Shown here in pieces: positions 1 through 62,694 of a DNA stretch of 62,694 nucleotides. The position numbers and the translations under genes are program-made. The stretch comes from Patescibacteria group bacterium. Its GTDB lineage: Bacteria > Patescibacteriota > Gracilibacteria > UM-FILTER-43-11. How positions within the stretch are numbered: the first letter of the stretch is position 1; every line of letters starts with the position of its first letter. Under the pieces are notes generated by a model. That model did no database searches. It was not told the DNA's origin and saw only the letters and a list, made by a program, of their open reading frames with translations. The stretch is from positions 1 through 62,694 of the forward strand of contig JAHIUN010000013.1 of the NCBI GenBank assembly GCA_018817125.1, written 5' to 3'.

Positions 1-212
1 CTTTTTCTGTATTACTATCTTTCTTTCTACTTTTGTGGCCAAAAGTAGCAAAAGCCCTGGGGGTCCACGAACCCAAACCAACGTTATGCCTTATATCATC
101 ATCTCCATAGGCCTGCCTGCCGGCAGGCAGGCGTGTCCCCCAGACCCCCAGACCTTATGTTTTTGTTCTGCCTTCAAAACGCTGAAGCTACTGTCCCGTA
201 CCGATGCCTAGC
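1..212. repeat. Left copy of the window-terminal inverted repeat
   Basis: Bases 1 to about 141 are the exact reverse complement of the last 141 bases of the window, apart from a one-base difference in a C run near 136-141. Homology then continues at lower identity to about 212. The repeat holds two palindromes: a CTACTTTTG/CAAAAGTAG hairpin at 28-49 and a GCCTGCCTGCCGGCAGGCAGGC-type palindrome around 111-132. Identical outer parts with diverged inner parts suggest a dispersed multicopy repeat at which the assembly stopped. Confidence 0.85.
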
Positions 213-546
213 GGTAGTCACGGCCTTCGGCCGTGCTTAACCACAAAGGCTCGCTGTTCCTGTACAGCACAGACCCCTTGAATGTACATTGAAAAAACAA
301 GGGTAAAGCGGGGTTTGGGGCAGAGCGAACGTAGAAAATGATGGTTGATTGCACAGCGATGATTACACGTTTCGTGGAGCCCCAATGGTTTTTTGCTTAC
401 TTTTTTGCCATCAAAAAAGTAAGAAGGATGGATTAAACAGCCAATTAGCGCTTAAAAGCAACAACGCAGCACAAAAGTAAGTCGCGGCCTTCGCCGCTGC
501 CGCTAAAATAAGATCCTGATAATCAGGTACAATGGCTATTGTACGA
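213..546. other. Gene-free repeat-rich left end
   Basis: No convincing coding region. The stretch contains hairpins: CACGGCC/GGCCGTG at 219-235 and CTTACTTTTTTG/CAAAAAAGTAAG at about 394-421. The second is related in sequence to the hairpin inside the terminal repeat. The rest shows no recognisable gene or RNA. Confidence 0.6.
508..545 (-). terminator. Tandem hairpins after the DUF4015 gene
   Basis: Immediately downstream of the stop codon on the minus strand lie GTACAAT/ATTGTAC (about 529-545) and then the palindrome CCTGATAATCAGG (512-524), followed on that strand by ATCTTATTTT. The order of hairpin and T-rich stretch fits an intrinsic terminator for the four-gene minus-strand block ending here. 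Confidence 0.5.
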
Positions 547-1920
547 TTATTCCCCCGCACCTTCTTCTGAAACTTCCTGTTCAGGCGGGGTTACCTCTAT
601 GCCAAAGCTCGGCCAGCTGTAACTATAGCGGTTTCCGGGGCTCCAGATGGCAAACCCAGCGCCTCCTGCGTCATAAGTGGCTTTGATTTGGTCGTTCATA
701 AACCAGGTTCCGAAACCATTTATTCTTAAAGGAAAGCCCTGTACCCAGGTTCGGATTTCCGCATTTCCATCTGCCTTTTCAACAAAATTCTTAATAGAAT
801 CATGCACAAAGCCATAGGGCGCCCCCCAAGGATTGGTGTAGCCATAATAACCGGGACTGACATGAGAGGGGTAGGTCATTGGGTAGATCGCGTCTACATA
901 TTTCGCGATTTCAACAGGGTCCTGACCTACAATTTTCCAGTCTACATTGCCCCATACGATGGCGCCAAATACATCCACACTTAGCTGAATGTCGTGATCA
1001 TCGGCCAGGCGGCGGGCTTTGGACAAAAAGTCATTGATCACATCTGTGCGCGAAAATTTCTCTTCATCATAATAGTAATCAAGGGTCTGGTGTGCGGCGG
1101 CCGGAAAGCGGATATAATCAAATTGAACTTCATCGAAACCCAAATTGGCCACTTCCTGCATAATATATAGGTTGTAATTCTGTACCCCTGGTTTCGATGG
1201 GTCGAGCCATCGATAATCGTATAATCCACCCCATTTATTCTGAATTCGCCATTCAGGCTTACGGGAGCCGACATAAGGGTCATTGAATACCACTTGCCGG
1301 GCGATGACATACAATCCCTTTTTATGCAGTTTATCGATGATTTCAGGGAAATGATCAAGTAGCGTGCTGCCCGGATTGATACTTGTTAAATATTCATTTT
1401 TAGGCGTGAAGGCCAGGAGTCCGCCTCCGTGTTCTATATCAATCACAACCGCGTTACCACCGCTTTCTATAAGCTTATCAATCAATTCCCATCCGTAATC
1501 ACTTGCGATGGTTCCTACTGTTATATAAATACTTTTTACGTTTTTAGGTGTTTTCATCCGGCTGACTATTACATCATTCTCCTTTTTTGGTTCAAGGTTT
1601 TCCGGGCTCTCTTCTTCTTTCGGTCCCTCTGCCTCCTGAGATGCATTGGTTGTACTGTCGTCCTCAGGGTGCGATTGTGAAATCGCGCCTTCAGTGTCAC
1701 CTTGGGGTTTTGTTGTATCGTTGGTCGGAGGTTGAACTTCTTTTTCCTCCAGTATTTTTTGGCTCGCATTTGCTTTTAATTCCGTTTCGATTGCGTTGAT
1801 TTTCTCCAGATAATAATTAATCAGACTAAAAATACGGTTCTCTTTTGCAAAAACACCTCCATAAAAGAATACAATAGCCATTACACTTGTTATTCCGATG
1901 ATAATCAGCCTTTTTTTCAA
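547..1920 (-). CDS. Putative glycoside hydrolase, DUF4015 family, membrane-anchored
   Basis: 457 aa. A single N-terminal hydrophobic segment (about residues 5-25) should act as signal anchor and place the rest outside the membrane. Residues about 50-115 are a Glu/Pro/Thr-rich linker. Residues about 120-450 match the DUF4015 putative glycoside hydrolase family, a TIM-barrel fold related to alpha-amylase-like enzymes, with the characteristic FDEVQFDYIRFPA segment near 260-273, an early NAVVIDIEHGGG strand and a late WVQGFPLR strand. The substrate cannot be told from sequence; a cell-envelope or extracellular polysaccharide is a guess. It is the last gene of a minus-strand block after the PEGA gene, with a 4-base gap. 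Confidence 0.8.
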   Translation of the reverse strand: MKKRLIIIGITSVMAIVFFYGGVFAKENRIFSLINYYLEKINAIETELKANASQKILEEKEVQPPTNDTTKPQGDTEGAISQSHPEDDSTTNASQEAEGPKEEESPENLEPKKENDVIVSRMKTPKNVKSIYITVGTIASDYGWELIDKLIESGGNAVVIDIEHGGGLLAFTPKNEYLTSINPGSTLLDHFPEIIDKLHKKGLYVIARQVVFNDPYVGSRKPEWRIQNKWGGLYDYRWLDPSKPGVQNYNLYIMQEVANLGFDEVQFDYIRFPAAAHQTLDYYYDEEKFSRTDVINDFLSKARRLADDHDIQLSVDVFGAIVWGNVDWKIVGQDPVEIAKYVDAIYPMTYPSHVSPGYYGYTNPWGAPYGFVHDSIKNFVEKADGNAEIRTWVQGFPLRINGFGTWFMNDQIKATYDAGGAGFAIWSPGNRYSYSWPSFGIEVTPPEQEVSEEGAGE

Positions 1921-1924
1921 AGTA

Positions 1925-2890
1925 TTAATAAGTCAGTTGATACCAGCGTTCTTCTGCTGGATTATAAACATAAACGATTCCGTCCTGATCTGCCAATACT
2001 TTTTCAATTTTAAAGTTTGTTTTTCTCATAATCGACTTGGTCTCTAGAGTGGAGAGCGTTAAACTCTGAATCAGGAATTCGCCTTTTTCTTCGTCGTAGG
2101 TAAAATAAATCAAAGTGTCATCATCATCCCATACAGCCTGCTTAAGATCCAATATTTGATCGATGGCCTCAACTGTTTTGTCGGCTACATCTATTTTGTA
2201 TAATCCGCCTTTAATGTCGTTGGTCAGCAAATAGCTCCCTGTTGGTGACCAGGTCATGTTCAGCGGAAGAAAAGAGGTGATTATTTTTTTACGCGACGCC
2301 TTTTTAATATCGATAAAATAAATCTCTGTTTTTAGTGTGCCTACCAATTGACTGGAATCATAAGACCAATACCACTTAAGACCTTCTTCCATATTTTTTA
2401 AAGCAGTCACTGTTTTTATGCCGGATTCATCCCATAATCTTAGCTTTTCCCCCTCTGCGTCCCAAAAAATCAGTTGTTTTCCAGGCAGATCCCATGTGGG
2501 TGCAATCAATGACTTTTTCTGCAGGATCTCCGGAAGCTCACGATTTTCATCTTTTTCCTGCGGTACGGTTATGCTTGGCTCTAATGTCGGTATTTTTTTG
2601 AGTGTTACGGCAAGCTCCTGGGTACGTCCACGTTTTACAGATATATTCACACCTTCTGTAATATAGCCATCCTTCTGGATCCGGAGATAATGGGAACCAC
2701 TTTTTAAAACTGTTTCGCAGGGGTCAAATTCACAGAATGTCTGGAGGTCTTCTTCTATAACAAAATAAGAATTCATTGTTGCTGTGATTTTTAAAGTTCC
2801 CTTATTAAGAGGATAAAACCATATATAAACTCCTCCAGACAATAGCAGGGTAATAAGCAGAATCAGAATGTTTTTAAGTCGTTTGAGCAT
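1925..2890 (-). CDS. PEGA domain-containing membrane-anchored protein
   Basis: 321 aa. The N-terminus has one hydrophobic segment (about residues 7-27). It is followed by a PEGA-type beta-sandwich (about 32-95) with the typical stretch GSHYLRIQKDGY. The C-terminal two thirds contain repeated W-D and S-P-T-G-S type strands (for example LTWSPTGSYLLTND-like spacing near residue 215) that suggest a partial beta-propeller of the TolB/WD40 kind. PEGA domains occur on surface proteins; no enzyme activity is apparent. Its ATG overlaps the yraN stop by one base (TAATG), so translation is probably coupled. Exact role unknown. Confidence 0.7.
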   Translation of the reverse strand: MLKRLKNILILLITLLLSGGVYIWFYPLNKGTLKITATMNSYFVIEEDLQTFCEFDPCETVLKSGSHYLRIQKDGYITEGVNISVKRGRTQELAVTLKKIPTLEPSITVPQEKDENRELPEILQKKSLIAPTWDLPGKQLIFWDAEGEKLRLWDESGIKTVTALKNMEEGLKWYWSYDSSQLVGTLKTEIYFIDIKKASRKKIITSFLPLNMTWSPTGSYLLTNDIKGGLYKIDVADKTVEAIDQILDLKQAVWDDDDTLIYFTYDEEKGEFLIQSLTLSTLETKSIMRKTNFKIEKVLADQDGIVYVYNPAEERWYQLTY

Positions 2891-3249
2891 TATAAGCTGA
2901 TATTTTCGAAATGCTGTATAAGCGCTTCTTTATTGTTCCATTCAATACTTATTATATCAATCCTCCAGTCACAATCCTCCTGATTTTTTTCTGTCAGCCA
3001 TTGTTCCGCGGTTTCGATGATCTTTTCAACTTTATTATCGTCTACCGATTCTTCCGGATAGCCGAATGAGCGACCGTGGCGTGTTTTTACTTCCACGAAA
3101 ACAATTTCATTCGTTTTGGGATCGCTTGCGATGATATCGATTTCCCCGGATCGTTTTAGATAATTATTGGCAAAGATTTTATATCCTTTATCCTTTAAAT
3201 ACTTCATGGCTTTTTCTTCCCCTTTCTTTCCAAATACTTTTCGATCCAT
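2890..3249 (-). CDS. yraN: YraN family (UPF0102) endonuclease-like protein
   Basis: 119 aa, the usual size of the family. The signature GEIDIIA (near residue 36) followed by IVFVEVKTRHG (near 49) forms the restriction-endonuclease-like core D...EVK. Family members are thought to act on DNA, possibly in recombination, but the biochemical role is not settled. It directly abuts the polyprenol-kinase-like gene upstream, with no spacer, and overlaps the PEGA gene downstream by one base. The three therefore appear to be one transcription unit. Confidence 0.9.
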   Translation of the reverse strand: MDRKVFGKKGEEKAMKYLKDKGYKIFANNYLKRSGEIDIIASDPKTNEIVFVEVKTRHGRSFGYPEESVDDNKVEKIIETAEQWLTEKNQEDCDWRIDIISIEWNNKEALIQHFENISL

Positions 3250-3831
3250 TTATACAAATAAACTTAAAGTAAAACTGGCTCCGATCGGGATGAGAAGGTT
3301 ATCGTCGATCTCAAAATTGAAGAGTCGGATGTTGGGCATTTCTAAAAACATGGCGATGCATGAGGCCGCGATGGCCGCCGCCAGATTTGGCACAAAGAAA
3401 TAAGCTATAGGAATGGAAACCAGGATTCCGACAAGAGTCCCTTCTACATATTTATTCGGATTAAGTTTGGTTTTGATTTTTCCGTAATGACGCCCTACCA
3501 GATTAGAGACTGCGTCTCCGAAACTCAGGATTAAAATGCCTGCGTAAGCCAATACAGCATCGAATAAGAGGAGCGATAAAAAGGCACCTATGGTAAAAAA
3601 TAAAATTCCTCGTCCGGGAAAGTTTTCCATGTGATGATCCCGTTCAAATAAACTTAAAACCCGCCGGCAAAGTCCCAAGCGTTCACGTTTTATCATAAAC
3701 GACATAATGGAGCCACCGAGAATCATTCCAAATAAGACCGGAAGGGTCAGGATTCCGTAAAAATGAAGCAGGATGATGATTGGGCCGTAAGCGATATGAA
3801 TAAGCTGCCGCCGGAATTCTAATTTGTGCAT
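3250..3831 (-). CDS. Dolichol/polyprenol kinase-like CTP-dependent membrane kinase
   Basis: 193 aa with about five to six hydrophobic segments. The arrangement FPGRGILFFTIGA, then FGDAVSNLVGRHYGK, then NKYVEGTLVG is the signature of the SEC59/DGK1/VTE5 family, integral membrane enzymes that phosphorylate a lipid alcohol (dolichol, diacylglycerol or phytol) using CTP. In bacteria the substrate is usually unproven; recycling of an isoprenoid lipid alcohol for envelope synthesis is plausible. It is the first gene of the minus-strand block that runs to 547, read away from dgt with a 108-bp divergent spacer. Confidence 0.75.
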   Translation of the reverse strand: MHKLEFRRQLIHIAYGPIIILLHFYGILTLPVLFGMILGGSIMSFMIKRERLGLCRRVLSLFERDHHMENFPGRGILFFTIGAFLSLLLFDAVLAYAGILILSFGDAVSNLVGRHYGKIKTKLNPNKYVEGTLVGILVSIPIAYFFVPNLAAAIAASCIAMFLEMPNIRLFNFEIDDNLLIPIGASFTLSLFV

Positions 3832-3841
3832 AGTTTAAATA

Positions 3842-3895
3842 ACATTTGACATCTGACATGTGACTTTTGACGGTTACTAGTCAATTGTCACATGT
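3842..3895. repeat. Quasi-palindromic array, family ACATTTGAC, in a divergent promoter region
   Basis: Direct units (ACATTTGAC, ACATCTGAC, ATGTGACTTTTGAC) are followed by an inverted copy. ACATGTGACTTTTGAC at 3856-3871 pairs with GTCAATTGTCACATGT at 3880-3895. The array sits between two divergent genes, so it cannot simply be a terminator. Its right arm covers the upstream in-frame ATG at 3892, which argues for the later dgt start. Related units occur at 19625 and 28221. Confidence 0.8.
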
Positions 3896-3939
3896 TCCTC
3901 GTTATGTTACCTTATTCTTGTCTTATTTACCACGTTCAA

Positions 3940-5070
3940 ATGTTGTTTACACGTGAATTTCTGGAGGCCAGAGAAAATGAAAACCTTGCTCCCTATTCAG
4001 CGAAAAGCACGAATAGCCAGGGGCGTGATTATAAAGAAGCGGAAGATCCTTATCGCACCTGTTTTCAGCGCGATCGTGATCGGGTGATTCATTGTAAAGC
4101 CTTTCGGCGTCTGAAGGGAAAGGCTCAAGTGTTTGTTGCCCATTACGGTGACCATTACCGTTCGCGATTGACTCATACCATGGAGGTTGCCCAGCTAAGC
4201 CGTGATCTGGCTCGTACGCTGGGTTTGAATGAGGATCTTGCGGAAACCATTGCCTTGGCTCATGATCTTGGTCACACTCCCTTTGGCCATGCCGGGCAGG
4301 ATACTATGGATCAGTTGATGAAGGAGTATGGTCAGGGGTTTGAACATAATGAGCAAAGCCGTCGGGTGGTTGAATTGCTGGAAGAAAAAACTCCGGATTA
4401 CCGGGGGCTTAATCTCACTTTTGAGGTTCGTGATGGTCTGATTAAACATCGCACTTCTTTTGATCAGCCTGTTTCTTTAGATGTCCACATGCCTTCTCTG
4501 GAAGCTCAGATTGTTAATATAGCGGATGAAATCGCTTATCTTAATCATGACATTGATGACGGCCTTCGTTCCGGCATTTTAAAGATAGATTCCTTAAATG
4601 GGCTGAGTTTGTGGAAGCGGGTGCGGGCCGCTGTGGATCAGCATTTACCTTCTCCTTTTTTTATTTCTGCCGCTATTTCCTGCCTTATTGGTTTAATGAT
4701 CCACAATTTGGCCGAAAACACCCATCATCTTATTGAAGCGGCTGATGTCAATCAACTGGGATCGGTCTACAAACATCCTAAACCCCTTGCTGTCTTTTCA
4801 GACGATTTCAAAAGAGAATGTTCGGAGCTGAAAGATTTTTTATATGAACATTTTTATCGTTCCGGCGGCGTGGCTGATTACAATATAAAAGGGCAGAATG
4901 CCATTCGTTTTTTGTTTAAAAAGCTGATGACTAATTTCCAGCTCCTCCCTGAAAAAATCCGTCAAAATCCTTACGGAGAGAAGGATTATATACTGGTGAA
5001 AGATTATATTGCAGGGATGACGGACCAATTTGCGCTGGATTTGTATGATAAATTTAAAATTAAGCTATGA
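3940..5070 (+). CDS. dgt: Deoxyguanosinetriphosphate triphosphohydrolase-like HD protein
   Basis: 376 aa with start at the ATG at 3940. The resulting N-terminus MLFTREFLEAREN aligns with the family, while the earlier in-frame ATG (3892) lies inside a repeat. The metal-binding HD fold is intact: RLTHTMEVAQ near residue 77, then LAHDLGHTPFGHAG near 107-120 and a later EQSRRVVELLE. The FQRDRDRVIHCKAFRRLKGKAQVF stretch is typical of bacterial dNTP triphosphohydrolases, which split dNTPs into deoxynucleoside and triphosphate. The last 4 bases overlap the nrdR start (ATGA), linking dNTP breakdown to control of dNTP synthesis. Confidence 0.9.
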   Translation: MLFTREFLEARENENLAPYSAKSTNSQGRDYKEAEDPYRTCFQRDRDRVIHCKAFRRLKGKAQVFVAHYGDHYRSRLTHTMEVAQLSRDLARTLGLNEDLAETIALAHDLGHTPFGHAGQDTMDQLMKEYGQGFEHNEQSRRVVELLEEKTPDYRGLNLTFEVRDGLIKHRTSFDQPVSLDVHMPSLEAQIVNIADEIAYLNHDIDDGLRSGILKIDSLNGLSLWKRVRAAVDQHLPSPFFISAAISCLIGLMIHNLAENTHHLIEAADVNQLGSVYKHPKPLAVFSDDFKRECSELKDFLYEHFYRSGGVADYNIKGQNAIRFLFKKLMTNFQLLPEKIRQNPYGEKDYILVKDYIAGMTDQFALDLYDKFKIKL

Positions 5071-5513
5071 ATTGTCCGAAGTGTAAAAATTTAGAAACAA
5101 AAGTAATTGATTCCCGTTTGGCGGAACAAGGGAAAGTTATACGCCGGCGTCGTGAGTGCGAAAAATGCGGCCGTCGTTTTACCACGTTCGAGCGCCAGGA
5201 AATCGGAAGTTTAATGGTGAAGAAAAAAGATGGCACCTTTGAGCCGTACAGCCGTACTAAACTGGAAAACGGTATTTGGATTGCTTGCGGTAAGCGTCCG
5301 GTTACCCAAATCCAGATTGATAAAATGATCAATGGCCTTGAGGAGAAATGGAGTGTCAATAAGAAAGGGGTTTTGAGCCAGACGATTGGTAACGATGTGA
5401 TGGATGCGCTCAAAAAACTAGATCATATTGCCTATATTCGTTTTGCCAGCGTGTATCGCAGTTTTAAAGATGTGGATGAATTTAAAGAAGAGTTAGGCAA
5501 ACTTTTACAATAA
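5067..5513 (+). CDS. nrdR: Transcriptional repressor NrdR
   Basis: 148 aa, full length. A zinc ribbon with Cys3, Cys6, Cys31 and Cys34 is followed by the basic stretch RRRR and an ATP-cone domain (about residues 49-139). NrdR senses the ATP/dATP ratio and represses ribonucleotide reductase genes by binding NrdR boxes. No nrd genes are in this window, so its targets must lie elsewhere. The ATG overlaps the dgt stop by four bases. Confidence 0.97.
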   Translation: MNCPKCKNLETKVIDSRLAEQGKVIRRRRECEKCGRRFTTFERQEIGSLMVKKKDGTFEPYSRTKLENGIWIACGKRPVTQIQIDKMINGLEEKWSVNKKGVLSQTIGNDVMDALKKLDHIAYIRFASVYRSFKDVDEFKEELGKLLQ

Positions 5514-5519
5514 AAATCT

Positions 5520-5987
5520 ATGCGTTTTCATCGGATTATCGCCACGGTCTTTGTTACCCTTTTCGTTGGTATCAACGCCTTCCTTTTTTCGGATTATCTG
5601 GGGTTTGAAAAGATCTATCTGGTAACCGAAAGGGGAGATACTTATAAAATAAGGGTCGAGATAGCCGATACATTTGGGCAGAAACAAAAAGGTTTGATGC
5701 ACCGGCGTCGTTTGGAGGTGGGGCGGGGGATGCTATTTATTTATCAGGAGCCGGTTACCCCGTCTTTTTGGATGAAAAACATGTGCTTTCCGCTTGATAT
5801 GATTTTTATTGGGAAGGACTTACGTGTAAAAACCATTCACGAAAAAGTCCTCCCATGTGAAGCAGAGCCTTGCGAGCTTTATTCTCCCTCTTCCCCCATT
5901 CAGTATGTTCTGGAGGTGCCAGGGGGTTATTCTCAGCTCTTCAAAATCAAATCAGGGGATCGTGTGGAATTTGAAACTACTAAATAA
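5520..5987 (+). CDS. DUF192 family protein with N-terminal membrane anchor
   Basis: 155 aa. A hydrophobic N-terminus (about residues 5-25) precedes a DUF192 domain marked by QKGLMHRRRLEVGRGMLF, PSFWMKNMCFPLDMIFI and a C-terminal YVLEVPGGYSQLFKIKSGD. The domain is a small beta-rich fold, often exported, with no established activity. It follows nrdR by 6 bases and probably shares its transcript. It ends in the inverted repeat array that separates it from the convergent protease gene. Confidence 0.85.
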   Translation: MRFHRIIATVFVTLFVGINAFLFSDYLGFEKIYLVTERGDTYKIRVEIADTFGQKQKGLMHRRRLEVGRGMLFIYQEPVTPSFWMKNMCFPLDMIFIGKDLRVKTIHEKVLPCEAEPCELYSPSSPIQYVLEVPGGYSQLFKIKSGDRVEFETTK

Positions 5988-6071
5988 TTTGTAACTCGTA
6001 ACTAGTAATTTTAAATGACGAAAAATTACCAATTACAAGTTACGCCCCGAAGGGGTAAGTTACAAATTACT
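5984..6071. repeat. Quasi-palindromic array, family GTAACTxGTAA, between convergent genes
   Basis: Left units AATTTGTAACTCGTAACTAG and TAATTTT are mirrored on the right by AATTACCAATTACAAGTTAC and AAGTTACAAATTA, with an inner GCCCC/GGGGT hairpin. The array overlaps the stop codons of both flanking genes and could serve as a bidirectional terminator. Confidence 0.8.
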
Positions 6072-7296
6072 GACTCTTCAAGTATTCCAATGCCGCGTCC
6101 AGCTGAGGGTCAAGACCTTCTTCAATGTCTTCCAGTGTCCGTTCTATTTTAATATCAGGTTCAATCCCCAGTTCTGTGATATTTATATTGTTAGGGGTGT
6201 ACCATTTAGCCACTGTTATCCGCAGGCTTGAACCATCGACAAGGCTTTCGACTTCCTGAACAGTCCCTTTACCGAAACTTGTTTCTCCGATGATCACTCC
6301 TCGGTCATGATCGCGGATCGCGCCGGCCACGATTTCTGAAGCCGAGGCACTTCCCTTGTTGATTAGGACGGCCAGTGGGATGCTGACAGCACGGGCTTTG
6401 CCGCTCACGTAGATCACTTCATCTTCTTCCGGGTTTCGCTTTTTAACCGATACCACTTTGCCTTTTTCGATAAATTCCGAAGCAATGTCGATGGCTCCTT
6501 CCAAGTACCCTCCGCCATTGTAGCGAAGATCCAGAACAATCCCTGATGGGCGTTTGGTCAGGATCTCACTGATAGCCCGACTGAATTCTATTTTGGTTTT
6601 GGCGCCGAACTGGTTTAACTCGATTAGTGCAATATCCCCTTTCATTTCCCATTCTACACTGTTGATGTTTATAGCGTCCCGGATGATTGTGACCCCAATA
6701 GGTTCCGGGTGTTTATCACGTACGATGGTTAGAGTTACCTTGCTTCCTTTTGGTCCTCGTATTTTCGTGACCGCTTGTTCAAATGTGTACTCTTCTACAT
6801 CTACCCCGTCGATTTTCAGGATGATGTCTTCCGGTTGGAGACCGGCTTGTTTGGCAGGAGAATTCTTAAGCGGGGATACAATCGTGATCAATCCATGTCT
6901 GAGCGTTAACTCCGCGCCGATTCCTTCCAGTGTTCCTTCCATGTTCGCCTGAAAGTCTTTATTCTCTTTTGGAGTTAAAAAAGTTGTGTAGGGATCGTCT
7001 AACGAATATACCATTCCCCGAATGGCTCCATAAATCATTTCTTTGTAATCGAGCACTTGGGGGTCTACATATTTTCCTGCTAATAAGCTCCATACGTCCC
7101 AGAACAGCTGCATATCTACTTTATTGTCTGCATTGCGGGTTATTTCGTTTTCGATCCGGTAACCGCTTCCCTGTCTTTCTGTCTGATTTACCCCCACATG
7201 CCATCCTAGCGCGAACACAAAAGCGATTAGGATAATGAGTCCTAATATCTTAGGGGCTGATGTGCTGTTTTCATATGAGTAAGGATTTTTTTTCAT
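6067..7296 (-). CDS. ctpA: Carboxy-terminal processing protease, S41 family (CtpA/Prc-like)
   Basis: 409 aa. One N-terminal membrane segment (about residues 16-35) exports the enzyme. A PDZ domain (about 120-195, with GIGAEL and LKNSPAKQAGLQPEDIIL) is followed by the S41 protease domain with GIVLDLRYNGGG. The catalytic Ser is in NKGSASASEIV (near 316) and the general-base Lys in TSFGKGTVQ (near 342). Such proteases trim C-termini of exported proteins and serve envelope quality control. Followed downstream by a quasi-palindromic array shared with the DUF192 gene end. Confidence 0.95.
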   Translation of the reverse strand: MKKNPYSYENSTSAPKILGLIILIAFVFALGWHVGVNQTERQGSGYRIENEITRNADNKVDMQLFWDVWSLLAGKYVDPQVLDYKEMIYGAIRGMVYSLDDPYTTFLTPKENKDFQANMEGTLEGIGAELTLRHGLITIVSPLKNSPAKQAGLQPEDIILKIDGVDVEEYTFEQAVTKIRGPKGSKVTLTIVRDKHPEPIGVTIIRDAININSVEWEMKGDIALIELNQFGAKTKIEFSRAISEILTKRPSGIVLDLRYNGGGYLEGAIDIASEFIEKGKVVSVKKRNPEEDEVIYVSGKARAVSIPLAVLINKGSASASEIVAGAIRDHDRGVIIGETSFGKGTVQEVESLVDGSSLRITVAKWYTPNNINITELGIEPDIKIERTLEDIEEGLDPQLDAALEYLKSQ

Positions 7297-7412
7297 AGGT
7301 TCGTATTGTGGCTCGTATTGTAGGTCGTATCGTGGGTCGTATGGTGGCTCGTATTGTGGTCTACTATTCGATCCACAATTCGGCCAACCATTCGAGCCAC
7401 TATCCGGGGCTA
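7297..7412. repeat. Quasi-palindromic array, family GGCTCGTATTGTGG, between ctpA and dnaJ
   Basis: About six direct units of 14-15 nt (TCGTATTGTGGC, TCGTATTGTAGG, TCGTATCGTGGG, TCGTATGGTGGC and so on) fill the left half. The right half carries inverted units (GATCCACAATTCGG, CCAACCATTCGAGCC, CTATCCGGGGC). The whole fills the gap between two co-directional genes. The same unit, in the form CCACAATTCGCTCCACCATTCGAG, occurs 49 kb away in the leader of a prepilin gene. Confidence 0.85.
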
Positions 7413-8540
7413 TTATCCAAATAATCCTTTATTCTGCGGTTTGATATTCAGTTTAGCTTCTTTTATCAGTTCTTCATACAGTTCTTTTTCTTTTTTGTTC
7501 AGCTTCTGCGGAACATTCACGATTATTTTAACATAATGATCTCCCTTTGTAGCGGTACCGACTTTTGGCACGCCGTACGTTTTTAATTTAAACACCTTTC
7601 CATTTTCTGTGCCGGCCGGGATTTTAAGTTTTACGTTTCCGTGAATGGTTTTTATATTCACCTCATCGCCCATCACCGCCTGCAAAAGATGAATATGCTG
7701 TTCTGTTCTAATATCATCCCCATCCCGTTTGAATGTTTCACTGGGGCTGACCGAGATGTGAGAGAATAGGTCGCCAGCCATTCCTCCTTTTAGGCCAGCC
7801 TCCCCTTTTCCCGAAAGCCGGATGGCTGCTCTATCGTGGATGCCAGCCGGAATTTTAATTTTGATCTTTTGATTTTTAATCACGCGACCTTCTCCTTTGC
7901 ACTCACGGCATTTCCTTTCAGGGATTTTACCGGCTCCGTTACAGGCTTCACAAGTGGCAGCGGTCTGAATTTGGCCTAGTGGCGTCCGTTGTATTCGTAC
8001 GTGCTGGCCCGTCCCCTGACAGGTATCACAGTTGATGATCTTACTCCCGGGTTCATTTCCCATCCCCTTACAGTGTTCACATGTTTCATAGCGGCTTAAT
8101 TCTACTTCCTTTGTTGTACCGAAGACTGCTTCATCAAAGGTGAGGCGCACTACAATCTCAATATCGTTTCCGCGGATTGGACCTCGTCTGGCTTCTGCTT
8201 TGCGCGTACTACCACCAAAGAAGGTATCAAAGATATCACCAAATCCTCCGCCAAAATCAAAATTAACATTTTGGAAATCCCTGAAATCAAATCCGCCAAA
8301 TCCTGCTCCCGTTCCTGCCCCGCCTGGTCCGCTGCCAGTACTTCCGAATTGATCGTATTGGGCTCGTTTTTGCTTGTCGCCCAAAACCTCATAAGCGGCT
8401 GTTATCTCCTTAAACTTTTTTTCATCCGTTTTATTACCCCCTTTATCCGGGTGATATTTCATAGCCAGCCGCCGGTAAGCTTTTTTAATTTCAACGTCCG
8501 ATGCTTTTTTGTCTACCCCGAGGGTTTTATATGGATCCAT
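7413..8540 (-). CDS. dnaJ: Molecular chaperone DnaJ
   Basis: 375 aa, full length. The J domain (residues 3-67) has the HPD motif at 30-32. A Gly/Phe-rich region (about 70-120) is followed by the zinc domain with four CxxCxGxG repeats ([32 protein letters not shown]) and two C-terminal substrate-binding beta domains. DnaJ delivers unfolded proteins to DnaK and stimulates its ATPase. dnaK and grpE are not in the window. Upstream, a short CCAATGG direct repeat (8545-8580) lies before the DUF4012 gene. Confidence 0.97.
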
Positions 8541-8544
8541 AATC

Positions 8545-8595
8545 TAATGGCCAATGGCCAATGACCAATGACCAATTAATAAATTAGCCCATAAA
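8545..8595. repeat. Short direct repeat array, unit CCAATGG/CCAATGA
   Basis: Four near-identical units (GGCCAATGGCCAATGACCAATGACCAAT region) lie directly upstream of the dnaJ ATG, followed by a small AATTTAT/ATAAATT symmetry. It is a weaker, mainly direct example of the spacer arrays seen elsewhere in the window. Confidence 0.6.
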
Positions 8596-8634
8596 TTTTA
8601 TTGAAAATAGGGCGAAAAGTAAAGGTAATACAGC

Positions 8635-10410
8635 CTATTCGATCGCAGGCGCGTCTTCGGTTTGCGGTATTTCGCCTAAGCGGATTTCCAGCACTTCACT
8701 TTTGGGTTTGATGCGCTGAACGACCGTAATGGATTTGGGACTGGGCAGGATCTGAATCCCCGTTTGGTCTTTTAAACCATTCATATCTATACGGTAGTAT
8801 TCCAATGCCTGCTCCGTTATACCCTCGACCTCCAATTGGATGATGTTTGGCTGAATAAGCTCTGTGTAAATCACATTTACCTCATCCGTGTTCTCATTGT
8901 TTTGGTTCAGATCAGCGATAGAAAAATTCTGAGGATTGTTTGCCGTGACTGAATCCATGGGTTCGTTCCAAATGATGTTGATATGAGTGAGGTCTTCAAA
9001 TTCCTGTTCAATCGGATAAGGCGGCGTGGTATCCGGTAATATCTGAAGAGCCAGATCGATATCATTTTCCAATTTTCCCATAAACAGGGCCCGGTTTTCA
9101 CGGGTATCGAAAGTATCGCTTTCCATCAGTTTTCCTTCCGCGGTCTCCACAGTCAGTTTGTAAAAAGTCTCACTACCGGATTGTTTGATGAGCCGTAGTT
9201 GATATTGGTCATGCAAAAAGATATTGCGGGGTAAAGTATAGGTGTAGCTTAGGCTTGTTTTGCTTCCCGCAGGCAGAATGATTTTGGTTCCGATCATTTT
9301 AAATTCCCCTTCTCCTTGTTCCTGGCTGTCTAAAGGCAACTGAGTCACATCCGCACCCTTAGGGATATAAAGCCTTAGATAACCCTTGTAGTTGTCGCTG
9401 TAAGTATTGATAAACCCTGGGTAACGGATGGTAACCTCAGTCGTGATCTCTGGCAGCTCCTTAGTGATATTGGCGTAATAATATACTTCTGTCTGTACAT
9501 ACCTGTCTGCCTTTTTGCTTCCTAAATTGGCCAGATTCACGGCTAGGAAATCATTCCTTTCTATTGGTTCCATGCTATTGGCCCATTCTTTTTCAGCCAG
9601 TTTTTTCTGAAGTCTTTCATTTTCAAGCCATAGGTAAAGGTTCTTATTGTTCAGCCCCTTCACCAATAAATCACGGGTTTTGAACGGATGACGCTTGGCT
9701 TTACTTATCAGTTCGACGGCCAGTTCGCCTAAAATATTTTTACGGTTTTGCAGATCATCTACATTGTGCCGGTCGATGTTGTTGACTTCGAATTCCAGCT
9801 CACTGAACAGGTTGTTTCTGGTCAGTTCTTTTCCATTCAGGCTGACGCTCCCGAGTTCGTCGATTAACGCTTCGATTAAACTGAAATTCACCACAATGAG
9901 TCCATCCACGTCTTTTTCCGGGAATTTTTCCTGGTAAAACTTAATCAGCTCTTCGGCTGAGCCGGGGAAGTTTGGATCCCAGTTGGCATCGCGGAAGGTG
10001 TATCCCTGGTACCATTCATTTTTCAGCAGTTCTTCGTGCGGATAGGGCGGGGTGACATAGCTTTTGGTATCGATCTCATATGAATTTTTAAAAGCCAGAT
10101 CTCCGGGGAAGCCCATAAAAGTGCTTATTTCTCCATAACCGGTAATAAATCCGCCCCCTGGCCGTAATTCATAATCATTCTGCAGGATGACCACGTAATT
10201 TTTACTAAAAAACGTGAGGCCGAAAAAATGATTCGCGAAAAAACGAAGCTCCCCCAACATCAGATAGAGGATGAATAAGATTAGGACAAGGATCCCTATA
10301 ATGATCCCGACCCACTTTTTAACTCCCTTGGGTAATTTGATCTTTGAAAGCTTCCCTCCCCTTTTCTGCGCTTGTTTTTGTTGACTGTAGGGTGAATACG
10401 CGTATTCCAT
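8635..10410 (-). CDS. DUF4012 domain-containing membrane protein
   Basis: 591 aa from the ATG at 10410. A longer in-frame start at 10524 exists, but a TATAAT box lies about 22 bases upstream of 10410 and the extra residues look unlike protein. A basic N-terminus, one membrane segment (about residues 31-55) and then the DUF4012 signature LQNDYELRPGGGFITGYGEI. The extracellular part has a middle Arg/Lys-rich region and C-terminal beta-rich sections. DUF4012 proteins are common in Gram-positive and CPR genomes and share features with LytR-type surface assembly proteins; function not established. Confidence 0.8.
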   Translation of the reverse strand: MEYAYSPYSQQKQAQKRGGKLSKIKLPKGVKKWVGIIIGILVLILFILYLMLGELRFFANHFFGLTFFSKNYVVILQNDYELRPGGGFITGYGEISTFMGFPGDLAFKNSYEIDTKSYVTPPYPHEELLKNEWYQGYTFRDANWDPNFPGSAEELIKFYQEKFPEKDVDGLIVVNFSLIEALIDELGSVSLNGKELTRNNLFSELEFEVNNIDRHNVDDLQNRKNILGELAVELISKAKRHPFKTRDLLVKGLNNKNLYLWLENERLQKKLAEKEWANSMEPIERNDFLAVNLANLGSKKADRYVQTEVYYYANITKELPEITTEVTIRYPGFINTYSDNYKGYLRLYIPKGADVTQLPLDSQEQGEGEFKMIGTKIILPAGSKTSLSYTYTLPRNIFLHDQYQLRLIKQSGSETFYKLTVETAEGKLMESDTFDTRENRALFMGKLENDIDLALQILPDTTPPYPIEQEFEDLTHINIIWNEPMDSVTANNPQNFSIADLNQNNENTDEVNVIYTELIQPNIIQLEVEGITEQALEYYRIDMNGLKDQTGIQILPSPKSITVVQRIKPKSEVLEIRLGEIPQTEDAPAIE

Positions 10411-10429
10411 AAGATGGGTTAATTCGAAA

Positions 10430-10462
10430 GGATTATAACTCAAAAAGATTGAAAGCTGAAAT
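10430..10462 (-). promoter_or_regulatory. Putative promoter for the DUF4012 gene
   Basis: On the minus strand TTTCAG, an 18-base spacer and a perfect TATAAT precede the ATG at 10410 by about 22 bases. This supports that start over the upstream one. Confidence 0.5.
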
Positions 10463-10559
10463 CCGAAATCTGTCCAAAGGACTTCATATCCTTCTTTCTG
10501 TATTTGCATCCGCCTTAGCCACACGGTAAACTGATGACAGTTGATTTAACAAAAATAAA

Positions 10560-11333
10560 ATGAAAACAAAAAAATCCAAACAATTATTTGATTTAAAGGG
10601 AAAAGTCGCTGTTGTCACTGGCGCCAGCCGGGGTCTTGGGTTTGCCATGGCCAAGGGGCTTGCTCAGCAAGGGGCAAATATAGTGATTACGGATGTCCTT
10701 CCCACCGCGAAAGCGGTCAAAAAAATAGAATCGCTGGGTGTTAAAGCGATGGGTTTAAAAGTCGATGTAACCAGCCCGAAACACATTGACGCCATGGTCA
10801 AAAAAGTCGTGAGCAGATTTAAGAAAATCGATATTCTCATTAACAATGCCGGCATTTATTACCCCACGCCCGTTAAAGATCTGAAAGAAAAGGAATGGAA
10901 TAAGCTGATTGACATTAACTTAAAGGGTACGCTGATGTGTTCACAGACGGTCGGTAAGCAGATGATCAGGCAGAAAAGCGGGAATATCATCAATGTCGCC
11001 AGTGTCGCAGGCTTGATGGCTTTTGCGCAGTCGGCCGCTTATAACGTCAGCAAAGCGGGAATCATCATGCTAACCAAAACGCTGGCCGCTGAATGGGCTT
11101 CTTTCGGAATCCGTGTGAATGCGATCTGTCCGGGTGTTTTTGTTACCGATATGACCAAAGGACTGCTGAAAGATAAAGGTTTTCAGAAAATGATCAAAGC
11201 CAGCGTCCCCTTACAGCGTTCCGGCACACCGGATGAGCTGGCGGGCGCGGCGGTTTACCTGGCATCCGATGCCTCCAGCTATACCACTGGACATTTTCTT
11301 GTCGTGGATGGCGGATGGACGATACATTTGTGA
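10560..11333 (+). CDS. SDR family NAD(P)-dependent oxidoreductase
   Basis: 257 aa. Classical short-chain dehydrogenase: the Rossmann motif TGASRGLG starts near residue 20, an acidic residue after the second strand (VITD) gives a hint of NAD preference, NNAG is near 96, and the catalytic set is the Ser in NVASVAG with YNVSK near 161-165. The closest recognisable types are gluconate 5-dehydrogenase and 3-oxoacyl-ACP reductase, but the substrate cannot be decided. It precedes the lactate dehydrogenase gene by 45 bases in the same direction, so both may serve redox balance. Confidence 0.85.
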   Translation: MKTKKSKQLFDLKGKVAVVTGASRGLGFAMAKGLAQQGANIVITDVLPTAKAVKKIESLGVKAMGLKVDVTSPKHIDAMVKKVVSRFKKIDILINNAGIYYPTPVKDLKEKEWNKLIDINLKGTLMCSQTVGKQMIRQKSGNIINVASVAGLMAFAQSAAYNVSKAGIIMLTKTLAAEWASFGIRVNAICPGVFVTDMTKGLLKDKGFQKMIKASVPLQRSGTPDELAGAAVYLASDASSYTTGHFLVVDGGWTIHL

Positions 11334-11378
11334 TTTCTGTTTTATTTTTCAAGTTTTCAATTTTTTAATTTTTCAAAA

Positions 11379-12317
11379 ATGAAAAAAATAACCAATCCAA
11401 AAGTCCGTAAAACCCGTATCGCCGTGGTCGGCACCGGTATGGTGGGCTCTTCTTTTGCGTACGCGGCCATGATCAAGGGGCTGGCTGCGGAACTCGTTTT
11501 AATCGATGTCAGCGAAGAGCGGGAAGAAGGGGAAGTGATGGATCTGGCGCATGGTCTGATCGGTACGGAAACCGGCAATGTGCGGGGCGGGCATCTGAGA
11601 GATTGCGGGGACGTTGATATCATCGTGATCACTGCGGGTGTGGCCCAGAAACCCGGTGAAACCCGGCTTGATCTGATTAAAAAGAACACCAAGATTATGA
11701 AGGGGATCATTAAGAAGATGGGTAAACTCCGTTCTGATACCGTTGTGATCATTGTATCCAACCCGGTTGATGTTTTAACGTATATTGCTCAGCAGCACAT
11801 CAAACTTCCCAAAGGGCAGATTTTCGGTTCCGGCACATCGCTCGATACGTCCCGCTTGCGCTATATCATTAGCCAGAAACTTGGGGTAAACCTCCATAAT
11901 GTGCATGGTTATGTAATGGGCGAACATGGAGACAGTGAATTTGTGCCGTGGAGCATTGCCAATGTTTCCGGTCTGCCGATTAAGAAAATGCTGACGGTTA
12001 AAGATATGAGTGATATTGAAAGGCAGACGATGCGCGCGGCGTATGAGATCATTCAGCGGAAACGCGCCACATATTACGGGATCGGTGTGGTGATTACGGA
12101 ACTGGTGGAACATGTTCTCCATGACCGCAAGTTTGTCATTCCGGTTTCCACGGAACCAGGATCGGCGTATGGCATTAAGGGCGTTTGTCTGGGGGTGCCC
12201 GCTATTCTGGGGCGTTGCGGGGTTGAAAAAGTTTGGAAACTGGATCTGACGAAAGTGGAGATGGGGAAGCTGAAGAAATCTGCTGAGATTTTGAAGAAAT
12301 ATTTAAAATCGATTTAA
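11379..12317 (+). CDS. ldh: L-lactate dehydrogenase
   Basis: 312 aa, full length. The NAD-binding motif GTGMVGSSFA (near residue 19) is followed by the substrate loop GVAQKPGETRLDL, where Gln at the specificity position (Arg in malate dehydrogenases) indicates lactate/pyruvate. The catalytic His lies in GYVMGEHGDSEF. It reduces pyruvate to L-lactate and regenerates NAD+, which fits a fermentative cell without a respiratory chain. A family-TTTTCAATTTTT spacer array surrounds the gene on both sides. Confidence 0.93.
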   Translation: MKKITNPKVRKTRIAVVGTGMVGSSFAYAAMIKGLAAELVLIDVSEEREEGEVMDLAHGLIGTETGNVRGGHLRDCGDVDIIVITAGVAQKPGETRLDLIKKNTKIMKGIIKKMGKLRSDTVVIIVSNPVDVLTYIAQQHIKLPKGQIFGSGTSLDTSRLRYIISQKLGVNLHNVHGYVMGEHGDSEFVPWSIANVSGLPIKKMLTVKDMSDIERQTMRAAYEIIQRKRATYYGIGVVITELVEHVLHDRKFVIPVSTEPGSAYGIKGVCLGVPAILGRCGVEKVWKLDLTKVEMGKLKKSAEILKKYLKSI

Positions 12318-12416
12318 CAATTTTCAGTTTTCATTTTTCATTTAAATGGATTACCCTTGTTAATGCCTTATTTTTGGCATTGTTTGAAAATTTATAATTG
12401 AAAATTTAAAATTGTT
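12318..12416. repeat. Quasi-palindromic array, family AATTTTCAATTTT
   Basis: Left arm AACAATTTTCAGTTTTCATT mirrors right arm TTGAAAATTTAAAATTGTTT, with an inner AATGCC/GGCATT hairpin at about 12363-12382. The TTG start of the DinG-like gene lies in the outer edge of the right arm. Similar units occur at 11340, 17556, 22433 and 44584. Confidence 0.8.
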
Positions 12417-15192
12417 TAACAGGCCTTTCGTCGTTCTCGACTTAGAAACCAGCGGCATTGATCCCAAAAAAGACGACATTATTGAAGTGGCGATGGTTCG
12501 TTATGAAAATGGAAAAGAGGTGAAGCGATACGACGATCTGATCAAAATCAATTATAAACTCCCTAAAATCATCACGGTCATTACGGGGATCACGGATCAG
12601 GACTTACAGGAAAACGGTCGTGATAAAGGAATTGTTTTTGAGGAAATTGAGGAAATGTTAGATGGGGCTTATATGATTGCTCATAATATTAAATTTGATT
12701 TTGGTTTCTTGGAGGCAAAGGGTCTTAATTTAAATATCCTTGGAAAAATAGATACCATTCCTTTTGCTCAGATCCTTTATTCGCAGTCAGCCAGCTATAG
12801 TCTAGAGTCCCTGTCGGATGATCTGAATATTAAACATATTAATAAGCATCGGGCGATGGGTGATGTGGAGGCGACGCTGGAATTGTTTAAAAAGATGTGT
12901 GAAAAGATTGAACAGCTTCCTGATAAATTGATCAAAGAAATCGAGAAATATGTAAGCAGGTCTATGTGGGATGGGGGAGCGGTTTTTGAGGGAGTGAAAG
13001 GAGTTCTTATTAAAAGTCCAATTGAAGGCCCAATTGAAGGCCCAATTGATCGTTCAGTACAAGGTGTGCAAAAACCGTTGGAGGTCGACGAAATCCTCAA
13101 GGAGGGCGGTATTTTTCAGCAGTATTCCGATGACTACGAACCCAGGCCTCAGCAGGTTCAGATGGCGGAGAATGTGATGAATGCGTTTAATCAGGGCTAT
13201 CATTTAATCTGTGAGGCGCCCACGGGTGTCGGAAAATCGCTGGCCTACCTAACAGCGGCAGCAAACGTGGCGATTAAAAATAAATCCAAGGTCGTTATTT
13301 CTACCAACACCATCAACCTGCAGGAACAGCTGTTTGAGAAAGACATCCCCCTGCTTCAGGCTCTCTACCGGCATCGCACCAATCACCCTGGTTTTCGTGC
13401 CGCCCTTTTAAAAGGGCGAAGTCATTATTTATGCCTCCGCCGACTGGCTAAATTTAAAGAACGGCCGCGTTTTTCTGATGAGGAAATTATTTTACTTGTT
13501 AAAATCCTGGTGTGGCAGGCCACCACGCTTTCCGATGACTGTGGCGAGATCCATTTAACGCGCGGAGAAAATCTGACCTGGGATTTTGAATTGTGTGCGG
13601 ATAAAAAATACTGCACTCCGCAAAAGTGCAGAGTGTATGGGGAATGTTATTTACATCGGGCACGCAAAAAAGCGGAGCATGCCGATATTATTGTGGTTAA
13701 TCACGCATTGCTGTGTGCTGATCTGGAAAGCGAAGGAGCGCTTTTGCCGGATTATCAATATCTGGTGATCGATGAGGCACATAATTTTGAATCCGCTTCC
13801 ACCGATGCTTTTGGCATGACCTTAAAACAGGAAAACTTTATTCTCCCGCTCAAACTTATTCAGGCAAACCTGGAAACCATACAAAAACGATATGAAGGAA
13901 CGCTGTTTGGCGGGCAGATGGCGATGGACCGAATCGGCGAAGCACTTTCTAATATCGATAATCTGAAAGACGCGATCGATAATCTCTTTACCGTGATTGC
14001 CCTTTTTGTGAATCGAAATGTTCAGGATTCCGGTTATATCGAAAATCTGCTGGTCGATCAGGGAATTTTAGGGTCAGAAGAATGGTTAAATTTAAGCACC
14101 TCTTCCGATGAGACTCTTCGCCGGGTTACGACGTGGCTTCGCACGGTCAAAGATTTCGTGGAGGCGTGGATGCTGAGTGGTGACGAAGCATCTGAGCAGA
14201 GTGAATTTGTGATGGAGATCCTTCAGGAATCAGAGATCCTTCAGGAGCAGATCTCAGCGCTGAAACATTTTTTTGCAGATGAAAATGCCTCAGATTACAT
14301 TCGCTGGATGTCATCTGATCTTCAGGGGGTTGTTACGGTTGATCTGGCTCCGTATTTACCGGGGGATTGTTTAAAAGACCGCCTGTATAACAAGAAGAAA
14401 TCTATTATTCTTACGTCCGCTACGTTGGGGGTGAAATTATCGGATAAAAACTTTGATGCCCCCGAACAGCATCCGTTCACTTATTTACGCACGCTTCTTA
14501 GTCTGGATGACCGGTTTGAAGAACTCATCATTGATTCGCCATTTAACTTTGAAACCCAAACGTACGTCCTCATTCCTAACGACGCCATTCCCATTACATC
14601 CCCCAAAAGCAATCAGCAGATGGCACCGTTTTTTGAAAAGCTTATCCGTAATGCGGGGGGCAATATGATGTCTCTTTTTACGTCGTATAAGATGATTGAA
14701 AACTTGTATTTGGATTTAATGCAGCCGCTCCAGAATGAAGGAGTCCGGTTATTGGCTCAGCGGATCAGCGGAGGCCGAAACAAGATCATGAAAGCGTATA
14801 TGAACGACCCTGCTCACTCAATTTTATTTGGCACGGCCAGCTTTTGGGAAGGGGTGGATATTAAAGGTGATGCCCTTTCTACGCTCGTTATCCACAAGCT
14901 CCCGTTCGATGTTCCCAGTGACCCCATCTGCAAAGCCCGGAGCCAGATGTTTAATAATGGTTTTTTTGAATATCTCGTTCCGCGGGCCATCCTTAAATTC
15001 CGCCAGGGCTTTGGCCGGCTTATCCGTTCCCAAAAAGATTACGGGGTGATGGTAGTGCTCGATAACCGCGTGCTCACCAAAGAATACGGCAAACTGTTTT
15101 TAGAGGCGTTGCCGGAGGGCATTACACTGGAGGAATCTAAATTAATGGAGATACCGGATAAAGTGAAAAATTGGTTAGATTTGAATCGCTGA
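12412..15192 (+). CDS. dinG: 3'-5' exonuclease fused to DinG-family Fe-S helicase
   Basis: 926 aa, start at TTG 12412 directly before VVLDLETSG. Residues about 1-170 are a DEDDh exonuclease (VLDLETSG, AHNIKFDFGFLE, HRAMGDVEATLELF) like the PolC epsilon domain. Residues about 225-926 form a superfamily 2 helicase: Walker A APTGVGKS near 268, DEAH near 453, and four Cys (near 376, 394, 401 and 406-411) that fit an Fe-S cluster as in DinG/XPD. This exonuclease-helicase layout is known in Firmicutes. The linker contains a repeat-derived SPIEGPIEGPID stretch (13010-13060). Expected role: resolving DNA structures in repair. Confidence 0.9.
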   Translation: MFNRPFVVLDLETSGIDPKKDDIIEVAMVRYENGKEVKRYDDLIKINYKLPKIITVITGITDQDLQENGRDKGIVFEEIEEMLDGAYMIAHNIKFDFGFLEAKGLNLNILGKIDTIPFAQILYSQSASYSLESLSDDLNIKHINKHRAMGDVEATLELFKKMCEKIEQLPDKLIKEIEKYVSRSMWDGGAVFEGVKGVLIKSPIEGPIEGPIDRSVQGVQKPLEVDEILKEGGIFQQYSDDYEPRPQQVQMAENVMNAFNQGYHLICEAPTGVGKSLAYLTAAANVAIKNKSKVVISTNTINLQEQLFEKDIPLLQALYRHRTNHPGFRAALLKGRSHYLCLRRLAKFKERPRFSDEEIILLVKILVWQATTLSDDCGEIHLTRGENLTWDFELCADKKYCTPQKCRVYGECYLHRARKKAEHADIIVVNHALLCADLESEGALLPDYQYLVIDEAHNFESASTDAFGMTLKQENFILPLKLIQANLETIQKRYEGTLFGGQMAMDRIGEALSNIDNLKDAIDNLFTVIALFVNRNVQDSGYIENLLVDQGILGSEEWLNLSTSSDETLRRVTTWLRTVKDFVEAWMLSGDEASEQSEFVMEILQESEILQEQISALKHFFADENASDYIRWMSSDLQGVVTVDLAPYLPGDCLKDRLYNKKKSIILTSATLGVKLSDKNFDAPEQHPFTYLRTLLSLDDRFEELIIDSPFNFETQTYVLIPNDAIPITSPKSNQQMAPFFEKLIRNAGGNMMSLFTSYKMIENLYLDLMQPLQNEGVRLLAQRISGGRNKIMKAYMNDPAHSILFGTASFWEGVDIKGDALSTLVIHKLPFDVPSDPICKARSQMFNNGFFEYLVPRAILKFRQGFGRLIRSQKDYGVMVVLDNRVLTKEYGKLFLEALPEGITLEESKLMEIPDKVKNWLDLNR

Positions 15193-15213
15193 AACCTTTA
15201 AAAAAGGTTTCAG
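15189..15213 (+). terminator. Perfect hairpin overlapping the dinG stop
   Basis: CTGAAACCTTT, a short A loop and AAAGGTTTCAG form a perfect stem that includes the TGA stop. There is no clear U tract, so it may protect the 3' end rather than act as a standard terminator. The remaining bases to 15383 contain a short array with GATTTAG/CTAAATC symmetry (15350-15390) and nothing else recognisable. Confidence 0.5.
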
Positions 15214-15383
15214 TACTTCCAAAATATCTGTTCTCACCTTTCGCTTTTTCGCTAGGCTTCGCCCCGCTTTGCTTTGGGACCCCGCAGAGCATACCCAAAG
15301 CTACATCGTGGCTACGCACGCTCAAGAAGCTCAAGGTTCGACTATTATATTTGGTGATTTAGATTTCTAGTTTAAATTCTAAA

Positions 15384-16598
15384 TCAGAAATATTTCTTTC
15401 CTCTCAGTTCTTCCGGAAAATATTCCTGATCGCTACTATCTTCCAGTGGGGTATATTTGTAATCCTTCCCGTAATCCAGGTCTTTCATTAATTTAGTCGG
15501 GGCATTGCGCAGATGGATCGGGACGCCGAGATTGCCGTGTTTTTCAACGTCTGTTTTTGCTTTTTTGTATCCCCTATACGCGGCAATGGATTTTTTTGTG
15601 TTAGCTAAATAAATAACCAGTTGAGACAGGTGTACGTTGCATTCAGGCATGCCGATTTTTTTACAGGAATCAAAAACCGAATTAGCGAGAACGGTTGCAA
15701 AATTATCGGCAACACCCACGTCTTCAGCCGCGAAACGAAGCAATCTGCGTGCGATGTAAGTCGGGTCTTCTCCTCCTTCCAGCATCCTCGCGAGCCAATA
15801 AAGCCCCGCATGGGCATCGCCTCCCCGCAGGGATTTATGCAGTGCTGAAATGATGTTGTAGTGTTCTTCACCATTTTTATCGTACATCAAATGCTGTTTC
15901 TGAACCGCCTGCTTGACCAGTTCTTTTGTAATTTCCATGCCTCCCGGCAGGCAGGTTTTACTCTGATTTGCACATATCTCAAGTGTATTTAGGGCGGTTC
16001 GCGCGTCGCCGTTGGAAAGATGCGCGATAAGGCTTATCACCTCTTTTTCCAGCTTAATATCCTGATTGCCCAACCCTCTTTTTTTGTCATTTAAAGCGGC
16101 CTTCAGAACATCGGCAATATTGTCGGCGCTCAGTCGGTGCAATACAAATACCCGGGATCTTGAAACGAGGGCGCTGTTCACTTCGAAACTTGGATTTTCT
16201 GTGGTCGCCCCGATCAGAATAATCGTTCCGTTTTCCACATGGGGCAGCAGCGCGTCTTGCTGTGCTTTATTCCATCGGTGGATTTCATCCAGGAATAATA
16301 TGGTTGGCATTCCAAGCCTTGCGTTTTGCTCTGCACGTTCGATTACTTCTTTTAAATCTTTTATTCCGCTGGTCACTGCGCTAAGCTGATTGAAATCAGC
16401 TTTTGTTTGATTGGCGATGATATTCGCCAGGGTTGTTTTACCGCTTCCTGGGGGCCCCCAGAAGATCATGCTTGGGATGCTCTCGGATTCAATGGCGTTT
16501 CTTAAAAATGAATTCTTCCCGACAAGCTCTTCCTGTCCTACAAATTCATCCAGATTGTTCGGACGCACCCTGTCTGCTAATGGTTTAGTGTTATTCAT
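15384..16598 (-). CDS. rarA: Replication-associated recombination protein RarA (MgsA), AAA+ ATPase
   Basis: 404 aa. N-terminal AAA+ domain with Walker A GPPGSGKT near residues 48-55, Walker B LFLDEIHRW and sensor TENPSFE. The C-terminal half is the tetramerisation domain of the RarA/WRNIP1 family with YLANTKKSIAAYRGYKKA. RarA acts at stalled replication forks. Around residue 216 the coding sequence carries KTCLPGGME, encoded by a GCCTCCCGGCAGGCAGGT segment that matches the palindromic repeat at the window ends, so a repeat appears to have inserted in frame in a surface loop. Confidence 0.92.
   Translation of the reverse strand: MNNTKPLADRVRPNNLDEFVGQEELVGKNSFLRNAIESESIPSMIFWGPPGSGKTTLANIIANQTKADFNQLSAVTSGIKDLKEVIERAEQNARLGMPTILFLDEIHRWNKAQQDALLPHVENGTIILIGATTENPSFEVNSALVSRSRVFVLHRLSADNIADVLKAALNDKKRGLGNQDIKLEKEVISLIAHLSNGDARTALNTLEICANQSKTCLPGGMEITKELVKQAVQKQHLMYDKNGEEHYNIISALHKSLRGGDAHAGLYWLARMLEGGEDPTYIARRLLRFAAEDVGVADNFATVLANSVFDSCKKIGMPECNVHLSQLVIYLANTKKSIAAYRGYKKAKTDVEKHGNLGVPIHLRNAPTKLMKDLDYGKDYKYTPLEDSSDQEYFPEELRGKKYF
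15939..15958. repeat. CCTGCCTGCCGGCAGG-type palindrome inside rarA
   Basis: The plus-strand sequence GCCTCCCGGCAGGCAGGTTT is one arm and centre of the palindrome seen in the terminal repeats (111-132) and in the prepilin leader near 56240. It is read in frame within rarA. Confidence 0.65.
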
Positions 16599-16625
16599 TG
16601 TGGTGATTGATATCTCTTTGTTAAT

Positions 16626-16654
16626 AATATAGTGAACATTTGTTTACTCGTCAA
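16626..16654 (-). promoter_or_regulatory. Sigma-70-type promoter of rarA
   Basis: On the minus strand TTGACG (16654-16649), a 17-base spacer and TATATT (16631-16626) precede the rarA ATG by 27 bases. Spacing and boxes are near consensus. Confidence 0.75.
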
Positions 16655-16664
16655 CAGGAAAGCG

Positions 16665-16690
16665 AAGAAAAACCTCTATTAAATAAGAGG
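16665..16690 (-). terminator. Intrinsic terminator after the coiled-coil gene
   Basis: On the minus strand CCTCTTATTT pairs with AATAGAGG and is followed by TTTTTC. It lies about 60 bases after the stop at 16747 and before the rarA promoter, so it separates the two units. Confidence 0.7.
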
Positions 16691-16746
16691 GTGACGCCGT
16701 AAAGCACCACTCCGATGAGAGCCTGCATTGCCTATATTCCGTCAAT

Positions 16747-17040
16747 TTAAAGATCTGCGATGATTTTGACCAGTCTGTCATTCAGTTCCGGAGCTTGAGA
16801 ATCCAATACTTTTAATCTTTTTAGGCAGGCACGCATTGTTTCGCGGAGCAGAGCCACTTGGCTATAAACTTCTTCTTTCTCTTCCAGCTGTTTTATGTCC
16901 CGTCTCATCATTTCTTCTTCCTTCAAAACCAAATGGTCACCCAAAAGAGCCACGGCTACCTTTTTAATATCGTTGATTTTTGCTCTTGTCTCTTCAAGAC
17001 TTCCCCCAAAGGGTAATAGGTCTAATCTAGGTGCTTCCAT
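16747..17040 (-). CDS. Small coiled-coil protein of unknown function
   Basis: 97 aa. I do not recognise the family. Residues about 12-80 are helical with heptad-like Leu/Val spacing and many Lys/Glu (KQLEEKEEVYSQVALLRETM), suggesting a coiled coil. There is no signal peptide and one Cys. A promoter with TTGACA and TATAAG lies upstream and an intrinsic terminator downstream, so it is very likely a real single-gene unit. It is divergent from the V-ATPase operon, sharing a 170-bp AT-rich region. A regulatory or accessory link to that operon is possible but only positional. Confidence 0.65.
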   Translation of the reverse strand: MEAPRLDLLPFGGSLEETRAKINDIKKVAVALLGDHLVLKEEEMMRRDIKQLEEKEEVYSQVALLRETMRACLKRLKVLDSQAPELNDRLVKIIADL

Positions 17041-17076
17041 AACTTTATTAGGTTAAAAATGACGAGATGGATATTC

Positions 17077-17106
17077 CTTATACTATATTTTGGGTACTTT
17101 TGTCAA
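17077..17106 (-). promoter_or_regulatory. Promoter of the coiled-coil gene
   Basis: On the minus strand TTGACA (17106-17101), 18 bases, then TATAAG (17082-17077), about 36 bases before the ATG at 17040. It forms a back-to-back pair with the V-ATPase promoter, separated by a very AT-rich stretch (17105-17150). Confidence 0.7.
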
Positions 17107-17160
17107 ATTTTTATTTTAATATAATAAAATATAATAATTTTTTTGCAATCCTTTAGAGAC

Positions 17161-17189
17161 TTGACTTTTGTTGACAACGTGACTAAAAT
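17161..17189 (+). promoter_or_regulatory. Promoter of the V-type ATPase operon
   Basis: TTGACT at 17161-17166 and TAAAAT at 17184-17189 with exactly 17 bases between them. The ATG of the first operon gene follows at 17211. Confidence 0.75.
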
Positions 17190-17210
17190 ACTTCCCGCAA
17201 TTTTACAACT

Positions 17211-17555
17211 ATGTCCTCTAAAACCATGAGCGACCAAAGTCATTTTATCGGACAGATACAACAAAAAGAAAAGGAGGCGGTCAAAATGATCGAAAAGGCT
17301 GAAAAAGATAACAATCAGCGCGTTTCTTCAGCTGCTGAAGAAGCGAGTCAAATCGTTACTGAAGCCGAAGATGATGCCAAAAAGAATGGTCAGGAACAAT
17401 TCCAAAAGGCCAGAGAGAAGGCTAAAGAAGAATATAAACGCATTTTAGTTGAATCCGACGCTAAACGCCGTAATGTAATCGAGGGCGGTAAAAACAATTT
17501 GGATAAAGCCAAGAAACACATTCATAATGCTTTTATTGGCTTGTTTAATGAATAA
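17211..17555 (+). CDS. ntpF: V-type ATPase peripheral stalk subunit H/G
   Basis: 114 aa, almost entirely helical, with the long Ala/Glu/Lys-rich coiled coil typical of the stalk subunit (AEEASQIVTEAEDDAKK, KAREKAKEEYKRIL). This subunit pairs with subunit E to form the stator between the catalytic head and subunit I. It is first in the operon, as ntpF is in Enterococcus hirae, and directly follows the promoter at 17161-17189. Sequence alone is weakly diagnostic; operon position makes the call secure. Confidence 0.85.
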   Translation: MSSKTMSDQSHFIGQIQQKEKEAVKMIEKAEKDNNQRVSSAAEEASQIVTEAEDDAKKNGQEQFQKAREKAKEEYKRILVESDAKRRNVIEGGKNNLDKAKKHIHNAFIGLFNE

Positions 17556-17632
17556 CCTACATTGTTTATTTAACAATTTTCATTTAATTGGATTTGTATC
17601 TCAAATGGAAATTGAAAATTACTAAATGTAAA
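17556..17632. repeat. Quasi-palindromic spacer array, family AATTTTCATTT
   Basis: Left units around ACAATTTTCATTTAATTGG mirror right units around AAATGGAAATTGAAAATTAC. It fills the gap between the first two operon genes. Confidence 0.7.
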
Positions 17633-17637
17633 TTAGT

Positions 17638-19626
17638 ATGGCCGTTGTCCCCATGCAAAAAATCAACTTGTGGCTGCATAAAGAAGACAAGGCTAAGGCC
17701 TTGGCCTTTTTGCAAAGTAAAGGGGTTTTGCATCTGACAGAGATGTCCTCTGATCACGAGGCATTAAAACCTCTCGGGTCGGATGAGGCAGGGCATAAGC
17801 TTGAAGTGGAGGTGGCTCAACTGGATTTTGCGGTGAATTTTTTAACTCAATACGAGCCACCTAAAAAAGGTCTGCAGGCCAAGATCGATGGTTCCAGCGT
17901 AAAAGCCCATATCAATGATGTGGAAGATGCGGTAAAGCATTTTAAATACAAAGATGTCGTGGCCCGTTGTCAGTCTGTTGAAGAGCAGCTAGTCAATCTT
18001 CACAATGAGGAAAAGGCGCTTGAAGCGGATAAAGAAAAATTGTTACCCTGGCGTCATTTAACTTGTGCGCTGGATTCTCCTCGGGAGACAAAGTATGTTG
18101 TTTCTCTTTTTGCTGTCCTTGCCCTGAAAGATTGGGAGGTGTTTAAAACGGAGTTGGTCGCTATTTCTCCGCTAATCGTTTTGGAATGCGATAATATTGT
18201 AAATAACCGTGTGTATGTGCATATCATTTGTGATCATTCGGTCGAATCGGATGTCAATGGTCTGATGGGCACTTATAAAGCGGAGCGCGTAGAACTTCCT
18301 GAAACCAATGGCAGCGTAGTCGATGAATTGGATCGTATCGATAAGCGCCTGAAGGAAATCCATGATCGTCAGGCTCAGTTAAAAGAGGCGGCTCAGGAGC
18401 TTTCCAAAGATCTACCCAAGCTTCGGATGATCTATGATTATGTTAATTGGAAGAAGCTCCAGAAAAAAGCACGCCAAAAATTTCTTGCAACCGATTCCTC
18501 CGTTCTGATTTCCGGCTGGATGCCAAAAGAAGGCTTACTCAAAATCCGTGAAGAGCTTACTCAGCTCACTAAAAATTATGAATTGCTCGATGTAGAACCG
18601 GACGAAGGCGAGTCTTCACCCGTTCTTCTGAAGCATGGCCGTTTTTTAAAACCTTTTCGTTCAGTAACTGATATCTACGGTCTGCCGCTTTATCATGAAG
18701 CAGATCCCACTCCCTATCTGGCTGTTTTCTTTATCGTTTATTTTGGCATGTGTTTAACTGATGCAGGTTACGGTCTTATTATGTTTGCGGCTACGTGGTC
18801 GGTTTTACGCTATCTTAAAATCCCTAAGGGGATGCAAAATCTTGTACGGCTTCTGATGTATGGAGGAATTCTTACTTTTGTTATGGGAATTTTATTTGGC
18901 GGCTGGTTTGGGATGACGCCTGAGCAGGCTCCGAGCTTTCTTACAGCGGTAAGGGGCGATAAATTGATGTTTGTGGGTCAGGTATTTGATTCACTGGGCA
19001 ATGCCATGTCGGTTTTGATTCTTTCACTGGCACTCGGGCTTACTCAAACACTATTTGGCGTGTGGCTCAATTTCATCCACAACTTCCGTAATATTAATAA
19101 AAAGGAGGCGGTTCTGGACAATCTTCCGTGGGCATTGATTCTTACATTCATCAGTTTGTTTATTTTGGTGGCCGCAGGATTGCTTCCTGCAGTTTTCAAA
19201 ATGCCGGTTATTTACCTATTATGTGCGTCTGCTCTTTTTATTATTCTTACTCAGGGGCGTAAAAAATCGAACATTGTCGCTAAATTCTTTAGCGGACTCC
19301 TTAGCTTATATAATTTAGTCGGTTATATGAGTGATGTCCTGTCTTATTCCCGTTTGCTGGCTTTAGGGCTTGCCACAGCGATTATCGGCATGGCGGTTAA
19401 TACCATCGCTACGCTTGCTAATGGCATTCCTTATATCGGTATTATTTTTGCCATCATTGTGCTGATTGTCGGGCATATCTTTAATTTAGGCATCAATGCC
19501 CTTGGTTCTTTTATCCATTCCGGACGTCTTCAGTTCGTGGAGTTCTTTGGGAAGTTCCTTGAAGGAGGCGGTGCGCCATTCCGCCCGTTTGCGCGCGAGT
19601 CGAAATTTGTAAAACTTAGAAAATGA
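17638..19626 (+). CDS. ntpI: V-type ATP synthase subunit I (a-subunit homologue)
   Basis: 662 aa. A soluble N-terminal half (about residues 1-345) with coiled-coil arms is followed by about seven to eight membrane segments (from about 360). The end of the membrane region carries YMSDVLSYSRLLALGLATAIIG, the conserved segment with the essential Arg that faces the rotor ring. It forms the ion half-channels and anchors the stator. The start ATG at 17638 follows a repeat spacer. Confidence 0.95.
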   Translation: MAVVPMQKINLWLHKEDKAKALAFLQSKGVLHLTEMSSDHEALKPLGSDEAGHKLEVEVAQLDFAVNFLTQYEPPKKGLQAKIDGSSVKAHINDVEDAVKHFKYKDVVARCQSVEEQLVNLHNEEKALEADKEKLLPWRHLTCALDSPRETKYVVSLFAVLALKDWEVFKTELVAISPLIVLECDNIVNNRVYVHIICDHSVESDVNGLMGTYKAERVELPETNGSVVDELDRIDKRLKEIHDRQAQLKEAAQELSKDLPKLRMIYDYVNWKKLQKKARQKFLATDSSVLISGWMPKEGLLKIREELTQLTKNYELLDVEPDEGESSPVLLKHGRFLKPFRSVTDIYGLPLYHEADPTPYLAVFFIVYFGMCLTDAGYGLIMFAATWSVLRYLKIPKGMQNLVRLLMYGGILTFVMGILFGGWFGMTPEQAPSFLTAVRGDKLMFVGQVFDSLGNAMSVLILSLALGLTQTLFGVWLNFIHNFRNINKKEAVLDNLPWALILTFISLFILVAAGLLPAVFKMPVIYLLCASALFIILTQGRKKSNIVAKFFSGLLSLYNLVGYMSDVLSYSRLLALGLATAIIGMAVNTIATLANGIPYIGIIFAIIVLIVGHIFNLGINALGSFIHSGRLQFVEFFGKFLEGGGAPFRPFARESKFVKLRK

Positions 19627-19691
19627 CATTTGACCTTTGACATTTGACCTTTGACTTTTTGTCAGCTGTCAGCTGTCACATATCAAATGTG
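19625..19691. repeat. Quasi-palindromic spacer array, family ACATTTGACCTTTGAC
   Basis: Left: TGACATTTGACC twice plus TTTGAC. Right: GTCAGCTGTCAGCTGTCACA and ATCAAATGT, the inverted form. It overlaps the subunit I stop and lies just before the rotor subunit gene. The unit is shared with the arrays at 3842 and 28221. Confidence 0.8.
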
Positions 19692-19720
19692 AAAGAATAA
19701 TTCCTAATTTTTTAATCATT

Positions 19721-20212
19721 ATGGAAAACGTAATACAATCTGTTTCTCAGTGGGGCTTGGCGCTGGCCGTTCTCGGTGGCGCTATGGCCGTTTTTCTTGG
19801 CGGTATTGGGTCCGCAATCGGTGTTGGCCTGGCAGGTCAAGCTGGTGCGGGTGTGACCGCTGAAAAACCAGAACTTTTCGGTAAAGTACTGGTTTTGGAA
19901 GCTTTGCCGGCGACCCAGGGTATCTATGGGTTTTTGGTCGGCTTTCTGGTTCTTATGAACACCGGGCTTTTGGCTGGTGACCCTTCTGCCCTTACTTTAA
20001 GTGAAGGCTTTAAGGTCTTCTTTGGTTGTTTGCCTGCAGGTATTTCCTGCCTTTTCTCCGGTATCCACCAGGGTAAGGTCTCCGCAGCCGGTATGGGCAT
20101 GATCGCCAAAGACGCTTCTACTATGGGTAAGGCAATGGTGCTTTCCGCTATGGTCGAGACCTACGCCGTGTTGGGCTTCCTGATTTCTGCTTTGATTGTG
20201 TTCTCGCTTTAA
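19721..20212 (+). CDS. ntpK: V-type ATPase rotor proteolipid subunit K, predicted Na+-binding
   Basis: 163 aa with four membrane helices, a duplicated hairpin as in eukaryotic and Enterococcus hirae V-type proteolipids. The residues that bind Na+ in the E. hirae ring (Leu61, Thr64, Gln65, Gln110, Glu139) are matched by Leu62, Thr65 and Gln66 in EALPATQGIYGF, Gln117 in SGIHQGKVSAAG and Glu146 in AMVETYAVLGF. Only one carboxylate exists per four helices, which lowers the ion-to-ATP ratio and favours an ATP-driven pump. Flanked by hairpin arrays on both sides. Confidence 0.95.
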   Translation: MENVIQSVSQWGLALAVLGGAMAVFLGGIGSAIGVGLAGQAGAGVTAEKPELFGKVLVLEALPATQGIYGFLVGFLVLMNTGLLAGDPSALTLSEGFKVFFGCLPAGISCLFSGIHQGKVSAAGMGMIAKDASTMGKAMVLSAMVETYAVLGFLISALIVFSL

Positions 20213-20409
20213 TTTTTACTTTTTAATAATCGAGAAGCACGCTGCCTGAGGAGCATCCCTCTGCTGGTTCAATAGGGAAACACTCTCCGACTGTAGCCTT
20301 CAACTTCGTTCAGGCCACATCGGAGTCCTCATTGCACTGCAGACTCCTATCCTTCGCTACACTCAGGACCGTCTTTGTTCCATTCGGAACGTGTTTCTCA
20401 CTACTTACT
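20213..20409. other. Non-coding spacer with hairpins between subunits K and E
   Basis: The largest gap in the operon. It contains CTCCGACTGTAGCC/GGCCACATCGGAG (20284-20326), GTTCC/GGAAC (about 20378-20391) and two copies of a dispersed CCTTCRACTTCGYTCAGG-like repeat (20296-20316 and 20350-20368) also found at 51467 and 62402. An in-frame start exists upstream at 20332, but translating the spacer gives repeat-derived residues, so it is treated as non-coding. Confidence 0.65.
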
Positions 20410-20982
20410 ATGGCTCTACAGGATATTCTCAAAAAAATTGAAGACGAGGCTAAGAAAAAGTCTGCTTTTATCAGGCAGGTAGCGGATGATGAAATAAAAA
20501 AGATCCGTGAAGAGGCGCAGATTAAGGCTGATGCCCGTCGGGAAGAGATCGAGCAAAAGATCGAAACCCAATCTGCGACTGTGATTGAAAAGTCCAAAAT
20601 CTTAGCTGGGATGGAAGGCCGGAGTCAGGCATTAAGGCAGAAGCGGGAGGTGATTGACCAGGCTTATGAAGAAGTCGAAGAAGCATTGGATGCATTAAGC
20701 GATGATGATTATGTTTCTCTTTTGAGTGACATGATGAAGCACGCGCTAAAAACAGTTGAAAAAGGAACCTTAGTCGTTCCGGCGAACCGCCTTCAGCTCA
20801 TTAAGGACGCTATCCGAAAGGCCAATGCGGATTTTGAGATTGACTCTGAAACGCACGATTTTAAAGGCGGTTTCGTCCTCATGAGCGGTAAGGTAGAGAT
20901 CAACCTTTCTTTCCCCTACCTGGTTCAAAAGATCGTCCGGCCCGCCACCGAACTGGAAGTGGCTAAAATATTGTTTTCCTAA
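20410..20982 (+). CDS. ntpE: V-type ATP synthase subunit E
   Basis: 190 aa from ATG 20410; this gives the family-like N-terminus MALQDILKKIEDEAKKK. The N-terminal 90 residues are a charged helix that pairs with subunit H. The C-terminal globular part (about 100-190) has GGFVLMSGKVEINLSF and RPATELEVAKILFS, typical of subunit E, which binds the top of the catalytic head. It is followed by subunit C after 8 bases, the only operon gap without a repeat array. Confidence 0.9.
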   Translation: MALQDILKKIEDEAKKKSAFIRQVADDEIKKIREEAQIKADARREEIEQKIETQSATVIEKSKILAGMEGRSQALRQKREVIDQAYEEVEEALDALSDDDYVSLLSDMMKHALKTVEKGTLVVPANRLQLIKDAIRKANADFEIDSETHDFKGGFVLMSGKVEINLSFPYLVQKIVRPATELEVAKILFS

Positions 20983-20990
20983 TTTTCATT

Positions 20991-22001
20991 ATGTCTCATA
21001 ACCGAGCGGATTACGCCTACATCGTCGGACGCCTCCGGGCTCTCGAAACACGGCTCCCGACCGCTAATGTTTTGGAACGGATGATTGAAGCAGACACTGC
21101 GAACGCTGCCTTCCATGTATTGAATGACCTGACTTTTGTTTCAGGAAGCATTGGCGAACATACAGTGGATGAATTTCAGACGGTTCTAACGAAAGCCACT
21201 GAAAAGATGTCACGCCTGCTCGCCAAAATGTCTCCTGATCCAAATGTCCTGAAGTTTTTGTGGCTTAAATATGATTTTCATAACTTGAAAGTCACATTGA
21301 AAGCGCGATTGGTCGGACATGGTTATGCAGATGTAGAGCACGCGCTGGTGGATTTAGGTTGTATGCGTGCTGAAGATTGGGAGCGGTTTGTTTTGGAGGG
21401 GAAAATTCCTGCGCTGACCAAAGGGATGCATGGTGCGATGGCTGATGCTACTAAACAATACAAAAAAACTCATGATCCGCAGATCGTCGATCTGATTGTA
21501 GATAAACATTATATAGAAGAGATGCTGATGATGGCTGAGTGCTTTCAAAGCCCTCTTACTGTCGGTTATCTGCAGCGTCTTATTGACCTTACCAATCTTA
21601 AAGCGTTCATTCGCTGTAAAGAGCTTAAAAAAGAAGACAGTTATCTTGAGTCAGTGCTTTTGCATGGAGGCCGTGTTCCCGCTTCAATGATGCTGGAAAG
21701 CTATTCAAAAGGATATGATGAACTGAAAACTCTTTTAGAGCAAAAAATGCACGCGGACGAACTCGTGTTTGTTCTGGATGAATTTTTAAAAGAAAAAACG
21801 TTACTCGCCGCTGAAAAGAAAATAAGTGAACTTCTGCAGAATTATATGGATGAAAGTAAAAAAATGTCTTTTGGCCCTGAGCCTGTTTTTGCTTTCTTCT
21901 GGCGTTTTGAAAATCATATGCAGATCCTCCGGACTATCCTCGTCGGCAAGCGTAATCGGCTGACAGCGGAAGATATCCATAAACACGTTTTAACATTATA
22001 A
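20991..22001 (+). CDS. ntpC: V-type ATP synthase subunit C
   Basis: 336 aa. All-helical AC39/subunit C family protein: N-terminal YAYIVGRLRALETRL, a central FLWLKYDFHNLKVTLKARL, and a C-terminal VFAFFWRFENHMQILRTILVGK. It forms the funnel that links the central stalk to the membrane ring. Position between E and F matches the E. hirae operon. The stop codon TAA lies at the outer edge of a hairpin array. Confidence 0.93.
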   Translation: MSHNRADYAYIVGRLRALETRLPTANVLERMIEADTANAAFHVLNDLTFVSGSIGEHTVDEFQTVLTKATEKMSRLLAKMSPDPNVLKFLWLKYDFHNLKVTLKARLVGHGYADVEHALVDLGCMRAEDWERFVLEGKIPALTKGMHGAMADATKQYKKTHDPQIVDLIVDKHYIEEMLMMAECFQSPLTVGYLQRLIDLTNLKAFIRCKELKKEDSYLESVLLHGGRVPASMMLESYSKGYDELKTLLEQKMHADELVFVLDEFLKEKTLLAAEKKISELLQNYMDESKKMSFGPEPVFAFFWRFENHMQILRTILVGKRNRLTAEDIHKHVLTL

Positions 22002-22070
22002 AGAATTGCTGAAGAATAGCCTAAGAATAGCCAAGCGATGCTTAAGCAATTCTCAAGGCAATTCTCAATC
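22001..22070. repeat. ORF-less hairpin, family AAGAATTGCTTAAG (family B)
   Basis: Direct units AAGAATTGCTG, AAGAATAGCCT, AAGAATAGCC are followed by inverted AAGCAATTCTC and AGGCAATTCTC. This is the same unit as the arms that flank the four-helix-bundle gene at 41026-41394, but here the arms are only a few bases apart and hold no gene. Confidence 0.85.
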
Positions 22071-22081
22071 AATAATAAATT

Positions 22082-22432
22082 ATGAATCAGTATAAAATGG
22101 CCATCATCGGACCTCGTGAAGCGATTCTTGGATTCAAAGCTTTGGGCTTGGAGCCGGTTTATGCCACGGAACCTAAAGAGGCTGTTGAGCATTTATACTC
22201 TTTAAGGAGAGAAAAGGTGGATGTGGAAGGTGAAAGTATTAGTAAGTACGCAATTTTATTTATTATGGAAGAGCTGGCTCGTGATGTAACGGCGGAAGAT
22301 TACAAAAAGCTTTCATCAGAACCGCTTCCTGCCATTATTCCGTTGCCAGGCCATCTTGGAACGACCGGTTATGGTCTGCAAAAACTTAAAGCCATTGTAG
22401 AAAAAGCGGTGGGGATGGATATCCTTTCGTAA
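22082..22432 (+). CDS. ntpG: V-type ATP synthase subunit F
   Basis: 116 aa. Small alpha/beta protein of the central rotor stalk, with MAIIGPREAILGFKALGLE, KYAILFIMEELA and a C-terminal PAIIPLPG. It binds subunit D within the rotor. Named ntpG in E. hirae. Separated from subunit A by a direct-repeat spacer. Confidence 0.93.
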   Translation: MNQYKMAIIGPREAILGFKALGLEPVYATEPKEAVEHLYSLRREKVDVEGESISKYAILFIMEELARDVTAEDYKKLSSEPLPAIIPLPGHLGTTGYGLQKLKAIVEKAVGMDILS

Positions 22433-22472
22433 TTTTCAATTTTTAATTTTCAATTTTTAATTATAAATAATC
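22433..22472. repeat. Direct repeat spacer, unit TTTTCAATTTTTAA
   Basis: Two tandem units and a partial third fill the gap between subunits F and A. There is little inverted symmetry here. Confidence 0.65.
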
Positions 22473-24239
22473 ATGACTACTCATAAAGAAGGTACCATTA
22501 TTAAAGTCTCTGGGCCGCTTGTGGTCGCTAAAGGCATGTCTACCGCTAAAATGTTCGAGGTCGTGTATGTGTCTGAACAGCGATTGGTAGGAGAAGTGAT
22601 TGGCCTAAAGGGTGATACAGCTTCTATTCAGGTTTATGAGGAGACTGGAGGCGTTGGACCTGGTGAACCAGTTTATTTAACTGGCCAAACCCTTTCTGTG
22701 GAACTCGGTCCAGGACTTCTTGAAAATTTTTATGATGGAATTCAACGGCCTTTGGAATTAATGGAGAAGGAATCAGGCGCGTTCATTGCCCGCGGAATCC
22801 ATGTACCGGGAATCGACCGTGAAAGAGAATGGGACTTCAAGCCTGTTGTGAGTAAAGGCGATGCTGTTGTTGAAGGAGATGTTCTTGGCGAGGTCCAGGA
22901 AACGGTGCTTATCAACCACAAGATCATGGTCCCTGTCGGGATTTCCGGTAAAATAACCGACATCCATTCAGGCAAGAAAAAAGTTGAAGATGTCGTTGCT
23001 GTTATCGAGGATGAAAAGGGAAAACAGCATAAAGTAACCATGCTTCAGAAATGGCCTATCCGTATTCCCAGAAAATCTCAATCCAAACGCGTGCCTTCCG
23101 AACCGCTAGTTACAGGAACCCGTATTCTCGACTCTCTCTTCCCGCTTGCCAAAGGAGGTGCCGGTTGTATTCCCGGCCCATTTGGTGCCGGTAAAACGGT
23201 TACTCAGCAAACAATTGCTAAATACTGTGATGCTCAGGTAATCGTTTATGTAGGATGTGGTGAGCGCGGTAATGAGATGACTGATGTGCTTATGGAATTT
23301 CCGGAACTGAAAGATCCGAATACCGGCGAACCCCTGATGAAACGAACCGTGCTTATCGCTAATACATCAAACATGCCGGTAGCGGCCCGTGAAGCGTCGG
23401 TTTATACAGGAATCACTATCGCTGAGTATTATCGTGATATGGGCTACAATGTGGCGCTGATGGCTGACAGTACATCCCGTTGGGCTGAAGCTATGCGTGA
23501 GATGTCCGGTCGCTTGGAAGAAATGCCTGGTGAAGAAGGTTACCCAGCTTATCTTGGATCCCGAACAGCCGGATTCTATGAAAGAGCTGGTGCTGTGAAC
23601 TGCCTTGGCTCAGATGATCGTCAGGGTAGCTTAACTGTAATTGGCGCAGTGTCTCCTCCTGGTGGTGATCTTTCAGAGCCTGTTACACAGAACACGCTTC
23701 GTGTTACCAAGGTTTTCTGGGGTCTGGATGCCGACCTAGCTCGACGAAGACATTTTCCGGCTATCAACTGGCTGTCTTCCTACACACTTTACGACGATAA
23801 TGTTGCCAGCCACTGGTTAAAAGAGGTGGCAGATGACTCTATCAAAGTCCGGAAAGATGCCATGAAATTATTGCAGGAGGAAGCAAAGCTTCAGGAGATT
23901 GTGCGCCTGGTGGGTATGGATGCCTTAAGCTCAAAAGAACGCTTAGTCCTTGAAACGGCTAAATCCATCCGTGAAGACTTCTTATTCCAGAATGCGTTTG
24001 ATAAAGTGGATGCATTTTCATCACTTAAAAAACAATACTGGATGCTTAAGACCATCATGACTATTTATTATTCAGCTCAGGATATTGTTGAGCAGGAAGA
24101 TTTTGATTTTGATGACCTTAAAAAGCTTCCCGTTATGGGAAAGGTGGTTAAAGTCAAAGACATCGACGATGGGAAATGGGATGAATTTGAAGCTTTGTCT
24201 AAAGAAGTGGCAACGTCTATCCAAGGTCTGAAAAAATAA
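22473..24239 (+). CDS. ntpA: V-type ATP synthase catalytic subunit A
   Basis: 588 aa, full length. Walker A GPFGAGKT near residues 237-244, arginine-finger region and the non-homologous insertion typical of V/A-type catalytic subunits (about 115-190). [21 protein letters not shown] and [15 protein letters not shown] are family signatures. It hydrolyses or makes ATP in the A3B3 head. Separated from subunit B by three AAATTCT direct repeats. Confidence 0.98.
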
Positions 24240-24277
24240 TTCTTACTTTTAAATTCTAAATTCTAAATTCTAAAATC
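24240..24277. repeat. Direct repeat spacer, unit AAATTCT
   Basis: Three tandem AAATTCT units occupy the gap between subunits A and B. Confidence 0.65.
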
Positions 24278-25648
24278 ATGCAGAAAGAATATAAGACGAT
24301 TACATCCATCGCTGGACCGCTCATGGTAGTGGAAGGTGTTGAAGGAATCAAATACGAAGAGCTCGTTGAGATTCAGATTCCTGGCGAAGAAAATGTGCGG
24401 TTGGGTAAAGTCCTTGAGGCTTCAGAAGGCAGAGCACTTGTTCAGTTGTTTGAAAGTCCGCAGGGAACGGTTACCGAAGGTTCAAAAGCCCGCTTTCTGG
24501 GCAAGACCATGAAGCTCGGTGTTTCATCCGATATGTTAGGCCGCGTATTTAATGGAGCCGGTAAACCAATTGATGGTCAGCCGGAGATCATTCCCGAAAA
24601 GGAGTTAGACATCAGCGGATCTGCTATTAACCCCTTTTCCCGCGATTATCCGAATGACTTTATTCAGACAGGTATTTCTACAATTGATTGCTTGAATACA
24701 TTGGTACGTGGTCAGAAGCTTCCCGTGTTCTCCGGAGCGGGTCTTCCGCACAATCGTATCGCTGCGATGATCGCCCGTCAGGCGAAAGTAAATGATGGAT
24801 CTGATTTCGCGGTGGTGTTTGCGGCTATGGGAGTAACGTTTGAAGAGGCCCAATTCTTTCAGTCTGAATTCGAAAAAACGGGCGCCATTGAAAAGGCGGT
24901 TCTTTTCGTCAATACGGCTGATGATCCTGTGGTAGAGCGTATTGCAACCCCTCGCTTTGCCCTTACTGCTGCTGAATATCTTGCCTACGAAAAAGGAATG
25001 CACGTACTGGTTATTCTTACCGACTTAACCAACTACGCCGAAGCGCTTCGTGAAGTGTCTGCCGCCCGTAAAGAGGTGCCGGGTCGTCGTGGTTATCCAG
25101 GCTATCTATATACTGATCTTGCTACTTTGTATGAACGGGCTGGTCGTATCAAGGGAAGGACTGGTTCCGTGACTCAAATCCCAATTCTTACGATGCCGGA
25201 AGATGATATCACCCATCCGATTCCTGATTTGACCGGTTATATTACCGAAGGTCAGTTTGTGCTTTCCCGCGAACTTCACCGAAAAGGCATTTTCCCGCCC
25301 GCTGATGTGCTTCCGTCACTATCCCGCCTAAAAGATAAAGGGATCGGACCGGATAAAACACGTGAAGACCACGCTGGTGTTATGAACCAGCTGTATGCGT
25401 CTTACGCTCGCGGTAAAGATGTGCGTGAGCTCGCGGTCATTCTGGGTGAAGCCGCTCTTGATGAGGTGGATCGGGCCTATATGAAGTTTGCCACTGAGTT
25501 TGAAGATAAATATATCCGCCAAGGTGAATATGAAGATCGTGATATTAAAAAATCTTTGGATCTTGGCTGGGAACTTCTGAAAATTCTTCCAAAATCTGAA
25601 CTTAAGCGTGTTAAGGAAGAACATATTGAGAAATATATGAAAGACTAA
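24278..25648 (+). CDS. ntpB: V-type ATP synthase subunit B
   Basis: 456 aa, full length. Non-catalytic partner of subunit A: the Walker A position reads [11 protein letters not shown] rather than GxxxxGKT, as expected. [24 protein letters not shown] and [24 protein letters not shown] are strong signatures. Followed by a quasi-palindromic spacer before subunit D. Confidence 0.98.
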
Positions 25649-25652
25649 TTTA

Positions 25653-25706
25653 TTTCTGATTTGTGATTTCTGATTTCTGATTCACAAATCTCAATTCACA
25701 AATCTA
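25653..25706. repeat. Quasi-palindromic spacer array, family TGATTTCTGATTTCTGA
   Basis: Left units TTCTGATTTGTGATTTCTGA mirror right units TTCACAAATCTCAATTCACA. The same TCAGAAATCAGAAATC unit is found in the leader region of the prepilin gene at 56339. Confidence 0.75.
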
Positions 25707-25716
25707 AATTTTTTAA

Positions 25717-26346
25717 ATGGCTATCCTAAACATCAATCCAACCCGGATGGCGCTGCTAGGTCTGAAGAAAAAGATCGCGAGCGCTAAACGCGGACACAAA
25801 CTGCTTAAAGACAAGCAGGATGGTTTGATGCAGAAATTCATGGAAATCATCCGTGAAGCTAAGAAAATACGTGAAGAAGTGGAGGAAAGGCTCGGATCTG
25901 CCTTTAAAAACTTTATTCGTGCCGGTTCTTTGATGTCTGAAGAGTTTGTGGAGGGTGCGTTGCTTTATTCTACTGCCAAAACGGAGCTTACAGTTAAGAC
26001 TAAGAACGTGATGTCTGTACGCATTCCGCAATTCAAGCTTGAAACATCAGGGGATGTGATCACTTACGGTTATTTACAGACAAGCGGTGAATTGGATATG
26101 TCTTTACAATCATTTCAGGATGTTTTCCCGCTCCTCATTCAATTGGCGGAGATTGAGAAATCCGCTGAGGCTCTGGCTGATGAACTGGAAAAGACCCGTC
26201 GCCGTGTAAACGCTCTGGAATACCGCATGATTCCGGATTTGGAAGACACGATCAAATTCATTCAGATGAAACTTGGTGAAATGGAGCGTGGCTCCATCAT
26301 TAACACGATGGTGGTGAAAGCAAAGATCGAAGCTCAAGCACAGTAA
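25717..26346 (+). CDS. ntpD: V-type ATP synthase subunit D
   Basis: 209 aa. The long antiparallel coiled coil of the central rotor shaft: N-terminal NINPTRMALLGLKKKIASAKRG and C-terminal RRVNALEYRMIPDLEDTIKFIQMKL are diagnostic. It couples ATP hydrolysis in the head to ring rotation. It is the last gene of the operon, and a direct GTTAAGA repeat separates it from trxB. Confidence 0.95.
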   Translation: MAILNINPTRMALLGLKKKIASAKRGHKLLKDKQDGLMQKFMEIIREAKKIREEVEERLGSAFKNFIRAGSLMSEEFVEGALLYSTAKTELTVKTKNVMSVRIPQFKLETSGDVITYGYLQTSGELDMSLQSFQDVFPLLIQLAEIEKSAEALADELEKTRRRVNALEYRMIPDLEDTIKFIQMKLGEMERGSIINTMVVKAKIEAQAQ

Positions 26347-26374
26347 GTTAAGAATTAAGAGTTAAGAGTTAAGT
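26345..26374. repeat. Direct repeat spacer, unit AAGAGTTAAGAGTTAAG
   Basis: Four GTTAAGA-like units follow the subunit D stop. They resemble the arms of the array at 40252. Confidence 0.6.
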
Positions 26375-26387
26375 CTTTTTTTGGTAT

Positions 26388-26397
26388 ACTTTAAGTC
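26388..26397 (+). promoter_or_regulatory. Extended -10 promoter of trxB
   Basis: TTTGGTATACT (TGn plus TATACT) lies about 22 bases before the trxB ATG, so trxB probably has its own promoter downstream of the ATPase operon. The same TTTGGTATACT is found before the methyltransferase gene at 60797. Confidence 0.6.
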
Positions 26398-26418
26398 AGA
26401 ACTTCTTTAACTATTTAT

Positions 26419-27342
26419 ATGTCTGAAATTTACGATGTTTTAATTATTGGTTCCGGTCCTGCTGGTTTATCGGCGGCGGTTTATACAGGGCGTGCGAATT
26501 TAAAAACCCTTTTATTTGAAGGTTGGCAGCCCGGCGGTCAGCTCACTACCACTACAGTTGTGGAAAATTACGCGGGCTTCAAAGATGGCATTCAGGGAAC
26601 CCAGCTGATGGCGGAGATGCGGGGGCAGGCTGAACGTTTTGGCGTTGAATATGTTTCAAAAGATATTACCAAAGTCGATTTTTCAGGACAGCCTTTGAAA
26701 GTTTATGTAGGTGATGAAGAATATCAGGGAAAGACCGTTATAATCGCTACAGGCGCCAAGCCCCGTCGTTTAGGCTTACCTTCCGAAGACAAGCTGTGGG
26801 CCAAAGGTGTGTCTGCCTGTGCTACCTGTGATGGTTTCTTTTTTAAAGATAAAGTTGTGGCAGTGATCGGTGGTGGCGATAGTGCTATGGAAGAGGGGAC
26901 TTTCCTCACCAAATTTGCCGGCAAAGTCTATATTATCAACCGTACCGACAACTTCCGTGCCTCCGAGATCATGCTCAAGCGTGCGCAGGATAATGAAAAA
27001 GTTGAGGTATTGTCCGGCAAAGCAATCGACGAGGTTCTTGGGGATAATAATGTCACTGGCTTACGTTTAAAAGACACCCAATCTGGTGAAATCTCAGAAT
27101 TAAAAATCGATGGGATGTTTCTGGCCATCGGTCATATTCCCGTAACAGATTTGTTTAAAGATCAGATCGAATTGGATGAGTTAGGGTTTGTTATCCTCAA
27201 GAAAAACACCATGACCAGCGTGCCGGGTGTGTTTGCGGCCGGTGATGTGTCCGATCATCGCTATCGTCAGGCTATTACGTCAGCCGGCGAAGGTTGCAAA
27301 GCATCCATCGATGCCAAAAAATGGCTGGCGGAGCAGGATTAA
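26419..27342 (+). CDS. trxB: Thioredoxin-disulfide reductase
   Basis: 307 aa, full length. FAD-binding GSGPAGLSAA near residue 11, the redox-active CATC near 134-137 and the NADPH-binding GGGDSAMEE near 152. C-terminal FAD motif GVFAAGDVSDHRYRQ. It reduces thioredoxin with NADPH in the cytoplasm. A bidirectional terminator separates it from the convergent ribosomal protein genes. Confidence 0.97.
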   Translation: MSEIYDVLIIGSGPAGLSAAVYTGRANLKTLLFEGWQPGGQLTTTTVVENYAGFKDGIQGTQLMAEMRGQAERFGVEYVSKDITKVDFSGQPLKVYVGDEEYQGKTVIIATGAKPRRLGLPSEDKLWAKGVSACATCDGFFFKDKVVAVIGGGDSAMEEGTFLTKFAGKVYIINRTDNFRASEIMLKRAQDNEKVEVLSGKAIDEVLGDNNVTGLRLKDTQSGEISELKIDGMFLAIGHIPVTDLFKDQIELDELGFVILKKNTMTSVPGVFAAGDVSDHRYRQAITSAGEGCKASIDAKKWLAEQD

Positions 27343-27354
27343 AAAACCCATTAC

Positions 27355-27400
27355 AAAAAATCCCGACTGTAGCCGGGATGATTTTGATTATTTTTATTCC
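27355..27400. terminator. Bidirectional intrinsic terminator between trxB and rplT
   Basis: ATCCCG/CGGGAT stem with loop ACTGTAGC at about 27360-27380, A-rich on the left and T-rich (GATTATTTTTATT) on the right. It serves both convergent genes. Confidence 0.75.
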
Positions 27401-27951
27401 TTGGTTTCTTCTTCAGGAGACGGAGTATGCTCCGTCTCTACGGCGTCATCTGACGGTTCTGCCGTATCGTCGGATGCAGATTCGGCCGACTCACTGTCTT
27501 CGACAGGTTTTTCTGCCTTAGGTTTTTTTGCCGTTTTCTTCTCCGCTTTTGGTTCAGCTTTCTTTGGTTTACCAATGTCAGGGGCCTGACCTTCGGGTGG
27601 AAGAGCGGCTTTGGCTTTTTCTACAATCTCTTTAAATACATCCGGTTCGCTGATGGCTAATTCGGAAAGCATTTTGCGGTTGATTTCGATACCCGCTAAC
27701 TCCAAACCATAAATGAATCGGCTGTACTTTAGGCCGTGTTCACGACAGGCATTGTTGATTCGCAGAACCCATAGCTGATGAAAAGTTCTTTTTTTCAGTT
27801 TGCGGCCACGATAAGCATTTTGGCCAGCTTTCATGACTGCGTTTTTAGCCAGTTTAAATACATTCTTTCGTTTTCCTCGAAATCCTTTTGCTTGTTTAAA
27901 GATTTTTTTGTGGCGTCGATGGGCTGCCATTCCGCGTTTTACTCTTGGCAT
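27394..27951 (-). CDS. rplT: 50S ribosomal protein L20 with long C-terminal extension
   Basis: 185 aa; ordinary L20 is about 115-120 aa. Residues 1 to about 117 are normal L20 ([38 protein letters not shown]). The last 65-70 residues form a low-complexity tail: first Lys/Ala/Pro-rich ([19 protein letters not shown]), then acidic Ser/Asp/Glu-rich. L20 is essential for early 50S assembly. It is last in the infC-rpmI-rplT block, the conserved order in bacteria. Confidence 0.95.
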
Positions 27952-27978
27952 CTTATTGTGTAGATTAAAAGTTAATAC

Positions 27979-28194
27979 TTATTTACCAGGAAGCATGCGT
28001 TTTAATTGTTTGCTATATGCTTTATTGGTAATGATAGTTTGTTTGGCCAGGCGTTTCTGTTTTTTGGATTTTTGCTGAAGCAGATGGCTATGCGAAGCTT
28101 TTTGCTGGGCAAATTGACCTTTCCCGGTCATTTTAAAACGTTTTTTGGCGGCACTGGAGGACCGTTGTTTTCCTGGCTTGGCTTTTCCTGGCAT
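27979..28194 (-). CDS. rpmI: 50S ribosomal protein L35
   Basis: 71 aa from the ATG at 28194, which gives MPGKAKPGKQRSSSAAKKRF and aligns with the usual MPKxKTxxAAAKRFKxTGxGK start. A longer frame upstream would read through a repeat array and is rejected. Highly basic. It lies between infC and rplT, as in most bacteria. Confidence 0.92.
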   Translation of the reverse strand: MPGKAKPGKQRSSSAAKKRFKMTGKGQFAQQKASHSHLLQQKSKKQKRLAKQTIITNKAYSKQLKRMLPGK

Positions 28195-28220
28195 TTGAAA
28201 AATCTTATGAATTAAATTTT

Positions 28221-28275
28221 TTACATTTGACACCTGACTTTTAAAGTCAAAAGTCAATTATCAAAGGTCAAAGGT
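28221..28275. repeat. Quasi-palindromic array, family ACATTTGACxCCTGAC
   Basis: Left ACATTTGACACCTGACTTTT mirrors right AAGTCAAAAGTCAATTATCA plus AAAGGTCAAAGGT. It occupies the infC-rpmI gap. Unit shared with 3842 and 19625. Confidence 0.8.
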
Positions 28276-28781
28276 TATTTGTTCGGGTTTAAAATCATGG
28301 TCATCTGAAAGCCCTGACGTTTCGGTTCCTGTTCTACTTTACAAATATCTTCCAGTATCTGGTAGAAGGCTTGCATTTTTTCCATGGCAAGATCCTGATG
28401 GGAGATTTCCCGGCCTCGGAAGATCAAAACTACTTTAACGATATTCCGACCTTCCAGAAATTTTTTCGCCTGTTTGGCTTTGACTTCCAAATCGTGTTTT
28501 TCGGTACGGATGCTCAATCGTACTGTCTTTGTCTCCGTTTTTTTAACCGTTTTTCTCGCTTTTTTTTCTTTTTTTCTTAAGTCATAAAGATAATTCCCAA
28601 AGTCCATAATTTTACAGACAGGTGGGTCGGAAAGCGGAGCTACTTCAACTAAATCTAATTCCTTTTCCCTGGCGCGCTGTATCGCTTCTTCAGTGTTTAT
28701 CACGCCTACTTTTTCTTCTCCATCAATCAATAAGATTTTTGGAGAACGAATTTGTTGATTGATGCGTAATTTCTTGCTTAT
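28275..28781 (-). CDS. infC: Translation initiation factor IF-3, non-AUG start
   Basis: About 168 aa if started at ATA 28781. An ATG-, GTG- or TTG-only reading would begin at TTG 28730 and lose the start of the N-domain. The frame upstream reads ISKKLRINQQIRSPKILLIDGEEK, the canonical IF-3 N-terminus, and no ATG/GTG/TTG occurs between that and an in-frame TAA. IF-3 genes often use AUU, AUC or AUA for autoregulation, since IF-3 rejects non-standard start codons. C-domain with VLIFRGREISHQDLA. A strong promoter lies 50 bases upstream. Confidence 0.85.
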   Translation of the reverse strand: MSKKLRINQQIRSPKILLIDGEEKVGVINTEEAIQRAREKELDLVEVAPLSDPPVCKIMDFGNYLYDLRKKEKKARKTVKKTETKTVRLSIRTEKHDLEVKAKQAKKFLEGRNIVKVVLIFRGREISHQDLAMEKMQAFYQILEDICKVEQEPKRQGFQMTMILNPNK

Positions 28782-28829
28782 AGGGGTAAAATTAAGGTTA
28801 AAAAGGAGGGTGTCTGATTAAGCTCGACC

Positions 28830-28858
28830 ATTCTATGTAAATTACATTTGAAAGTCAA
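28830..28858 (-). promoter_or_regulatory. Promoter of infC-rpmI-rplT
   Basis: On the minus strand TTGACT (28858-28853), 17 bases, then TAGAAT (28835-28830). The predicted transcript would start about 40 bases before the ATA start codon. Confidence 0.75.
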
Positions 28859-28909
28859 TGTTTTTCTTTTAAATAAGTCAATATCGATGTGCATAACTAC
28901 AAAATTTAA

Positions 28910-28950
28910 AACGTAATAACGTAATAACGCGATAACGTAATAACAATGTA
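28910..28950. repeat. Repeat array, unit AACGTAATAACGCGATAACG, left of yggT
   Basis: Four units of ACGTAATA/GCGATA type. The stretch TAACGCGATAACGTAATA recurs exactly in inverted orientation on the other side of yggT (29254-29296). Confidence 0.8.
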
Positions 28951-28977
28951 TTACACTATTTATATAGTATTGCTGTA

Positions 28978-29235
28978 TTAAAAGTTCGAAAATAGATTAA
29001 TGATTCCGATTTGGGCGAAATCGAGGGCAAAAAAGGCGAGGATCGGAGAGAGATCCAGCATGCCGGTGCGTGGCAGTATACGACGGAATATTCCCAGAAT
29101 CGGTTCTGTGACCTCATGAAGTATTTGAGTAAAACGTCCAGGTCGTGGTTGGATCCAGGATAATAAAATCCGTACCAGGATAGCGTATTTCAGGATGCGG
29201 ATCACATTGACGAGGAAGAAAAGGATGAATTCCAT
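28978..29235 (-). CDS. yggT: YggT family membrane protein
   Basis: 85 aa with two hydrophobic segments and the family motif RILLSWIQPRPGRFTQILHEVTEPILGIFRRILP. YggT (YlmG) proteins are small integral membrane proteins associated with division or cell shape in some bacteria; mechanism unknown. The gene is enclosed by inverted arrays of one repeat unit, on both sides, like the four-helix-bundle genes. Confidence 0.9.
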   Translation of the reverse strand: MEFILFFLVNVIRILKYAILVRILLSWIQPRPGRFTQILHEVTEPILGIFRRILPRTGMLDLSPILAFFALDFAQIGIINLFSNF

Positions 29236-29253
29236 ATTTGTGACGAAATGACG

Positions 29254-29296
29254 GAGTAACGATATAACGGATATTACGTTATCGCGTTATCGTGTT
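29254..29296. repeat. Repeat array, inverted partner right of yggT
   Basis: GTAACGATATAACGGATATT followed by ACGTTATCGCGTTATCGTG. It forms its own hairpin and is also the inverse of the array at 28910-28950. Confidence 0.8.
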
Positions 29297-29961
29297 TAGT
29301 GCAATGAAATAAACACCGCCATTCGTCCCGTGTCGTCATTGCGATATGAGAAGAACTGATCGGCGTTGCACCGGGTACATTTTCTCATGATCTCAATCTG
29401 TTTTTCAGAAACGCCAGCCTCTTTTAACTGCTGTAAGCTGAGTGACCAAAAATCCACATGTTTCTCTTTAATAAAAGGGCGAATAAATTCCGGCAGTTCC
29501 TTTTCGGGGTCGCTAAACTGTGTGCAACAAGGTCCTAATGAGGGGCTGATCCCGACAAGCAAATCAGCGGGGTCACTACCGAACACTTCCTTCATCTTTT
29601 TTACGGTTTTGCCAATAATATTTAATACAGAACTTTTCCAGCCGGAGTGTATTGCCGCAATACTGTTGGCTTTTGGATCAAAGATCAGAACTCCCTGGCA
29701 ATCCGCTACCTTAATGCCCAGCGGCAGGTTTTTTTGCTGGGTAATAAGCGCATCGGCTTCGAAAGGCTGATCCGGTCGTTCGTTTATCAGAATTATTTTA
29801 TCTCCATGCACTTGTTTATTAAAAACAGGATTTACCGGCAGTTTCTTCTTTTGTTCTTCAAAACTTTTTTCTTCATCATTAAACGAACCGAGCGGTTTAG
29901 TGGTCACACCGTGAATAAGCTGGCCCGAAGATGGTTTAAACAAGCTGAATTCCAGAATCAT
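29296..29961 (-). CDS. pgeF: Purine nucleoside phosphorylase / polyphenol oxidase family (YfiH, LACC1-like)
   Basis: 221 aa, near the usual size. Signatures: VADCQGVLIFD, AAIHSGWKSSVLNIIGKTV (catalytic His), GPSLGPCC-like GISPSLGPCCTQF, and CTRCNADQFFSYRNDD at the C-terminus, together giving the metal-binding His/Cys/His site. Members act on purine nucleosides and one edits misincorporated L-Ser in peptidoglycan precursors. The downstream nnrD gene starts one base away on the same strand, so they are co-transcribed. Confidence 0.9.
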   Translation of the reverse strand: MILEFSLFKPSSGQLIHGVTTKPLGSFNDEEKSFEEQKKKLPVNPVFNKQVHGDKIILINERPDQPFEADALITQQKNLPLGIKVADCQGVLIFDPKANSIAAIHSGWKSSVLNIIGKTVKKMKEVFGSDPADLLVGISPSLGPCCTQFSDPEKELPEFIRPFIKEKHVDFWSLSLQQLKEAGVSEKQIEIMRKCTRCNADQFFSYRNDDTGRMAVFISLH

Positions 29962-30735
29962 TTAATCGTTTTTATAAAGTAGCCGGGGAATAAGCTGGAC
30001 CAGTTCCGAGGCGCGAAGATTCGCCTGTTTTTCTGAGAGATGGTCTGCCGCTTCTCCTAGTGTGTGGGCTGCGATATGACAGGCATCTACAGGCGCATTC
30101 CCTTGGGCCATGAGCCCGGCAATCAAACCGCTCAGCACATCTCCTGTCCCGCCTACGGTCATCAGGGCATTGCCGGTTTTATTGATCATAAGATCTTCTT
30201 TGTCCGCGATGATATCTTCAGGTCCTTTAACAATAATGGTCGCCTTTAAATGCTTGGCCCATTTCTGAACGTTCTCCGGTGTGGGTTCATCTTTGGTCAT
30301 TTCTTTAAATTCTTCCCGATGCGGGGTTAAGACGGTCGTTTTAGGCAGTGTATTTGTATAGATCAGTGCGTCCGCGTCCACCACCGTTGGCTTTTCCAGT
30401 TTGCTCAGCAGTTCTTTGACGGCTTTTTGCGTTTCTTTGGCTTCTCCCAATCCTGGTCCGATGACCACTACGTCTGCTTTTTCGCTAAAATCCAGTATCC
30501 GTTTTACATCCGCGGAGATCAGATGATCTTTTTCGAATGTCTGGATGATGAGATTGAGTGAATAGGTGCGAGCCACCTGCGCGTGGCAGGGGGGCATAAA
30601 AGGGAACACTAAATCCACCCCCGAATATTCGGCGCCCAACGAACATAAAATCGGTGCGCCGTGAAACATGGCGTTGCCGCCAATGACCATTACTTTACCG
30701 TTTTGGCCTTTGTGACTGTCTTCTTTTCTTTGCAT
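29962..30735 (-). CDS. nnrD: ADP-dependent NAD(P)H-hydrate dehydratase
   Basis: 257 aa. Ribokinase-like fold: GKVMVIGGNAMFHGAPIL at the N-terminus, VVDADALIY, TVLTPHREEF and NALMTVGGTGDVLSGLIAGLMAQG near residue 190 (nucleotide and anion-hole region). It repairs damaged NADHX/NADPHX. The partner epimerase domain NnrE is absent, so this is the stand-alone dehydratase form. It directly adjoins pgeF. Confidence 0.9.
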   Translation of the reverse strand: MQRKEDSHKGQNGKVMVIGGNAMFHGAPILCSLGAEYSGVDLVFPFMPPCHAQVARTYSLNLIIQTFEKDHLISADVKRILDFSEKADVVVIGPGLGEAKETQKAVKELLSKLEKPTVVDADALIYTNTLPKTTVLTPHREEFKEMTKDEPTPENVQKWAKHLKATIIVKGPEDIIADKEDLMINKTGNALMTVGGTGDVLSGLIAGLMAQGNAPVDACHIAAHTLGEAADHLSEKQANLRASELVQLIPRLLYKND

Positions 30736-30762
30736 ATTTTTATATTATTTAATTTATTTTAA

Positions 30763-30850
30763 GAACTTTTTCACTGGATCACTTTTCACTGGATCACTTT
30801 TCACTGGATCACTTTTCACTGGATTAGTGTTCCGGTGATAAAAAGTTTTT
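30763..30850. repeat. Tandem 15-bp repeat with inverted end
   Basis: Four almost perfect TTTTCACTGGATCAC units in tandem, then GATTAGTGTTCCGGTGATAA, the inverted and altered form. AACTTTTTCACTGGATCAC pairs with GTGTTCCGGTGATAAAAAGTT. It is the most regular tandem in the window and lies between murB and nnrD. Confidence 0.9.
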
Positions 30851-31724
30851 AAAAAGGCGAAAGCGGAAGGATCTGCACTTCCGGTTCCATATTTATATTA
30901 AATTTATCTTTAACTTTCTGGTGGATTTTAAGAGTGAGTGTGAGGATGTCTTTTGCAGTGGCGTTACCGGTGTTGATGATGAAATTGGCGTGTTTGGGTG
31001 ATACAATCGCGCCTCCTTCTTCCATCCCCTTGCATCCCGCCTGCTCGATCAGCCAGCCCGCTGATGGGAATTGGGCTGGGTTCTTAAAGAAACTGCCACA
31101 GGTATTGCCGATCGGTTGTTTGGCGGTGCGTTCACGGATGTACTGGCCGACTTCCGCCCGGATCTTAATACTTGGCTCCGATCGCATTTTGAGTGTCGCG
31201 GACAGTACAATATCCTTATTCTTTTTGATCTTACTTTCCCGGTAGCCGAACTGGAAGTATTCCGGCCCCACAATAACCGGTTTGTCGGCATGAGCCGGCA
31301 GAATGACCGCGTGGGTCAATACATCTCCGATATAAATGTCCGGAACACCGGCATTGCCGTAAACCGCTCCGCCGACTGTTCCCGGAATGTTCACCAGTCC
31401 CGACAGGCCTCCTAAATTGTGCTGAGACGCGATCAGGATCATTTTAGTCAGATTCACACCGCCCTCCGCTGTTACACGATCGTTCTGTATCTGCATCCGG
31501 CTCATCTTATTGTGGATGATCAGGCCCGGATACCCTTCATCCAAAAACAGGATATTGCTTCCCATCCCCAGAATGACAAAAGGGATCTGTTTTTTGCGTG
31601 CGAATTCACGGAGGGTGTGCATTTCCTGAGCCGTTTTGGCTTCCGCGAAATACTTGGCCGGTCCGCCCGTCCGAAAGGTCGTGAATTCCCTGAGTGAGAT
31701 GTTTTCCTTGACTTGTAAATTCAT
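30849..31724 (-). CDS. murB: UDP-N-acetylenolpyruvoylglucosamine reductase
   Basis: 291 aa. FAD-binding TFRTGGPAKYFAEAKT near residue 16, ILGMGSNILFLDEGYPGLII, IPGTVGGAVYGNAG, and TCGSFFKNP with the proton-donor Ser. The short form without the extra type I domain. It completes UDP-N-acetylmuramate synthesis with NADPH, so the cell makes peptidoglycan. Upstream is gltX, 22 bases away. Confidence 0.95.
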   Translation of the reverse strand: MNLQVKENISLREFTTFRTGGPAKYFAEAKTAQEMHTLREFARKKQIPFVILGMGSNILFLDEGYPGLIIHNKMSRMQIQNDRVTAEGGVNLTKMILIASQHNLGGLSGLVNIPGTVGGAVYGNAGVPDIYIGDVLTHAVILPAHADKPVIVGPEYFQFGYRESKIKKNKDIVLSATLKMRSEPSIKIRAEVGQYIRERTAKQPIGNTCGSFFKNPAQFPSAGWLIEQAGCKGMEEGGAIVSPKHANFIINTGNATAKDILTLTLKIHQKVKDKFNINMEPEVQILPLSPF

Positions 31725-31746
31725 GATGCTATAACCTTACAACTTT

Positions 31747-33213
31747 TTACAGCTTTTGTAAAGCAGAATCCAATCGTTTCAGTACTTCTTTTTTGCCCAG
31801 GTAAACCATTAATGTGGCAAAGTTGGGTGATCGTTCCATCCCAGAGAGTGCTACTCGAATCGGCCATAATACCTGACCGTTTTTTAGTTCAAGCTGACTC
31901 ACTATCTCAACCATTTTATCTGATAGTTCATTTGAGCGGTTGCCATCGCCTTTTCCCCATTCTAAATTACCGATAACTTCTTTTGCCTTTTTCAGAACTT
32001 GCTTCAGCATATCCGGAGTAATCTGGAATTTTTTACTCATAATCAAATCCAGCGGGTAATCCGGTAATTCATTAAACAAAACAGACAATTCCTCCGGAAT
32101 TTCAGACAGTTTTTTAAATCGTCCTTCAAAATCCGGGTCTTTCAGTATCTTTTTGATCAGTTCCGGGTTATCCGGGATCTTGTTTTTTAAATAAGGTGTC
32201 AGTTTTTCGTAAAATTTATCAATATTTTCAGTGATTTCCTTCTTAATGTATTCCCCGTTGACCCAGTCCAATTTCTTTAAATCAAAAACCGCTCCGCCTT
32301 TATGAACCCGTTCCAGGGAAAATTGTTCAATGAGTTCCTCCATGCTGAAAATCTCTTTTTCATCCGGTGTGTTCCACCCGAGAAGCGCAAGAAAGTTAAG
32401 CAGAGCCTCCGGTAAATAACCCTCTTTTAAATAATCGTCCACCGACACCTTGTTTTTCCGTTTGCTGAGCTTGCTTTTGTCCTCATTTAAAATGAGCGGG
32501 AGATGCGCGAACTCAGGCACTTTCCATCCAAGTGCTTCAAAGATTAAAATTTGTTTGGGGGTGTTCGAAATATGGTCTTCACCGCGGATCACATGCGTGA
32601 TTTCCATATCGTGGTCATCGGCTACCACCGTTAAATGGTATAGCGGGTCGTTGATGGCGCGGGCGATCACAAAATCATCCAGTTCTTTTGAATGAATAAT
32701 CGTTTCTCCGCGTACCAGATCATTCCACTTAATATCTTCGCGGTCTTTTGGAATTCGAAGGCGTATGACTCCTTTTTCGCCATTCTCAATCCGTTTTTCA
32801 GCTTCTTCGGCTGTGATTTCAGAGCAACATCCATCGTAACGCGGGGCACGTTTTGCTTCTTGGCATTTTTTCCGCATTTCTTCCAGCCGTTCCTTGGTAC
32901 AGAAGCAATAATATGCCTTGTTTTCATCCAGTAACTGCCGAAGATACTTTTGGTAAATGTCTGTCCGCTCACTTTGCCGGTAACCCTTTGAGCCCAAATG
33001 CACTCCTTCGTCGCCGGCAAGGCCAAGCGCGACCAATCCGTTGATAATGTCGTCTTCAAATTCTTTTGTATTACGCTCTTTGTCCGTGTCTTCCATTCTA
33101 AACACCATCGTTCCACCATTATGTTTGGCAAAAAGGTAGTTATAAAGCGCTGTTCGTACAGTGCCGATGTGCAGGAGGCCTGTTGGTGAGGGGGGGATGC
33201 GGACTCTTATCAT
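31747..33213 (-). CDS. gltX: Glutamate--tRNA ligase
   Basis: 488 aa, full length. Class I synthetase: HIGH-type motif PTGLLHIGTVRTALYNYL near residue 9, KMSKS-type KLSKRKN near 247, four zinc-site residues (CFCTKE... CCSE) around 105-140, and an all-helical C-terminal anticodon domain. Whether it also charges tRNA-Gln cannot be told here; no glnS or gatCAB lies in the window. The left array arm of the four-helix-bundle locus begins directly upstream of its start. Confidence 0.96.
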   Translation of the reverse strand: MIRVRIPPSPTGLLHIGTVRTALYNYLFAKHNGGTMVFRMEDTDKERNTKEFEDDIINGLVALGLAGDEGVHLGSKGYRQSERTDIYQKYLRQLLDENKAYYCFCTKERLEEMRKKCQEAKRAPRYDGCCSEITAEEAEKRIENGEKGVIRLRIPKDREDIKWNDLVRGETIIHSKELDDFVIARAINDPLYHLTVVADDHDMEITHVIRGEDHISNTPKQILIFEALGWKVPEFAHLPLILNEDKSKLSKRKNKVSVDDYLKEGYLPEALLNFLALLGWNTPDEKEIFSMEELIEQFSLERVHKGGAVFDLKKLDWVNGEYIKKEITENIDKFYEKLTPYLKNKIPDNPELIKKILKDPDFEGRFKKLSEIPEELSVLFNELPDYPLDLIMSKKFQITPDMLKQVLKKAKEVIGNLEWGKGDGNRSNELSDKMVEIVSQLELKNGQVLWPIRVALSGMERSPNFATLMVYLGKKEVLKRLDSALQKL

Positions 33214-33219
33214 ATTTCA

Positions 33220-33721
33220 AATAGATTTCAAATTGGGGGTCAGATTGGGGTTCAAATCGAGGTTTATAAGTTATTTTTTCTACGCAAATAATTTATAAAA
33301 TTTAATATTTTAATAGATAGATTCTTATATTGATTAAGATAAAATTCAAAAGCTTTTTTATCAATACATTTTTTATTATACAGGATATTTAAGTGATGTT
33401 GTGTTTCATCACTGGATCCCAATGCGATTGTAAGAAAGCGAATAAAATCTTTTGGATAGAATCTACGTCCAAATGCCTCCGCTATATTAGCAGAAATAGA
33501 CGAAGAAGAACGTTTTATCTGTCCGACTTGTTCTATGCGCCAAGTTAATTTGTCGATAACTGGGAATAATTCTTTTTCTAGCTGTGTGGCAATTGCATAT
33601 ACTCTTAATTCATTGAAGTGCATAAAATACTTTAAATACAAAATAAGGTGAAATTGTATATATGTTTTACTAAAAAATCAATTTGATCCACAATTTGACC
33701 TTCGATTTGGTCCTCAATTTG
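33220..33721. mobile_element. Candidate element 1: four-helix-bundle gene between inverted unit arrays (family A)
   Basis: Left arm 33220-33262 holds TTTCAAATTGGGGG, TCAGATTGGGG, TTCAAATCGAGG. Right arm 33677-33721, read as reverse complement, holds CAAATTGAGGAC, CAAATCGAAGG, TCAAATTGTGGA, TCAAATTGA. About 25 of 36 positions agree. ORF-less arrays of the same unit lie at 50305-50385 and 56941-57039, and single arms occur in coding sequence at 13010 and 52805. There is no transposase; mobility is inferred. Confidence 0.5.
33264..33623 (-). CDS. Four-helix-bundle protein, S23/IVP family (copy 1)
   Basis: 119 aa from ATG 33623 (an ATG at 33641 is also possible). Family marks: FNELRVYAIA at the start, QIKRSSSSISANIAEAFGRR in the middle, DFIRFLTIALGSSDETQHHL and YKNLSIKILNF late. 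These proteins form small four-helix bundles, often pentamers, related to ORFs inside 23S rRNA intervening sequences and to the Avd accessory protein of diversity-generating retroelements. Function unclear. Upstream it shares ATTTTGTATTTAAAG with copy 2. Enclosed by inverted repeat arms. Confidence 0.88.
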   Translation of the reverse strand: MHFNELRVYAIATQLEKELFPVIDKLTWRIEQVGQIKRSSSSISANIAEAFGRRFYPKDFIRFLTIALGSSDETQHHLNILYNKKCIDKKAFEFYLNQYKNLSIKILNFINYLRRKNNL

Positions 33722-34372
33722 CTATTCGTAGGCTTCAACCGTTACTTTCTCCATCACCACATCTTCAAGCGGTTTATCCCGCCCGTCCCGTTCGACTTTG
33801 GCGATAGCATCTACTATCTCCATTCCTTCAAATACCTGTCCGAATACCGTGTGGGCGTCGTCCAGCCACGGGGTGGATTCGGCATGAACGATAAAGAACT
33901 GACTGCCGTTGGTGCCCGGGCCGGCGTTGGCCATCGAAAGAGTACCTTTGATGTTTTTTAAATCAGGATGGAACTCATCTTCAAATTTTCCGCCCCATAA
34001 ACTTTCTCCGCCCATTCCCGTTCCGGTCGGGTCGCCTCCCTGGATCATGAAATCGGGGATGACGCGATGAAAGATAATACCGTCGTAATAGCCTTTTTCG
34101 ATCAGGCCGACAAAATTCTCAACCGTTTTAGGCGCTTTCAGCGGGAAAAGTTTGATTTTAATCGTTCCCATGTTCGTTTCAATCACAGCGATCTGGTCGC
34201 CAGCTTCAGGTGGAGCGGTTTGGTCAAATTCAGCCATGGTAGTGGGGTTAGTGGGATCAGTTGTGATGGCGCCGCCCTGATAGACTTTGCTGATTTCCTC
34301 TTCCGGCGAGGTACCGCAAGCGGTGAGCAAAATAAAAGAAAGGGCCATCAGAAAAATAGAAGTCTTTTTCAT
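33722..34372 (-). CDS. Cyclophilin-type peptidyl-prolyl isomerase, lipoprotein
   Basis: 216 aa. A lipobox LLTAC at residues 15-19 makes it a surface or membrane-tethered lipoprotein. The cyclophilin domain (about 60-212) keeps the catalytic set: [27 protein letters not shown] and [12 protein letters not shown]. It assists folding of exported proteins. The stop codon touches the right arm of candidate element 1. The pilin gene lies 20 bases upstream in the same direction. Confidence 0.93.
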
Positions 34373-34392
34373 GATGATTTAAAAGTTAATGG

Positions 34393-34941
34393 TTATCTGG
34401 GGTCGTAAGCAATACAGCTACCGGCTGCATCTGCATCTCCGATTGTGCCTCTGGCAAGAAGTTTGCCATCACCACAGGCTTGTAAATTACTTCCATCGAA
34501 ATATTTACCTTGTCCGCCGGCTGTTTCAACGAGTTCGATATCACTATTCCCTACAATATAAGAAGAAAAGTTTGCGAGTAAGCCATCACTTTCAAGAACG
34601 GCGGCTATTTCGTAGCTCTTTTTGTCGCCGGAAACCAAATACACATACTCCTTACCACTTGGATCTTTTGGAATAGTGGATAGGTATTTTTTCGGGATCA
34701 GATAATTGGGCGCTCCTTCCAATCCATTCGTTAGGCTTTCCGGATAACGGTTGTTTTGCACCACATATAATTCTAAGGCGCTTTGAATAGTGCTGAGGTC
34801 TTGTGATCGTCTGGCGTCTTTGGCTTTAACCGTCTGGCCGCCGAAAGCCGTGTAAGCGGCGACTGAAAGAATCGCGATGATTGTGATCACAACGAGGAGT
34901 TCAACCAACGAAAACCCTTTTTTTAGATGTTTTTTAAGCAT
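34393..34941 (-). CDS. Type IV pilin-like protein
   Basis: 182 aa. A short basic leader MLKKHLKKG precedes the prepilin peptidase site G|FSLVELLVVITIIAIL with Glu at position 5 of the mature helix. The C-terminal globular part has ARRSQDLSTIQSALELYVVQNNRYP, as in GspG/pilin major subunits, and two Cys near the end that could form the D-loop disulfide. Possibly the major pilin of the apparatus encoded at 53.7-60.8 kb. This short leader contrasts with the repeat-expanded leaders there. Confidence 0.88.
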   Translation of the reverse strand: MLKKHLKKGFSLVELLVVITIIAILSVAAYTAFGGQTVKAKDARRSQDLSTIQSALELYVVQNNRYPESLTNGLEGAPNYLIPKKYLSTIPKDPSGKEYVYLVSGDKKSYEIAAVLESDGLLANFSSYIVGNSDIELVETAGGQGKYFDGSNLQACGDGKLLARGTIGDADAAGSCIAYDPR

Positions 34942-35015
34942 AGCTGTTTGTTAGATTTTTAACACATCCATTTTATCCATTCTCTCTGATAAAGGCAAAT
35001 TTTATTTCTCTCTGA

Positions 35016-35045
35016 ATGACAAGTCGGGTTGAATTTATGTATAAT
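35016..35045 (+). promoter_or_regulatory. Promoter of pth, leaderless configuration
   Basis: ATGACA at 35016-35021, 18 bases, TATAAT at 35040-35045. The pth ATG begins only 6 bases after the -10 box, so the transcript should start at or next to the start codon. Confidence 0.65.
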
Positions 35046-35051
35046 GCGGTC

Positions 35052-35615
35052 ATGAAACTAATCGCTGGCTTAGGAAATCCAGGGAGACAATACGAAAAAA
35101 CCCGCCACAATGCGGGGTTTATGGCTGTGGATTTTTTGGCGGAACACTTTAATCTGGAATTTAAAAAATCTGATAAGTATAAGTGTGAATTGGCTGAAGG
35201 TCAATTGCTTGATAAGAAAGTCATTTTGCTCAAACCGCAGACGTTTATGAATTTGTCGGGTCAGTCCGTTCAGTCGGTGGCCAGTTTTTATAAAATCGAT
35301 TTGTCGGACATTATCGTGATCCATGATGATGTGGATATTGCTTCTGGTAATCTGAAAATCCGTCCGTCTGGTTCGCCGGGCACTCATAATGGTATGCGAT
35401 CCGTTACTCAGCTACTCGGCAGTGAGGATTTTATCCGTATTCGTTTGGGCATCGCTCCATTGTCTGAATTTAAAGGGCCGCTGGAGGATTATGTTTTGGG
35501 CAAGCTATCTGACGAAGAGGTAAGTTTAATGGAGGGGAATGTCAAAAAACTCTCTCCGCTCTTCGAAACGCTTTTTAGAAAAGGGATTGAAGAAGCGATG
35601 CAGGAATTTAATTAG
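35052..35615 (+). CDS. pth: Peptidyl-tRNA hydrolase
   Basis: 187 aa from ATG 35052, which gives the standard start MKLIAGLGNPG; an upstream in-frame ATG lies within the promoter. Catalytic His in TRHNAGFM near residue 20, plus LLKPQTFMNLSG, IVIHDDVDI and SGSPGTHNGMRS. It releases peptides from peptidyl-tRNA. The TATAAT box 6 bases upstream suggests a leaderless mRNA. Confidence 0.95.
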   Translation: MKLIAGLGNPGRQYEKTRHNAGFMAVDFLAEHFNLEFKKSDKYKCELAEGQLLDKKVILLKPQTFMNLSGQSVQSVASFYKIDLSDIIVIHDDVDIASGNLKIRPSGSPGTHNGMRSVTQLLGSEDFIRIRLGIAPLSEFKGPLEDYVLGKLSDEEVSLMEGNVKKLSPLFETLFRKGIEEAMQEFN

Positions 35616-35966
35616 GCTCACTCTACCGAAATGCAAAGAACCGCCTCCGAGACAAGGTCTCCATAAAATGCGAGGCAGGGAGGTAGATGGAGGGTATTTT
35701 ATGGAGAAGGAGTAAAATGAGATGCAGACTGAAGTAAGCGGTGGAGAGATGCGTAGCCGCTTACAAAAGCCGAAATCTAATTTTACGATGGCTCGGGAGG
35801 AGGGATAATCTCACATTCTCGTCATCTTCGCTAAAGCTTCGATGTCTCCGAGGTCGAGTGCTCAAATAGTCGCTTTGCTCCTTTTTCGCTACGAACCCAA
35901 GGGTTCTCATCCCACTCTACCGAGATTCAAAGAACCGCCTCCGAGATAAACTCGGAACCAGTTCTT
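35616..35966. repeat. Gene-free stretch with tRNA-end duplication and 34-bp direct repeat
   Basis: No coding region. Two copies of CACTCTACCGARATKCAAAG extended to 34 bp (35619-35652 and 35913-35946, 32 of 34 identical) lie 294 bp apart. An 18-bp copy of the tRNA-Gln 3' end including CCA (TGGCTCGGGAGGAGGGAT, 35789-35806) lies 178 bp from the functional one (35967-35984) in the same orientation. This pattern fits the remains of an insertion at the tRNA 3' end or decayed tRNA copies. Confidence 0.75.
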
Positions 35967-36041
35967 TGGCTCGGGAGGAGGGATTCGAACCCCCGAATGC
36001 ATGGACCAAAACCATGTGCCTTACCACTTGGCGACTCCCGA
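35967..36041 (-). tRNA. tRNA-Gln (anticodon TTG)
   Basis: On the minus strand: acceptor TCGGGAG/CTCCCGA, D arm GCC...GGC with AAGTGGTAA loop, anticodon stem CATGG/CCATG with loop TTTTGGT (anticodon TTG), T arm GGGGG/CCCTC with TTCGAAT loop, discriminator G and encoded CCA. 75 bases including CCA, no intron. A CCGAG/CTCGG hairpin follows the 3' end at about 35941-35957. Confidence 0.95.
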
Positions 36042-36152
36042 TTAACGTACGCAACTCTTTTTATCAAAAAAAGGCTTACTAGTCAATTGATCAGACGTGG
36101 TTGGCAATATGGTTTTCATCTATTAGAATAGGTATACCTTAATATATAGGGC

Positions 36153-36827
36153 ATGAAACGATTTATCGCTTTAATCATTGTTTTACTTTCCCTTTCCGCT
36201 TGTGGCGGAGGGCCGGTAAGCCTGGAAGGCAACCCGCCGAAGAAGCCTCGTATCCCCAGTTCAAAATCTCTTCAGGCCAATGCCCTTTCTACGGCTCATT
36301 ATACCGAAAAAGATACTCTTAATATGGATCGGCTTGTCGGCACGATCAATCAGAACATCAGGCAGCCGGTTATTACCGCCGACGAGATCGAACGAGGATG
36401 GTATTACGGGGAAAAAGAAGAAAAGAAAGTCGGCACACCGAGCTCATGGTCCTGGATTGATGAAGGGTTTAAGTCTCGCTGGACTAACTCCAGTTCGGCT
36501 AAAGAGATGGATTATTTCTCCGTTGATGATTTATGCCGTTCAACCGGTGGTGTTTACGCGATTTCGTGTGTTGAACGTGAAACAGCGGATTGTGAATTTA
36601 TTCTGGAGAGTTATTGCCGATGCCCTAGCCTCTCCAAGTGGGCTGATGATCAAGGCTGTATCCGCATAGATGAAGAGGGGGAGTGGGTTGCTATTGCCTC
36701 AGGTGACCTCATGAGAGGTTGGTATGAAGGTTTTTCTCACGAAAAGAAGCTCAATACACCGCTCAGTTGGGTATGGACAGCCGTTGGCAGAGGGGGGCGT
36801 TGGCAAAATCAAAGGCCGGCAGAATAA
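36153..36827 (+). CDS. Lipoprotein with two copies of a GWYxG...TP.SW.W motif
   Basis: 224 aa; family not recognised. Lipobox LSAC at residues 14-17. Two related stretches of about 33 residues: one near 82 (RGWYYGEKEEKKVGTPSSW then SWIDEGFKSRW) and one near 187 (RGWYEGFSHEKKLNTPLSW then VWTAVGRGGRW). The region between them holds six Cys with spacing that suggests disulfides (DDLC, AISC, ADC, YCRC, GCI). Probably exported and envelope-bound; function unknown. A TATACC box lies 14 bases upstream of the ATG. Confidence 0.75.
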   Translation: MKRFIALIIVLLSLSACGGGPVSLEGNPPKKPRIPSSKSLQANALSTAHYTEKDTLNMDRLVGTINQNIRQPVITADEIERGWYYGEKEEKKVGTPSSWSWIDEGFKSRWTNSSSAKEMDYFSVDDLCRSTGGVYAISCVERETADCEFILESYCRCPSLSKWADDQGCIRIDEEGEWVAIASGDLMRGWYEGFSHEKKLNTPLSWVWTAVGRGGRWQNQRPAE

Positions 36828-36871
36828 CCTGAATTACAAAATGCGCATTTCGTTTATACTGTACTGATTCT

Positions 36872-36993
36872 ACTCTCTTTAAGATTATTAAGACTTTTGT
36901 GACTTTTAGGACTTTTACGATTATTACGATGATGTATTTTATTCAATCGTAATAGTCCTAAAAGTCTTCATAATCCTAAAAATCCTAAAGAGT
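36872..36993. repeat. Large ORF-less quasi-palindrome, family C (GACTTTTAGGATTATTAAG)
   Basis: Left arm CTCTTTAAGATTATTAAGAC, TTTTGTGACTTTTAGGAC, TTTTACGATTATTACGAT. Right arm is the inverse: ATCGTAATAGTCCTAAAAGT, CTTCATAATCCTAAAAATCC, TAAAGAG. About 50 bases per arm around a 15-base centre. Its unit matches the arms around the four-helix-bundle domain at 58268-58722. The remaining gap to the VanW gene holds an ATGCGCAT palindrome (36841-36848) and the VanW promoter. Confidence 0.88.
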
Positions 36994-37045
36994 AATGCTT
37001 TGCGCCAAACAAAAAGTTAGCTTTGTAATTCACTTTGGAGTAGTC

Positions 37046-37074
37046 TTGAAAAACTTATAATAAAATGTTATAAT
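37046..37074 (+). promoter_or_regulatory. Promoter of the VanW gene
   Basis: TTGAAA (37046-37051), 17 bases, TATAAT (37069-37074). The ATG follows 17 bases later. Confidence 0.75.
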
Positions 37075-37091
37075 ATACTGATTACCTTTTA

Positions 37092-38540
37092 ATGTTCGTC
37101 AGTATTTATAACTTTTCTTCAAGATTCGTCGGGCTCTTTCTTTCCGTTTCACTGCTTGCAGGCGCTCTTTTCGCCTATATTCCCACTACTTATGCTCAGG
37201 CTGACAATCAGTTTTCCAGCCCTTATGGCCTGATTGTCCATAATAAAAATCAGGATCAGCTGATATCCCGTGTCAAGACACTTGAAGTCCTTTTGAAATA
37301 TTTTTCCAACGCAAATCCTACAAGAAAATCAGTTCCAATGGCTTTTACAGATGTCTCTGAAGATCAGATCAAAACGTATGTTCAGAAGGGTTGTGACCTC
37401 GATTTGTTCAATTGCTCCCGGAATAATTTTTATCCTCATCGTCCGATCAATCAGCATGATTTTTTAGAATGGTTTTTTAAACTGAAATATAACAGGAAAC
37501 CCAATTTCCTGCAGGATGCTTATCCAAAAATCAAAACCGAAACGTTGCGCCGGCTGCGGGAAGCCCGCCGTTTGAATCTTCTGGTCGGTGATCAGATCAC
37601 CTATCAGTCATTTCAGCAATTTTTATATCGTAATCAGGTAGTGGAATCTAATCTAAATCAACCCTTTTCATACACTCTGACCCTGAATTTTGAAGATATT
37701 AACCTGGCCAATTACCACAATCTGAAAGAGATCGATTTTATTCAGGGGAATTTAAAACGAATTATTTCGCATCTGGAAGAGAAGAAAAATACCTCGAAAG
37801 AAATCCGTTATCTGAGGGATTTGAAAAAGCAGGTTCAGGCATTTGATGATCTAAAAGAAGCGCTGGCAGCCAGCCCTTATGTTTTACAGGAACATCCCGA
37901 ACTTGACCCCGAAGTCATTCGTTTGGTTCGCGAATACGGTCTTCAGGAAGTTTTATATAGCTATTCATATAATTACAGTCAAAATGCGCTTTATCGTCAG
38001 CACAACCTGCTTACGGGCGTTAAAAAAATGCATGGCCGCATATTCGAGCCAGGCGGAGTGATTGATTTCTGGAATATCCTTTCCGAGAGGGGACTGTCGG
38101 AGTTTCAGTATGGCTGGGTGATCGCCGGTGGCACAGAAGAGTGGCAGTTCGGGGGCGGCATTTGCGGTTCATCGAGCTTGGTATTCCTTCCTTCCTGGAA
38201 GGCTGGCCTGGAGATTCTGGAGCGTTCCAATCACAGCAAATATTTCAGTTATCTTTATCCTATAGCAGACATAGGTCTCGATGCTACGGTTTATCGCCCA
38301 CGCCCCAATCTGAAGATCCGCAATAACACCTTTGATCCCATTGTGTTTAATGTGGTAGATGACAAAGAAAATAAAACAGTTACCGTTCAGGTGATCGGTA
38401 ATTCCCCCTATAAAGAAGTCCGTATTGAAGGCCCCATTTTTATTAGCCGAAGCCATATTAAATGGATTCGACACCTCGAGGATTTCAATGGTAATATAAC
38501 AAGCGAAGCGCTGGAAAGCCGCTACAGTGTTATCTACTAA
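37092..38540 (+). CDS. VanW family surface protein with N-terminal signal peptide
   Basis: 482 aa. A signal sequence with cleavage likely after TYAQA (about residue 36). Residues about 45-190 look like degenerate S-layer-homology modules (AFTDVSEDQIKTYVQKGCDLDLF). Residues about 310-420 are a VanW domain: EPGGVIDFWNIL, FGGGICGSSSLVF, ILERSNHSKYFSYLYP and GLDATVYRPRPNLKIRNNT. VanW proteins are linked to cell-wall or glycopeptide contexts; biochemical role unsettled. The small lipoprotein follows 9 bases later. Confidence 0.85.
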   Translation: MFVSIYNFSSRFVGLFLSVSLLAGALFAYIPTTYAQADNQFSSPYGLIVHNKNQDQLISRVKTLEVLLKYFSNANPTRKSVPMAFTDVSEDQIKTYVQKGCDLDLFNCSRNNFYPHRPINQHDFLEWFFKLKYNRKPNFLQDAYPKIKTETLRRLREARRLNLLVGDQITYQSFQQFLYRNQVVESNLNQPFSYTLTLNFEDINLANYHNLKEIDFIQGNLKRIISHLEEKKNTSKEIRYLRDLKKQVQAFDDLKEALAASPYVLQEHPELDPEVIRLVREYGLQEVLYSYSYNYSQNALYRQHNLLTGVKKMHGRIFEPGGVIDFWNILSERGLSEFQYGWVIAGGTEEWQFGGGICGSSSLVFLPSWKAGLEILERSNHSKYFSYLYPIADIGLDATVYRPRPNLKIRNNTFDPIVFNVVDDKENKTVTVQVIGNSPYKEVRIEGPIFISRSHIKWIRHLEDFNGNITSEALESRYSVIY

Positions 38541-38549
38541 GAGCTTATC

Positions 38550-38714
38550 ATGAAGAAGCTATTGATTGCTTGTCTTGCCATTGTTTTTTTGACTGCCTGC
38601 GGTCCGAAAGTAAAAGTCGAATTTGAACCCCCTGCGAGTGGTCCGGATCCGGATCGTTTTCAGCCTTCTTACGGGCCGAATGATCCCGTCCCTGTTGCCC
38701 AACCCACTTCTTAA
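38550..38714 (+). CDS. Small lipoprotein, 54 aa
   Basis: A short gene starting MKKLLIACLAIVFLTACGP: a basic start, a hydrophobic core and a lipobox LTAC at residues 14-17. The mature part of about 38 residues is Pro/Asp-rich without a recognisable domain. It begins 9 bases after the VanW stop and ends one base before the pseudouridine synthase start, so it fits an operon. Function unknown. Confidence 0.7.
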   Translation: MKKLLIACLAIVFLTACGPKVKVEFEPPASGPDPDRFQPSYGPNDPVPVAQPTS

Positions 38715-38715
38715 T

Positions 38716-39423
38716 ATGCCCCTTCTCCGTTTAAATAAATATTTGGCGCAACAAGGCGTGGCTTCCCGCCGTGAAGCTGACCGTCTTATTGCGGATGGTT
38801 TGATTTCGGTGAACGGAGCAGTGGTCAAAGAGATGGGCGTGAAAATCGATCCGGAGAAAGATAAAGTCACGGTTAATAAAAAAGTGGTGGAACGCCAGGA
38901 AAAACTAATTTATATCGCGCTCAATAAGCCAGCTGGTTATGTGACCTCTGTTGCGCACACACGGTTTGAAAGGGATATCGTTATGGATCTGATCCCGCTG
39001 AAAGAGCGTATTTTTCCGGTCGGACGATTGGATAAAAACACGACAGGCCTTCTTATTCTTACTAATGACGGGACTTTAACGTTTAAACTCACCCACCCTT
39101 CTTCAGAATGTGAAAAGGAATATGAGGTCACGGTCGACGGTTTGATCCGACCAGGTCAGATGGATAAACTGAGAGCTGGTGTGAAGTTATGGGGTGAAAA
39201 AACAAAAGAAACTCAGGTTAAAAAAATCAGCTCCAATCGCATGAGGATTGTCCTGAAGGAAGGGAAAAACCGCCAGATCCGCCGGATTTGCGAGAAGGTT
39301 GGCCTGCCGGTTGTCGCACTAAAAAGAATACGGATCAAAGGTTTAAGATTGGGTGATTTGCCAGAAGGTGAGTATAGAAATCTTACTAAGGCAGAAATCG
39401 AATCATTAAAAAATGTATCATAA
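38716..39423 (+). CDS. rluB: rRNA large/small subunit pseudouridine synthase, RsuA/RluB family
   Basis: 235 aa from ATG 38716. S4 RNA-binding domain first (RLNKYLAQQGVASRREADRL), then the synthase domain with the catalytic Asp in GRLDKNTTGLLILTNDG and EGKNRQIRRICEKVGLPVVAL. RluB modifies U2605 of 23S rRNA and RsuA U516 of 16S rRNA; the sequence resembles both, so the target is open. A longer in-frame start upstream would overlap the small lipoprotein and is rejected. Confidence 0.88.
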   Translation: MPLLRLNKYLAQQGVASRREADRLIADGLISVNGAVVKEMGVKIDPEKDKVTVNKKVVERQEKLIYIALNKPAGYVTSVAHTRFERDIVMDLIPLKERIFPVGRLDKNTTGLLILTNDGTLTFKLTHPSSECEKEYEVTVDGLIRPGQMDKLRAGVKLWGEKTKETQVKKISSNRMRIVLKEGKNRQIRRICEKVGLPVVALKRIRIKGLRLGDLPEGEYRNLTKAEIESLKNVS

Positions 39424-39487
39424 ACAATACCTTCTTCGCAGGCTGACAGGCAGTTTGGGTAAAATCCTAAATGTTGCCATCGAAAAA

Positions 39488-40204
39488 ATGACCCCTTTTC
39501 AAGTTTTTGAAAACTATCTTGAAAGAGAAGGGCTTAAAATTAATGAACGGAAATTCGATAAGATTAATAAATTTGTTGAGTTATTGATGAAAAAAAACAA
39601 AGTACTTAACTTAACACGCATTGTGTCGGAAGAAGAGGTGTGGGTTAAACATATTTTTGATTCATTAATTCCTATAAGGTTTTTAAAATTAGAAAAAGGA
39701 ATGTGCATTATGGATCTAGGTACAGGAGGTGGGATTCCAGGTATCCCCATGGCCATTCTTTATCCCTCTATTAATTTTGTATTAGTGGATTCTGTGCAAA
39801 AGAAAGTGGATGCTGTGAAGGAGTTTGCTGATGAGCTTGGACTTAGAAATGTGAAGGTGATCAATGCTCGCGCGGAGGAACTGGGAAGCAATCCTGTTCA
39901 TCGTGACCAGTATGATATTGTTTTGGCACGCGCCCTTGCCCCTCTGCCTATATTAATCGAATACGGTGTGCCTCTTATTCATCTTTACGGATATGTTGTT
40001 GCATATAAGGGGCCGGATTATATTGAAGAGCTTGCAAGGTCCGTAAATGCTATTGTTAAACTTAAGGCCGAGCAACCAAGAGTCTTTCATTATAAATTAC
40101 CAAGCGGCATGGGCGAACGAACGATTATTTGTATAACAAAGAAGCATGTTACGCCCGACACTTATCCGCGTCGTACGGGGGTGCCAAAGAAAAGCCCTTT
40201 ATAG
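39488..40204 (+). CDS. rsmG: 16S rRNA (guanine527-N7)-methyltransferase
   Basis: 238 aa from ATG 39488. A start at 39413, overlapping rluB by 11 bases, would add 25 residues without family similarity. SAM-binding MDLGTGGGIPGIPMAILYP near residue 78 and the late YDIVLARALAPLPILIEYG, with the C-terminal YPRRTGVPKKSPL typical of RsmG. It methylates G527 of 16S rRNA. Next to rluB and rlmE, so three rRNA modification genes are adjacent. Confidence 0.93.
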   Translation: MTPFQVFENYLEREGLKINERKFDKINKFVELLMKKNKVLNLTRIVSEEEVWVKHIFDSLIPIRFLKLEKGMCIMDLGTGGGIPGIPMAILYPSINFVLVDSVQKKVDAVKEFADELGLRNVKVINARAEELGSNPVHRDQYDIVLARALAPLPILIEYGVPLIHLYGYVVAYKGPDYIEELARSVNAIVKLKAEQPRVFHYKLPSGMGERTIICITKKHVTPDTYPRRTGVPKKSPL

Positions 40205-40251
40205 AATTACAAGAAATACTGTATTACTTGATTTACAATAATTACTATATA

Positions 40252-40320
40252 TAAGTCTTAAGTCCTAAGTCGTAAGCCAGCTATCAGCTTAGAACTTAAG
40301 ACTTATAACTTAGAACTTGT
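40252..40320. repeat. Quasi-palindromic array, family TAAGTCTTAAGTCCTAAG
   Basis: Left TAAGTCTTAAGTCCTAAGTC, centre CCAGCTATCAGCTTAG, right AACTTAAGACTTATAACTTA plus GAACTT. It fills the rsmG-rlmE gap. Confidence 0.8.
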
Positions 40321-40326
40321 AAAAAT

Positions 40327-40917
40327 ATGTCAAAAGTTTATCAGCCTCAGGACAAGTTTTTTAAAAAGGCCAAAGAGCAGGGCTATCGGGCTCGCAGTGC
40401 CTTTAAGCTTCAGGCTATTCAGGATCGCTTTCATTTAATCAGTCCGGGTGACCACGTCCTTGATTTGGGGGCGGCGCCGGGGAGTTTTTTACAATTGGTT
40501 GAAAAGCTTGTCGGCTCTAAGGGGCTGGCTGTCGGAATCGACTTAAAACCTATCGAAGATTTAAAAAAACCGAACATCAAAACCATCGTTGGCGATATTC
40601 TGGATGATGCTATTTATCAGCAGCTCGGCATTGATCAATTTGATGTGATTACTTCCGATCTTGCCCCTTCAACATCTGGTGTTAAGAGCGTGGATGCAGG
40701 GCGGTCTTTTCAGCTTAATGAACAAGTCCTGAATGTGGCCGAGAAGTATCTGAAACTCGGTGGGCACGTGGTGATGAAGGCCTTTCCGGGTGCTGAGCAC
40801 CAACAGCTGCTTAAAAAAGCAAAAGGTATGTTTAAAAACATCAAAACTTTTAAGCCTGAGGCGGTTCGTAAGTCCAGCAGAGAAGAATATGTAATCGGAA
40901 TAGAAAGAATTGCTTAA
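40327..40917 (+). CDS. rlmE: 23S rRNA (uridine2552-2'-O)-methyltransferase
   Basis: 196 aa. RlmE/FtsJ fold: YRARSAFKLQAIQDRF, SAM motif VLDLGAAPGSFLQ near residue 46, and the K-D-K-E catalytic set (Lys in SAFKL, Asp in SDLAPSTSG, Lys in VVMKAFPG, Glu in SREEYV). It methylates U2552 in the 50S A loop. The last codons and the stop (AGAATTGCTTAA) are also the first unit of the left arm of candidate element 2, so the C-terminus has been overwritten by the repeat. Confidence 0.94.
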   Translation: MSKVYQPQDKFFKKAKEQGYRARSAFKLQAIQDRFHLISPGDHVLDLGAAPGSFLQLVEKLVGSKGLAVGIDLKPIEDLKKPNIKTIVGDILDDAIYQQLGIDQFDVITSDLAPSTSGVKSVDAGRSFQLNEQVLNVAEKYLKLGGHVVMKAFPGAEHQQLLKKAKGMFKNIKTFKPEAVRKSSREEYVIGIERIA

Positions 40918-41435
40918 GAATTGCTTAAGAATCGCTTAAAGAATAGCTCAAGGATTGCTTAAGAATAGCTTGAGAATTTTGTTAATATACGTTAGCATGG
41001 CGTACTATTTTGTATTTAAGTGAATATGAGTCAAACATTTAAAAATCTGAGAGTTTATCAGATTGCAATTGATCTTAGTGCCGAGATTTATAAATTGGCT
41101 TTGAAATTACCTGCATCTGAAAAATATAGAATTGCGGATCAAATAATCAGAAGCTCCCGTTCTGTGCCTGCCAATATTGCGGAGGGTTATTCTAGGAAAA
41201 AATATAAAGCTGATTTTTTAAGATACCTTACTATTGCTCATGGCTCCTCAGAGGAAACCAAAGTCCATTTGGAGGTATTAAACAATTCTAGACTAATATC
41301 ATTTGAGATTTATTCGGATTTATTAAGAAGGTATAAAAATTTGTCAGTTCGGATAATCAATTATAAGAAAAAGATTCAAGAAGATATGAACTGATCAATT
41401 TTGAGCAATTCTTAGACAATTCTTAAGCAATTCTT
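40910..41435. mobile_element. Candidate element 2: four-helix-bundle gene between inverted unit arrays (family B)
   Basis: Left arm 40910-40975 has units AGAATTGCTTA, AGAATTGCTTA, AGAATCGCTTAA, AGAATAGCTCA and so on. Right arm 41399-41435 as reverse complement reads AGAATTGCTTA, AGAATTGTCTA, AGAATTGCTCA. The outer 35 bases agree at 31 positions. The left arm starts inside the rlmE stop and the right arm ends at the pyrG stop. The ORF-less array at 22001-22070 has the same unit. Confidence 0.55.
41026..41394 (+). CDS. Four-helix-bundle protein, S23/IVP family (copy 2)
   Basis: 122 aa from ATG 41026 (GTG 41020 also in frame). FKNLRVYQIAIDLSAEIY, QIIRSSRSVPANIAEGYSRK, DFLRYLTIAHGSSEETKVHL and YKNLSVRIINY align closely with copy 1. 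The upstream ATTTTGTATTTAAG matches copy 1 (ATTTTGTATTTAAAG), and TTGTTA with TACTAT at 18-base spacing (40979-41008) may be the promoter. The gene sits between inverted arms. Proposed as the trans-acting partner of the family B hairpins; no activity is shown for the family. Confidence 0.9.
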   Translation: MSQTFKNLRVYQIAIDLSAEIYKLALKLPASEKYRIADQIIRSSRSVPANIAEGYSRKKYKADFLRYLTIAHGSSEETKVHLEVLNNSRLISFEIYSDLLRRYKNLSVRIINYKKKIQEDMN

Positions 41436-41436
41436 C

Positions 41437-43032
41437 CTACAAAGCTGTTTTAATAAAATCCCGGAAGAGGGGATGAGGTCTATTTGGTCGTGATTTGAAC
41501 TCAGGATGGAATTGTGAGCCAACCATAAAAGGATGGCTTTTTACTTCAACGATTTCCATTAGCTCGCGATCTGGTGATACCCCTGAAAAGATCAGGCCTT
41601 TTTTCTCGAGCTGTGCTTTAAATTTATTATTAAACTCATACCGATGACGATGCCGTTCATCAATACGCTCTATCCCATAAGCTTTATAAGCCTTTGTTCC
41701 CTTTTTCAGTTTACAAGGCCAGGAGCCAAGTCTTAGTGTTCCGCCTTTAGCCCGTTTTTCGTTTTGGCCCGGCAGGAAGTGGACGACTTTGTTTTTCGCT
41801 TTTGGAGAAAACTCTTCGGAGGTCGCGTTTTTTATTTCCGCGACGTTTTGAGCGAATTCAATGGTCATGATCTGTGCCCCTAAACACAATCCAAGATAGG
41901 GTACTTTTTCTTCACGGCAGTATTGCGCAACGAGGATTTTTCCGGTGGTTCCCCGATGGCCAAAACCACCAGGTACCACAACGCCATCTACTTTATGCAG
42001 TTTTTTCCATTCCAGCCGGTCTTTGGCTTCGATTTTTTCCGCATCAATCCACACGATTTTGGCTTTACGCTTGTGAAAAAAGCTTGCGGATTTAATAGCT
42101 TCGATCACCGAAATGTATGCGTCATCTAAGTCGTTGTATTTACCGGCCAGTCCGATCAGGATTTCATCATGTTTTGTCATGATGTTTTTTACCATCTTTT
42201 CCCACTCAGCCATCTTTGGTTTCTTGTATTTAAGATTCAGTTTTTTGCAAATCGTTTTAACAATATCGTATTTTTCGTAGATGAGCGGGACTTCATAAAT
42301 CGATTGAACGGTTGGAGAGGGAATAACAGCCTCTTTTTCCACATCACAGAATTTTGAAATTTTCAATAAGTGGCTATTTTCAATCTTTTCGTCGGCTCGT
42401 GGCATGATGATATCCGGATGAATACCCATGCTTTGTAATGTCCGGACTGATAACTGAGTCGGTTTCGTTTTCAGTTCATTAGAAGCCTTAAGAAATGGCA
42501 GCAGCGTTAAATGGATAAAAAGTGTGTTTTCCCGCCCTTCTTCGTTCCGCATTTGGCGAAGCGCTTCGATGAACGGCTGACCTTCAATATCTCCCACAGT
42601 CCCTCCGATTTCGCAAAGTATAATGTCAGCTTTGGATTTGCGTGCCGCCTCCCGAATCCTTCTTTTTATTTCATCGGTGATATGAGGAATGATCTGAATG
42701 GTTTTCCCTAAATAGTCCCCCTTTCTCTCACAATCTAAAACCGATTGATAAACTTGTCCTGTGGAAAAACTACTAAATTTACTAAGAGAAATATCAATGA
42801 ACCGTTCGTAATGTCCAAGGTCCAAATCCGTTTCTGCTCCGTCGTTCGTTACAAATACTTCCCCATGCTGGAATGGGCTCATCGTGCCGGGATCTACATT
42901 TAAATAAGGATCGAGTTTTTGCGTAAACACAGAATAGCCGGAGGCTTTCATCAGATTTCCGATAGAGGCTGAGGCGATTCCTTTGCCGAGCGAAGAGCAG
43001 ACCCCCCCAGTGACGAATATGTATTTGGGCAT
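41437..43032 (-). CDS. pyrG: CTP synthase
   Basis: 531 aa, full length. N-terminal synthetase domain: FVTGGVCSSLGKGIASASIG, then KLDPYLNVDPGTMSPFQHGE. C-terminal class I glutaminase with the nucleophile Cys in YLGLCLGAQ and the His/Glu pair in FHPEFKSRP. It makes CTP from UTP, ATP and glutamine. It converges on the four-helix-bundle gene. trpS lies 25 bases upstream in the same direction. Confidence 0.98.
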   Translation of the reverse strand: MPKYIFVTGGVCSSLGKGIASASIGNLMKASGYSVFTQKLDPYLNVDPGTMSPFQHGEVFVTNDGAETDLDLGHYERFIDISLSKFSSFSTGQVYQSVLDCERKGDYLGKTIQIIPHITDEIKRRIREAARKSKADIILCEIGGTVGDIEGQPFIEALRQMRNEEGRENTLFIHLTLLPFLKASNELKTKPTQLSVRTLQSMGIHPDIIMPRADEKIENSHLLKISKFCDVEKEAVIPSPTVQSIYEVPLIYEKYDIVKTICKKLNLKYKKPKMAEWEKMVKNIMTKHDEILIGLAGKYNDLDDAYISVIEAIKSASFFHKRKAKIVWIDAEKIEAKDRLEWKKLHKVDGVVVPGGFGHRGTTGKILVAQYCREEKVPYLGLCLGAQIMTIEFAQNVAEIKNATSEEFSPKAKNKVVHFLPGQNEKRAKGGTLRLGSWPCKLKKGTKAYKAYGIERIDERHRHRYEFNNKFKAQLEKKGLIFSGVSPDRELMEIVEVKSHPFMVGSQFHPEFKSRPNRPHPLFRDFIKTAL

Positions 43033-43057
43033 AATTAGAATTTTTATAATTTAAAAA

Positions 43058-44029
43058 TTAATACTTTAAGCCGGTGGCTTCCCTCACCATCAGCATAGTC
43101 TGATGAGAGAGGATACGTACTTTTTCTGCCCCTTTCGCCAGAATAGTCTCCACTTTTTTTGGGTGGTTTTTGAGTTCCTGATGTTTTTCCCGGTAAGGGG
43201 CAAACGTTTTTTGGATTTTTTCCAGCAGTATTTTTTTGGCGTCACCATAACCCAATCCTCCTTTTTTAAACTGGTCTGCCATTACTTTTGTTTCGGCGGG
43301 GTCGGCCATCAGTTTGTATAATTCATAAATCGTATTTCCTTCAGGCTCTTTTGGCTCATCGATTCCTTTTGAATCGGTTACAATGCCCATAACCGCTTTT
43401 TTGATGACAGCGTCTTCTGCGAAAATAGGAATGGTATTTCCGTAGGATTTTGACATTTTCTGTCCGTCCGTACCAGGAATGACCGCTATATCATCCGGGA
43501 TTTCATGTTCAGGCACCTTAAGGGTTTCTCCAAATACTTTATTAAATTTGACTGCCATGTCCCGCGCCATTTCCAAATGCTGTTTTTGGTCTTTGCCTAC
43601 TGGCACTACGTCCGCCTGATTGATCAGAATGTCAGCCGCCATCAGGCTTGGGTAATTAAAAAGACCCAGGCTGGGCTGAACACCTTTCGCGATTTTGTCT
43701 TTATAGCTGTGAGCCCGTTCCATCAGTCCCATTGGCGTGAGACAAGATAATATCCAGGCCAGTTCCGTGGTTTCCGGTACATCCGACTGTACCCAAAAGT
43801 AACAACGGTCCGGATCCACGCCTAACGCCAGCAGATCCGTGGCCACGTCCAATGTCAGTTTCTTCAGTTCTTTCGCGTCCGATAACGTCGTTAAGGAATG
43901 CAGATTAGCCACGAACAAAAAGAGGTCGCTGGATTCCTGGTATTCAATCATACGCTTGATCATTCCGAAGTAATTTCCAATGTGAAGATTACCGGATGGC
44001 TGGATTCCAGAAAGTACTCTTTTTTTCAT
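43058..44029 (-). CDS. trpS: Tryptophan--tRNA ligase
   Basis: 323 aa. Class I synthetase with HIGH-type GNLHIGNYFG near residue 14 and KMSKSYGN near 193. DVPETTELAWILSCLTPMG is typical of bacterial TrpRS. TGG is the Trp codon in this genome and TGA terminates many genes, so no recoding is implied. Confidence 0.96.
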   Translation of the reverse strand: MKKRVLSGIQPSGNLHIGNYFGMIKRMIEYQESSDLFLFVANLHSLTTLSDAKELKKLTLDVATDLLALGVDPDRCYFWVQSDVPETTELAWILSCLTPMGLMERAHSYKDKIAKGVQPSLGLFNYPSLMAADILINQADVVPVGKDQKQHLEMARDMAVKFNKVFGETLKVPEHEIPDDIAVIPGTDGQKMSKSYGNTIPIFAEDAVIKKAVMGIVTDSKGIDEPKEPEGNTIYELYKLMADPAETKVMADQFKKGGLGYGDAKKILLEKIQKTFAPYREKHQELKNHPKKVETILAKGAEKVRILSHQTMLMVREATGLKY

Positions 44030-44158
44030 AGTTTCGCATTAAGTACAAATTATCAGAGTTTCCCTTCTGGGGTCAATAGTAAAGGATAGCCCTTGTAAAC
44101 TTCACCTCTTATCGTTATATTTAATTTGCAATTTAATCCATTTTCCGTAGTAATTTAT

Positions 44159-44216
44159 TTTACGCCTTCGTAGGTCGCGGAGAATTGACAAGCCATCAGG
44201 TTTACTACGAAGGATG
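44159..44216. promoter_or_regulatory. CCTTCGTAG/CTACGAAGG hairpin before the STAS gene
   Basis: A perfect 9-base stem with about 31 bases between arms, including GAATTGACAAGCC. It could act in the 5' leader of the STAS-antiporter transcript, or be a dispersed repeat. The rest of 44030-44158 shows nothing recognisable. Confidence 0.45.
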
Positions 44217-44231
44217 AACAAAAATAAAATT

Positions 44232-44585
44232 ATGGCATCAGAACTTTCAGTAATCATTGCCGATGGTCCTAACCCTGCTGTTAAAGTGGTCACGCTGGTC
44301 GGGGAAATGGATGAATCAAATATAGAATCCGTAAGAGGTCAGTTGGATACTCTTTTGGCTGATTTGAGTGTTGTCCATTTGGTTTTTGATTTAGCCCAAC
44401 TTGAATTTATCAATAGTAAAGGAATCGGTTATCTGGTCTCCGTGCACACCCATCTTTCAAAAGATAAGCGCGTGCTAATTTTGGCGGATGCCCAGGAGGC
44501 GGTGATGGATGTGATCAGTTTGGTAGGGTTAACGACCATTATCAAATACTTTCAGACATTGGATGAGGCTCTCCAGAATTTGTAA
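44232..44585 (+). CDS. STAS domain protein (anti-sigma factor antagonist-like)
   Basis: 117 aa from ATG 44232 (MASELSVII); an ATG at 44214 is also possible, adding six residues. STAS fold with the conserved loop LEFINSKGIGYL, where Ser precedes Lys-Gly, equivalent to the phosphorylated Ser of SpoIIAA/RsbV. Such proteins release partner-bound sigma factors or regulate other partners. No anti-sigma kinase or sigma factor gene is next to it. It precedes the antiporter gene by 72 bases, occupied by a repeat array. Confidence 0.85.
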   Translation: MASELSVIIADGPNPAVKVVTLVGEMDESNIESVRGQLDTLLADLSVVHLVFDLAQLEFINSKGIGYLVSVHTHLSKDKRVLILADAQEAVMDVISLVGLTTIIKYFQTLDEALQNL

Positions 44586-44655
44586 TTTTTAATTTGAAAT
44601 TTTTAATTACTAGATCTTTCAATAAAAATTAAAAACTAAAAATTAAAAAATAAGT
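44584..44655. repeat. Quasi-palindromic array, family AATTTTTAATTTGAAATTTTT
   Basis: Left AATTTTTAATTTGAAATTTT mirrors right AATAAAAATTAAAAACTAAA plus AATTAAAAAAT. It fills the gap between the STAS and antiporter genes. Confidence 0.7.
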
Positions 44656-44657
44656 AA

Positions 44658-46457
44658 ATGGAATCTTTATTTTTCGAATTAGGTCTTGTCATCATTTCTG
44701 CCGCGCTGGTCGGCGTGATAAGTTATTACTTAAAACAACCGCTTATTCTGGCTTATATCGCGGCGGGTATCCTGATCGGACCTTTCGGGTTAGGCCTTGT
44801 TCATAACATCGAAGTCATCTATGCGATCGCGCAGGTGGGTATTATGCTGATGCTTTTTCTGGTTGGCTTAGAGATGAATCCCAATCGCCTAAAAGATCTG
44901 GGTTTAGTGGCTTTTGCGGCGGGCATTGGCCAGGTGCTTTTTACAGGTGTAATAGGTTATATTTTAGCTATCCTTTTTGGATTTCCTCTTGTACAGGCTG
45001 TTTATTTAACAATAGCCCTAACATTCAGCAGTACAGTTATCGCCGTGAAGATCATTTATGACAAACAGGACAATAACGCTCTTTATGGCCAATTGGCTAT
45101 TGGTATTTTATTGATACAGGATATTATCGCTATCTTGGCTCTTTTGGCCCTTACCGGGTTTACTGTTGGTTCGTTCAGCTTTGATTTTGCTCATTTTGGT
45201 GAGATTCTTCTCAAAGGCATCCTGTTATCCTCTGTTGTTATCCTCATTGCCAGAAAACTGCTCGGCTATCTTTACAATAAGATTGCTACATCCCATGAGC
45301 TCCTGATTCTTTTTAGTCTCAGCTGGTGTTTTTTAGTGGCCCTTCTCTCAGAAATGATCGGTTTTAATATCGAGATCGGCGCGTTTATTGCCGGTGTGAG
45401 TTTGGCGAGCCTACCTTACACTTTCGAGATCAACGCCAAGGCTAAGATTATTCGCGATTTTTTTATCACCATCTTTTTTGTCGGCTTGGGTGCTGGTCTG
45501 GTTTTTAGCTCAATCGGCCCACTGGTCTTTAAGTTTATTGCTCTTTCTCTCTTTGTTTTAATAGGAAACCCCATTATCGTGATGCTTATTATGGGGTTGA
45601 TGGGTTACGATAAACGCACCTCCTTCTTTACAGGCCTTTCCATCGCGAATATCAGTGAATTCTCATTAATCGTTATTGCTATGGGGCTCAAGCTGGGCCA
45701 TGTGGATCAGGAAGTGGTGGCTATGGTCACCCTTATTGCCCTTCTTACCATGACTGTCTCTTCTTATTTCATGACGTACAACAATTGGCTTTATACCAAG
45801 CTCCGCAAGTTCCTGACGGTTTTTGAATTTAAGAAAGGCAAAGCGCGACTGGGCAACATAAAGGCTGGTCTTAGCAATCATATCATCCTGCTTGGCTGTG
45901 GCCAGATGGGCCAGCAGATCCTGGATCAGATCAAACATTTTAAAGAAGATTATGTGGTAGTGGATCATGACAACACGGTCATCAAAACACTTATTAAAAA
46001 AGGTGTGAGCTGTATTTTCGGCGACATTGAAGACACGGAGCTTCTGAATGAATTGGGTCTGGAAAACTGTGAGATCATCATCAGCACACTAACCGGCACG
46101 GAAGATAACCTGTTTTTAATTAAACATATTGAACAAATCCCTCAAGCCCAGCGCCCGATTGTCATCGTGACTTCGGATACAGGACGTGAAGGGCTGGAAC
46201 TGTTTAACCGCGGGGCGGATTACGTCATCTTAAAACCCTATCTGGGCGCGGAACATATTCATCAGATCAACCGTGAACTGTATCAGCTTGAGGACGAAAG
46301 TCCTTTAGAAATGGTCGAGGAAATCGTCCCTGAAAAGAAGTTTAAAAGCGATAACGATTACGCTAAAGTCCTCCATAACCTAAACAAACTTCGGCTGGCA
46401 GAGATTAAGCAGAAGATTGAGAAACGACATATTAAATTGAAGCCGAAGAAAGTGTGA
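44658..46457 (+). CDS. Cation:proton antiporter, CPA2/KefB type, with RCK domain
   Basis: 599 aa. About 12-13 membrane segments (residues 5-375) with the CPA2 features PLILAYIAAGILIGPFGLGL, NSTVIAVK-like FSSTVIAVKIIYD and EIGAFIAGVSLASLPY. Residues about 405-530 are a TrkA-N (RCK) nucleotide-binding domain, HIILLGCGQMGQQIL, with acidic VVDHD at the second strand. Transports K+ or Na+ against H+ under nucleotide control. Together with a Na+-type V-ATPase it may couple the Na+ and H+ gradients, though the cation is not decidable here. Confidence 0.92.
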   Translation: MESLFFELGLVIISAALVGVISYYLKQPLILAYIAAGILIGPFGLGLVHNIEVIYAIAQVGIMLMLFLVGLEMNPNRLKDLGLVAFAAGIGQVLFTGVIGYILAILFGFPLVQAVYLTIALTFSSTVIAVKIIYDKQDNNALYGQLAIGILLIQDIIAILALLALTGFTVGSFSFDFAHFGEILLKGILLSSVVILIARKLLGYLYNKIATSHELLILFSLSWCFLVALLSEMIGFNIEIGAFIAGVSLASLPYTFEINAKAKIIRDFFITIFFVGLGAGLVFSSIGPLVFKFIALSLFVLIGNPIIVMLIMGLMGYDKRTSFFTGLSIANISEFSLIVIAMGLKLGHVDQEVVAMVTLIALLTMTVSSYFMTYNNWLYTKLRKFLTVFEFKKGKARLGNIKAGLSNHIILLGCGQMGQQILDQIKHFKEDYVVVDHDNTVIKTLIKKGVSCIFGDIEDTELLNELGLENCEIIISTLTGTEDNLFLIKHIEQIPQAQRPIVIVTSDTGREGLELFNRGADYVILKPYLGAEHIHQINRELYQLEDESPLEMVEEIVPEKKFKSDNDYAKVLHNLNKLRLAEIKQKIEKRHIKLKPKKV

Positions 46458-46498
46458 TTTTTTATTCTGCTATACAGTACTTTAACTAGGCAAGTAAT

Positions 46499-46960
46499 AT
46501 GAAATATAATATTCCACAAATAGGGGTAATTGAGATCAATACCATTGTTCTCGATCTTAACGGAACATTGGCTGTTCGAGGAAAAATTGTTGATGGAGTT
46601 AAAGAGCGATTAATTACTTTAAAAAAACTTGGTATTAAGTTAATACTTTTTACAGGCGATCAACGGGGAAATGCTTCGGACTTATGCAATGAACTTGATA
46701 TAGATTTTAAAAAGGCTGTATCTCAAAAAGAAAAAGAACAATTTTTCCTTGAGCTCGACACAGAACATTCTGCCGCTATTGGTAATTCTCGTATTGATAA
46801 TGGTAAATTTCGACACGCAAAATTATCTATTGCCACTTTGCAAGCTGAGGGTATTCATACTGGTATTATTGGGCATGTCGATATAATTGTTCCCACTATC
46901 AGTGATGCCTTGGATTTATTTATTGATTCTGATTCCTTAAAGGCAACGATGAGAATATAA
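46499..46960 (+). CDS. HAD family hydrolase, soluble P-type-ATPase-like
   Basis: 153 aa. The phosphorylation motif VLDLNGTLAV (near residue 17) has the D-x-N-G-T form of the small soluble HAD proteins related to P-type ATPases. LILFTGDQRGNAS is motif II, and AAIGNSRIDNGKF takes the place of motif III/IV with one expected acidic residue replaced. Substrate unknown. Base composition is lower in GC than its neighbours. It converges with the DHH gene, 31 bases apart. Confidence 0.82.
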   Translation: MKYNIPQIGVIEINTIVLDLNGTLAVRGKIVDGVKERLITLKKLGIKLILFTGDQRGNASDLCNELDIDFKKAVSQKEKEQFFLELDTEHSAAIGNSRIDNGKFRHAKLSIATLQAEGIHTGIIGHVDIIVPTISDALDLFIDSDSLKATMRI

Positions 46961-46991
46961 AAAACATTTTTTCAACTTCCGCTCTTTTCAG

Positions 46992-47915
46992 CTATTTTAA
47001 ATGAGACAAAAGTAAAGGGATAACCTGTTTACGCAATAACATGCCCTCTTTTTTCCCTATATTTTTTTTAAATTTAATTTTAAATATTTTACTGAGTAAT
47101 AACTGAGAGTCACTATCATCAGTAATAAATAAATTAAAATTTTGCTCAAGGTCAATGGCCGTCAAAAAAATAAATTCAAGACTATGTTTTTCCTTTAAGT
47201 CATTAAGCACTGCTAATATTTGATCTAAATAATTTTGAACTAAAGTATTCAATTGAATAACTTCAAGTTGCACAATTCCAATTCGCCTTGAATTAAATAA
47301 AAATTCTTTGTAATCACTGTGTAAAACTTTTTCAAGATGTTCTTTAGTTGCTTCGGTTTTAGCAATAAACATATCGTGGATTAAATCGTTTGGAATTAAA
47401 GCTTGTTTTTGAAGCCAATCAATTGCCTTTCTGTCCCTTTGTGTGCTTATCGTAGCTTTAAGATTAAGTGTATTGGAATAGATTGCACTATAAAGAAGAA
47501 TGGCAGATTTTTCGTCGATTTGAATATTTGCCTTCTGATACCGTTCTATAATCTGTGTGGCAGAAGCTCCTACTTTTTCAATTTGTATCTTTGCATTGGG
47601 GAAAAGTTCATCTGTAATGTGAACTTTACGATGGTCGATAACTTCTATTACATCTTTAGTTCGTACAATGTTAGGCATACCTGATATATCACTTGTATCT
47701 ACCAAAATAAATGACTCAAAAAACCCATGTGGAGAATAATTAATATTATCAATATGAAAGCGATCAATAATATATTGAGCTTCAACATGAGGTATCCCAA
47801 AAATACTCCCCGTTACATTCTGACCTTGTTTTGCAAGCAGACGGCTGTAGGCATACACGCATGCAAAGCCATCAAGGTCAGGATTAATCTTAGATGTAAT
47901 AAGTATATTGGACAT
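46992..47915 (-). CDS. DHH family phosphoesterase
   Basis: 307 aa from ATG 47915 (MSNILITSKINPDLDG). DHH-superfamily metal motifs: the early NPDLDGFACVYA (D-x-D), LVDTSDI and the diagnostic VIDHRKV. The type resembles manganese-dependent inorganic pyrophosphatase/exopolyphosphatase, but the C-terminal DHHA2 part is unusual and long in Leu/Lys. It could hydrolyse pyrophosphate, polyphosphate or short nucleotides. Same strand and same low-GC style as the NUDIX and kinase genes upstream. Confidence 0.8.
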   Translation of the reverse strand: MSNILITSKINPDLDGFACVYAYSRLLAKQGQNVTGSIFGIPHVEAQYIIDRFHIDNINYSPHGFFESFILVDTSDISGMPNIVRTKDVIEVIDHRKVHITDELFPNAKIQIEKVGASATQIIERYQKANIQIDEKSAILLYSAIYSNTLNLKATISTQRDRKAIDWLQKQALIPNDLIHDMFIAKTEATKEHLEKVLHSDYKEFLFNSRRIGIVQLEVIQLNTLVQNYLDQILAVLNDLKEKHSLEFIFLTAIDLEQNFNLFITDDSDSQLLLSKIFKIKFKKNIGKKEGMLLRKQVIPLLLSHLK

Positions 47916-47962
47916 ATATAAATTGAGTATAAGCCAATAAGGCAATAAAGTTGTTACAGATA

Positions 47963-48661
47963 TTACTTATCCGAATTTTTTGCCAAAATATACCGTAGCA
48001 AAACAGCAGCAGTACGATCTTCCTGAACAGCGCCTTTTAAACAAAGTGTCTTAACTTCTTCAGCAGTAAACCATTCCGGATGTGTATGCTCACCTTCGTC
48101 AGTTACAATGCTAGTTGGACGTACAGCAATATTTGCTTCTGAAACTTGGGCCAAATAATAATGAAGATCCCAAATAACAGTAGCTCCGCACACCGAATGA
48201 TGCAAGGTGCTAAAGGCCTCAGGGACAATATCTAAGGAGGTCTCTTCTTCTAATTCCTTTCTAGCAGCTGCAGCTGCTTTTTGATTCATATCAAAATTTG
48301 GTTCATCTTTCGCATTAAGATACTCATTGAGGGAGTCAAATACTTTCCCGCCAGGTAATCTATAATCCCAATTTCCAGTTTCCGATCGCCACTCTTTTGT
48401 AAGTAAAATTTGATTACCATCTGTAGCAAGAATACGGACCCTGGGAGAACGTTCTGCAAATTCAAAGTTTTTCTCTACTCCATTAAAAAATTTAACTCGT
48501 TGCGTAGCAACTCGAATCAATCTACCACGATGCTGCTCTTGTGGTAGTTCCAAAACTTCAATAAAGGCCTTCCGAGTTTGAGCAAGAAATTCTATCAACT
48601 CAACTATTTCAGTAGTAGCACTGTTTTCTAATCCCCCATGATTATCAACAATAGCGTGCAC
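47963..48661 (-). CDS. NUDIX hydrolase with an interrupted NUDIX box
   Basis: 232 aa from GTG 48661. The fold of ADP-sugar-type NUDIX enzymes: RVRILATDGNQILLTKEWR, LPGGKVFDS, then AAARKELEEETSLD. The usual spacing from GG to the REx2EE helix is expanded by about 24 residues (NEYLNAKDEPNFDMNQ), and the helix reads RKELEEETS. Metal-binding Glu residues are kept. It likely splits a nucleoside diphosphate linked to another group. It begins 13 bases after the P-loop kinase stop, so the two are co-transcribed. Confidence 0.85.
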   Translation of the reverse strand: MHAIVDNHGGLENSATTEIVELIEFLAQTRKAFIEVLELPQEQHRGRLIRVATQRVKFFNGVEKNFEFAERSPRVRILATDGNQILLTKEWRSETGNWDYRLPGGKVFDSLNEYLNAKDEPNFDMNQKAAAAARKELEEETSLDIVPEAFSTLHHSVCGATVIWDLHYYLAQVSEANIAVRPTSIVTDEGEHTHPEWFTAEEVKTLCLKGAVQEDRTAAVLLRYILAKNSDK

Positions 48662-48674
48662 GTGGGGCAGTATA

Positions 48675-49238
48675 TTATCTGAAGAGTCTTGAAGTCGATA
48701 TGGCTGCCTCCTCAGGTTTATCTTTGAATAAGTCTGGCGACCTCTGTCTTAAGCGACTTTCCCTAATGTCGTCAGGAGCATATATTCCAAGCATCAATGT
48801 ATTTCGCAATGCCCCTTTGGGCTTTATGCTATCTGGATTATTATATAAAGCATTATTACCCGAATAAACAACAAGTTTGTCAGTAGCAGTCTGATGAAAT
48901 CCATATCTCTCTCTACGATCTCCTTCCATTCTGCGGACCCAATGCAATCCTATGTTTCCTGTATCTATTTTCGTTTGAAATTCATCGTTATTAAGGTGTG
49001 TGTTTTCTGCAGTGTTATTTTGACCTCGTTTTGGCCTTGTAATATACCTCATGGGTACATCAACTAATCTCCTAAGCTTAACATCCTGACGAATAGCATC
49101 AACAATTGTACTTTTACCTGAACAGGTTGAGCCAACAACAGTTACGCTATCAATTTTTTCCAAATCATCCAATCGTTGTTCATCTTGAATACGAATCGAA
49201 TCTAGGCTGTTAATAAAACTTTTAAGTGAATCTATCAT
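48675..49238 (-). CDS. P-loop kinase, guanylate-kinase/PhnN-like
   Basis: 187 aa. Walker A VGSTCSGKST at about residues 34-43. The following MRYITRPKRGQNNTAENTHL and NNDEFQTKI stretches correspond to the guanylate kinase substrate region (TTRxPRxGE...Y/HFxSxxEF). PhnN (ribose 1,5-bisphosphokinase) and Gmk share this layout, and the sequence is too far from either for a firm substrate. A promoter with paired 13-mers lies upstream. Confidence 0.75.
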   Translation of the reverse strand: MIDSLKSFINSLDSIRIQDEQRLDDLEKIDSVTVVGSTCSGKSTIVDAIRQDVKLRRLVDVPMRYITRPKRGQNNTAENTHLNNDEFQTKIDTGNIGLHWVRRMEGDRRERYGFHQTATDKLVVYSGNNALYNNPDSIKPKGALRNTLMLGIYAPDDIRESRLRQRSPDLFKDKPEEAAISTSRLFR

Positions 49239-49306
49239 AAATAAAATCGACTAAATAAATCTTGAAGTTCAATTAAATGTGAATTTTACGAACTATCAAT
49301 ATCAAA

Positions 49307-49347
49307 AAAATAGTAAAATATAGTATGTGAAAATAAAATAGTAAAAT
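49307..49347 (-). promoter_or_regulatory. Promoter with paired AAAATAGTAAAAT operator-like sites
   Basis: On the minus strand TTTACT (49345-49340), 17 bases, TATATT (49322-49317). Two identical 13-mers AAAATAGTAAAAT (49307-49319 and 49335-49347), 28 bp apart, overlap the -10 edge and the -35 box. The arrangement fits a dimeric repressor binding on one face of the helix. It would control the kinase-NUDIX-DHH unit. Confidence 0.5.
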
Positions 49348-49381
49348 TCATTGTCTAACCCTGTTTATACGTAGTGTTCAG

Positions 49382-50281
49382 CTAAAACCCCTTCTTCCAC
49401 TTATCTCGATATTCCTCCCGCCGGTCGCGGTTGTGGAATTTGAGCATGTCATCGCTCACCACTACGCTGGCTTCCGGGCCGAGTTGACTGGCTTTTTTGA
49501 GTGTCCGTTTTTTAAAGGTCTTTTTTAAGAATCCTTCGATCAGATCACCGAACTTTCCTTTAAACACCCATTCCCAGAACCGTTTAGAACCGCTGTTTGT
49601 ATGAAAAGAAAACTTTTTTTCATTAATGTCCGGAAAGGTCAGACCATATTGTTTCAAGAGCCAGTTTTTGTTCATATCCATAAATTGTTCATATGTTTTT
49701 TTACCGTAAATCGGCATCAAAAGCCGTGTCCAGTAGGCCATGTACGGGTCTTCGGGCTTTAGAAGTAGAGGCTCCATATCCATTTTTTCCGGTGTGACAA
49801 AGAAGCTCAGGCAAAAGCGCCCCGCGATCTTATCACTATGACGGCGGACGCCGTGAAATTGGAGGATGAGGGTGATAAAGAGACGTGCCAGCCACATCCG
49901 GCCTTTCTCAATCACAATAAACAGATCGATGTCCGACAGTTCTGTTGGATTGTCGTACGCCAGATTGTTGCACACCGCCACCATACGTACAAAAGGCACC
50001 TTCACCATGTACTGGCCGTATTGGCGCGTCCGTCCCCAGAGTTTTTCGGCAATAAATTTTCTGGTTTTCCGTACATCCACTAATTTCCCCTGATCTTTCA
50101 GCACATAATAATCATGGATTTTTTCTATTTCCTCCATTTCTTCCAATGTGCCTTTTATTTCTTTAATATGAACGGCTTTGTCGTATTTATATAGGTATTC
50201 CTTAATCTCCTCCGCTGTGAGCGGGAAGTTAAAAAGGTCAAAAAATGCGATGGTCTGGAGAATGGATTTTTGTAAATGCAT
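49382..50281 (-). CDS. Nucleotidyltransferase-domain protein
   Basis: 299 aa. N-terminal winged-helix-like part (ILQTIAFFDLFNFPLTAEEI). Residues about 95-180 contain the nucleotidyltransferase fold segment NNLAYDNPTELSDIDLFIVIEKGRMWLARL, with D-x-D in SDIDLFIV. Proteins of this type are frequent in CPR genomes, and no activity has been assigned. The long basic C-terminus has no recognised domain. Not obviously related in style to the low-GC cluster at 46.5-49.2 kb. Confidence 0.7.
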   Translation of the reverse strand: MHLQKSILQTIAFFDLFNFPLTAEEIKEYLYKYDKAVHIKEIKGTLEEMEEIEKIHDYYVLKDQGKLVDVRKTRKFIAEKLWGRTRQYGQYMVKVPFVRMVAVCNNLAYDNPTELSDIDLFIVIEKGRMWLARLFITLILQFHGVRRHSDKIAGRFCLSFFVTPEKMDMEPLLLKPEDPYMAYWTRLLMPIYGKKTYEQFMDMNKNWLLKQYGLTFPDINEKKFSFHTNSGSKRFWEWVFKGKFGDLIEGFLKKTFKKRTLKKASQLGPEASVVVSDDMLKFHNRDRREEYRDKWKKGF

Positions 50282-50304
50282 GGATTATATTTTACCATAT
50301 ATTC

Positions 50305-50385
50305 CGATGGAGGACCCAATCGAAGGTCCAATTGACAGAATGCCAGATTAACAATCAATTGGGTCCTCAACGGGCCCTCAATCGG
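50305..50385. repeat. ORF-less hairpin, family A (GGxCCAATTGAxG), before uvrC
   Basis: Left arm GATGGAGGACCCAATCGAAG, GTCCAATTGAC; right arm AATCAATTGGGTCCTCAACG, GGCCCTCAATCGG. Same unit family as the arms of candidate element 1. The -10 box of uvrC begins two bases after the right arm. Confidence 0.85.
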
Positions 50386-50386
50386 T

Positions 50387-50392
50387 TATAAT
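50387..50392 (+). promoter_or_regulatory. -10 box of uvrC, leaderless configuration
   Basis: Perfect TATAAT, 6 bases (GAGCTT) before the ATG, so the transcript would begin at the start codon. No good -35 box is seen, since the repeat array occupies that position. Confidence 0.6.
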
Positions 50393-50398
50393 GAGCTT

Positions 50399-52711
50399 AT
50401 GAAGAATTTTAAAAAAATCCTCACCAAGATTCCGAACAAGCCAGGGGTTTATCAATTTTTGAATGATGAAAAGGAGCCCCTTTATATAGGTAAGGCCAAA
50501 AATCTGCGCAAACGCGTACAAACTTATTTCCGACAATCCGCCAAACACAGCCCCCGTACTGCCAAGATGCTGGAGTATGTAGAGGACATTAAATGGATTG
50601 AGACGAATAGCGAGGTGGAGGCTCTGATTTTGGAGGATAATCTGGTTAAAGAACTTCAGCCTAAATACAACGTTTTACTTCGGGATGATAAGAATTTTCA
50701 GTACATCAAAGTGACGGTTGAGCAGGATTATCCGGAAATATACACTGTTCGCCGGATCACAAAAGACCACGCCAAAGGTCGGACAGGCGGTGCTAAATAT
50801 TTCGGTCCTAAAACGTCCGGTTCGGATGTGAAGCGATTGGTCGATACCGTGAAACGTGTTTTCAGGCTGTGCAGTGTACGGAATATCAATCTTGATCCAA
50901 AGGGCAAGCCTTTAAAAGGCGCAAAAGTGGCGGTCAAAATCGGCACCACATCAGCCAAACGTCCGTGTCTGGATTACCATATCAAGCGCTGTGTCGGTCC
51001 GTGCGCGGGCATGGTCACGCCCGAAGAATATCGTGTGCTCATCAACCAGGCGATCGAGTTTTTAGGAGGGGATTATAAGCCGGCGATCGAATCACTGAAA
51101 AAACAGATGCGGGAATTCGCCACCGCTAAAAAGTTTGAACGTGCCGCTAAACTCCGCGATCAGATCATGGCTATTGAACGGAGCGCGGAAAAACAATTGA
51201 TCACCAGTACCGATGTGATGGATCGTGATGTTATCGCGTCTGTGCAGGATCTCGGCCGGAACTTTTTTAACCTTTTTCAGATTCGCAACGGTCGGCTGAT
51301 CGGTCAGGAGAATTTTATTGTGGAAGGGGGTGAGGGACCCGCGGAAGTCATGGAAACCTTTTTACGGGATTATTACGCGATGGCCGCGGATATTCCGAAA
51401 GAGATCCTGATCTCTATTGAGGTCGGTGAACATAAACTGCTTCAGGATTACATCCGCCAATTTACCCGTTCGACTTCGCTCAGGGCAGGCAAAGCTGTTC
51501 AGCTCATTCATCCGCAGGTTGGCAAAAAAGACGACCTCATCCTGCTTTCTGAAAAGAACGCCCGTAGTTTCGCGGAACAGAACCGGGCCCGTTGGATGAT
51601 GGATAAAAGAGAAGAAAAGGCTTTAGAAGAACTGAAAGAGGTCCTTAAGCTTGAGGCTGAGCCTAAGCGGATCGAATGCTACGATATTTCCCATCTTTCC
51701 GGCACGGAAACGGTCGGTTCGATGGTCGTGTTTAAAAAAGGCGAACCGGCAACGGCGGATTACCGCCAGTTCCGTTTAAAAACCACTCAGGGCAGCTTAG
51801 ATGATTACAAATCCATGGTCGAAGTTCTGCGCCGCCGCCTGAATTATCTGCCAGCGGTTTTACCGGAAAGTTATAAATTAGAGAAGGCTAAAAAGAAAGA
51901 TGAAGCCTTTCTCCGAAAAGTCTGGGATCGCATGGAACGATTTGATGTTAAGCAGTTTTATGTGATTCGGAAGAAGGAAAAAATTGTTGCAATAGGCCGT
52001 ATTGATCCACTCGATGAAAAAGTTCACCGCATTGCCGGTTTGTGGGTCGATAAAAAGGAGCAGGGGAAAAAGCTTGGTCATTTTATCATTAAAAAACTCA
52101 TCGAAACCAGTAAACAAAAACGTTTATATTTATTTTGTCATCAGGAACTGGAAACGTATTACCTTAAGCTCGGTTTTGACACTTTGCATCAGCCGCCAAA
52201 AGAACTGAGTGATCACGCTAAAAAGTATTTAAATGAGGTGAAAAAACCGCTTTATATGGCCTATCAGAAAAAGAAGAAGGACCTGTCATTCGAAACCCGC
52301 CCCAATCTTATTGTCATCGATGGCGGGAAGGGGCAATTGCACGCGGCGCATGATGTTTTATTCGAAAAGGGATTGAGTGTTCCTATCATCGCACTGGCCA
52401 AACGAATCGAAGAAGTCTTTATTCCCGGAAAATCCGAACCGATTAATCTCAAATCTGATAGTGAAGGCTCTTACCTTCTTCAGCGCATACGCGATGAGGC
52501 GCATCGGTTTGCCATTGAATACAATCGGTCTTCGCGTGATAAAAAAATGACACAGTCCGCGCTCGACAAAATCCCCGGAGTCGGCCCAAAACTCCGAAAA
52601 CGTTTACTCACTTATTTTGGCTCTGTTCAGAAAATCCGTGAAGCGCCTCAGGTGACTTTGGAACAGATCGCGGGTGAAAATATTGCCAAGAGAATCAAAG
52701 AGAACCTATAA
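50399..52711 (+). CDS. uvrC: Excinuclease UvrC with an inserted GNAT acetyltransferase domain
   Basis: 770 aa; UvrC is usually about 600. GIY-YIG nuclease (KPGVYQFLNDEKEPLYIGKA, near residue 14), UVR motif near 220-250, RNase-H-like endonuclease starting IECYDISHLSGTETVGSMVVF near 420, and terminal HhH (IPGVGPKLRKRLL). Between about residues 484 and 625, in the middle of the endonuclease domain, a GNAT domain is inserted: VAIGRIDPLDEKVHRIAGLWV, KKEQGKKLGHFIIKKLIE (acetyl-CoA loop), ETYYLKLGFDTL. A second small insertion near residue 356 (RSTSLRAGKA) derives from a dispersed repeat. It incises damaged DNA with UvrAB. Confidence 0.95.
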   Translation: MKNFKKILTKIPNKPGVYQFLNDEKEPLYIGKAKNLRKRVQTYFRQSAKHSPRTAKMLEYVEDIKWIETNSEVEALILEDNLVKELQPKYNVLLRDDKNFQYIKVTVEQDYPEIYTVRRITKDHAKGRTGGAKYFGPKTSGSDVKRLVDTVKRVFRLCSVRNINLDPKGKPLKGAKVAVKIGTTSAKRPCLDYHIKRCVGPCAGMVTPEEYRVLINQAIEFLGGDYKPAIESLKKQMREFATAKKFERAAKLRDQIMAIERSAEKQLITSTDVMDRDVIASVQDLGRNFFNLFQIRNGRLIGQENFIVEGGEGPAEVMETFLRDYYAMAADIPKEILISIEVGEHKLLQDYIRQFTRSTSLRAGKAVQLIHPQVGKKDDLILLSEKNARSFAEQNRARWMMDKREEKALEELKEVLKLEAEPKRIECYDISHLSGTETVGSMVVFKKGEPATADYRQFRLKTTQGSLDDYKSMVEVLRRRLNYLPAVLPESYKLEKAKKKDEAFLRKVWDRMERFDVKQFYVIRKKEKIVAIGRIDPLDEKVHRIAGLWVDKKEQGKKLGHFIIKKLIETSKQKRLYLFCHQELETYYLKLGFDTLHQPPKELSDHAKKYLNEVKKPLYMAYQKKKKDLSFETRPNLIVIDGGKGQLHAAHDVLFEKGLSVPIIALAKRIEEVFIPGKSEPINLKSDSEGSYLLQRIRDEAHRFAIEYNRSSRDKKMTQSALDKIPGVGPKLRKRLLTYFGSVQKIREAPQVTLEQIAGENIAKRIKENL
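51467..51490. repeat. CCTTCGACTTCGCTCAGG-like repeat inside uvrC
   Basis: CGTTCGACTTCGCTCAGGGC followed by AGGC is read in frame as STSLRAGKA. Similar copies lie at 20296, 20350 and 62402 in non-coding DNA. Confidence 0.7.
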
Positions 52712-52742
52712 TAACTCTCTGCTATTTTTTAACGACAAAATA

Positions 52743-53696
52743 ATGAGAAAAGTATTAATCATTTTTACAATTATACTGTCCGTTTTTTATTTAAATGGAT
52801 GTGGTATGTCAGTTGAGGATCAGATTGGGGATCAAATTGAGGGCCAAATTGAAGATTCAGCTGAAGAGGTTGTGGAATTGGAACTGTCGCAACTTATAAA
52901 TAATCCGGTTTATAACAAAGATCTAAAGCTAAAAGGAACGGTCGGTTTGCTGGGCGAATTGTTTTGTCCTTGTTTTCGGCTGGGCGGAGGTGAGGATTTT
53001 GTTGAGGTCTGGTATGACCTGATGGCGGTGGATAGCGGTGAGCCGTGGCCAAAAGTTGATATTGAAGGGTTCGAAAACGGCGATGAAGTCATTGTTACCG
53101 GCCAATTGCGTGAGAACACAGGCTCTCTTCCTAGTAAAACCTTTTGGTTGAAATCAATTGAACCATCCTCTGCTGAAGCTGCGGAGGTTTCAGCGGAGGA
53201 AGAGAAAGAGCCTGTGATCATGACTGATGAGGAGTCAGCCATGATGATGGAGAAAATTGAAGAAGACTCTACCGCTAAAGAAAATGATGACAACATGGTT
53301 CAGAAGATGATGGTCATGATCTATGATTACTATGGCGATTTGGTGGATGTGGTTAAGGGGAAGACGATTTTGGGCCTTTCTTTTGCCGGCATCGAAAGTT
53401 CAGGAAGGGCGGAAGCGGTTTTTGAAAACGGAACTTACTACTTGCGGGCGATTCTTTACTACTTACCCATTCCAAAAGACGACTCCTTTTACGAGGGCTG
53501 GATTGTGCGAAAAAGCCCATTCAGTGTCATCAGTACCGGCAAAGCTCAGTTAATCGATGATCGTTACGTGAATATTTATCGCTCCGCACAGGATTTAACC
53601 GATCATGATTTTTATGTGCTTACCTTGGAGCCAAACGACGGTGATCCTGCACCGGCTGCTCATGTACTGGAAGGGCTGATGGAAAAAGTTGATTAG
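52743..53696 (+). CDS. Lipoprotein with repeat-derived linker and OB-like domain
   Basis: 317 aa from ATG 52743; an upstream in-frame start lies inside uvrC and is rejected. Signal peptide with lipobox FYLNGC. The first mature residues EDQIGDQIEGQIEDS are encoded by family A repeat units. Residues about 55-120 (LKLKGTVGLLGELFC, DEVIVTGQLREN) resemble an OB-fold of the nucleic-acid/anticodon type often found in lipoproteins. Acidic Met-rich linker near 160-190, then a globular C-terminus. Function unknown. Confidence 0.7.
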   Translation: MRKVLIIFTIILSVFYLNGCGMSVEDQIGDQIEGQIEDSAEEVVELELSQLINNPVYNKDLKLKGTVGLLGELFCPCFRLGGGEDFVEVWYDLMAVDSGEPWPKVDIEGFENGDEVIVTGQLRENTGSLPSKTFWLKSIEPSSAEAAEVSAEEEKEPVIMTDEESAMMMEKIEEDSTAKENDDNMVQKMMVMIYDYYGDLVDVVKGKTILGLSFAGIESSGRAEAVFENGTYYLRAILYYLPIPKDDSFYEGWIVRKSPFSVISTGKAQLIDDRYVNIYRSAQDLTDHDFYVLTLEPNDGDPAPAAHVLEGLMEKVD

Positions 53697-53733
53697 TTCC
53701 CGTTTCTTTTTGCAGGCTTTACCTTTCCCTTTT

Positions 53734-54327
53734 TTAAAACACCCGTTCTACTTTTATTTCTTTTCCATAGCCCACGTCAGTCGTAAGGGTCAGATGCCAT
53801 TCATTGTCTTTCAGGCTGTCTCCATTCATACGGAAGAAGAAAGGCCGGTTCAGAGTCTCGATTTTAAAGGGACTGGTTACATTGATCGGGCCGGCCACAT
53901 CATCATATTCGCTCGCAACGTCACATTCATCTCCTGCATCATGTTCGTAGACCACACCGTTTATCACCAGATCTCCTTCCAGGCTATTGGTACAACGGTT
54001 CCATTCCACAAATATTTCTCCGCTGAATTGGTATTCGGCCGCCCCTTCCACTCCCACATCGGCCACTCCTTCAATACTTTGCACGTTTCGGGTGAGGATG
54101 GTCCGCACATTGTCATAAGTCGTATTTTTTTCGCCGGGGTACTTTTGAAAATAATCCGCCAGGCTTTCCAGGTACATACGGGTGTTTAAAATGTCGACCG
54201 TTTTTCGCTGTTCTTCAATATTTTTACGCTGACTGAAAGCGAAAAAGAAAAAAACCGATGTTAAAAGAAAACCCAGCATCACGCACCAGATCAGAATACT
54301 TCCTTTGATGTCAGCAGCTTTTTTCAT
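53734..54327 (-). CDS. PilX-like membrane protein of the pilus cluster
   Basis: 197 aa. A basic start and one hydrophobic helix (about residues 9-32, GSILIWCVMLGFLLTS), then a soluble domain with four Cys that could pair. The layout matches PilX-type minor pilus assembly proteins, which lack a classical prepilin site. ATG overlaps the preceding prepilin stop by one base (TGATG), so it is co-translated with the minor pilin genes. Confidence 0.65.
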   Translation of the reverse strand: MKKAADIKGSILIWCVMLGFLLTSVFFFFAFSQRKNIEEQRKTVDILNTRMYLESLADYFQKYPGEKNTTYDNVRTILTRNVQSIEGVADVGVEGAAEYQFSGEIFVEWNRCTNSLEGDLVINGVVYEHDAGDECDVASEYDDVAGPINVTSPFKIETLNRPFFFRMNGDSLKDNEWHLTLTTDVGYGKEIKVERVF

Positions 54328-56339
54328 CAGGGTAAAACGGCGTTAATCTTATAGGTCTGGGTGTTGAAATCATCAATGACCGCTTCCAGAGCCATTTCTA
54401 AAATCTTTCCCCCGTTCATCTGGGCGAAGGTCAATGTTTTTACGGTAAATTCACTGACATAATCAAATATATTAAAGCCACTTACATCAATAGGGTTCAG
54501 ATCCACCTCCGTACCATTATTAAATTGTACGATTTCTTTACCGCCGGTATTGGCGAAATAGCCATTGCTTACACCTGTTGGAAAAATAATTTTAGAAACG
54601 GATTTTTTTTCTCCCAAGTCATTTATCACAAACCCTTTTTCTTCTCCCTCTACCCATTCATTTCCCGCGATGACTTCCATCTTGTCCTCCGCAGTACCCA
54701 GCTCTCCATCGCCTACACGGACGGTGGCATAGTCGGTTTCGGCTGGCACCATTTGATTTTTAACAGAATACGTGTCGATTTGGATGGTTTGAAAACTTCC
54801 TTCGTCAAACTGGGCGCCATTCAGTACAACATTCACTTGAGGAGGAGTCCCCAAATAAACGATATCTCCGTTCTGGATGTCGCCATTAGGGGCAGGATAG
54901 ATTTCCGCGGGATAGGCCCAATCCTCTATGTCCTCAGCAGGATCGCAGTCAAATTTGGTGTGACTTGGGTCATTAATGAGTTGATAGGCAGTGTCATTTA
55001 TGACTAAAAAGTCATCTTTTCTAATTCCGTTATCAAACAAACTATCGGTGGTGTAAAGCTTATTTGTTAAATCACATTCTTCATGGCTATGCGACAGCGT
55101 CGGGGGAACATAGTTTTCAATCCTGTATTCCGGGCCATTGTAATTAGCAGATGGCAGATTGCCGCTTCCGCCCGTAAAAACATTGGAAAGCACGATCTTG
55201 CTCCACGCGTACGATTTATTTAATTCAAAGTCGAGCGGCAAATCAGTCGGTGTTCCCATCAGTGGTTCCGGGTCACTCATTTTAAGTACCCGATTATTTC
55301 CGCTGTCGGCGATAAACAGGGCATGATTGCCGTTATCCGCGTATAAACCCGTTGGCAGGTTCAGCTTGCAAAACTGGGCGGTTTTGTTGCAGTCCGCGTC
55401 ATTTCCGTCGCCCACAATCACAGGGGCCAGATGGGTGGAAAGATTGTATTTCCGTATTTGGTGATTAAAGGTTTCGGCAATAAAAAGATATCCTTTGAGC
55501 CCTTTTTCATAATAAGCCAAGCCAGTAGGATAATTTAAGCCGCCTGGGATAAGAACCTTTGTTTCTTCTCCCTCTATTTCATATTGAATTATTCGTCCGT
55601 TTTCAGAGTCTGAAATAAAAAGACGAGTGTCATTGTCACTAGTTATATCGGTTGGCGATAGAAGCGGAGGGTCAAAAATAAGCTCGGTACAGGGGCCGAT
55701 CGACGGGCAGTGGAATACTTTGTTTTCTCCAGGAACCGCTACATAATAATCATCTCCCACTTTAGTAAAACCGGCGAAATTTTTAATTCCCAAATCTTTC
55801 TCTATGTCGTTAGGCTCAACCGTTTTTTTAATGGCCCCGTCCGCATTACCGAACAAATAACTGCCCGCTCCCGGGTCGATGATCTTAGTGAACAGCATCG
55901 TGTCTTTAAACACCAGGTGCAGGTCTTCATCCACTATGGCCGTGCCGATAAAACTGAATGGCAGTTGGTATTGAGTTCGTTTGTTTAAGCTTAAAATCGA
56001 GTCTCCATTGTTTTCCACCAGGTCATCCAGCGCGTTGAATTTATTCCGGATGATTTCGCTAATCGCAAATTGGCGGCCGATGTTTTTTTGTTGCGTTTCC
56101 GCCTGGAACAGGTTGTGGAAAGTGGAAGAAAAAAAGACGCTCAAACCAAGCATCAGGATGCTGGTGATTGCTACGGAAACGATTAACTCCACTAAGGTGA
56201 AACCTTTAGCCGATTTCTGATTTCTGATTTCTGACCTGCCTGCCGGTAGACAAGGTTTCTGATGCCCCGGTGCTGTATCGTTGTTTCGTTCTATCGTCGT
56301 GTCGTTATTGGTAAATAATGCGTTTGGCGGAGACTTCAT
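54327..56339 (-). CDS. PilW-like prepilin with NHL beta-propeller insert
   Basis: 670 aa. An unusually long leader of about 48 residues (MKSPPNALFTNNDTTIERNN...) is encoded largely by repeats: AACGAxACGA units, a GCCTGCCGGTAGAC palindrome half and CAGAAATCAGAAATC units. Then G|FTLVELIVSVAITSILML. Residues about 150-370 hold repeated strands such as SPTDITSDNDTRLFISDSEN, YPTGLAYYE and LPTGLYADNGNHALFIADSG, which are NHL repeats of a beta-propeller. C-terminal part unrecognised. Large tip pilins in other systems carry adhesive domains in the same way. Confidence 0.82.
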   Translation of the reverse strand: MKSPPNALFTNNDTTIERNNDTAPGHQKPCLPAGRSEIRNQKSAKGFTLVELIVSVAITSILMLGLSVFFSSTFHNLFQAETQQKNIGRQFAISEIIRNKFNALDDLVENNGDSILSLNKRTQYQLPFSFIGTAIVDEDLHLVFKDTMLFTKIIDPGAGSYLFGNADGAIKKTVEPNDIEKDLGIKNFAGFTKVGDDYYVAVPGENKVFHCPSIGPCTELIFDPPLLSPTDITSDNDTRLFISDSENGRIIQYEIEGEETKVLIPGGLNYPTGLAYYEKGLKGYLFIAETFNHQIRKYNLSTHLAPVIVGDGNDADCNKTAQFCKLNLPTGLYADNGNHALFIADSGNNRVLKMSDPEPLMGTPTDLPLDFELNKSYAWSKIVLSNVFTGGSGNLPSANYNGPEYRIENYVPPTLSHSHEECDLTNKLYTTDSLFDNGIRKDDFLVINDTAYQLINDPSHTKFDCDPAEDIEDWAYPAEIYPAPNGDIQNGDIVYLGTPPQVNVVLNGAQFDEGSFQTIQIDTYSVKNQMVPAETDYATVRVGDGELGTAEDKMEVIAGNEWVEGEEKGFVINDLGEKKSVSKIIFPTGVSNGYFANTGGKEIVQFNNGTEVDLNPIDVSGFNIFDYVSEFTVKTLTFAQMNGGKILEMALEAVIDDFNTQTYKINAVLP
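56215..56300. repeat. Repeat units inside the PilW-like leader
   Basis: Plus strand TGATTTCTGATTTCTGACCT, CTGCCTGCCGGTAGACAAGG and CGTTGTTTCGTTCTATCGTC, CGTGTCGTTATT. Three repeat types lie side by side in the segment that encodes the cleaved leader peptide. Confidence 0.75.
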
Positions 56340-56814
56340 GCTCTCCTGTGCCGTCGGTCCAGGCCACTTTCATTTCTGTTTTAAAGCCTTTATCTGTCAG
56401 TCCGGCGGGGTCAAGTGTGAAAGAGCGATAATAAAGTTCATCGATTTCTTCTGGCTCTTGTACTACGCCTTCTCCATCTACATCTACATGTATCACGCTG
56501 TAATCTCCGACTTTTTGGAGTTTGCAATTCCTGATCGCATTAGGATCGCCGGGGTCGTCGGCGGGACAGTTTGTGTTTAAAGTATTGTATCCTAATGCTT
56601 CCGCGATCTTCAGGCCCTGGTTTGCGTAAAAATGTGCCTGAATTTCATGGTTTTGGCGGTTCATCATGACCAGATTGGAGCTTTGCAGGTTCACGACTCC
56701 CAGAATGATGATGGTTAAAAAAGACATGGCGAAAACCAGTTCTATCAATGAAAATCCATCTCTCGAATGGTGGAGCGAATTGTGGAGCAAATTATGGGGC
56801 GAGTTGTGGCTCAC
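56305..56814 (-). CDS. PilV-like minor prepilin
   Basis: 169 aa. Leader MSHNSPHNLLHNSLHHSRDG is built from four units of CCACAATTCGCTCCA type (56757-56814), then G|FSLIELVFAMSFLTIIILG with Glu5. The globular part has two Cys near 80 and 92 and a C-terminal TEMKVAWTDG as in PilV/GspI minor pilins. The stop region overlaps the following prepilin start by 35 bases. It reads divergently from pilB. Confidence 0.85.
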   Translation of the reverse strand: MSHNSPHNLLHNSLHHSRDGFSLIELVFAMSFLTIIILGVVNLQSSNLVMMNRQNHEIQAHFYANQGLKIAEALGYNTLNTNCPADDPGDPNAIRNCKLQKVGDYSVIHVDVDGEGVVQEPEEIDELYYRSFTLDPAGLTDKGFKTEMKVAWTDGTGEHEVSAKRIIYQ

Positions 56815-56892
56815 GTTTTGTTTTTTAATTTAAGCTAATTTTAGCACGAAATGGGGAAAAATCGGAAATTTTGTTTTCAGAGGTAATGGGGA

Positions 56893-56921
56893 TTGCTTTT
56901 TGCTCTGAAATTTGCTATAAT
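56893..56921 (+). promoter_or_regulatory. Promoter of the pilB operon
   Basis: TTGCTT (56893-56898), 17 bases, TATAAT (56916-56921) with an extended TGC before the -10. The transcript would carry the array at 56941-57039 in a leader of about 117 bases. Confidence 0.7.
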
Positions 56922-56940
56922 ATATAGATTAATTACTAGT

Positions 56941-57039
56941 TGGAGACCTCGCTTACGGCGGGAGACCTAATGGGAGGCCTAGTGGGTGTATAACCCCAAT
57001 CAGGTCCCCAATCAGGTTCCCAATTAGGCCACCCATTGG
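56941..57039. repeat. Quasi-palindromic array in the pilB leader (family A type)
   Basis: Left GGAGACCTAATGGGAGGCCT, AGTGGG; right CCCCAATCAGGTCCCCAATC, AGGTTCCCAATTAGGCCACC, CATTGG. The arms pair over about 40 bases, right up to the pilB start. Confidence 0.85.
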
Positions 57040-57044
57040 AAAAA

Positions 57045-58268
57045 ATGGCATTACTCGACACCCTACAACAAGAGAACCCCGTGCAGGTTATACCTGAAGG
57101 GTTCGATGAGGATAAAATTCCCGGTTTAGTGGATGAGATTTTTACTGAAGCCATTCAGAAGCGTGCCAGTGATATTCATTTTAAACCGCTCGAAGAAAAG
57201 CTGATGATCTATTTCCGGATCGACGGGCAGATGCTTCCCCATAAGGAGTTTGAAAAGCTGTATCATCACCCCATTGTGGCCCGCATCAAGATCATTTCCG
57301 GCCTTAAAATCGATGAACACCGACTTCCTCAGGATGGCAAAAGCAGTTTCACGCTTGAAGAGAAGGAAGTGGATTTGCGTGTGTCGGTCCTTCCTACGAA
57401 TTTTGGCGAGAAAGTGGTCATCCGTCTGCTGGAAAAAAGTCCTACGCTGGTCAAATTGCAAGACTTGGGCATGCTCCCCAATGTGCTTTTAAAAGTCGAG
57501 GAAAAACTGAAATCCAGCTATGGAATGATTCTGGCGGTGGGGCCTACGGGCAGTGGTAAATCCACCTCACTTTTTTCTATGATTTCCACATTCGATGCGA
57601 CCAAACACAACATCTGCACCCTGGAGGATCCGATTGAATACAAGATTCCCAATGTGACTCAGAGTCAGATCAACACCGAAATCGGTTTTGATTTCCCTGA
57701 TGGGCTTCGCACTATCGTTCGTCAGGATCCCGACATCATCATGGTGGGTGAAATCCGTGACCAGAAGACCGCGTCGCTCGCTATTGAGTCGGCGCTGACC
57801 GGGCATTTGGTTTTTTCCACTCTGCATACCAATACAGCAGTGGGCACGATTCAGCGTTTACTGAATATGGACATCGATCGCTTTCTGATCTCTACCGCCG
57901 TAAAACTTATCATCTCTCAGCGTTTGGCACGCAAAGTGTGTAATTATTGCCGTGAGCAATACGCCGTTCCCAAAAAATATCACGATTTACTGCGTAAGGA
58001 AATCGACGTCAATCCTGAGGAAGCCTTCTTCTATAAGTCAAAAGGCTGTGATAAGTGTAATCAAACGGGCTATAAGGGGCGTATCGGTTTATTTGAAGTG
58101 ATGGAAATGACTCCCGCGATTGAAGAGCTCATCGTGAAGGGCGCTTCCAATCCGGATATTGAAAAAAAGGCGGTTGAAGAGGGAACGATATTACTTCGGA
58201 AAGACGCTTTATTTAAAGCGGTTACCGGCGATATTACCATTGAAGAAGCGTTGCACATTATGTCTTAA
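57045..58268 (+). CDS. pilB: Type IV pilus assembly ATPase, short PilB/GspE
   Basis: 407 aa from ATG 57045 (TTG 57036 lies in the repeat arm). The N1 domain of standard PilB/GspE (about 150 residues) is missing. It begins with the N2-like region (ILFDEIFTEAIQKRASDIHF-type start), then Walker A GPTGSGKS near 166-173, Asp box and Walker B GEIRDQKTASLAIESALTGH, His box STLHTNTA, and a zinc-binding CNYCREQ...CDKCNQTG near 300-345. It powers pilus extension. Followed by the left arm of candidate element 3. Confidence 0.92.
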   Translation: MALLDTLQQENPVQVIPEGFDEDKIPGLVDEIFTEAIQKRASDIHFKPLEEKLMIYFRIDGQMLPHKEFEKLYHHPIVARIKIISGLKIDEHRLPQDGKSSFTLEEKEVDLRVSVLPTNFGEKVVIRLLEKSPTLVKLQDLGMLPNVLLKVEEKLKSSYGMILAVGPTGSGKSTSLFSMISTFDATKHNICTLEDPIEYKIPNVTQSQINTEIGFDFPDGLRTIVRQDPDIIMVGEIRDQKTASLAIESALTGHLVFSTLHTNTAVGTIQRLLNMDIDRFLISTAVKLIISQRLARKVCNYCREQYAVPKKYHDLLRKEIDVNPEEAFFYKSKGCDKCNQTGYKGRIGLFEVMEMTPAIEELIVKGASNPDIEKKAVEEGTILLRKDALFKAVTGDITIEEALHIMS

Positions 58269-58722
58269 TTATGACTCTTAGGATTATTAAGACTTTGAAG
58301 AATATTAAGATAAAAAATGTCTACATATAAAGGAACATTCAGAAAATTAATAGCTTGGCAGGCCGCCAAGGTTTTAACTAAAGAAATTTATCGCATTACT
58401 AATAAATTTCCTTCAGACGAGAAATATGGTTTAAGCAGTCAGATGAAGCGTGCATCTATTTCAATAATGTCTAATATTGCTGAGGGCAATCAAAGAACTG
58501 GCAGAAAGGATACTTTAAATTTCTTTAATATTGCTTTTAGTTCTCTTACTGAAGTTGATTGTCAGTCTGAAATAGCTTTTGAGCTAGATTATATATCAAA
58601 AAAGGATTATGACATTTTAACTGAATTAATTAATAAGGCTGGCTATCTTATTTTTCGTTTAGTTGAATCAAAAAGGGATCCTGATAGTCCTAAAAGTCAT
58701 AAAAATCAAAAAAATCCTAACG
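58268..58722. mobile_element. Candidate element 3: four-helix-bundle domain between inverted arms (family C)
   Basis: Left arm 58268-58312 has TATGACTCTTAGGATTATTA then AGACTTTGAAGAATATTAAG. Right arm 58676-58722 as reverse complement has TATGACTTTTAGGACTATCA. Over 26 aligned bases about 20 agree. The right arm is translated as the linker between the four-helix bundle and a prepilin. The ORF-less array 36872-36993 has the same unit. Confidence 0.5.
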
Positions 58723-59375
58723 AAAGAGGCTTTACCCTTGTTGAACTGCTTATCGCAGTAGCGATTATTGCTGTTTTGTCGGTTTCTTCCGTTGTTGGCT
58801 TCGCGTATTTAGGAGATATGCTGAAAGCGCGTGAGGTCACTGGTTTTATTACTGATACTATTCAACAGCAGGAGCTTAAAATTTTACGGGGAGAGTTTGA
58901 AGAAACTATTATTCACCTTTTGCCCAATTATTTGGTGATTGAAGAGATTGATGCAGAGTCTTCAATTGATTTAAATTTCAATAAGACTGCTTGTGATGAT
59001 GATTACCAGATTGATTTTGATATGGGTGGTAATTTAACTCAGCGCGATGAAGAAGGGGCGATTATTCGTATTGAAAGCGTTATTCCGCTTTCTAAATGTG
59101 TTTATTTTAAAGAAGCGGATGATATTGAATGGAGTTATCAGCTCACGATCGGAAATCAGTTTTCTAATACCATTCGCTTTGTCCATTTCAATCTTCAGCG
59201 GGAAAATCTTAATAATCCGATTGCGATTACTGAAGGTGATGGTTCGAGCATCCGCATTAAAGCTCCTTATGCAAAAAAAACTCTTTATAGCCCTGCTGGC
59301 AGTTTAGCTGGCTGGCTAGACTTAACGGTAACTGATCAGGAAGGGGGATCTACTGACACTTTAACGATTCGTTAA
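58317..59375 (+). CDS. Four-helix-bundle domain fused to a GspH/pilin-type prepilin
   Basis: 352 aa. Residues about 8-120 are a four-helix bundle of the S23/IVP family (FRKLIAWQAAKVLTKEIYRI, QMKRASISIMSNIAEGNQR, NFFNIAFSSLTEVDCQSEIA). Residues about 122-137 (SKRDPDSPKSHKNQKNPNE) are encoded by repeat units. Then G|FTLVELLIAVAIIAVLSVSS begins a prepilin of about 215 residues. Prepilin peptidase would cut after the Gly and release the bundle, so the fusion may be harmless. It likely arose when an element landed in the leader of an existing prepilin gene. Overlaps pilC by one base. Confidence 0.8.
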   Translation: MSTYKGTFRKLIAWQAAKVLTKEIYRITNKFPSDEKYGLSSQMKRASISIMSNIAEGNQRTGRKDTLNFFNIAFSSLTEVDCQSEIAFELDYISKKDYDILTELINKAGYLIFRLVESKRDPDSPKSHKNQKNPNERGFTLVELLIAVAIIAVLSVSSVVGFAYLGDMLKAREVTGFITDTIQQQELKILRGEFEETIIHLLPNYLVIEEIDAESSIDLNFNKTACDDDYQIDFDMGGNLTQRDEEGAIIRIESVIPLSKCVYFKEADDIEWSYQLTIGNQFSNTIRFVHFNLQRENLNNPIAITEGDGSSIRIKAPYAKKTLYSPAGSLAGWLDLTVTDQEGGSTDTLTIR

Positions 59376-60754
59376 TGAGTGCTTTTGTCGCAAAAATCCG
59401 GGATAGTTTTTCAGACTTCTGGCTGGAGGTGGATTTGTTTTTTAGTAAATTTAAACGGAAGAAAAAGGTTCCTGGCGTTATTTCCAAATCCGATATCCCC
59501 CCTCCGCAGTCCGCTACACCTTCCGTTCAGTCAAAACCCGCTGAACCCTCTTCCATTCCCTCCGCTCAGGAGGTTGAAAAGATTGGTTATTCTCAGGAAA
59601 ATGCCCCCTTGCCTGTAACAGGAGCTATCGTTAAAGCTGACCGCATAAAGCCAATCGAAAAACGGCCCGCTGGCTTTAGATGGACCCGCCTGTCTACTAA
59701 GGAAAGACTTTTTCTTTATGATCAAATGGCTACGCTTGTTGATGCAGGGGTCACTTTGATCGATGCTTTATCTATTGTTAAGGCTCAAAGCAAAAACAAA
59801 AATCTCAAAAAGTTTTATGGGGAAATGATCCACCATATCAATAGCGGGATGGGCCTGGCGGAAACCATGTTTCTTTTCCCGCATATTTTCCCTTCCATGC
59901 AGTCATCCCTGATCGAGGCGGGTGAAAAAAGCGGAAACCTTAAAATGGTTTTAGCTCAGATTGTGGAAGACCTGGAAAGTCAGCATGATTTTGTGCGTAA
60001 AATAAAAGGGGCTATGTTTTATCCTGTGATTCTGATCGTTTTGGCGCTCGTTATGGTAACAGGTATGATGATCTTCGTGATCCCGAAAGTCGCTAAGCTT
60101 TATGAACAGTCCAATGCCCGGTTGCCCGCTTTAACTCAGGCGGTGATTGATTTTAGTGATTTTCTTTCGCAAAAATACCCATTTATTTTAGGAGGGATCT
60201 TTGGTACTTTTTTCGTACTGTGGCTTTTCTTTTCTAAAACACGCTCCGGTAAATTATTGTGGGAGAAATTTGTAGCCAGTATTCCTGTTTTCGGCAGGAT
60301 TTCCAAAGACAAAAATATTATGGTTTTCGCGTCGAATCTGGGCATGCTGCTGAGTAGCGGTGTTCTGATCAGTGACGCGTTCCAGATTACCGAAAAAACA
60401 ATCGACAATCTTCATTACAAGCGGGCACTTTCGGAAGTTCGTCATGGTATTATGATGGGGAAGAATGTGAGTGAGATGATGGGACTTGAAGACATTAAAG
60501 CTCAGAAATTTAAAGAACATAAATTATTTCCCTTGCAGGTCGCTCAGCTTATTCACATTGGTGAAATCACGGGTACTATTGATAAAATGCTTATGAAGAT
60601 CCGTGATAATTATCACAAAAGCATCAATTATACGCTCAAAAATCTATCGACGATTATTGAACCCCTGATGATTTTTATTGTGGCTATTCTGGTCGGCTCT
60701 ATTTTGCTCGCGGTGATGCTGCCCTTTTTCTATATTGGTACTACCATCGGTTAG
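59375..60754 (+). CDS. pilC: Type IV pilus inner membrane platform protein PilC/GspF
   Basis: 459 aa. A Pro/Ser-rich N-terminal extension (about residues 25-95) is followed by two T2SSF domains: one with FLYDQMATLVDAGVTLIDAL near 108 and one with VFASNLGMLLSSGVLISDAF near 315. Three membrane helices: near 205-230, 265-290 and at the C-terminus (IEPLMIFIVAILVGSILLAVMLP). It anchors the PilB motor. Its ATG shares one base with the stop of the fusion prepilin (TAATG). Confidence 0.93.
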   Translation: MSAFVAKIRDSFSDFWLEVDLFFSKFKRKKKVPGVISKSDIPPPQSATPSVQSKPAEPSSIPSAQEVEKIGYSQENAPLPVTGAIVKADRIKPIEKRPAGFRWTRLSTKERLFLYDQMATLVDAGVTLIDALSIVKAQSKNKNLKKFYGEMIHHINSGMGLAETMFLFPHIFPSMQSSLIEAGEKSGNLKMVLAQIVEDLESQHDFVRKIKGAMFYPVILIVLALVMVTGMMIFVIPKVAKLYEQSNARLPALTQAVIDFSDFLSQKYPFILGGIFGTFFVLWLFFSKTRSGKLLWEKFVASIPVFGRISKDKNIMVFASNLGMLLSSGVLISDAFQITEKTIDNLHYKRALSEVRHGIMMGKNVSEMMGLEDIKAQKFKEHKLFPLQVAQLIHIGEITGTIDKMLMKIRDNYHKSINYTLKNLSTIIEPLMIFIVAILVGSILLAVMLPFFYIGTTIG

Positions 60755-60775
60755 TATTAAATATTTAGTCAACTA

Positions 60776-60786
60776 TTTGGTATACT
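60776..60786 (+). promoter_or_regulatory. Extended -10 promoter of the methyltransferase gene
   Basis: TTTGGTATACT with TGn before the -10 hexamer, 10 bases from the ATG at 60797. Identical to the trxB element at 26388-26397. Confidence 0.55.
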
Positions 60787-60796
60787 GTCTTTTGTC

Positions 60797-61507
60797 ATGC
60801 GTAAAAAACAGTCCGATCAAATCCGGCAGCAGGTTAAAAACACTTATCACGCGATTGCTGATGAGTTTAACCAGACACGTAAACGCCAATGGCTAGAATT
60901 TCAATACTTTCTAGAATTTATAGAAAATGATGTAAAAGTATTAGACCTCGGCTGCGGGAACGGTCGGCTCTATGAACTATTCAAAGGCAAAAAGGTTGAT
61001 TATTGGGGAGTTGATAATAATTCCACTTTTATTGAAAAGGCGAGTGAAAATTTTCCTGATGCTCATTTTCAATTAGGTGATATGGTGGATTTAAATTTGC
61101 CGGATAATTCTTTTGATGCCGTTTTTTGTGTGGCGGTTTTCCATCACATTCCTGGCCGGCGACTGCGCAAAAAATCGCTCAAAGAAATGCATCGCGTCCT
61201 TAAAAAAAATGGAGTCCTGATTCTGACGGCATGGAATCTATTTCAATGGAAGTATTTGAAAAGCTGGATTCAGGCTCTGCTTTCTTTTGTTCTCCATCTT
61301 GGGTTAAAATACGCGTGGAATGATCTGTGGATTGCCTGGGGAAATCATCCTTCCAAGCGCTATTATCATGCCTTTCGGCCCAGGGAATTTTTCCATTATT
61401 TCAAAAATCCAGATTGGATGATTGAAGATTTTTATTTTGTTCGCAAAGGAAGTCGGGTAAAATTTGGTCGGTCTTTTAATCTTTGTGTGATTGCGCGAAA
61501 AAAATGA
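60797..61507 (+). CDS. Class I SAM methyltransferase, Trm9/ALKBH8-like
   Basis: 236 aa. N-terminal YHAIADEFNQTRKRQWLEFQ matches the start of Trm9-type tRNA methyltransferases. SAM motif I is VLDLGCGNGRLYEL near residue 47, with VDNNS, GDMVDLNLPDNSFDAVFCVAVFHHI and EMHRVLKKNGVLILTAWN, and a C-terminal HAFRPREFFHYFKNPDW. In yeast the family methylates the carboxymethyl group on wobble uridine; bacterial substrates are unproven. The stop overlaps the next gene (ATGA), suggesting co-translation with a glycosyltransferase. Confidence 0.8.
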   Translation: MRKKQSDQIRQQVKNTYHAIADEFNQTRKRQWLEFQYFLEFIENDVKVLDLGCGNGRLYELFKGKKVDYWGVDNNSTFIEKASENFPDAHFQLGDMVDLNLPDNSFDAVFCVAVFHHIPGRRLRKKSLKEMHRVLKKNGVLILTAWNLFQWKYLKSWIQALLSFVLHLGLKYAWNDLWIAWGNHPSKRYYHAFRPREFFHYFKNPDWMIEDFYFVRKGSRVKFGRSFNLCVIARKK

Positions 61508-62346
61508 CATCAAAAGCTCATGTTCACATTGCAGGTATACCGATTAATAATGTTTCTTATCAGGAGGCATTAAGACGTATTGATGATTTTGTCAGCGCTG
61601 AGCGCAAGGTTTATGTGGTTACGGTTAATCCGGAAATGATTTTAAATGCGTCCGAAGATGATTTATTTTTTGAGTTATTGAACAATGCTGAGCTTACCAC
61701 TCCTGACGGCATCGGTATTTTATGGGCGACTCATTATCTTTCTAAACCGCTTCCTAAAGGAAAATTTTCACGTTATTTTCAATTTTATCTTTCCCTTCTT
61801 TCCATCTTGTTTGCCCCCAAGCGCATACGGAATCCTTTAAAAGAACGGATTACGGGTGCGGACTTATTCAGGGAGATCGTTGATCGGTCACAGCAAAAAA
61901 AATGGAAAATCTTTTTACTAGGCGCTTCAAAAGGAGTGGCTGAAAAGGCCATTAAAAATTTATCTAAAATATATCCCGATGCCCATTTTGTCGGTTCTTT
62001 TGCAGGTTCTCCGGATGAGGGGGATGAAGAAGGAGCCTGTGATTTAATCAATCAGGCAAAGCCCGATCTCCTCTTTGTCGCTTATGGGAGTCCTGTTCAG
62101 GAATTCTGGATTTATCGGAATTTATTTAAATTGAATAGCGTTAAGGTAGCTATGGGGGTTGGTGGCACTTTTGATTTTTATGCCGATAAGGTTAAACGCG
62201 CTCCTCAATGGATGCAGAAGGTCGGTTTGGAATGGCTTTGGCGTCTTATTCGTGAACCCAAACGCTTCTCGCGCATTTGGAACGCGACCGTTAAGTTTGT
62301 GGGGCTGGTAAGGAAGGAAAAGATGAAAAATAACCACGTCCAATAA
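61504..62346 (+). CDS. WecG/TagA/CpsF family glycosyltransferase
   Basis: 280 aa from ATG 61504, which overlaps the methyltransferase stop by four bases. Family marks: VTVNPEMILNASEDD near residue 43, TTPDGIGILWATHYL near 64, RITGADLF, WKIFLLGASKGVAEKA and the C-terminal GVGGTFDFYADKVKRAPQWM then VGLEWLWRLIREPKR. These enzymes transfer a ManNAc-type sugar to a polyprenyl-linked acceptor in wall teichoic acid or exopolysaccharide synthesis. The polyprenol-kinase-like gene at 3250 may supply the carrier, which is speculation. Confidence 0.92.
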   Translation: MTSKAHVHIAGIPINNVSYQEALRRIDDFVSAERKVYVVTVNPEMILNASEDDLFFELLNNAELTTPDGIGILWATHYLSKPLPKGKFSRYFQFYLSLLSILFAPKRIRNPLKERITGADLFREIVDRSQQKKWKIFLLGASKGVAEKAIKNLSKIYPDAHFVGSFAGSPDEGDEEGACDLINQAKPDLLFVAYGSPVQEFWIYRNLFKLNSVKVAMGVGGTFDFYADKVKRAPQWMQKVGLEWLWRLIREPKRFSRIWNATVKFVGLVRKEKMKNNHVQ

Positions 62347-62482
62347 CCATTGTAAGTAATTCTGATGTTTTTTTGTTTTTAAACCCCCTAGTCTCATCTT
62401 CGCCCTTCGATTTTACTCAGGGCTACGATGAGTCGTTCCCCCCTTATCAGGGGGGGGGCTTGTTTGTTGTTTTTTTCTTTTT
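62347..62482. other. Gene-free region with two strong hairpins after the glycosyltransferase gene
   Basis: CTCATCTTCGCCCT/AGGGCTACGATGAG around a CCTTCGATTTTACTCAGG core (62393-62432), a member of the dispersed repeat also in uvrC. Next, CCCCCCTTATC/GGGGGGGG (about 62439-62457) is followed by TTGTTTGTTGTTTTTTTC, a plausible intrinsic terminator for the two-gene unit. Confidence 0.65.
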
Positions 62483-62694
62483 TTCGAGCTCGGTATGGCA
62501 ATACAGCGTCAACATTTTGAAGGCGGAACAAAGATATAAGGCACGGGGGTCTGGGGGGACACGCCTGCCTGCCGGCAGGCAGGCCTATGGAGATGATGAT
62601 ATAAGGCATAACGTTGGTTTGGGTTCGTGGACCCCCAGGGCTTTTGCTACTTTTGGCCACAAAAGTAGAAAGAAAGATAGTAATACAGAAAAAG
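62483..62694. repeat. Right copy of the window-terminal inverted repeat
   Basis: The last 141 bases are the reverse complement of the first 141. About 70 further bases inward are similar but diverged (TTGTTCCGCCTTCAAAATGT on the complement against TTGTTCTGCCTTCAAAACGC on the left). It contains the same CTACTTTTG/CAAAAGTAG and GCCTGCCGGCAGGC palindromes. Confidence 0.85.

Follow-up and report, generated by a model that had tools for sequence, protein, structure and literature searches.

The array between dnaJ and ctpA

The gap between dnaJ and the gene for a ctpA-like S41 protease is filled by a tandem array of a 12-nt unit, CGAATAGTGGCT on the minus strand (in the dnaJ to ctpA direction), that extends from 7298 to 7406. 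The locus lies in a 62,694-nt stretch of DNA (the window), contig C2 of a 1.03-Mb, 17-contig Candidatus Peregrinibacteria genome. The array has a tandem score of 39 (p≤0.005) and is palindromic: arm 1, near the dnaJ stop (7363 to 7406), pairs with arm 2, near the ctpA start (7302 to 7345), with an inverted score of 22 (p≤0.005). The transcript folds 5.9 standard deviations better than shuffled versions (z -5.9), as would that of any palindrome. A terminator scan of 7297-7412 returned no terminator-like site and no U-tract terminator.

Ten further places in the genome match the array at E≤1e-4, in several cases end to end and through both arms. Comparisons were made with Candidatus Peregrinibacteria / Gracilibacteria MAGs, comprising one congener (G001; 910 kb taken, 250 orthologs, median protein identity 86%) and members of further genera. 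The G001 ortholog of the array is 93% identical, against 47% at flanking four-fold sites, which means either constraint or an exchange confined to the spacer. Among the genomes compared, the array is common to the two congeners, G000 and G001, only. The dnaJ/ctpA junction is reduced to 11-27 bp, with no array, in G005, G010, G008 and G009, and holds other repeats in G006 and G007.

Repeated and inverted units in fifteen gaps

A reading of the window from its letters alone (the sequence-only reading) had picked out fifteen gaps, that at 7297 included, as holding a short unit repeated with variations and then repeated inverted. Scored for tandem periodicity and for inverted arms against dinucleotide-preserving shuffles, all fifteen were found to hold one or the other feature, and 11 held both. 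Tandem periodicity was significant in 13, the exceptions being the gaps at 17556 (p 0.2) and 50305 (p 0.1); inverted arms were likewise significant in 13, the exceptions being those at 3842 (p 0.11) and 56941 (p 0.16).

Between divergent genes, a period-7 array of TGACATC (3842 to 3890; tandem p≤0.005) is matched by a different array in G001. A period-7 palindrome between convergent genes (GTAACTC, 5991 to 6043; tandem and inverted p≤0.005) is unrelated to the array found there in G001, and the AATTTTC palindrome of the same period at 12318 to 12406 is conserved in G001 with one heptamer more. Inverted arms of the AATTTTCATTT family (17558 to 17630; inverted p≤0.005) correspond to an 18-bp junction in G001. 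In G001, the place of the period-7 palindrome inside the V-type ATPase operon (TTTGACC, 19627 to 19694) is taken by an array of the TTTGAAAAC type, which lies upstream of a leader that is conserved. At the period-11 palindrome (AAGAATAGCCT, 22002 to 22057), G001 has a CGAATAGATTC array. The TTTGACC family recurs at 28219 to 28274, where G001 carries the same family. Further scored features are period-7 palindromes of TGATTTC (25652 to 25704) and TAAGTCT (40250 to 40318) and a period-15 array of TCACTGGATCACTTT (30768 to 30832). A period-9 palindrome (GACTTTTAA, 36875 to 36992) lies within an insertion absent from G001 (264 versus 48 bp), and the TTTTTAA palindrome of period 7 at 44586 to 44653 has a TGACACC array as its G001 counterpart. 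Last come a 12-mer-type palindrome (GAGGACCCAAT, 50310 to 50381; inverted p≤0.015, with a weak tandem signal) and a period-12 array (GGGAGACCTAAT/CCCCAATCAGGT, 56971 to 57035; tandem p≤0.013).

Two features near these gaps were recorded separately. The loop of the 12318-12411 array contains a possible, conserved leader peptide, ATG GAT TAC CCT TGT TAA (MDYPC*), which reads ATG GAC TAC CCT TAT TAG (MDYPY*) in G001. The UvrC-like protein encoded at 50399-52711 has GNAT acetyltransferase matches at about residues 507-593; these adjoin a UvrC RNase H domain whose match is split into two stretches, suggesting an inserted domain.

Frequency and placement of the arrays

The genome-wide detection that the sequence-only reading had proposed was run on the window together with another 400 kb of its genome (462 kb in all), and arrays were found in about half of the gaps. 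The sample comprises 290 gaps of 40-350 bp between genes called with a home-made hexamer-based caller, whose gene starts are approximate. Tandem arrays (p≤0.025, 40 shuffles per gap) are present in 146 of the 290, with about 7 expected; inverted arms (scores above all 20 shuffles) in 129, with about 14 expected; and the two together in 95. Matched coding fragments score like shuffles. The period is 7 in 60 of the 146 arrays, 8, 11 or 12 in 18 each and 9 in 13; periods of 10 (one array) and 6 (two) are nearly missing. The palindromes are imperfect, and 12-mer arms have recurrent A.A mismatches. As had been claimed from the fifteen gaps, arrays occur in all gene orientations: 55% of co-directional gaps, 42% of convergent gaps and, less often, 36% of divergent gaps.

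The base of the stem lies within 5 nt of the stop codon in 44% of co-directional cases, compared to 27% under random placement, and there is no excess of short distances on the side of the next start in co-directional arrays. This pattern fits arrays that fill unconstrained DNA. A hairpin bridging stop to start was discarded because distances to the next start are not enriched at short values. The idea that arrays are founded on the gene's own stop codon was also dropped: gene ends are conserved, arrays start after them, and there is little extension across the stop. Stop codons within arrays are enriched in the outer-to-inner direction (8.1 versus 4.9 per 100 nt). The enrichment is just as strong in divergent gaps, into which no gene is read, and so seems to reflect the families themselves and not selection for stops. 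Only 3-5% of the genes in the 462 kb, with or without arrays, have a Shine-Dalgarno-like motif (GGAG/AGGA/GAGG within 20 nt) in front of them.

Unit families, polarity and arm comparison

The arrays belong to about a dozen scattered families, delimited by eye and by motif searches, each with its own unit and period. Period-7 families recurring over the genome are TGATTTC, TTTGACC, TAAGTCT, GTAACTT and AATTTTC; recurring longer units are CGAAATAA (8 nt), GACTTTTAA and TGGGAGTTG (9), CGAATAGACTT and AAGAATAGCTT (11), and CGAATAGTGGCT and GAGGACCCAAT (12). Some families are also present in other genera. A GC hairpin nested within an arm is common to several copies of the GTAACT family, and 11- and 12-mers with common ends (CCGAATAG...ATACGAAAC) are found at many loci. 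Each family has a single polarity, with about 67 loci in agreement and about one plausible exception. When arms were compared, the similarity of arm 1 to its own arm 2 was 0.68, and to the arms of other loci of the same family 0.64 and 0.63. In 2 of 33 cases no other arm matched better than the own arm 2, although self pairs had been preselected for a good stem. The likeness of arms across loci and the fixed polarity thus argue that the arrays are copies of dispersed, pre-formed palindromic families.

A longer palindromic repeat of the same genome (CGAAATCCGAAAC..TTTCGAATTTCGG, C7:190027-193300) is shared with the distant Patescibacteria G131 and G144 (L251, L252).

Gain, loss and retention between sister species

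Orthologous gaps number 170: both species lack an array in 84 of them and carry one in 46, and an array is present in the genome under study only in 25 and in G001 only in 15. In the 44 cases with an array in each species and neither gap shorter than 40 bp, 16 pairs align (four of these with periods of 5 or 13-18, not typical arrays), 12 align in part (flank or part of the array) and 16 are unrelated. Clean presence/absence is seen at junctions of 111 versus 4 bp, 144 versus 0, 95 versus 0, 83 versus 0 and 80 versus 0, and protein C-termini are unchanged at junctions where an array was gained or lost. About ten arrays, that at 7297-7412 among them, are 79-100% identical to their G001 counterparts, against 53.5% at four-fold sites over all orthologs. 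The fate of arrays is bimodal: replaced or preserved. The sequence-only reading had held that spacers fixed and slowly evolving between strains would speak against its interpretation; about ten loci, including 7297-7412 itself, behave in this manner and the majority do not.

The comparison also bore out the direct expansion that had been proposed: G001 is longer by one heptamer in a single arm at 12318 (94 versus 101 bp) and at C7:8405 (125 versus 132 bp). At C13:52305, the arms have 3 versus 4 and 6 versus 3 units. Both arms differ together between the species at C13:49749 and C9:38720, which could reflect a within-locus process or conversion by another copy. At C10:66541, the end of a gene is duplicated by about 65 bp relative to G001 (gap of 89 versus 24 bp), through a process other than that of the arrays.

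Distribution over the phylum and tests for mobility

In a stricter, whole-sequence scan, in which some samples measured only 11-14 kb, arrays outside long ORFs were dense (16-37 per 100 kb) in the genome under study and in G001, G007, G010, G012, G016, G011 and G027, and rare or absent in G003, G009, G015, G051, G022, G053 and G044. Five further families of the phylum have dense arrays with a shared heptamer vocabulary. Of 286 genomes sampled across the phylum, 6 carry the TGAC heptamer palindrome (this genome and five others), with no match for the reversed control; in the five others, tandem hits number 25-60 per 100 kb, some of them being coding repeats or N runs. The 11-mer double unit was found in this genome only among the 286, a sample holding no other genome of the family. 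A viral origin was discarded, the 12-mer double unit having no match in viral contigs.

Target-site duplications are not in evidence: the substring common to both flanks is 4.01 versus 3.98 in permuted pairs (4.24 versus 4.14 in the flush subset), and duplications suggested by eye (AAGTA, TAAT) showed no excess over permuted flanks. One possible target-site duplication was noted, at 36828. Arrays do show presence/absence at orthologous sites; as to terminal inverted repeats that might define a MITE-like unit, TGAATTACAAA/TTTGTAATTCA ends were recognised at 36828 by inspection only. Neither a donor copy nor an intermediate of transposition came to light, and no enzyme whose presence tracks the arrays was found in the genomes compared.

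Origin of the arrays

We favour, with moderate confidence, the reading that each spacer is a copy from one of about a dozen dispersed families of miniature tandem repeats, palindromic in form, that enter gene junctions ready-made. Behind it stand the own unit and period of each family, its fixed polarity, its occurrence at many loci and outside the genus, and the presence/absence or change of family at orthologous junctions. Copies would enter as complete palindromes and survive at junctions because they are tolerated nowhere but in the space from a stop to the following start; unit number would later shift by slippage in single arms as the sequence drifts, and the arrays may then be overwritten by other families. 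The copying step is a putative one, for which ectopic recombination, template switching between loci or some enzyme may be considered.

A convergent mutational bias, in which slippage favouring certain heptamers remakes the same units everywhere, would yield recurrence with no copying. Such a bias would accord with the patchy distribution in the phylum and the absence of a mobile signature, and heptamers are stated to dominate in distant bacteria too in the part of PMC4679880 that cites Mrazek 2007. It leaves unexplained, however, the 11- and 12-mers with shared ends at many loci, the nested GC hairpins of the GTAACT copies and the fixed polarity, and we consider it unlikely.

The sequence-only reading had proposed a local origin at each locus, with slippage expanding a unit and template switching in a hairpin, or an element that copies its own arm, supplying the inverted half. 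Slippage is indeed observed, and the unit has changed in both arms at C13:49749 and C9:38720. Independent local inversions should nonetheless yield both polarities, and one per family is seen, so local inversion is unsupported; moreover, arms are barely closer within than between loci, and the same families occupy many loci and recur in other genera. A local origin is thus quite unlikely. Of the sequence-only interpretation, direct expansion and the recurrence of families stand, as does the statement that these are not just terminators (see below); invention of a unit at each locus and the local making of its inverted half do not.

RNA hairpins, DNA sites or transposase substrates

The arrays might act as RNA hairpins, in the capacity of terminators, mRNA stabilisers or intercistronic regulators. 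The strong folding of the 7297 transcript and the frequent proximity of the stem base to a stop codon would suit this role. So would a weak hint of G-U tolerance: in conserved arrays, 11 changes of paired bases led to G-U and 4 to A-C (one-sided p about 0.06; 43 versus 28 with both species taken as source). Genome-wide, however, mismatches of co-directional stems read on the transcript are G.T in 83 cases versus A.C in 109. Furthermore, in 70 co-directional arrays the antisense strand folds better than the sense strand (-35.2 versus -33.0 kcal/mol, p 0.002; z-scores are equal). In plain co-directional gaps the z-scores do favour the sense strand (p 0.001), indicating that the folding test is able to detect real transcript structure. 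Since the arrays show no transcript-strand preference, most of them are not maintained as RNA hairpins; arrays are also found in divergent gaps, and that at 7297 lacks a U-tract terminator in the scan. Taken together, a role as RNA hairpins appears decidedly unlikely for the arrays at large, the conserved subset being a possible exception. Of the properties of intrinsic terminators, a GC-rich hairpin with a U-tract was not found at 7297-7412, nor a transcript folding preference in the arrays, and the only known RNA family detected in the window is a tRNA. The occurrence in all gene orientations and the missing folding preference uphold the view that the spacers are not simple terminators.

Selection could instead act on DNA, with the arrays serving as architectural or protein-binding sites for a nucleoid protein or gyrase. 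The absence of an RNA strand preference is compatible with such sites, as is the conservation of about ten arrays far beyond that of four-fold sites. Most arrays turn over, however, and many unrelated unit families are encountered at one junction, making this explanation very improbable for the arrays at large.

That the arrays are REPIN-like elements moved by RAYT (Y1_Tnp) transposases can be dismissed almost entirely: Y1_Tnp is encoded in all eight array-rich genomes among the relatives sampled, the present one included, and is missing from the array-poor G003, G009 and G015, but G253, complete and array-rich, lacks it, for which reason RAYT was rejected as a requirement, while G044, G023 and G053 have Y1_Tnp and no arrays, and three Y1_Tnp loci of this genome hold different palindromes (AGTCCGGACT; GTGCGGATAGCTATCCGCAC; GGCCGGGATAATTATCCCGGCC). 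The RAYT-like loci L080, L081 and L083 carry their own REP-like palindromes (AGTCCGGACTCC..GGAGTCCGGACT; GAAAGTGCGGATAGCTATCCGCACTTTC; GGCCGGGATAATTATCCCGGCC), and these differ from the arrays.

Relation to known repeats and significance

The nearest relatives in form are the cyanobacterial STRRs, short tandemly repeated repetitive sequences made of heptamers that were reportedly described by Mazel and colleagues in 1990. STRRs are degenerate tandem heptamers in gene gaps, lineage-specific and with several families per genome. The arrays resemble them in their short tandem units, mostly of 7 nt (60 of 146), their intergenic location and their several families. They differ in being mostly head-to-head palindromes of fixed polarity, in having periods of 8, 9, 11 and 12 as well, and in filling about half of all gaps. 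Neither are they heptamer repeats of the purely direct kind, since 95 of the 290 gaps combine tandem and inverted arms.

The TAACTGA repeats of Beggiatoaceae, Cyanobacteria and Bacteroidetes (169 direct sets and one indirect set in BOGUAY; PMC4679880) are likewise intergenic heptamer arrays, patchy over phyla, present or absent between strains at the same gene pair and subject to 7-nt indels. They are direct, consist of one main heptamer and lie near start codons, whereas the present arrays are inverted, belong to many families and are often flush with stops. REPINs and REP doublets (PMC3116915) are also dispersed, inverted, hairpin-forming miniature intergenic repeats. The ends of REPINs are conserved 16-mers, and a RAYT is linked to them; for the present arrays RAYT is dispensable, and their arms, in place of highly conserved ends of about 16 nt, consist of degenerate tandem repeats of short period with many units. 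Borg tandem repeats (PMC9879509) evolve fast and arise at many loci as well, but are direct and carried by archaeal extrachromosomal elements.

That scattered families fill about half of the gaps, and that between the sister species most arrays turn over and a few persist nearly intact, points to an undescribed kind of dispersed repeat DNA, not to ordinary terminators. For most arrays, a selfish or neutral status at the level of DNA is probable. Pure junk would not account for about ten arrays of such high identity between species; a minority, 7297-7412 included, would have become constrained. We advance only tentatively, as a possibility and not as the expected outcome, that a new class of miniature mobile DNA is involved, one whose palindromic arrays enter the stop-start junctions of Patescibacteria with no RAYT or target duplication, some copies later becoming functional and conserved beyond synonymous sites.

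If the dispersed-family reading is correct, about half of the gene gaps in these reduced genomes would be dominated by repeat DNA undescribed in the open literature searched. The arrays would be exchanged between sister species faster than gene order, altering stop-start distances inside operons, with few copies retained. This would be relevant to the acquisition of non-coding DNA by small genomes and to the long-standing question of the spread of heptamer repeats among bacteria.

What the first reader, a model, noticed from the sequence alone, without database searches (positions are those of the whole stretch)
33220..33721. Four-helix-bundle copy 1 between CAAATTG-unit arms
The arms left (33220-33262) and right (33677-33721) are inverted with about 25 of 36 positions matching. 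Conservation follows the unit register rather than exact bases. The same unit appears in hairpins at 50305 and 56941 and as translated single arms in the DinG-like helicase and the lipoprotein at 52743. This shows the unit spreads both with and without the gene.
Basis: partly seen in the sequence, partly recalled or inferred. Interest (0 to 1): 0.75.

Follow-up and report, generated by a model that had tools for sequence, protein, structure and literature searches.

The report
Small gene flanked by rhythmic inverted repeats
A tiny bacterial gene, known until now mainly as a curiosity inside ribosomal RNA genes, sits in at least 15 bacterial phyla between two mirror-image runs of short repeats whose beat (7, 9 or 11-12 letters) depends on which branch of the protein family the gene belongs to, and empty and gene-less versions of the same sites suggest an unrecognised class of mobile DNA.

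Summary
The gene at 33264-33623(-) is a 23S_rRNA_IVP / four-helix-bundle protein (PF05635). It lies between inverted arms of degenerate 12-nt units (CAAATTGAGGAC type).

- Of 94 IVP loci in this genome and its relatives, 86% have inverted arms, against about 4-5% of controls. In 78 loci from at least 15 other phyla it is 72% against 2%.
- The arms are tandem arrays of restricted period (7, 8, 9, 11, 12 nt). Period follows the protein tree: 6 changes, against at least 19 in 300 shuffles.
- Each class has its own unit consensus and a fixed polarity towards the gene.
- The genome also holds gene-less hairpins of the same units, with the same polarity (32:5).
- At one Aequorivita gene junction, different species have nothing, the IVP element, or a gene-less heptamer hairpin of another unit.
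- The two arms share a unit but do not covary as an RNA stem. IVP copies of the 23S rRNA type do show a wobble-pair signature.

Best reading: IVP is the single gene of a bacteria-wide mobile element and recognises phased arrays as its own ends; gene-less hairpins are its satellites. The architecture, the protein-period link and presence/absence are shown. Binding and the DNA chemistry are inferred.

The parts
33677..33721 (-). 5' arm (in gene sense) of IVP element 1: 12-nt units CAAATTGAGGAC/CAAATCGAAGGT/CAAATTGTGGAT/CAAATTGA, starting directly after the stop codon of the cyclophilin gene
33264..33623 (-). IVP gene, 119 aa, PF05635 E=7.6e-21, 11/12-nt clade of the IVP tree
33220..33262 (-). 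3' arm of IVP element 1: inverted 12-nt units, ending directly before the gltX start codon
40901..40969 (+). 5' arm of IVP element 2: 11-nt units TTAAGAATTGC
41020..41394 (+). IVP gene of element 2 (PF05635 E=3.8e-31)
41400..41439 (+). 3' arm of IVP element 2, inverted 11-nt units (88% complementary to the 5' arm)
58269..58310 (+). 5' arm of IVP element 3: 9-nt units TTAGGATTA/TTAAGACTT
58317..58660 (+). IVP domain of element 3 (PF05635 E=3.2e-34), in frame with a downstream type IV pilin N-methylation domain in one 352-aa ORF
58678..58733 (+). 3' arm of IVP element 3, inverted 9-nt units, translated into the pilin fusion
7298..7406 (.). gene-less hairpin, 12-nt units CGTATTGTGGCT; unit and polarity as in the IVP element at G000:C1:47998
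   Evidence: z -5.5
36875..36992 (.). gene-less hairpin, 9-nt units TTAAGACTT; same unit and polarity as element 3; loop nearly identical to the copy at G000:C7:101648
   Evidence: z -7.4
   Evidence: z -2.2
   Evidence: z -1.4
25652..25709 (.). gene-less hairpin, 7-nt units ATTTCTG
44577..44653 (.). gene-less hairpin, 7-nt units AATTTTT
13009..13049 (+). single 12-nt-unit array translated in a variable linker (aa 200-213) of a 926-aa ORF
52813..52852 (+). single 12-nt-unit array translated near the N-terminus of a lipoprotein-like ORF

Best explanation
The feature is a single-gene genetic element of about 0.45-0.5 kb: an IVP gene between two inverted arrays of short phased units, inserted between a stop codon and the next start codon. 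SHOWN here: the architecture; its spread over at least 15 phyla; the link between unit period and IVP clade; the class-specific unit consensus and the polarity towards the gene; gene-less hairpins with the same units and polarity in the same genome; presence, absence and exchange at orthologous junctions. INFERRED: the IVP protein, a four-helix-bundle family whose solved relative is a homopentamer and which is related to the retroelement protein Avd, binds the phased units as repeated sites (4-5 units per arm for 7-9-nt periods), so that the period is set by the protein. It thereby marks its own element and the gene-less hairpins as ends for copying or insertion. The strand-transfer step would be done by an enzyme supplied in trans, because the element encodes no enzyme. 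The 23S rRNA intervening sequences would be the specialised branch whose arms became part of an rRNA helix.
For: (1) 94 non-redundant IVP loci: 86% have inverted arms (score >= 34), against 4.7% for mismatched flanks and 3.6% for random positions. 78 named loci, at least 15 phyla: 72% against 1.9%. Out-of-sample test on the distant bAvd-like clade in other phyla: 17 of 20, with periods 7 (12), 8 (2), 6 (2) and none at 9, 11 or 12. (2) Periods are restricted to 7, 8, 9, 11, 12 genome-wide, with none in simulations. (3) Period class on the IVP tree: 6 changes, against a minimum of 19 and mean of 24 in 300 shuffles. (4) Class consensus, e.g. 12-nt CnAATtGkgGnn with A4, T5 and G7 near invariant and 9-nt TTrnGAywA, above column-permuted nulls; G-rich strand first in 69:12 (7-nt), 9:2 (9-nt), 9:0 (12-nt). 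(5) Gene-less 11/12-nt arrays best match this genome's own IVP arms in 21.3 of 26 (18% expected); polarity same in 32, opposite in 5. (6) Aequorivita paaA-paaB junction: 2 species empty (1-nt spacer), 6 with the IVP element (+432 nt), 4 with gene-less heptamer hairpins of other units. Nostoc nrdB/nrdA and cyanobacterial cas6/cas4 give further presence/absence cases. (7) The two arms do not covary: identity 0.828 in the best register, 0.796 one unit away, no more than unit-shuffled nulls, as expected for arrays of binding sites.
Against: No binding or movement was shown. No clean target-site duplication was seen at the three junctions compared. The element carries no recombinase and this genome has no RVT_1 reverse transcriptase, so the chemistry is unknown. 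Period could follow the protein tree by co-descent alone, without recognition. About 14% of IVP loci lack clear arms. Gene-less arrays are frequent in G000 and G012 but sparse in three other IVP-bearing genomes sampled. Several gene-less families (8-nt ATAACGA) have no IVP partner in this genome, which is 89% complete.
Confidence: 0.6

Rival explanations
1. Passive co-descent: the element moves as a unit by some other enzyme (for example a Y1/REP-type transposase acting on hairpins) and the IVP is an inert or merely beneficial passenger. Period follows the protein only because both are inherited together and tandem arrays keep their period while their sequence drifts.
For: The genome encodes Y1_Tnp proteins. 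Period retention during array turnover needs no protein. Gene-less hairpins are abundant without the gene.
Against: Unit consensus and polarity towards the gene are conserved across loci with diverged proteins. The association holds in at least 15 phyla and in the distant clade, which is unexpected for an inert passenger. The Y1 matches are few and weak.
Confidence: 0.2
2. Host-made arrays: slippage or fold-back synthesis makes phased hairpins in gaps, and IVP genes insert preferentially into hairpin loops, as they do in 23S rRNA helices.
For: Gene-less phased hairpins outnumber IVP copies. In rRNA the IVP also sits at the tip of a helix (established knowledge of IVS elements).
Against: If arms pre-existed, period should not depend on IVP clade, but it does. 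Genomes without IVP have few arrays, 5 in 323 kb, several of them coding low-complexity sequence.
Confidence: 0.12
3. RNA-level intervening sequence: the arms pair in the transcript as a stem that RNase III cuts, as for 23S rRNA IVSs.
For: Same protein family; inverted arms; the copy on contig C6 groups with the rRNA-type copies.
Against: G-U versus A-C mismatches in the sense strand are 50:61 and 52:74 for phased arms, so there is no wobble-pair excess, against 9:0 for the four rRNA-type loci (Fisher p = 6e-4). Arms have no preferred pairing register.
Confidence: 0.1
4. The hairpins are transcription terminators or mRNA 3'-end stabilisers at gene junctions.
For: Most lie in gaps, often directly after a stop codon; other relatives have ordinary terminators at the PPIase-gltX site.
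Against: The context of gene-less hairpins (26 codirectional, 6 divergent, 4 convergent) mirrors all gaps (418, 130, 80), with no convergent enrichment or divergent depletion. Terminators do not explain period classes or the IVP gene.
Confidence: 0.05

Closest known systems
23S rRNA intervening sequences (IVS) with S23/IVP ORF (Leptospira, Coxiella; PMC4990558)
   Same: Same protein family, single ORF, inverted flanking arms, about 430-450 nt; long suspected to be a mobile element
   Different: Not in rRNA; arms are phased unit arrays, not a base-paired stem; gene-less relatives; period classes tied to protein clades. The rRNA-type copies form their own clade without phased arms
TAACTGA and other heptamer direct repeats of Beggiatoaceae, Cyanobacteria, Bacteroidetes (MacGregor 2015, PMC4679880) and cyanobacterial STRRs (from memory)
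   Same: 7-nt degenerate tandem arrays in gaps, dispersed, different between close relatives
   Different: Described there mainly as direct repeats read as translational regulators; the parts of that paper read here make no link to a four-helix-bundle gene, to inverted arms, or to other periods
Insertion sequences with MITEs
   Same: Autonomous gene-bearing copy plus gene-less derivatives sharing ends and polarity; presence/absence at junctions
   Different: No transposase, no fixed terminal sequence, no target-site duplication seen; ends defined by period
REP / RAYT (Y1 transposase) systems
   Same: Dispersed palindromic gap elements
   Different: REPs are single short palindromes with a tetranucleotide foot (family knowledge); here there are phased arrays and a non-enzymatic protein
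Avd of diversity-generating retroelements
   Same: Homologous small helical protein (NCBIfam DivGenRetAVD matches 11 of 16; 45.6 bits against a cut-off of 80 in the member shown)
   Different: No reverse transcriptase found in the genome; template and variable repeats were not looked for

Membership tests
23S_rRNA_IVP protein family (PF05635 / TIGR02436) | profile match above the curated cut-off | tested here: met
   74.8 bits against 33.8; all 16 members tested match TIGR02436
23S rRNA IVS element | located inside a 23S rRNA gene | tested here: not met
   This copy lies between cyclophilin and gltX genes
23S rRNA IVS element | arms form a conserved RNA stem | tested here: not met
   No wobble-pair excess and no pairing register; rRNA-type copies do show it (9:0)
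23S rRNA IVS element | excised by RNase III | not testable with these tools
   needs RNA data
Insertion sequence / MITE | encodes a transposase | tested here: not met
   The only gene-sized ORF between the arms is the IVP
Insertion sequence / MITE | fixed terminal inverted repeats | tested here: not met
   Arms differ in sequence from locus to locus; only period class and a loose consensus are shared
Insertion sequence / MITE | target-site duplication | tested here: inconclusive
   None evident at the Nostoc, Pseudanabaena and Aequorivita junctions, but boundaries are blurred by the arrays
Insertion sequence / MITE | presence/absence at orthologous sites | tested here: met
REP/RAYT | element gene is a Y1 transposase | tested here: not met
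   Element gene is an IVP; Y1_Tnp proteins exist elsewhere in the genome
DGR (Avd) | cognate reverse transcriptase in the genome | tested here: not met
   No RVT_1 in G000, which is 89% complete
Heptamer-repeat arrays (TAACTGA/STRR) | 7-nt tandem units in gaps | tested here: inconclusive
   Met by the 7-nt class; this copy is 12-nt class

The most novel reading that the evidence does not exclude
A bacteria-wide class of mobile elements whose ends are defined by rhythm rather than by a fixed sequence: a small non-enzymatic ring protein recognises (or templates the spacing of) tandem units, each protein clade with its own period, and mobilises both its own gene and gene-less hairpins in trans. 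Cyanobacterial and Bacteroidetes heptamer repeats, IVP genes and 23S rRNA intervening sequences would be parts of one system.
Probability: 0.4. Interest if true: 0.92.

Novelty: categorically new. Interest (0 to 1): 0.85.

Why it matters
IVP/S23 proteins have been called hypothetical proteins of no known function; heptamer repeat arrays have been catalogued without an agent. Tying the two together gives the protein a candidate ligand, the repeats a candidate agent, and rRNA intervening sequences a candidate origin. It also makes a sharp, cheap prediction: the period of the repeats beside any IVP gene can be read from its protein sequence, and binding can be tested in vitro with period-matched and mismatched oligonucleotides.

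Tried and rejected
Exact-motif frequency of CAAATTGxGG as a test: uninformative, at background, whereas phased pairs are decisive. RNA-stem conservation: rejected for phased arms by wobble counts and register test. DGR-like adenine-specific mutagenesis of the units: substitution rates are similar for A, C, G and T consensus positions. Telomerase-like synthesis: considered because some units look like TTTAGGG; dropped because G-rich strands point inwards and no RT was found. Terminators: rejected by gap context. Rfam: only a tRNA in the window. Phage relatives of the IVP: none. The search for related loci with the broad alignment A1 failed for lack of a conserved stretch; A2 worked. Papers: none found that links IVP/S23/four-helix-bundle genes to tandem repeat arms; only open-access papers were searched. 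A check of papers for a structure of Avd with RNA found nothing usable.

Full report
WHAT WAS CHECKED. The finding names two inverted arms (33220-33262 and 33677-33721) around a small gene. The sequence shows them. The gene is a 23S_rRNA_IVP protein (PF05635, E = 7.6e-21), 119 aa from its ATG at 33623, on the minus strand between a cyclophilin gene and gltX. The element starts directly after the cyclophilin stop codon and ends directly before the gltX start codon. Ungapped identity between the arms is 24 of 34 at one offset, with near-equal matches at offsets 12 nt apart. A score as high as this locus's was reached at 1 of 4000 random positions of equal geometry. The hairpins at 50305 and 56941 and the two translated single arms are present.

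THE GENOME. The window is contig C2 of a 1.03-Mb genome, 89% complete, held in 17 contigs; all were fetched as stretches and joined for scanning; three short contigs read as N. It holds 16 IVP genes. Printing their flanks showed that nearly every one has inverted arms made of degenerate tandem units, each locus with its own unit. The copy on C6 groups with copies that I take to be rRNA-type, from their shared arm sequence and my reading of the flank; no rRNA model was run on it. A lag scan of the whole genome found phased arrays at periods 7 (81 segments), 14, 11 (16), 12 (14), 9 (10) and 8 (9), none at 10, and none in a Markov-1 simulation. 154 merged arrays are listed; most 7/8/9/11/12-nt arrays lie in gaps although about 90% of the genome falls in ORFs.

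ARMS AND IVP GENES GO TOGETHER. In 94 non-redundant IVP loci from this genome and its relatives, 86% have flanking inverted arms with a score of at least 34, against 4.7% for mismatched flanks and 3.6% for random positions. In a scan of genome contigs with a conserved IVP motif, 80 named loci came back from at least 15 phyla. Of 78 testable, 72% have inverted arms against 1.9% of controls; 48 of 58 labelled arms have period 7. As an out-of-sample test I fetched 20 members of the distant bAvd-like clade from other genomes: 17 of 20 have arms; periods are 7 (12), 8 (2) and 6 (2).

PERIOD FOLLOWS THE PROTEIN. On a tree of 90 IVPs the 19-row clade that includes this gene has 11- or 12-nt arms in every labelled case; a 10-row clade has 9-nt arms in every labelled case; a small clade has 6-nt arms; the rest is mostly 7. 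Counting period classes, there are 6 changes on the tree against a minimum of 19 and a mean of 24 in 300 shuffles. The tree is a quick one with few columns and many open forks, so single placements should not be trusted, but the gap to the shuffles is large. Each class has its own loose unit consensus, for example 12-nt CnAATtGkgGnn and 9-nt TTrnGAywA, above nulls with permuted column order. The units keep a polarity towards the gene: the 5' arm is G-rich in 69 against 12 loci for period 7, 9:2 for 9 and 9:0 for 12; in the distant clade this composition bias was not seen (9:7). Arms hold a median of 4.4-4.6 units for periods 7-9 and about 3 for 11-12. The solved relative (2gsc) is a homopentamer according to PMC4990558; whether 4-5 units reflect five subunits is speculation.

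NOT AN RNA STEM. If the arms were kept as an RNA stem, G-U pairs should exceed A-C clashes in the gene-sense strand. They do not (50:61 near, 52:74 far), whereas the four rRNA-type loci give 9:0 (Fisher p = 6e-4). The register in which the arms would pair is no better than registers one unit away, compared with arms whose units were shuffled (0.828 against 0.796, difference not above null). Both arms follow the same unit consensus independently. That favours repeated recognition sites over a covarying helix.

GENE-LESS COPIES. 39 strictly called gene-less phased hairpins were found in this genome, median loop 22 nt (one of them, at C11:26503, looks like an unphased stem and was left out of the polarity test). 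For 38 of them, polarity equals that of the best-matching own IVP arms in 32, is opposite in 5, tie 1. Gene-less 11- and 12-nt arrays match this genome's own IVP arms best in 21.3 of 26 cases, where 18% would be expected. Two 9-nt hairpins (window 36879 and C7:101648) share a nearly identical loop as well, as dispersed copies would. Their gap context is that of gaps in general, which argues against a terminator role. In samples of four relatives without IVP the array density is 0-4 per 100 kb; with IVP it is 1.7-19. The direction is as expected but the sample is small and three IVP-bearing genomes are about as sparse as the IVP-free ones.

PRESENCE, ABSENCE, EXCHANGE. At the PPIase-gltX site of the finding, the same-genus relative G001 has an unrelated palindromic element, G007 a gene-less phased hairpin of another unit, and G002 and G008 plain terminators. 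The clearest case is the paaA-paaB junction in Aequorivita (named here by the encoded PaaB-like protein, from memory). Two species have a 1-nt spacer; six have an IVP element of 432 extra bases with GTATTGA arms; four have gene-less heptamer hairpins of other units. On cyanobacterial plasmids, Nostoc edaphicum has an IVP element with GGGAGTA arrays between nrdB and nrdA where Calothrix NIES-4105 has 13 nt. The cas6-cas4 junction of type I-D systems carries an IVP element with AAAGCTA arrays (Pseudanabaena galeata), one with AGGTGAC/AGGGAAC arrays (Anabaena sp. 90), gene-less AATTACG arrays (ABRG5-3), another palindromic element (Dolichospermum) or a short spacer (Nostoc UHCC 0302). The same junction therefore receives different arrays repeatedly. 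No clean target-site duplication was seen.

MECHANISM. The element has one gene and no enzyme. I infer that the IVP binds its phased units, which would explain why period, consensus and polarity follow the protein, and that bound arrays act as element ends for a strand-transfer activity supplied in trans. The genome has no RVT_1 and a few Y1 transposase-like genes; neither proves a route. A passive variant, in which the protein is a passenger and period is simply inherited, is the strongest rival.

COMPARISON AND NOVELTY. Members of the protein family are known from 23S rRNA intervening sequences and, as Avd, from diversity-generating retroelements; heptamer arrays are known from Beggiatoaceae, Cyanobacteria and Bacteroidetes (PMC4679880). 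I found no paper linking them; the library holds open-access papers only, so an unseen report is possible. Tested against IVS, IS/MITE, REP/RAYT and DGR, it fails at least one defining feature of each. It works like an IS/MITE pair in having gene-bearing and gene-less copies; it is not a member. I rate it categorically new as an architecture, with the mechanism open.

LIMITS. Arm scoring and period calls are my own rules with fixed thresholds; genes were called by a simple ORF rule; most genomes are draft metagenome bins; loci in one genome are not independent; 14% of IVP loci show no clear arms.

Noticed in passing
window 50399-52711: UvrC-like ORF (770 aa) with a GNAT acetyltransferase domain (aa 507-593) lying inside the UvrC RNase H endonuclease domain, which matches in two stretches.
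   Followed up: no
window 58317-59372; L180 (G004), L155 (G012): IVP domain in one open frame with a type IV pilin N-methylation domain; relatives G004 and G012 have IVP frames of the same length (353, 347 aa), so the fusion may be conserved and the arm may serve as prepilin leader.
   Followed up: partly
window 1-141 and 62554-62694: Perfect 141-bp inverted repeat at the two contig ends with the palindrome GCCTGCCTGCCGGCAGGCAGGC; other contigs end in GCCTGCCTG too, so probably an assembly break at a dispersed palindrome.
   Followed up: no
L104 (G001, PPIase-gltX gap): A different palindromic element (TTTTGTCATTTCGACTGGAGC...GAGATTTCTCGAC...AAATGACA) occupies the site where G000 has the IVP element.
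   Followed up: no
G000 C1:57324, C7:71405, C13:23626, C7:108449; window 28910-28944: 8-nt arrays of the ATAACGA type form hairpins in the genome but no own IVP carries that unit; orphan satellites or a missing master.
   Followed up: partly
window 13009-13049 and the matching linker of relatives (L349): Hypervariable linker (aa 200-213) of a 926-aa ORF; one relative has its own 4-aa repeats there (GAPVGAPMGVPMGVP), as if arrays replaced each other in frame.
   Followed up: partly
L298, L299, L300, L295, L297 (type I-D cas6-cas4 junction): This CRISPR operon junction carries a different repeat element in nearly every cyanobacterial plasmid looked at, two of them with IVP.
   Followed up: partly
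window 30768-30842: Near-perfect 15-nt tandem TTTTCACTGGATCAC, unlike the degenerate phased arrays.
   Followed up: no
L291 and L292 (Calothrix brevissima NIES-22 plasmids 1 and 2): Identical IVP flanks with GTGTAGG arrays within a shared block that includes a phage-type integrase gene on two plasmids of one strain.
   Followed up: no

Follow-up and report, generated by a model that had tools for sequence, protein, structure and literature searches.

PF05635 four-helix-bundle genes between inverted arrays of short tandem repeats: a candidate class of small mobile DNA element

The gap between the convergent genes rlmE and pyrG of a draft bacterial genome (G000; 1.03 Mb, 17 contigs, 88.7% complete) contains a single ORF, a PF05635 four-helix-bundle (4HB) gene, which is enclosed by two inverted arrays of an 11-nt tandem repeat. 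The same arrangement recurs in at least 20 phyla and suggests a class of small spreading DNA element that has so far gone unrecognised. Within the bacterium's own taxonomic class the period of the repeat co-segregates with the clade of the protein, arrays lacking a gene are denser in genomes with more 4HB genes, and both occupied and empty versions of the same sites are found among relatives. With moderate confidence in the reading as a whole, we regard the element as a PF05635 gene placed between two arrays of its cognate repeat, from which we infer a protein that would bind the repeat, act on it also in trans and bring about its movement. All coordinates given below refer to the window, i.e. 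the whole stretch of 62,694 nt that was analysed, which corresponds to one whole contig (C2) of G000.

Anatomy of the element between rlmE and pyrG

The two arrays flanking the focal gene are built from the same 11-nt unit in opposite orientations (Table 1), with the copies of the right array (about 2.7) placed by the repeat search at 41406-41435. A preliminary description of this DNA had reported inverted arms matching at 31 of 35 bp around the 4HB gene, and a recount at 40905-40939 and 41401-41435 gave the same figure, while a longer pair of arms, 40901-40940 and 41400-41439, matches at 35 of 40 positions. The local score of the focal arms is 55, which was reached by none of the 100 dinucleotide shuffles (z 14.8). 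Among the 4HB-flanking pairs of the window these arms are indeed the best preserved, as had been claimed, but this does not extend to the genome, where the arms of L013 match at 44 of 44 positions. The left arm does not begin within the rlmE stop codon, where it had been placed, but 10 nt upstream of it. As the stop codon (TAA, 40915-40917) is contained in the first repeat unit, the last codons of rlmE belong to the left array. The right arm, thought to end at the stop codon of pyrG (41437-41439), comes near to it but ends 1 nt short of the codon. The focal element measures about 0.5 kb and is probably mobile, or was so until recently.

Table 1. Positions in the window of the focal element, its neighbours and related elements and arrays
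Feature	Position	Strand	Description
rlmE (FtsJ family)	40327..40917	+	Left neighbour; profile search
Left array	40905..40978	+	6.6 copies of 11-nt AAGAATTGCTT; the left arm is its first 35 nt
4HB gene, PF05635 / TIGR02436	41026..41394	+	Likeliest start ATG 41026; open from GTG 41020
Right array, inverted	41401..41435	-	About 2.7-3 copies of 11-nt AAGAATTGCTT
pyrG (CTP synthase)	41437..43032	-	Right neighbour; profile search
Second 4HB element	33216..33728	-	Gene 33264-33641, flanked by inverted 12-nt arrays (CAAATTGGGGGT)
Third 4HB element	58268..58733	+	9-nt arrays (TTAGGATTA type) around 4HB domain
Gene-less inverted array	7301..7406		12-nt unit like that of the 33216 element
Gene-less inverted array	21997..22068		11-nt unit like the focal one (AAGAATTGC); starts at upstream stop codon; imperfect, local score 24
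Gene-less inverted array	36875..36992		Arms of 48 nt; 9-nt unit of the 58268 element
Gene-less inverted array	40255..40318		7-nt unit AAGTCTT; just upstream of rlmE
Gene-less inverted array	44577..44650		7/14-nt A+T-rich unit

Repeats of other kinds are also present in the window. Its two ends (1-141 and 62554-62694) are perfect inverted copies of 141 nt, with a weaker 68-nt pair just inside, and represent either a genomic repeat that brought the assembly to an end or the product of a fold-back during assembly. In an intergenic stretch at 30768-30842, a 15-nt direct repeat (TTTTCACTGGATCAC) occurs in nearly four copies and has no inverted partner, and a 37-nt direct repeat (35619-35655 and 35913-35949; 92% identical, 294 nt apart) is located just before a tRNA gene (35970-36041, minus strand).

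Family and fold of the protein

PF05635 is common in bacteria and two of its structures have been solved; to our knowledge, its function is not known, and we know of no catalytic site in the family. The focal protein is assigned to PF05635 with an E-value of 3.9e-31 (107.9 bits against a curated cut-off of 33.8) and to TIGR02436 with an E-value of 9.4e-30 (103 bits against a cut-off of 24). A structure search with its AlphaFold model (pLDDT 94.3) retrieved as closest matches XCC0516 (2gsc) and BT_0352 (2rld), followed by the Avd proteins (4dwl, 8ubb) of diversity-generating retroelements (DGRs). The best of these matches, 2gsc, originates from Xanthomonas campestris, and the Xanthomonas PF05635 protein is a homopentamer (PMC4990558). 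The likeness to Avd is one of fold (TM 0.86 for the focal model against 4dwl); Avd, however, works with a reverse transcriptase, and no gene for such an enzyme (RVT_1) was found in G000 (88.7% complete), so that a reverse transcriptase partner and membership among the DGR Avd proteins were rejected. A phage origin was rejected as well, with no match among 50,697 phage records and four loci among 2.9 million viral contigs.

Inverted arms at other PF05635 genes

Further loci were retrieved from genome contigs by means of short conserved peptides, PANIAEGY among them, and the invariance of that motif is therefore partly a selection effect; the arms played no part in the retrieval. G000 contains 16 PF05635 genes, all divergent copies, 14 of which had inverted arms in a first test, whereas L006 and L007 had no detectable ones. 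Most of the arm-bearing elements of this genome have their own unit, 7, 9, 11 or 12 nt long, although in L016 the arms are present and the period is not clear. In a stricter test based on dinucleotide shuffles and applied to 125 loci, 12 of the 16 genes of G000 scored at least 30 and no shuffle reached them. Arm detection has no single exact threshold and the counts are accordingly quoted beside controls: arms that no shuffle reached were found at 69 of 80 PF05635 genes (86%) from at least 20 phyla, and at 10 of 417 control positions (2.4%) shifted by 1.1-1.9 kb within the same loci. The 80-locus set included Cyanobacteriota, Bacteroidota, Chloroflexota, Acidobacteriota, Pseudomonadota, Bacillota and others. 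Within the bacterium's own class, arms are present at 99 of 124 PF05635 genes, the other 25 being without detectable arms. Across the sets the locus-specific units are mostly of 7, 9 or 11-12 nt, with a period of mostly 7 nt or its double in the set of at least 20 phyla, and in 89 of 102 cases the arm upstream of the gene is rich in G when read on the coding strand. In-frame TGA codons were also noted in several genomes of the class, which would fit a lineage of Patescibacteria similar to the Gracilibacteria.

The gaps filled by the elements of G000 are of every orientation (6 convergent, 8 tandem and 2 divergent). Stop-codon edges are therefore not a target motif, contrary to the target preference suggested for the focal element in the preliminary description; the occupation of sites of all orientations also led us to reject convergent terminators as an explanation.

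The third element of the window differs in its gene: the reading frame of the 4HB domain continues across the right array into a type IV pilin/GspJ-like ORF (58317-59375), the pilin-like part of which has a prepilin motif from about residue 137. Sister 4HB proteins of this pilin-fused copy, in frames of 353 and 347 codons, are encoded in G004 and G012, respectively, and have the same 9-nt period. The fused copy and its sisters seem to have been inherited in place.

Repeat period follows protein clade

In order to compare proteins and repeats, a maximum-likelihood protein tree was constructed for the 75 elements of the class with a usable period. One clade (support 99/91) holds all 13 elements with 11-12 nt units, including the focal gene and L005 of G000, and 10 of the 12 elements with 9-nt units fall into another single clade. 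With four period labels, which are approximate values from the autocorrelation of short arms and in which 11 and 12 nt are pooled, the tree requires 9 changes as against 27.9 for shuffled labels, and none of 200 shuffles was as low. The period is not set by the genome: types with 7, 9 and 11-12 nt coexist in G000. Between genera, arm similarity rises with protein similarity (Mantel rho 0.14; 0 of 500 permutations), and elements of the same genus with distant proteins have arms no more similar than background. A period matched to the protein clade is unlike the behaviour of a passenger gene in a host repeat; on this comparative evidence, the protein and the repeat are best described as belonging to one element.

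Arrays without a gene

Besides the arrays that flank 4HB genes, the window contains gene-less inverted arrays (Table 1). Their density was determined in sampled stretches of 31 genomes of the class, counting arrays at a distance of over 700 bp from the nearest 4HB gene. In genomes with one 4HB gene or none, 564 kb of sequence held 17 arrays and a single inverted pair, and in those with at least four 4HB genes per Mb, 678 kb held 144 arrays and 42 inverted pairs. Array density is correlated with the number of 4HB genes (Spearman 0.70, P 1e-5), also within the bacterium's own family (Spearman 0.55-0.59, P 0.02-0.03), this within-family check being the sole control for kinship. The correlation persists when the number of Y1 transposase genes is taken into account (partial 0.56-0.58), but the latter number likewise predicts gene-less arrays (partial 0.56) and is thus a confounder. 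Inverted pairs separate the two, their partial correlation being 0.58 (P 0.0008) with the 4HB count and 0.30 (P 0.10, not significant) with the Y1 count. In G025, where three Y1 genes but no 4HB genes are present, 60 kb contained 3 arrays.

The Y1 transposase genes L332 (G000:C1), L347 (G001:C14) and L346 (G007:C18) are flanked by REP palindromes (GAGTCCGGACT). The bacterium's family contains a separate RAYT-REP-like system beside the 4HB arrays.

Occupied and empty sites

A search for an empty site among relatives, advised in the preliminary description, was successful: no 4HB gene is present between rlmE and pyrG in G016, G002, G010, G004, G012 and G017 of the same family, where the gaps range from 0 to about 140 nt. 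The focal element is therefore an insertion relative to most relatives. The junction of G016 carries a gene-less inverted 7-nt array, and in G001, a member of the same genus, as well as in G005 it is occupied by a HAD-type gene. The HAD gene of G001 was not found elsewhere in G000 (88.7% complete), and hence it may have been lost or replaced; on the same ground a moved neighbour gene was rejected as an explanation.

On plasmids, occupied and empty sites can be compared at the DNA level. A 4HB element lies between cas6 and cas4 in Anabaena 90 and is missing from Dolichospermum UHCC 0315A, which has an unrelated insert at this site, with flanks 98.7% identical. Nostoc C052 and N. edaphicum carry a 4HB element after a TraM-domain gene; the site is empty in Nostoc C057, and ATCC 53789 has there a stretch of array alone, the left edge of which coincides with that of the 4HB element. 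The element of Calothrix NIES-22 extends exactly from the stop codon of an integrase gene to the ATG of the next gene, and a short gap is found at this site in Tolypothrix and N. carneum. About 10-50 bp of the target appear to have been replaced by the plasmid inserts. Target-site duplications, the other mark that the preliminary description had proposed to look for, are visible neither at the edges of the focal element nor at the three plasmid insertions, which distinguishes these elements from insertion sequences. With respect to context, the cas6-cas4 element of Anabaena sp. 90 named above (L161, plasmid pANA02) is located inside a type I-D CRISPR operon, and Pseudanabaena galeata CCNP1313 likewise has a 4HB gene at its cas6-cas4 match.

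Possible mechanism and alternative explanations

The protein, which by homology would form a homopentameric ring, most likely recognises its own repeat and acts not just on both arms but also, in trans, on inverted arrays without a gene at other places in the genome. The repeat period could plausibly be read by such a ring, with its identical subunits set against a tandem array. Cutting and copying of the strands would probably be left to host enzymes, since no catalytic site is known in PF05635. The system would then follow the logic of RAYT transposases and their REPINs, but by means of a protein of quite different fold.

Several other explanations have to be weighed against this one. The element could act as RNA in the manner of the 23S rRNA inserts, its arms forming a stem in the transcript that RNase III would trim and the protein binding RNA. 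The protein family and the topology are shared with the inserts of Coxiella and Leptospira (PMC4990558), and the 539-nt RNA of the focal region folds with the arms paired (z -3.5). We nevertheless consider this unlikely: the focal site is not in an rRNA gene and no rRNA was detected in the window (Rfam), gene-less arrays at many intergenic sites speak against it, and the mismatches of the arms, read on the coding strand, have no excess of G-U over A-C (129:123 and 69:77), which gives no support to selection on a coding-strand RNA stem. This lack of a G-U excess would agree better with recognition or copying of double-stranded DNA. Alternatively, the protein might be a repeat-binding regulator that controls its own gene, the gene-less arrays being operators or nucleoid sites of its regulon and the arms being kept by selection, without transposition. 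The period that tracks the protein clade and the dispersed arrays that track gene number are compatible with such a role, and it is made possible by the copies that appear to have been inherited in place across genera. It is improbable as the whole explanation, however, since a regulator alone accounts neither for two flanks that are inverted copies, nor for 16 divergent copies in one small genome, nor for presence and absence on plasmids.

The arrays might also be owned by Y1 (RAYT) transposases, with the 4HB gene a passenger that had landed in them. Although relatives rich in arrays do possess Y1 genes and the Y1 count predicts arrays as stated above, of the 14 Y1 loci examined none lies between inverted arrays of the 4HB kind, several having ordinary REP palindromes instead (e.g. 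GAGTCCGGACTTGG), inverted pairs go with the number of 4HB genes rather than with that of Y1 genes, and a passenger would not match the repeat period to its own clade; we hold this to be very unlikely. The same applies to the most ordinary reading, in which terminator hairpins and microsatellites grown by slippage flank a neutral gene by chance. Short tandem repeats are common in bacteria and the focal site does lie between convergent genes, but tandem and divergent sites are occupied as well, no terminator-like site was found at the arms, and the frequency of arms at shifted controls is far below that at 4HB loci, which makes chance flanking a most improbable cause.

Comparison with known systems and implications

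The intervening sequences of 23S rRNA with an S23p/IVP ORF (Coxiella, Leptospira) are similar in that they comprise a PF05635 gene within complementary arms, measure about 0.4-0.5 kb and are sporadic. The preliminary description had stressed this likeness, which holds for the protein family and the gene-in-loop topology but not for working as an rRNA insert: the focal element lies outside rRNA, between protein-coding neighbours rlmE and pyrG, and is therefore not a 23S rRNA intervening sequence. Moreover, the arms of the 4HB elements consist of tandem units that are specific to each locus, copies of the arrays without a gene exist, and there is no RNA-pairing signature. RAYTs and REPINs, derived from IS200/IS605, are alike in having a protein gene beside cognate inverted repeats, dispersed gene-less inverted pairs, and genomes with several types of repeat, each of which goes with one type of protein. 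Correspondingly, gene-less cognate pairs are dispersed here (21997-22068; 42 pairs in 678 kb) and the repeat type is tied to the protein type by both period and arm sequence. However, the 4HB protein is not a Y1 protein, the arrays of 7-12 nt units are not REP palindromes, and the PF05635 gene is the only ORF of the focal element, which, lacking a Y1 (HUH) transposase, is not a REPIN.

Intergenic heptanucleotide arrays of cyanobacteria are known as STRRs. Heptamer arrays of this kind consist of GGGAATC in Xanthomonas and GGGGA(C/T)T in Nostoc, and those of Xanthomonas include 70-75 convergent (inverted) pairs (PMC4692102). The likeness to the 4HB arrays lies in the intergenic heptamers and, in Xanthomonas, the home of 2gsc, in the inverted pairs; the heptamer arrays were, however, described without a protein, and a link to PF05635 is absent from that paper (PMC4692102). 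No link between PF05635 and short tandem arrays was found in the literature covered, which included few subscription journals, so that novelty is unproven.

Tentatively, PF05635 may represent a widespread minimal class of mobile elements without a recognisable transposase, which would make and spread their own short-tandem-repeat hairpins. Elements of this sort could supply the source still missing for the heptamer arrays between the genes of cyanobacteria, Xanthomonas and others, and the rRNA intervening sequences would be a special case that landed in an rRNA gene. If true, this would set the rRNA intervening sequences and the Avd proteins of DGRs next to a wider family of four-helix bundles that handle repeats. 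The link gives a testable role both to the PF05635 family and to heptamer arrays described without a cause, and the arrays themselves provide exact candidate substrates for binding by the 4HB protein.
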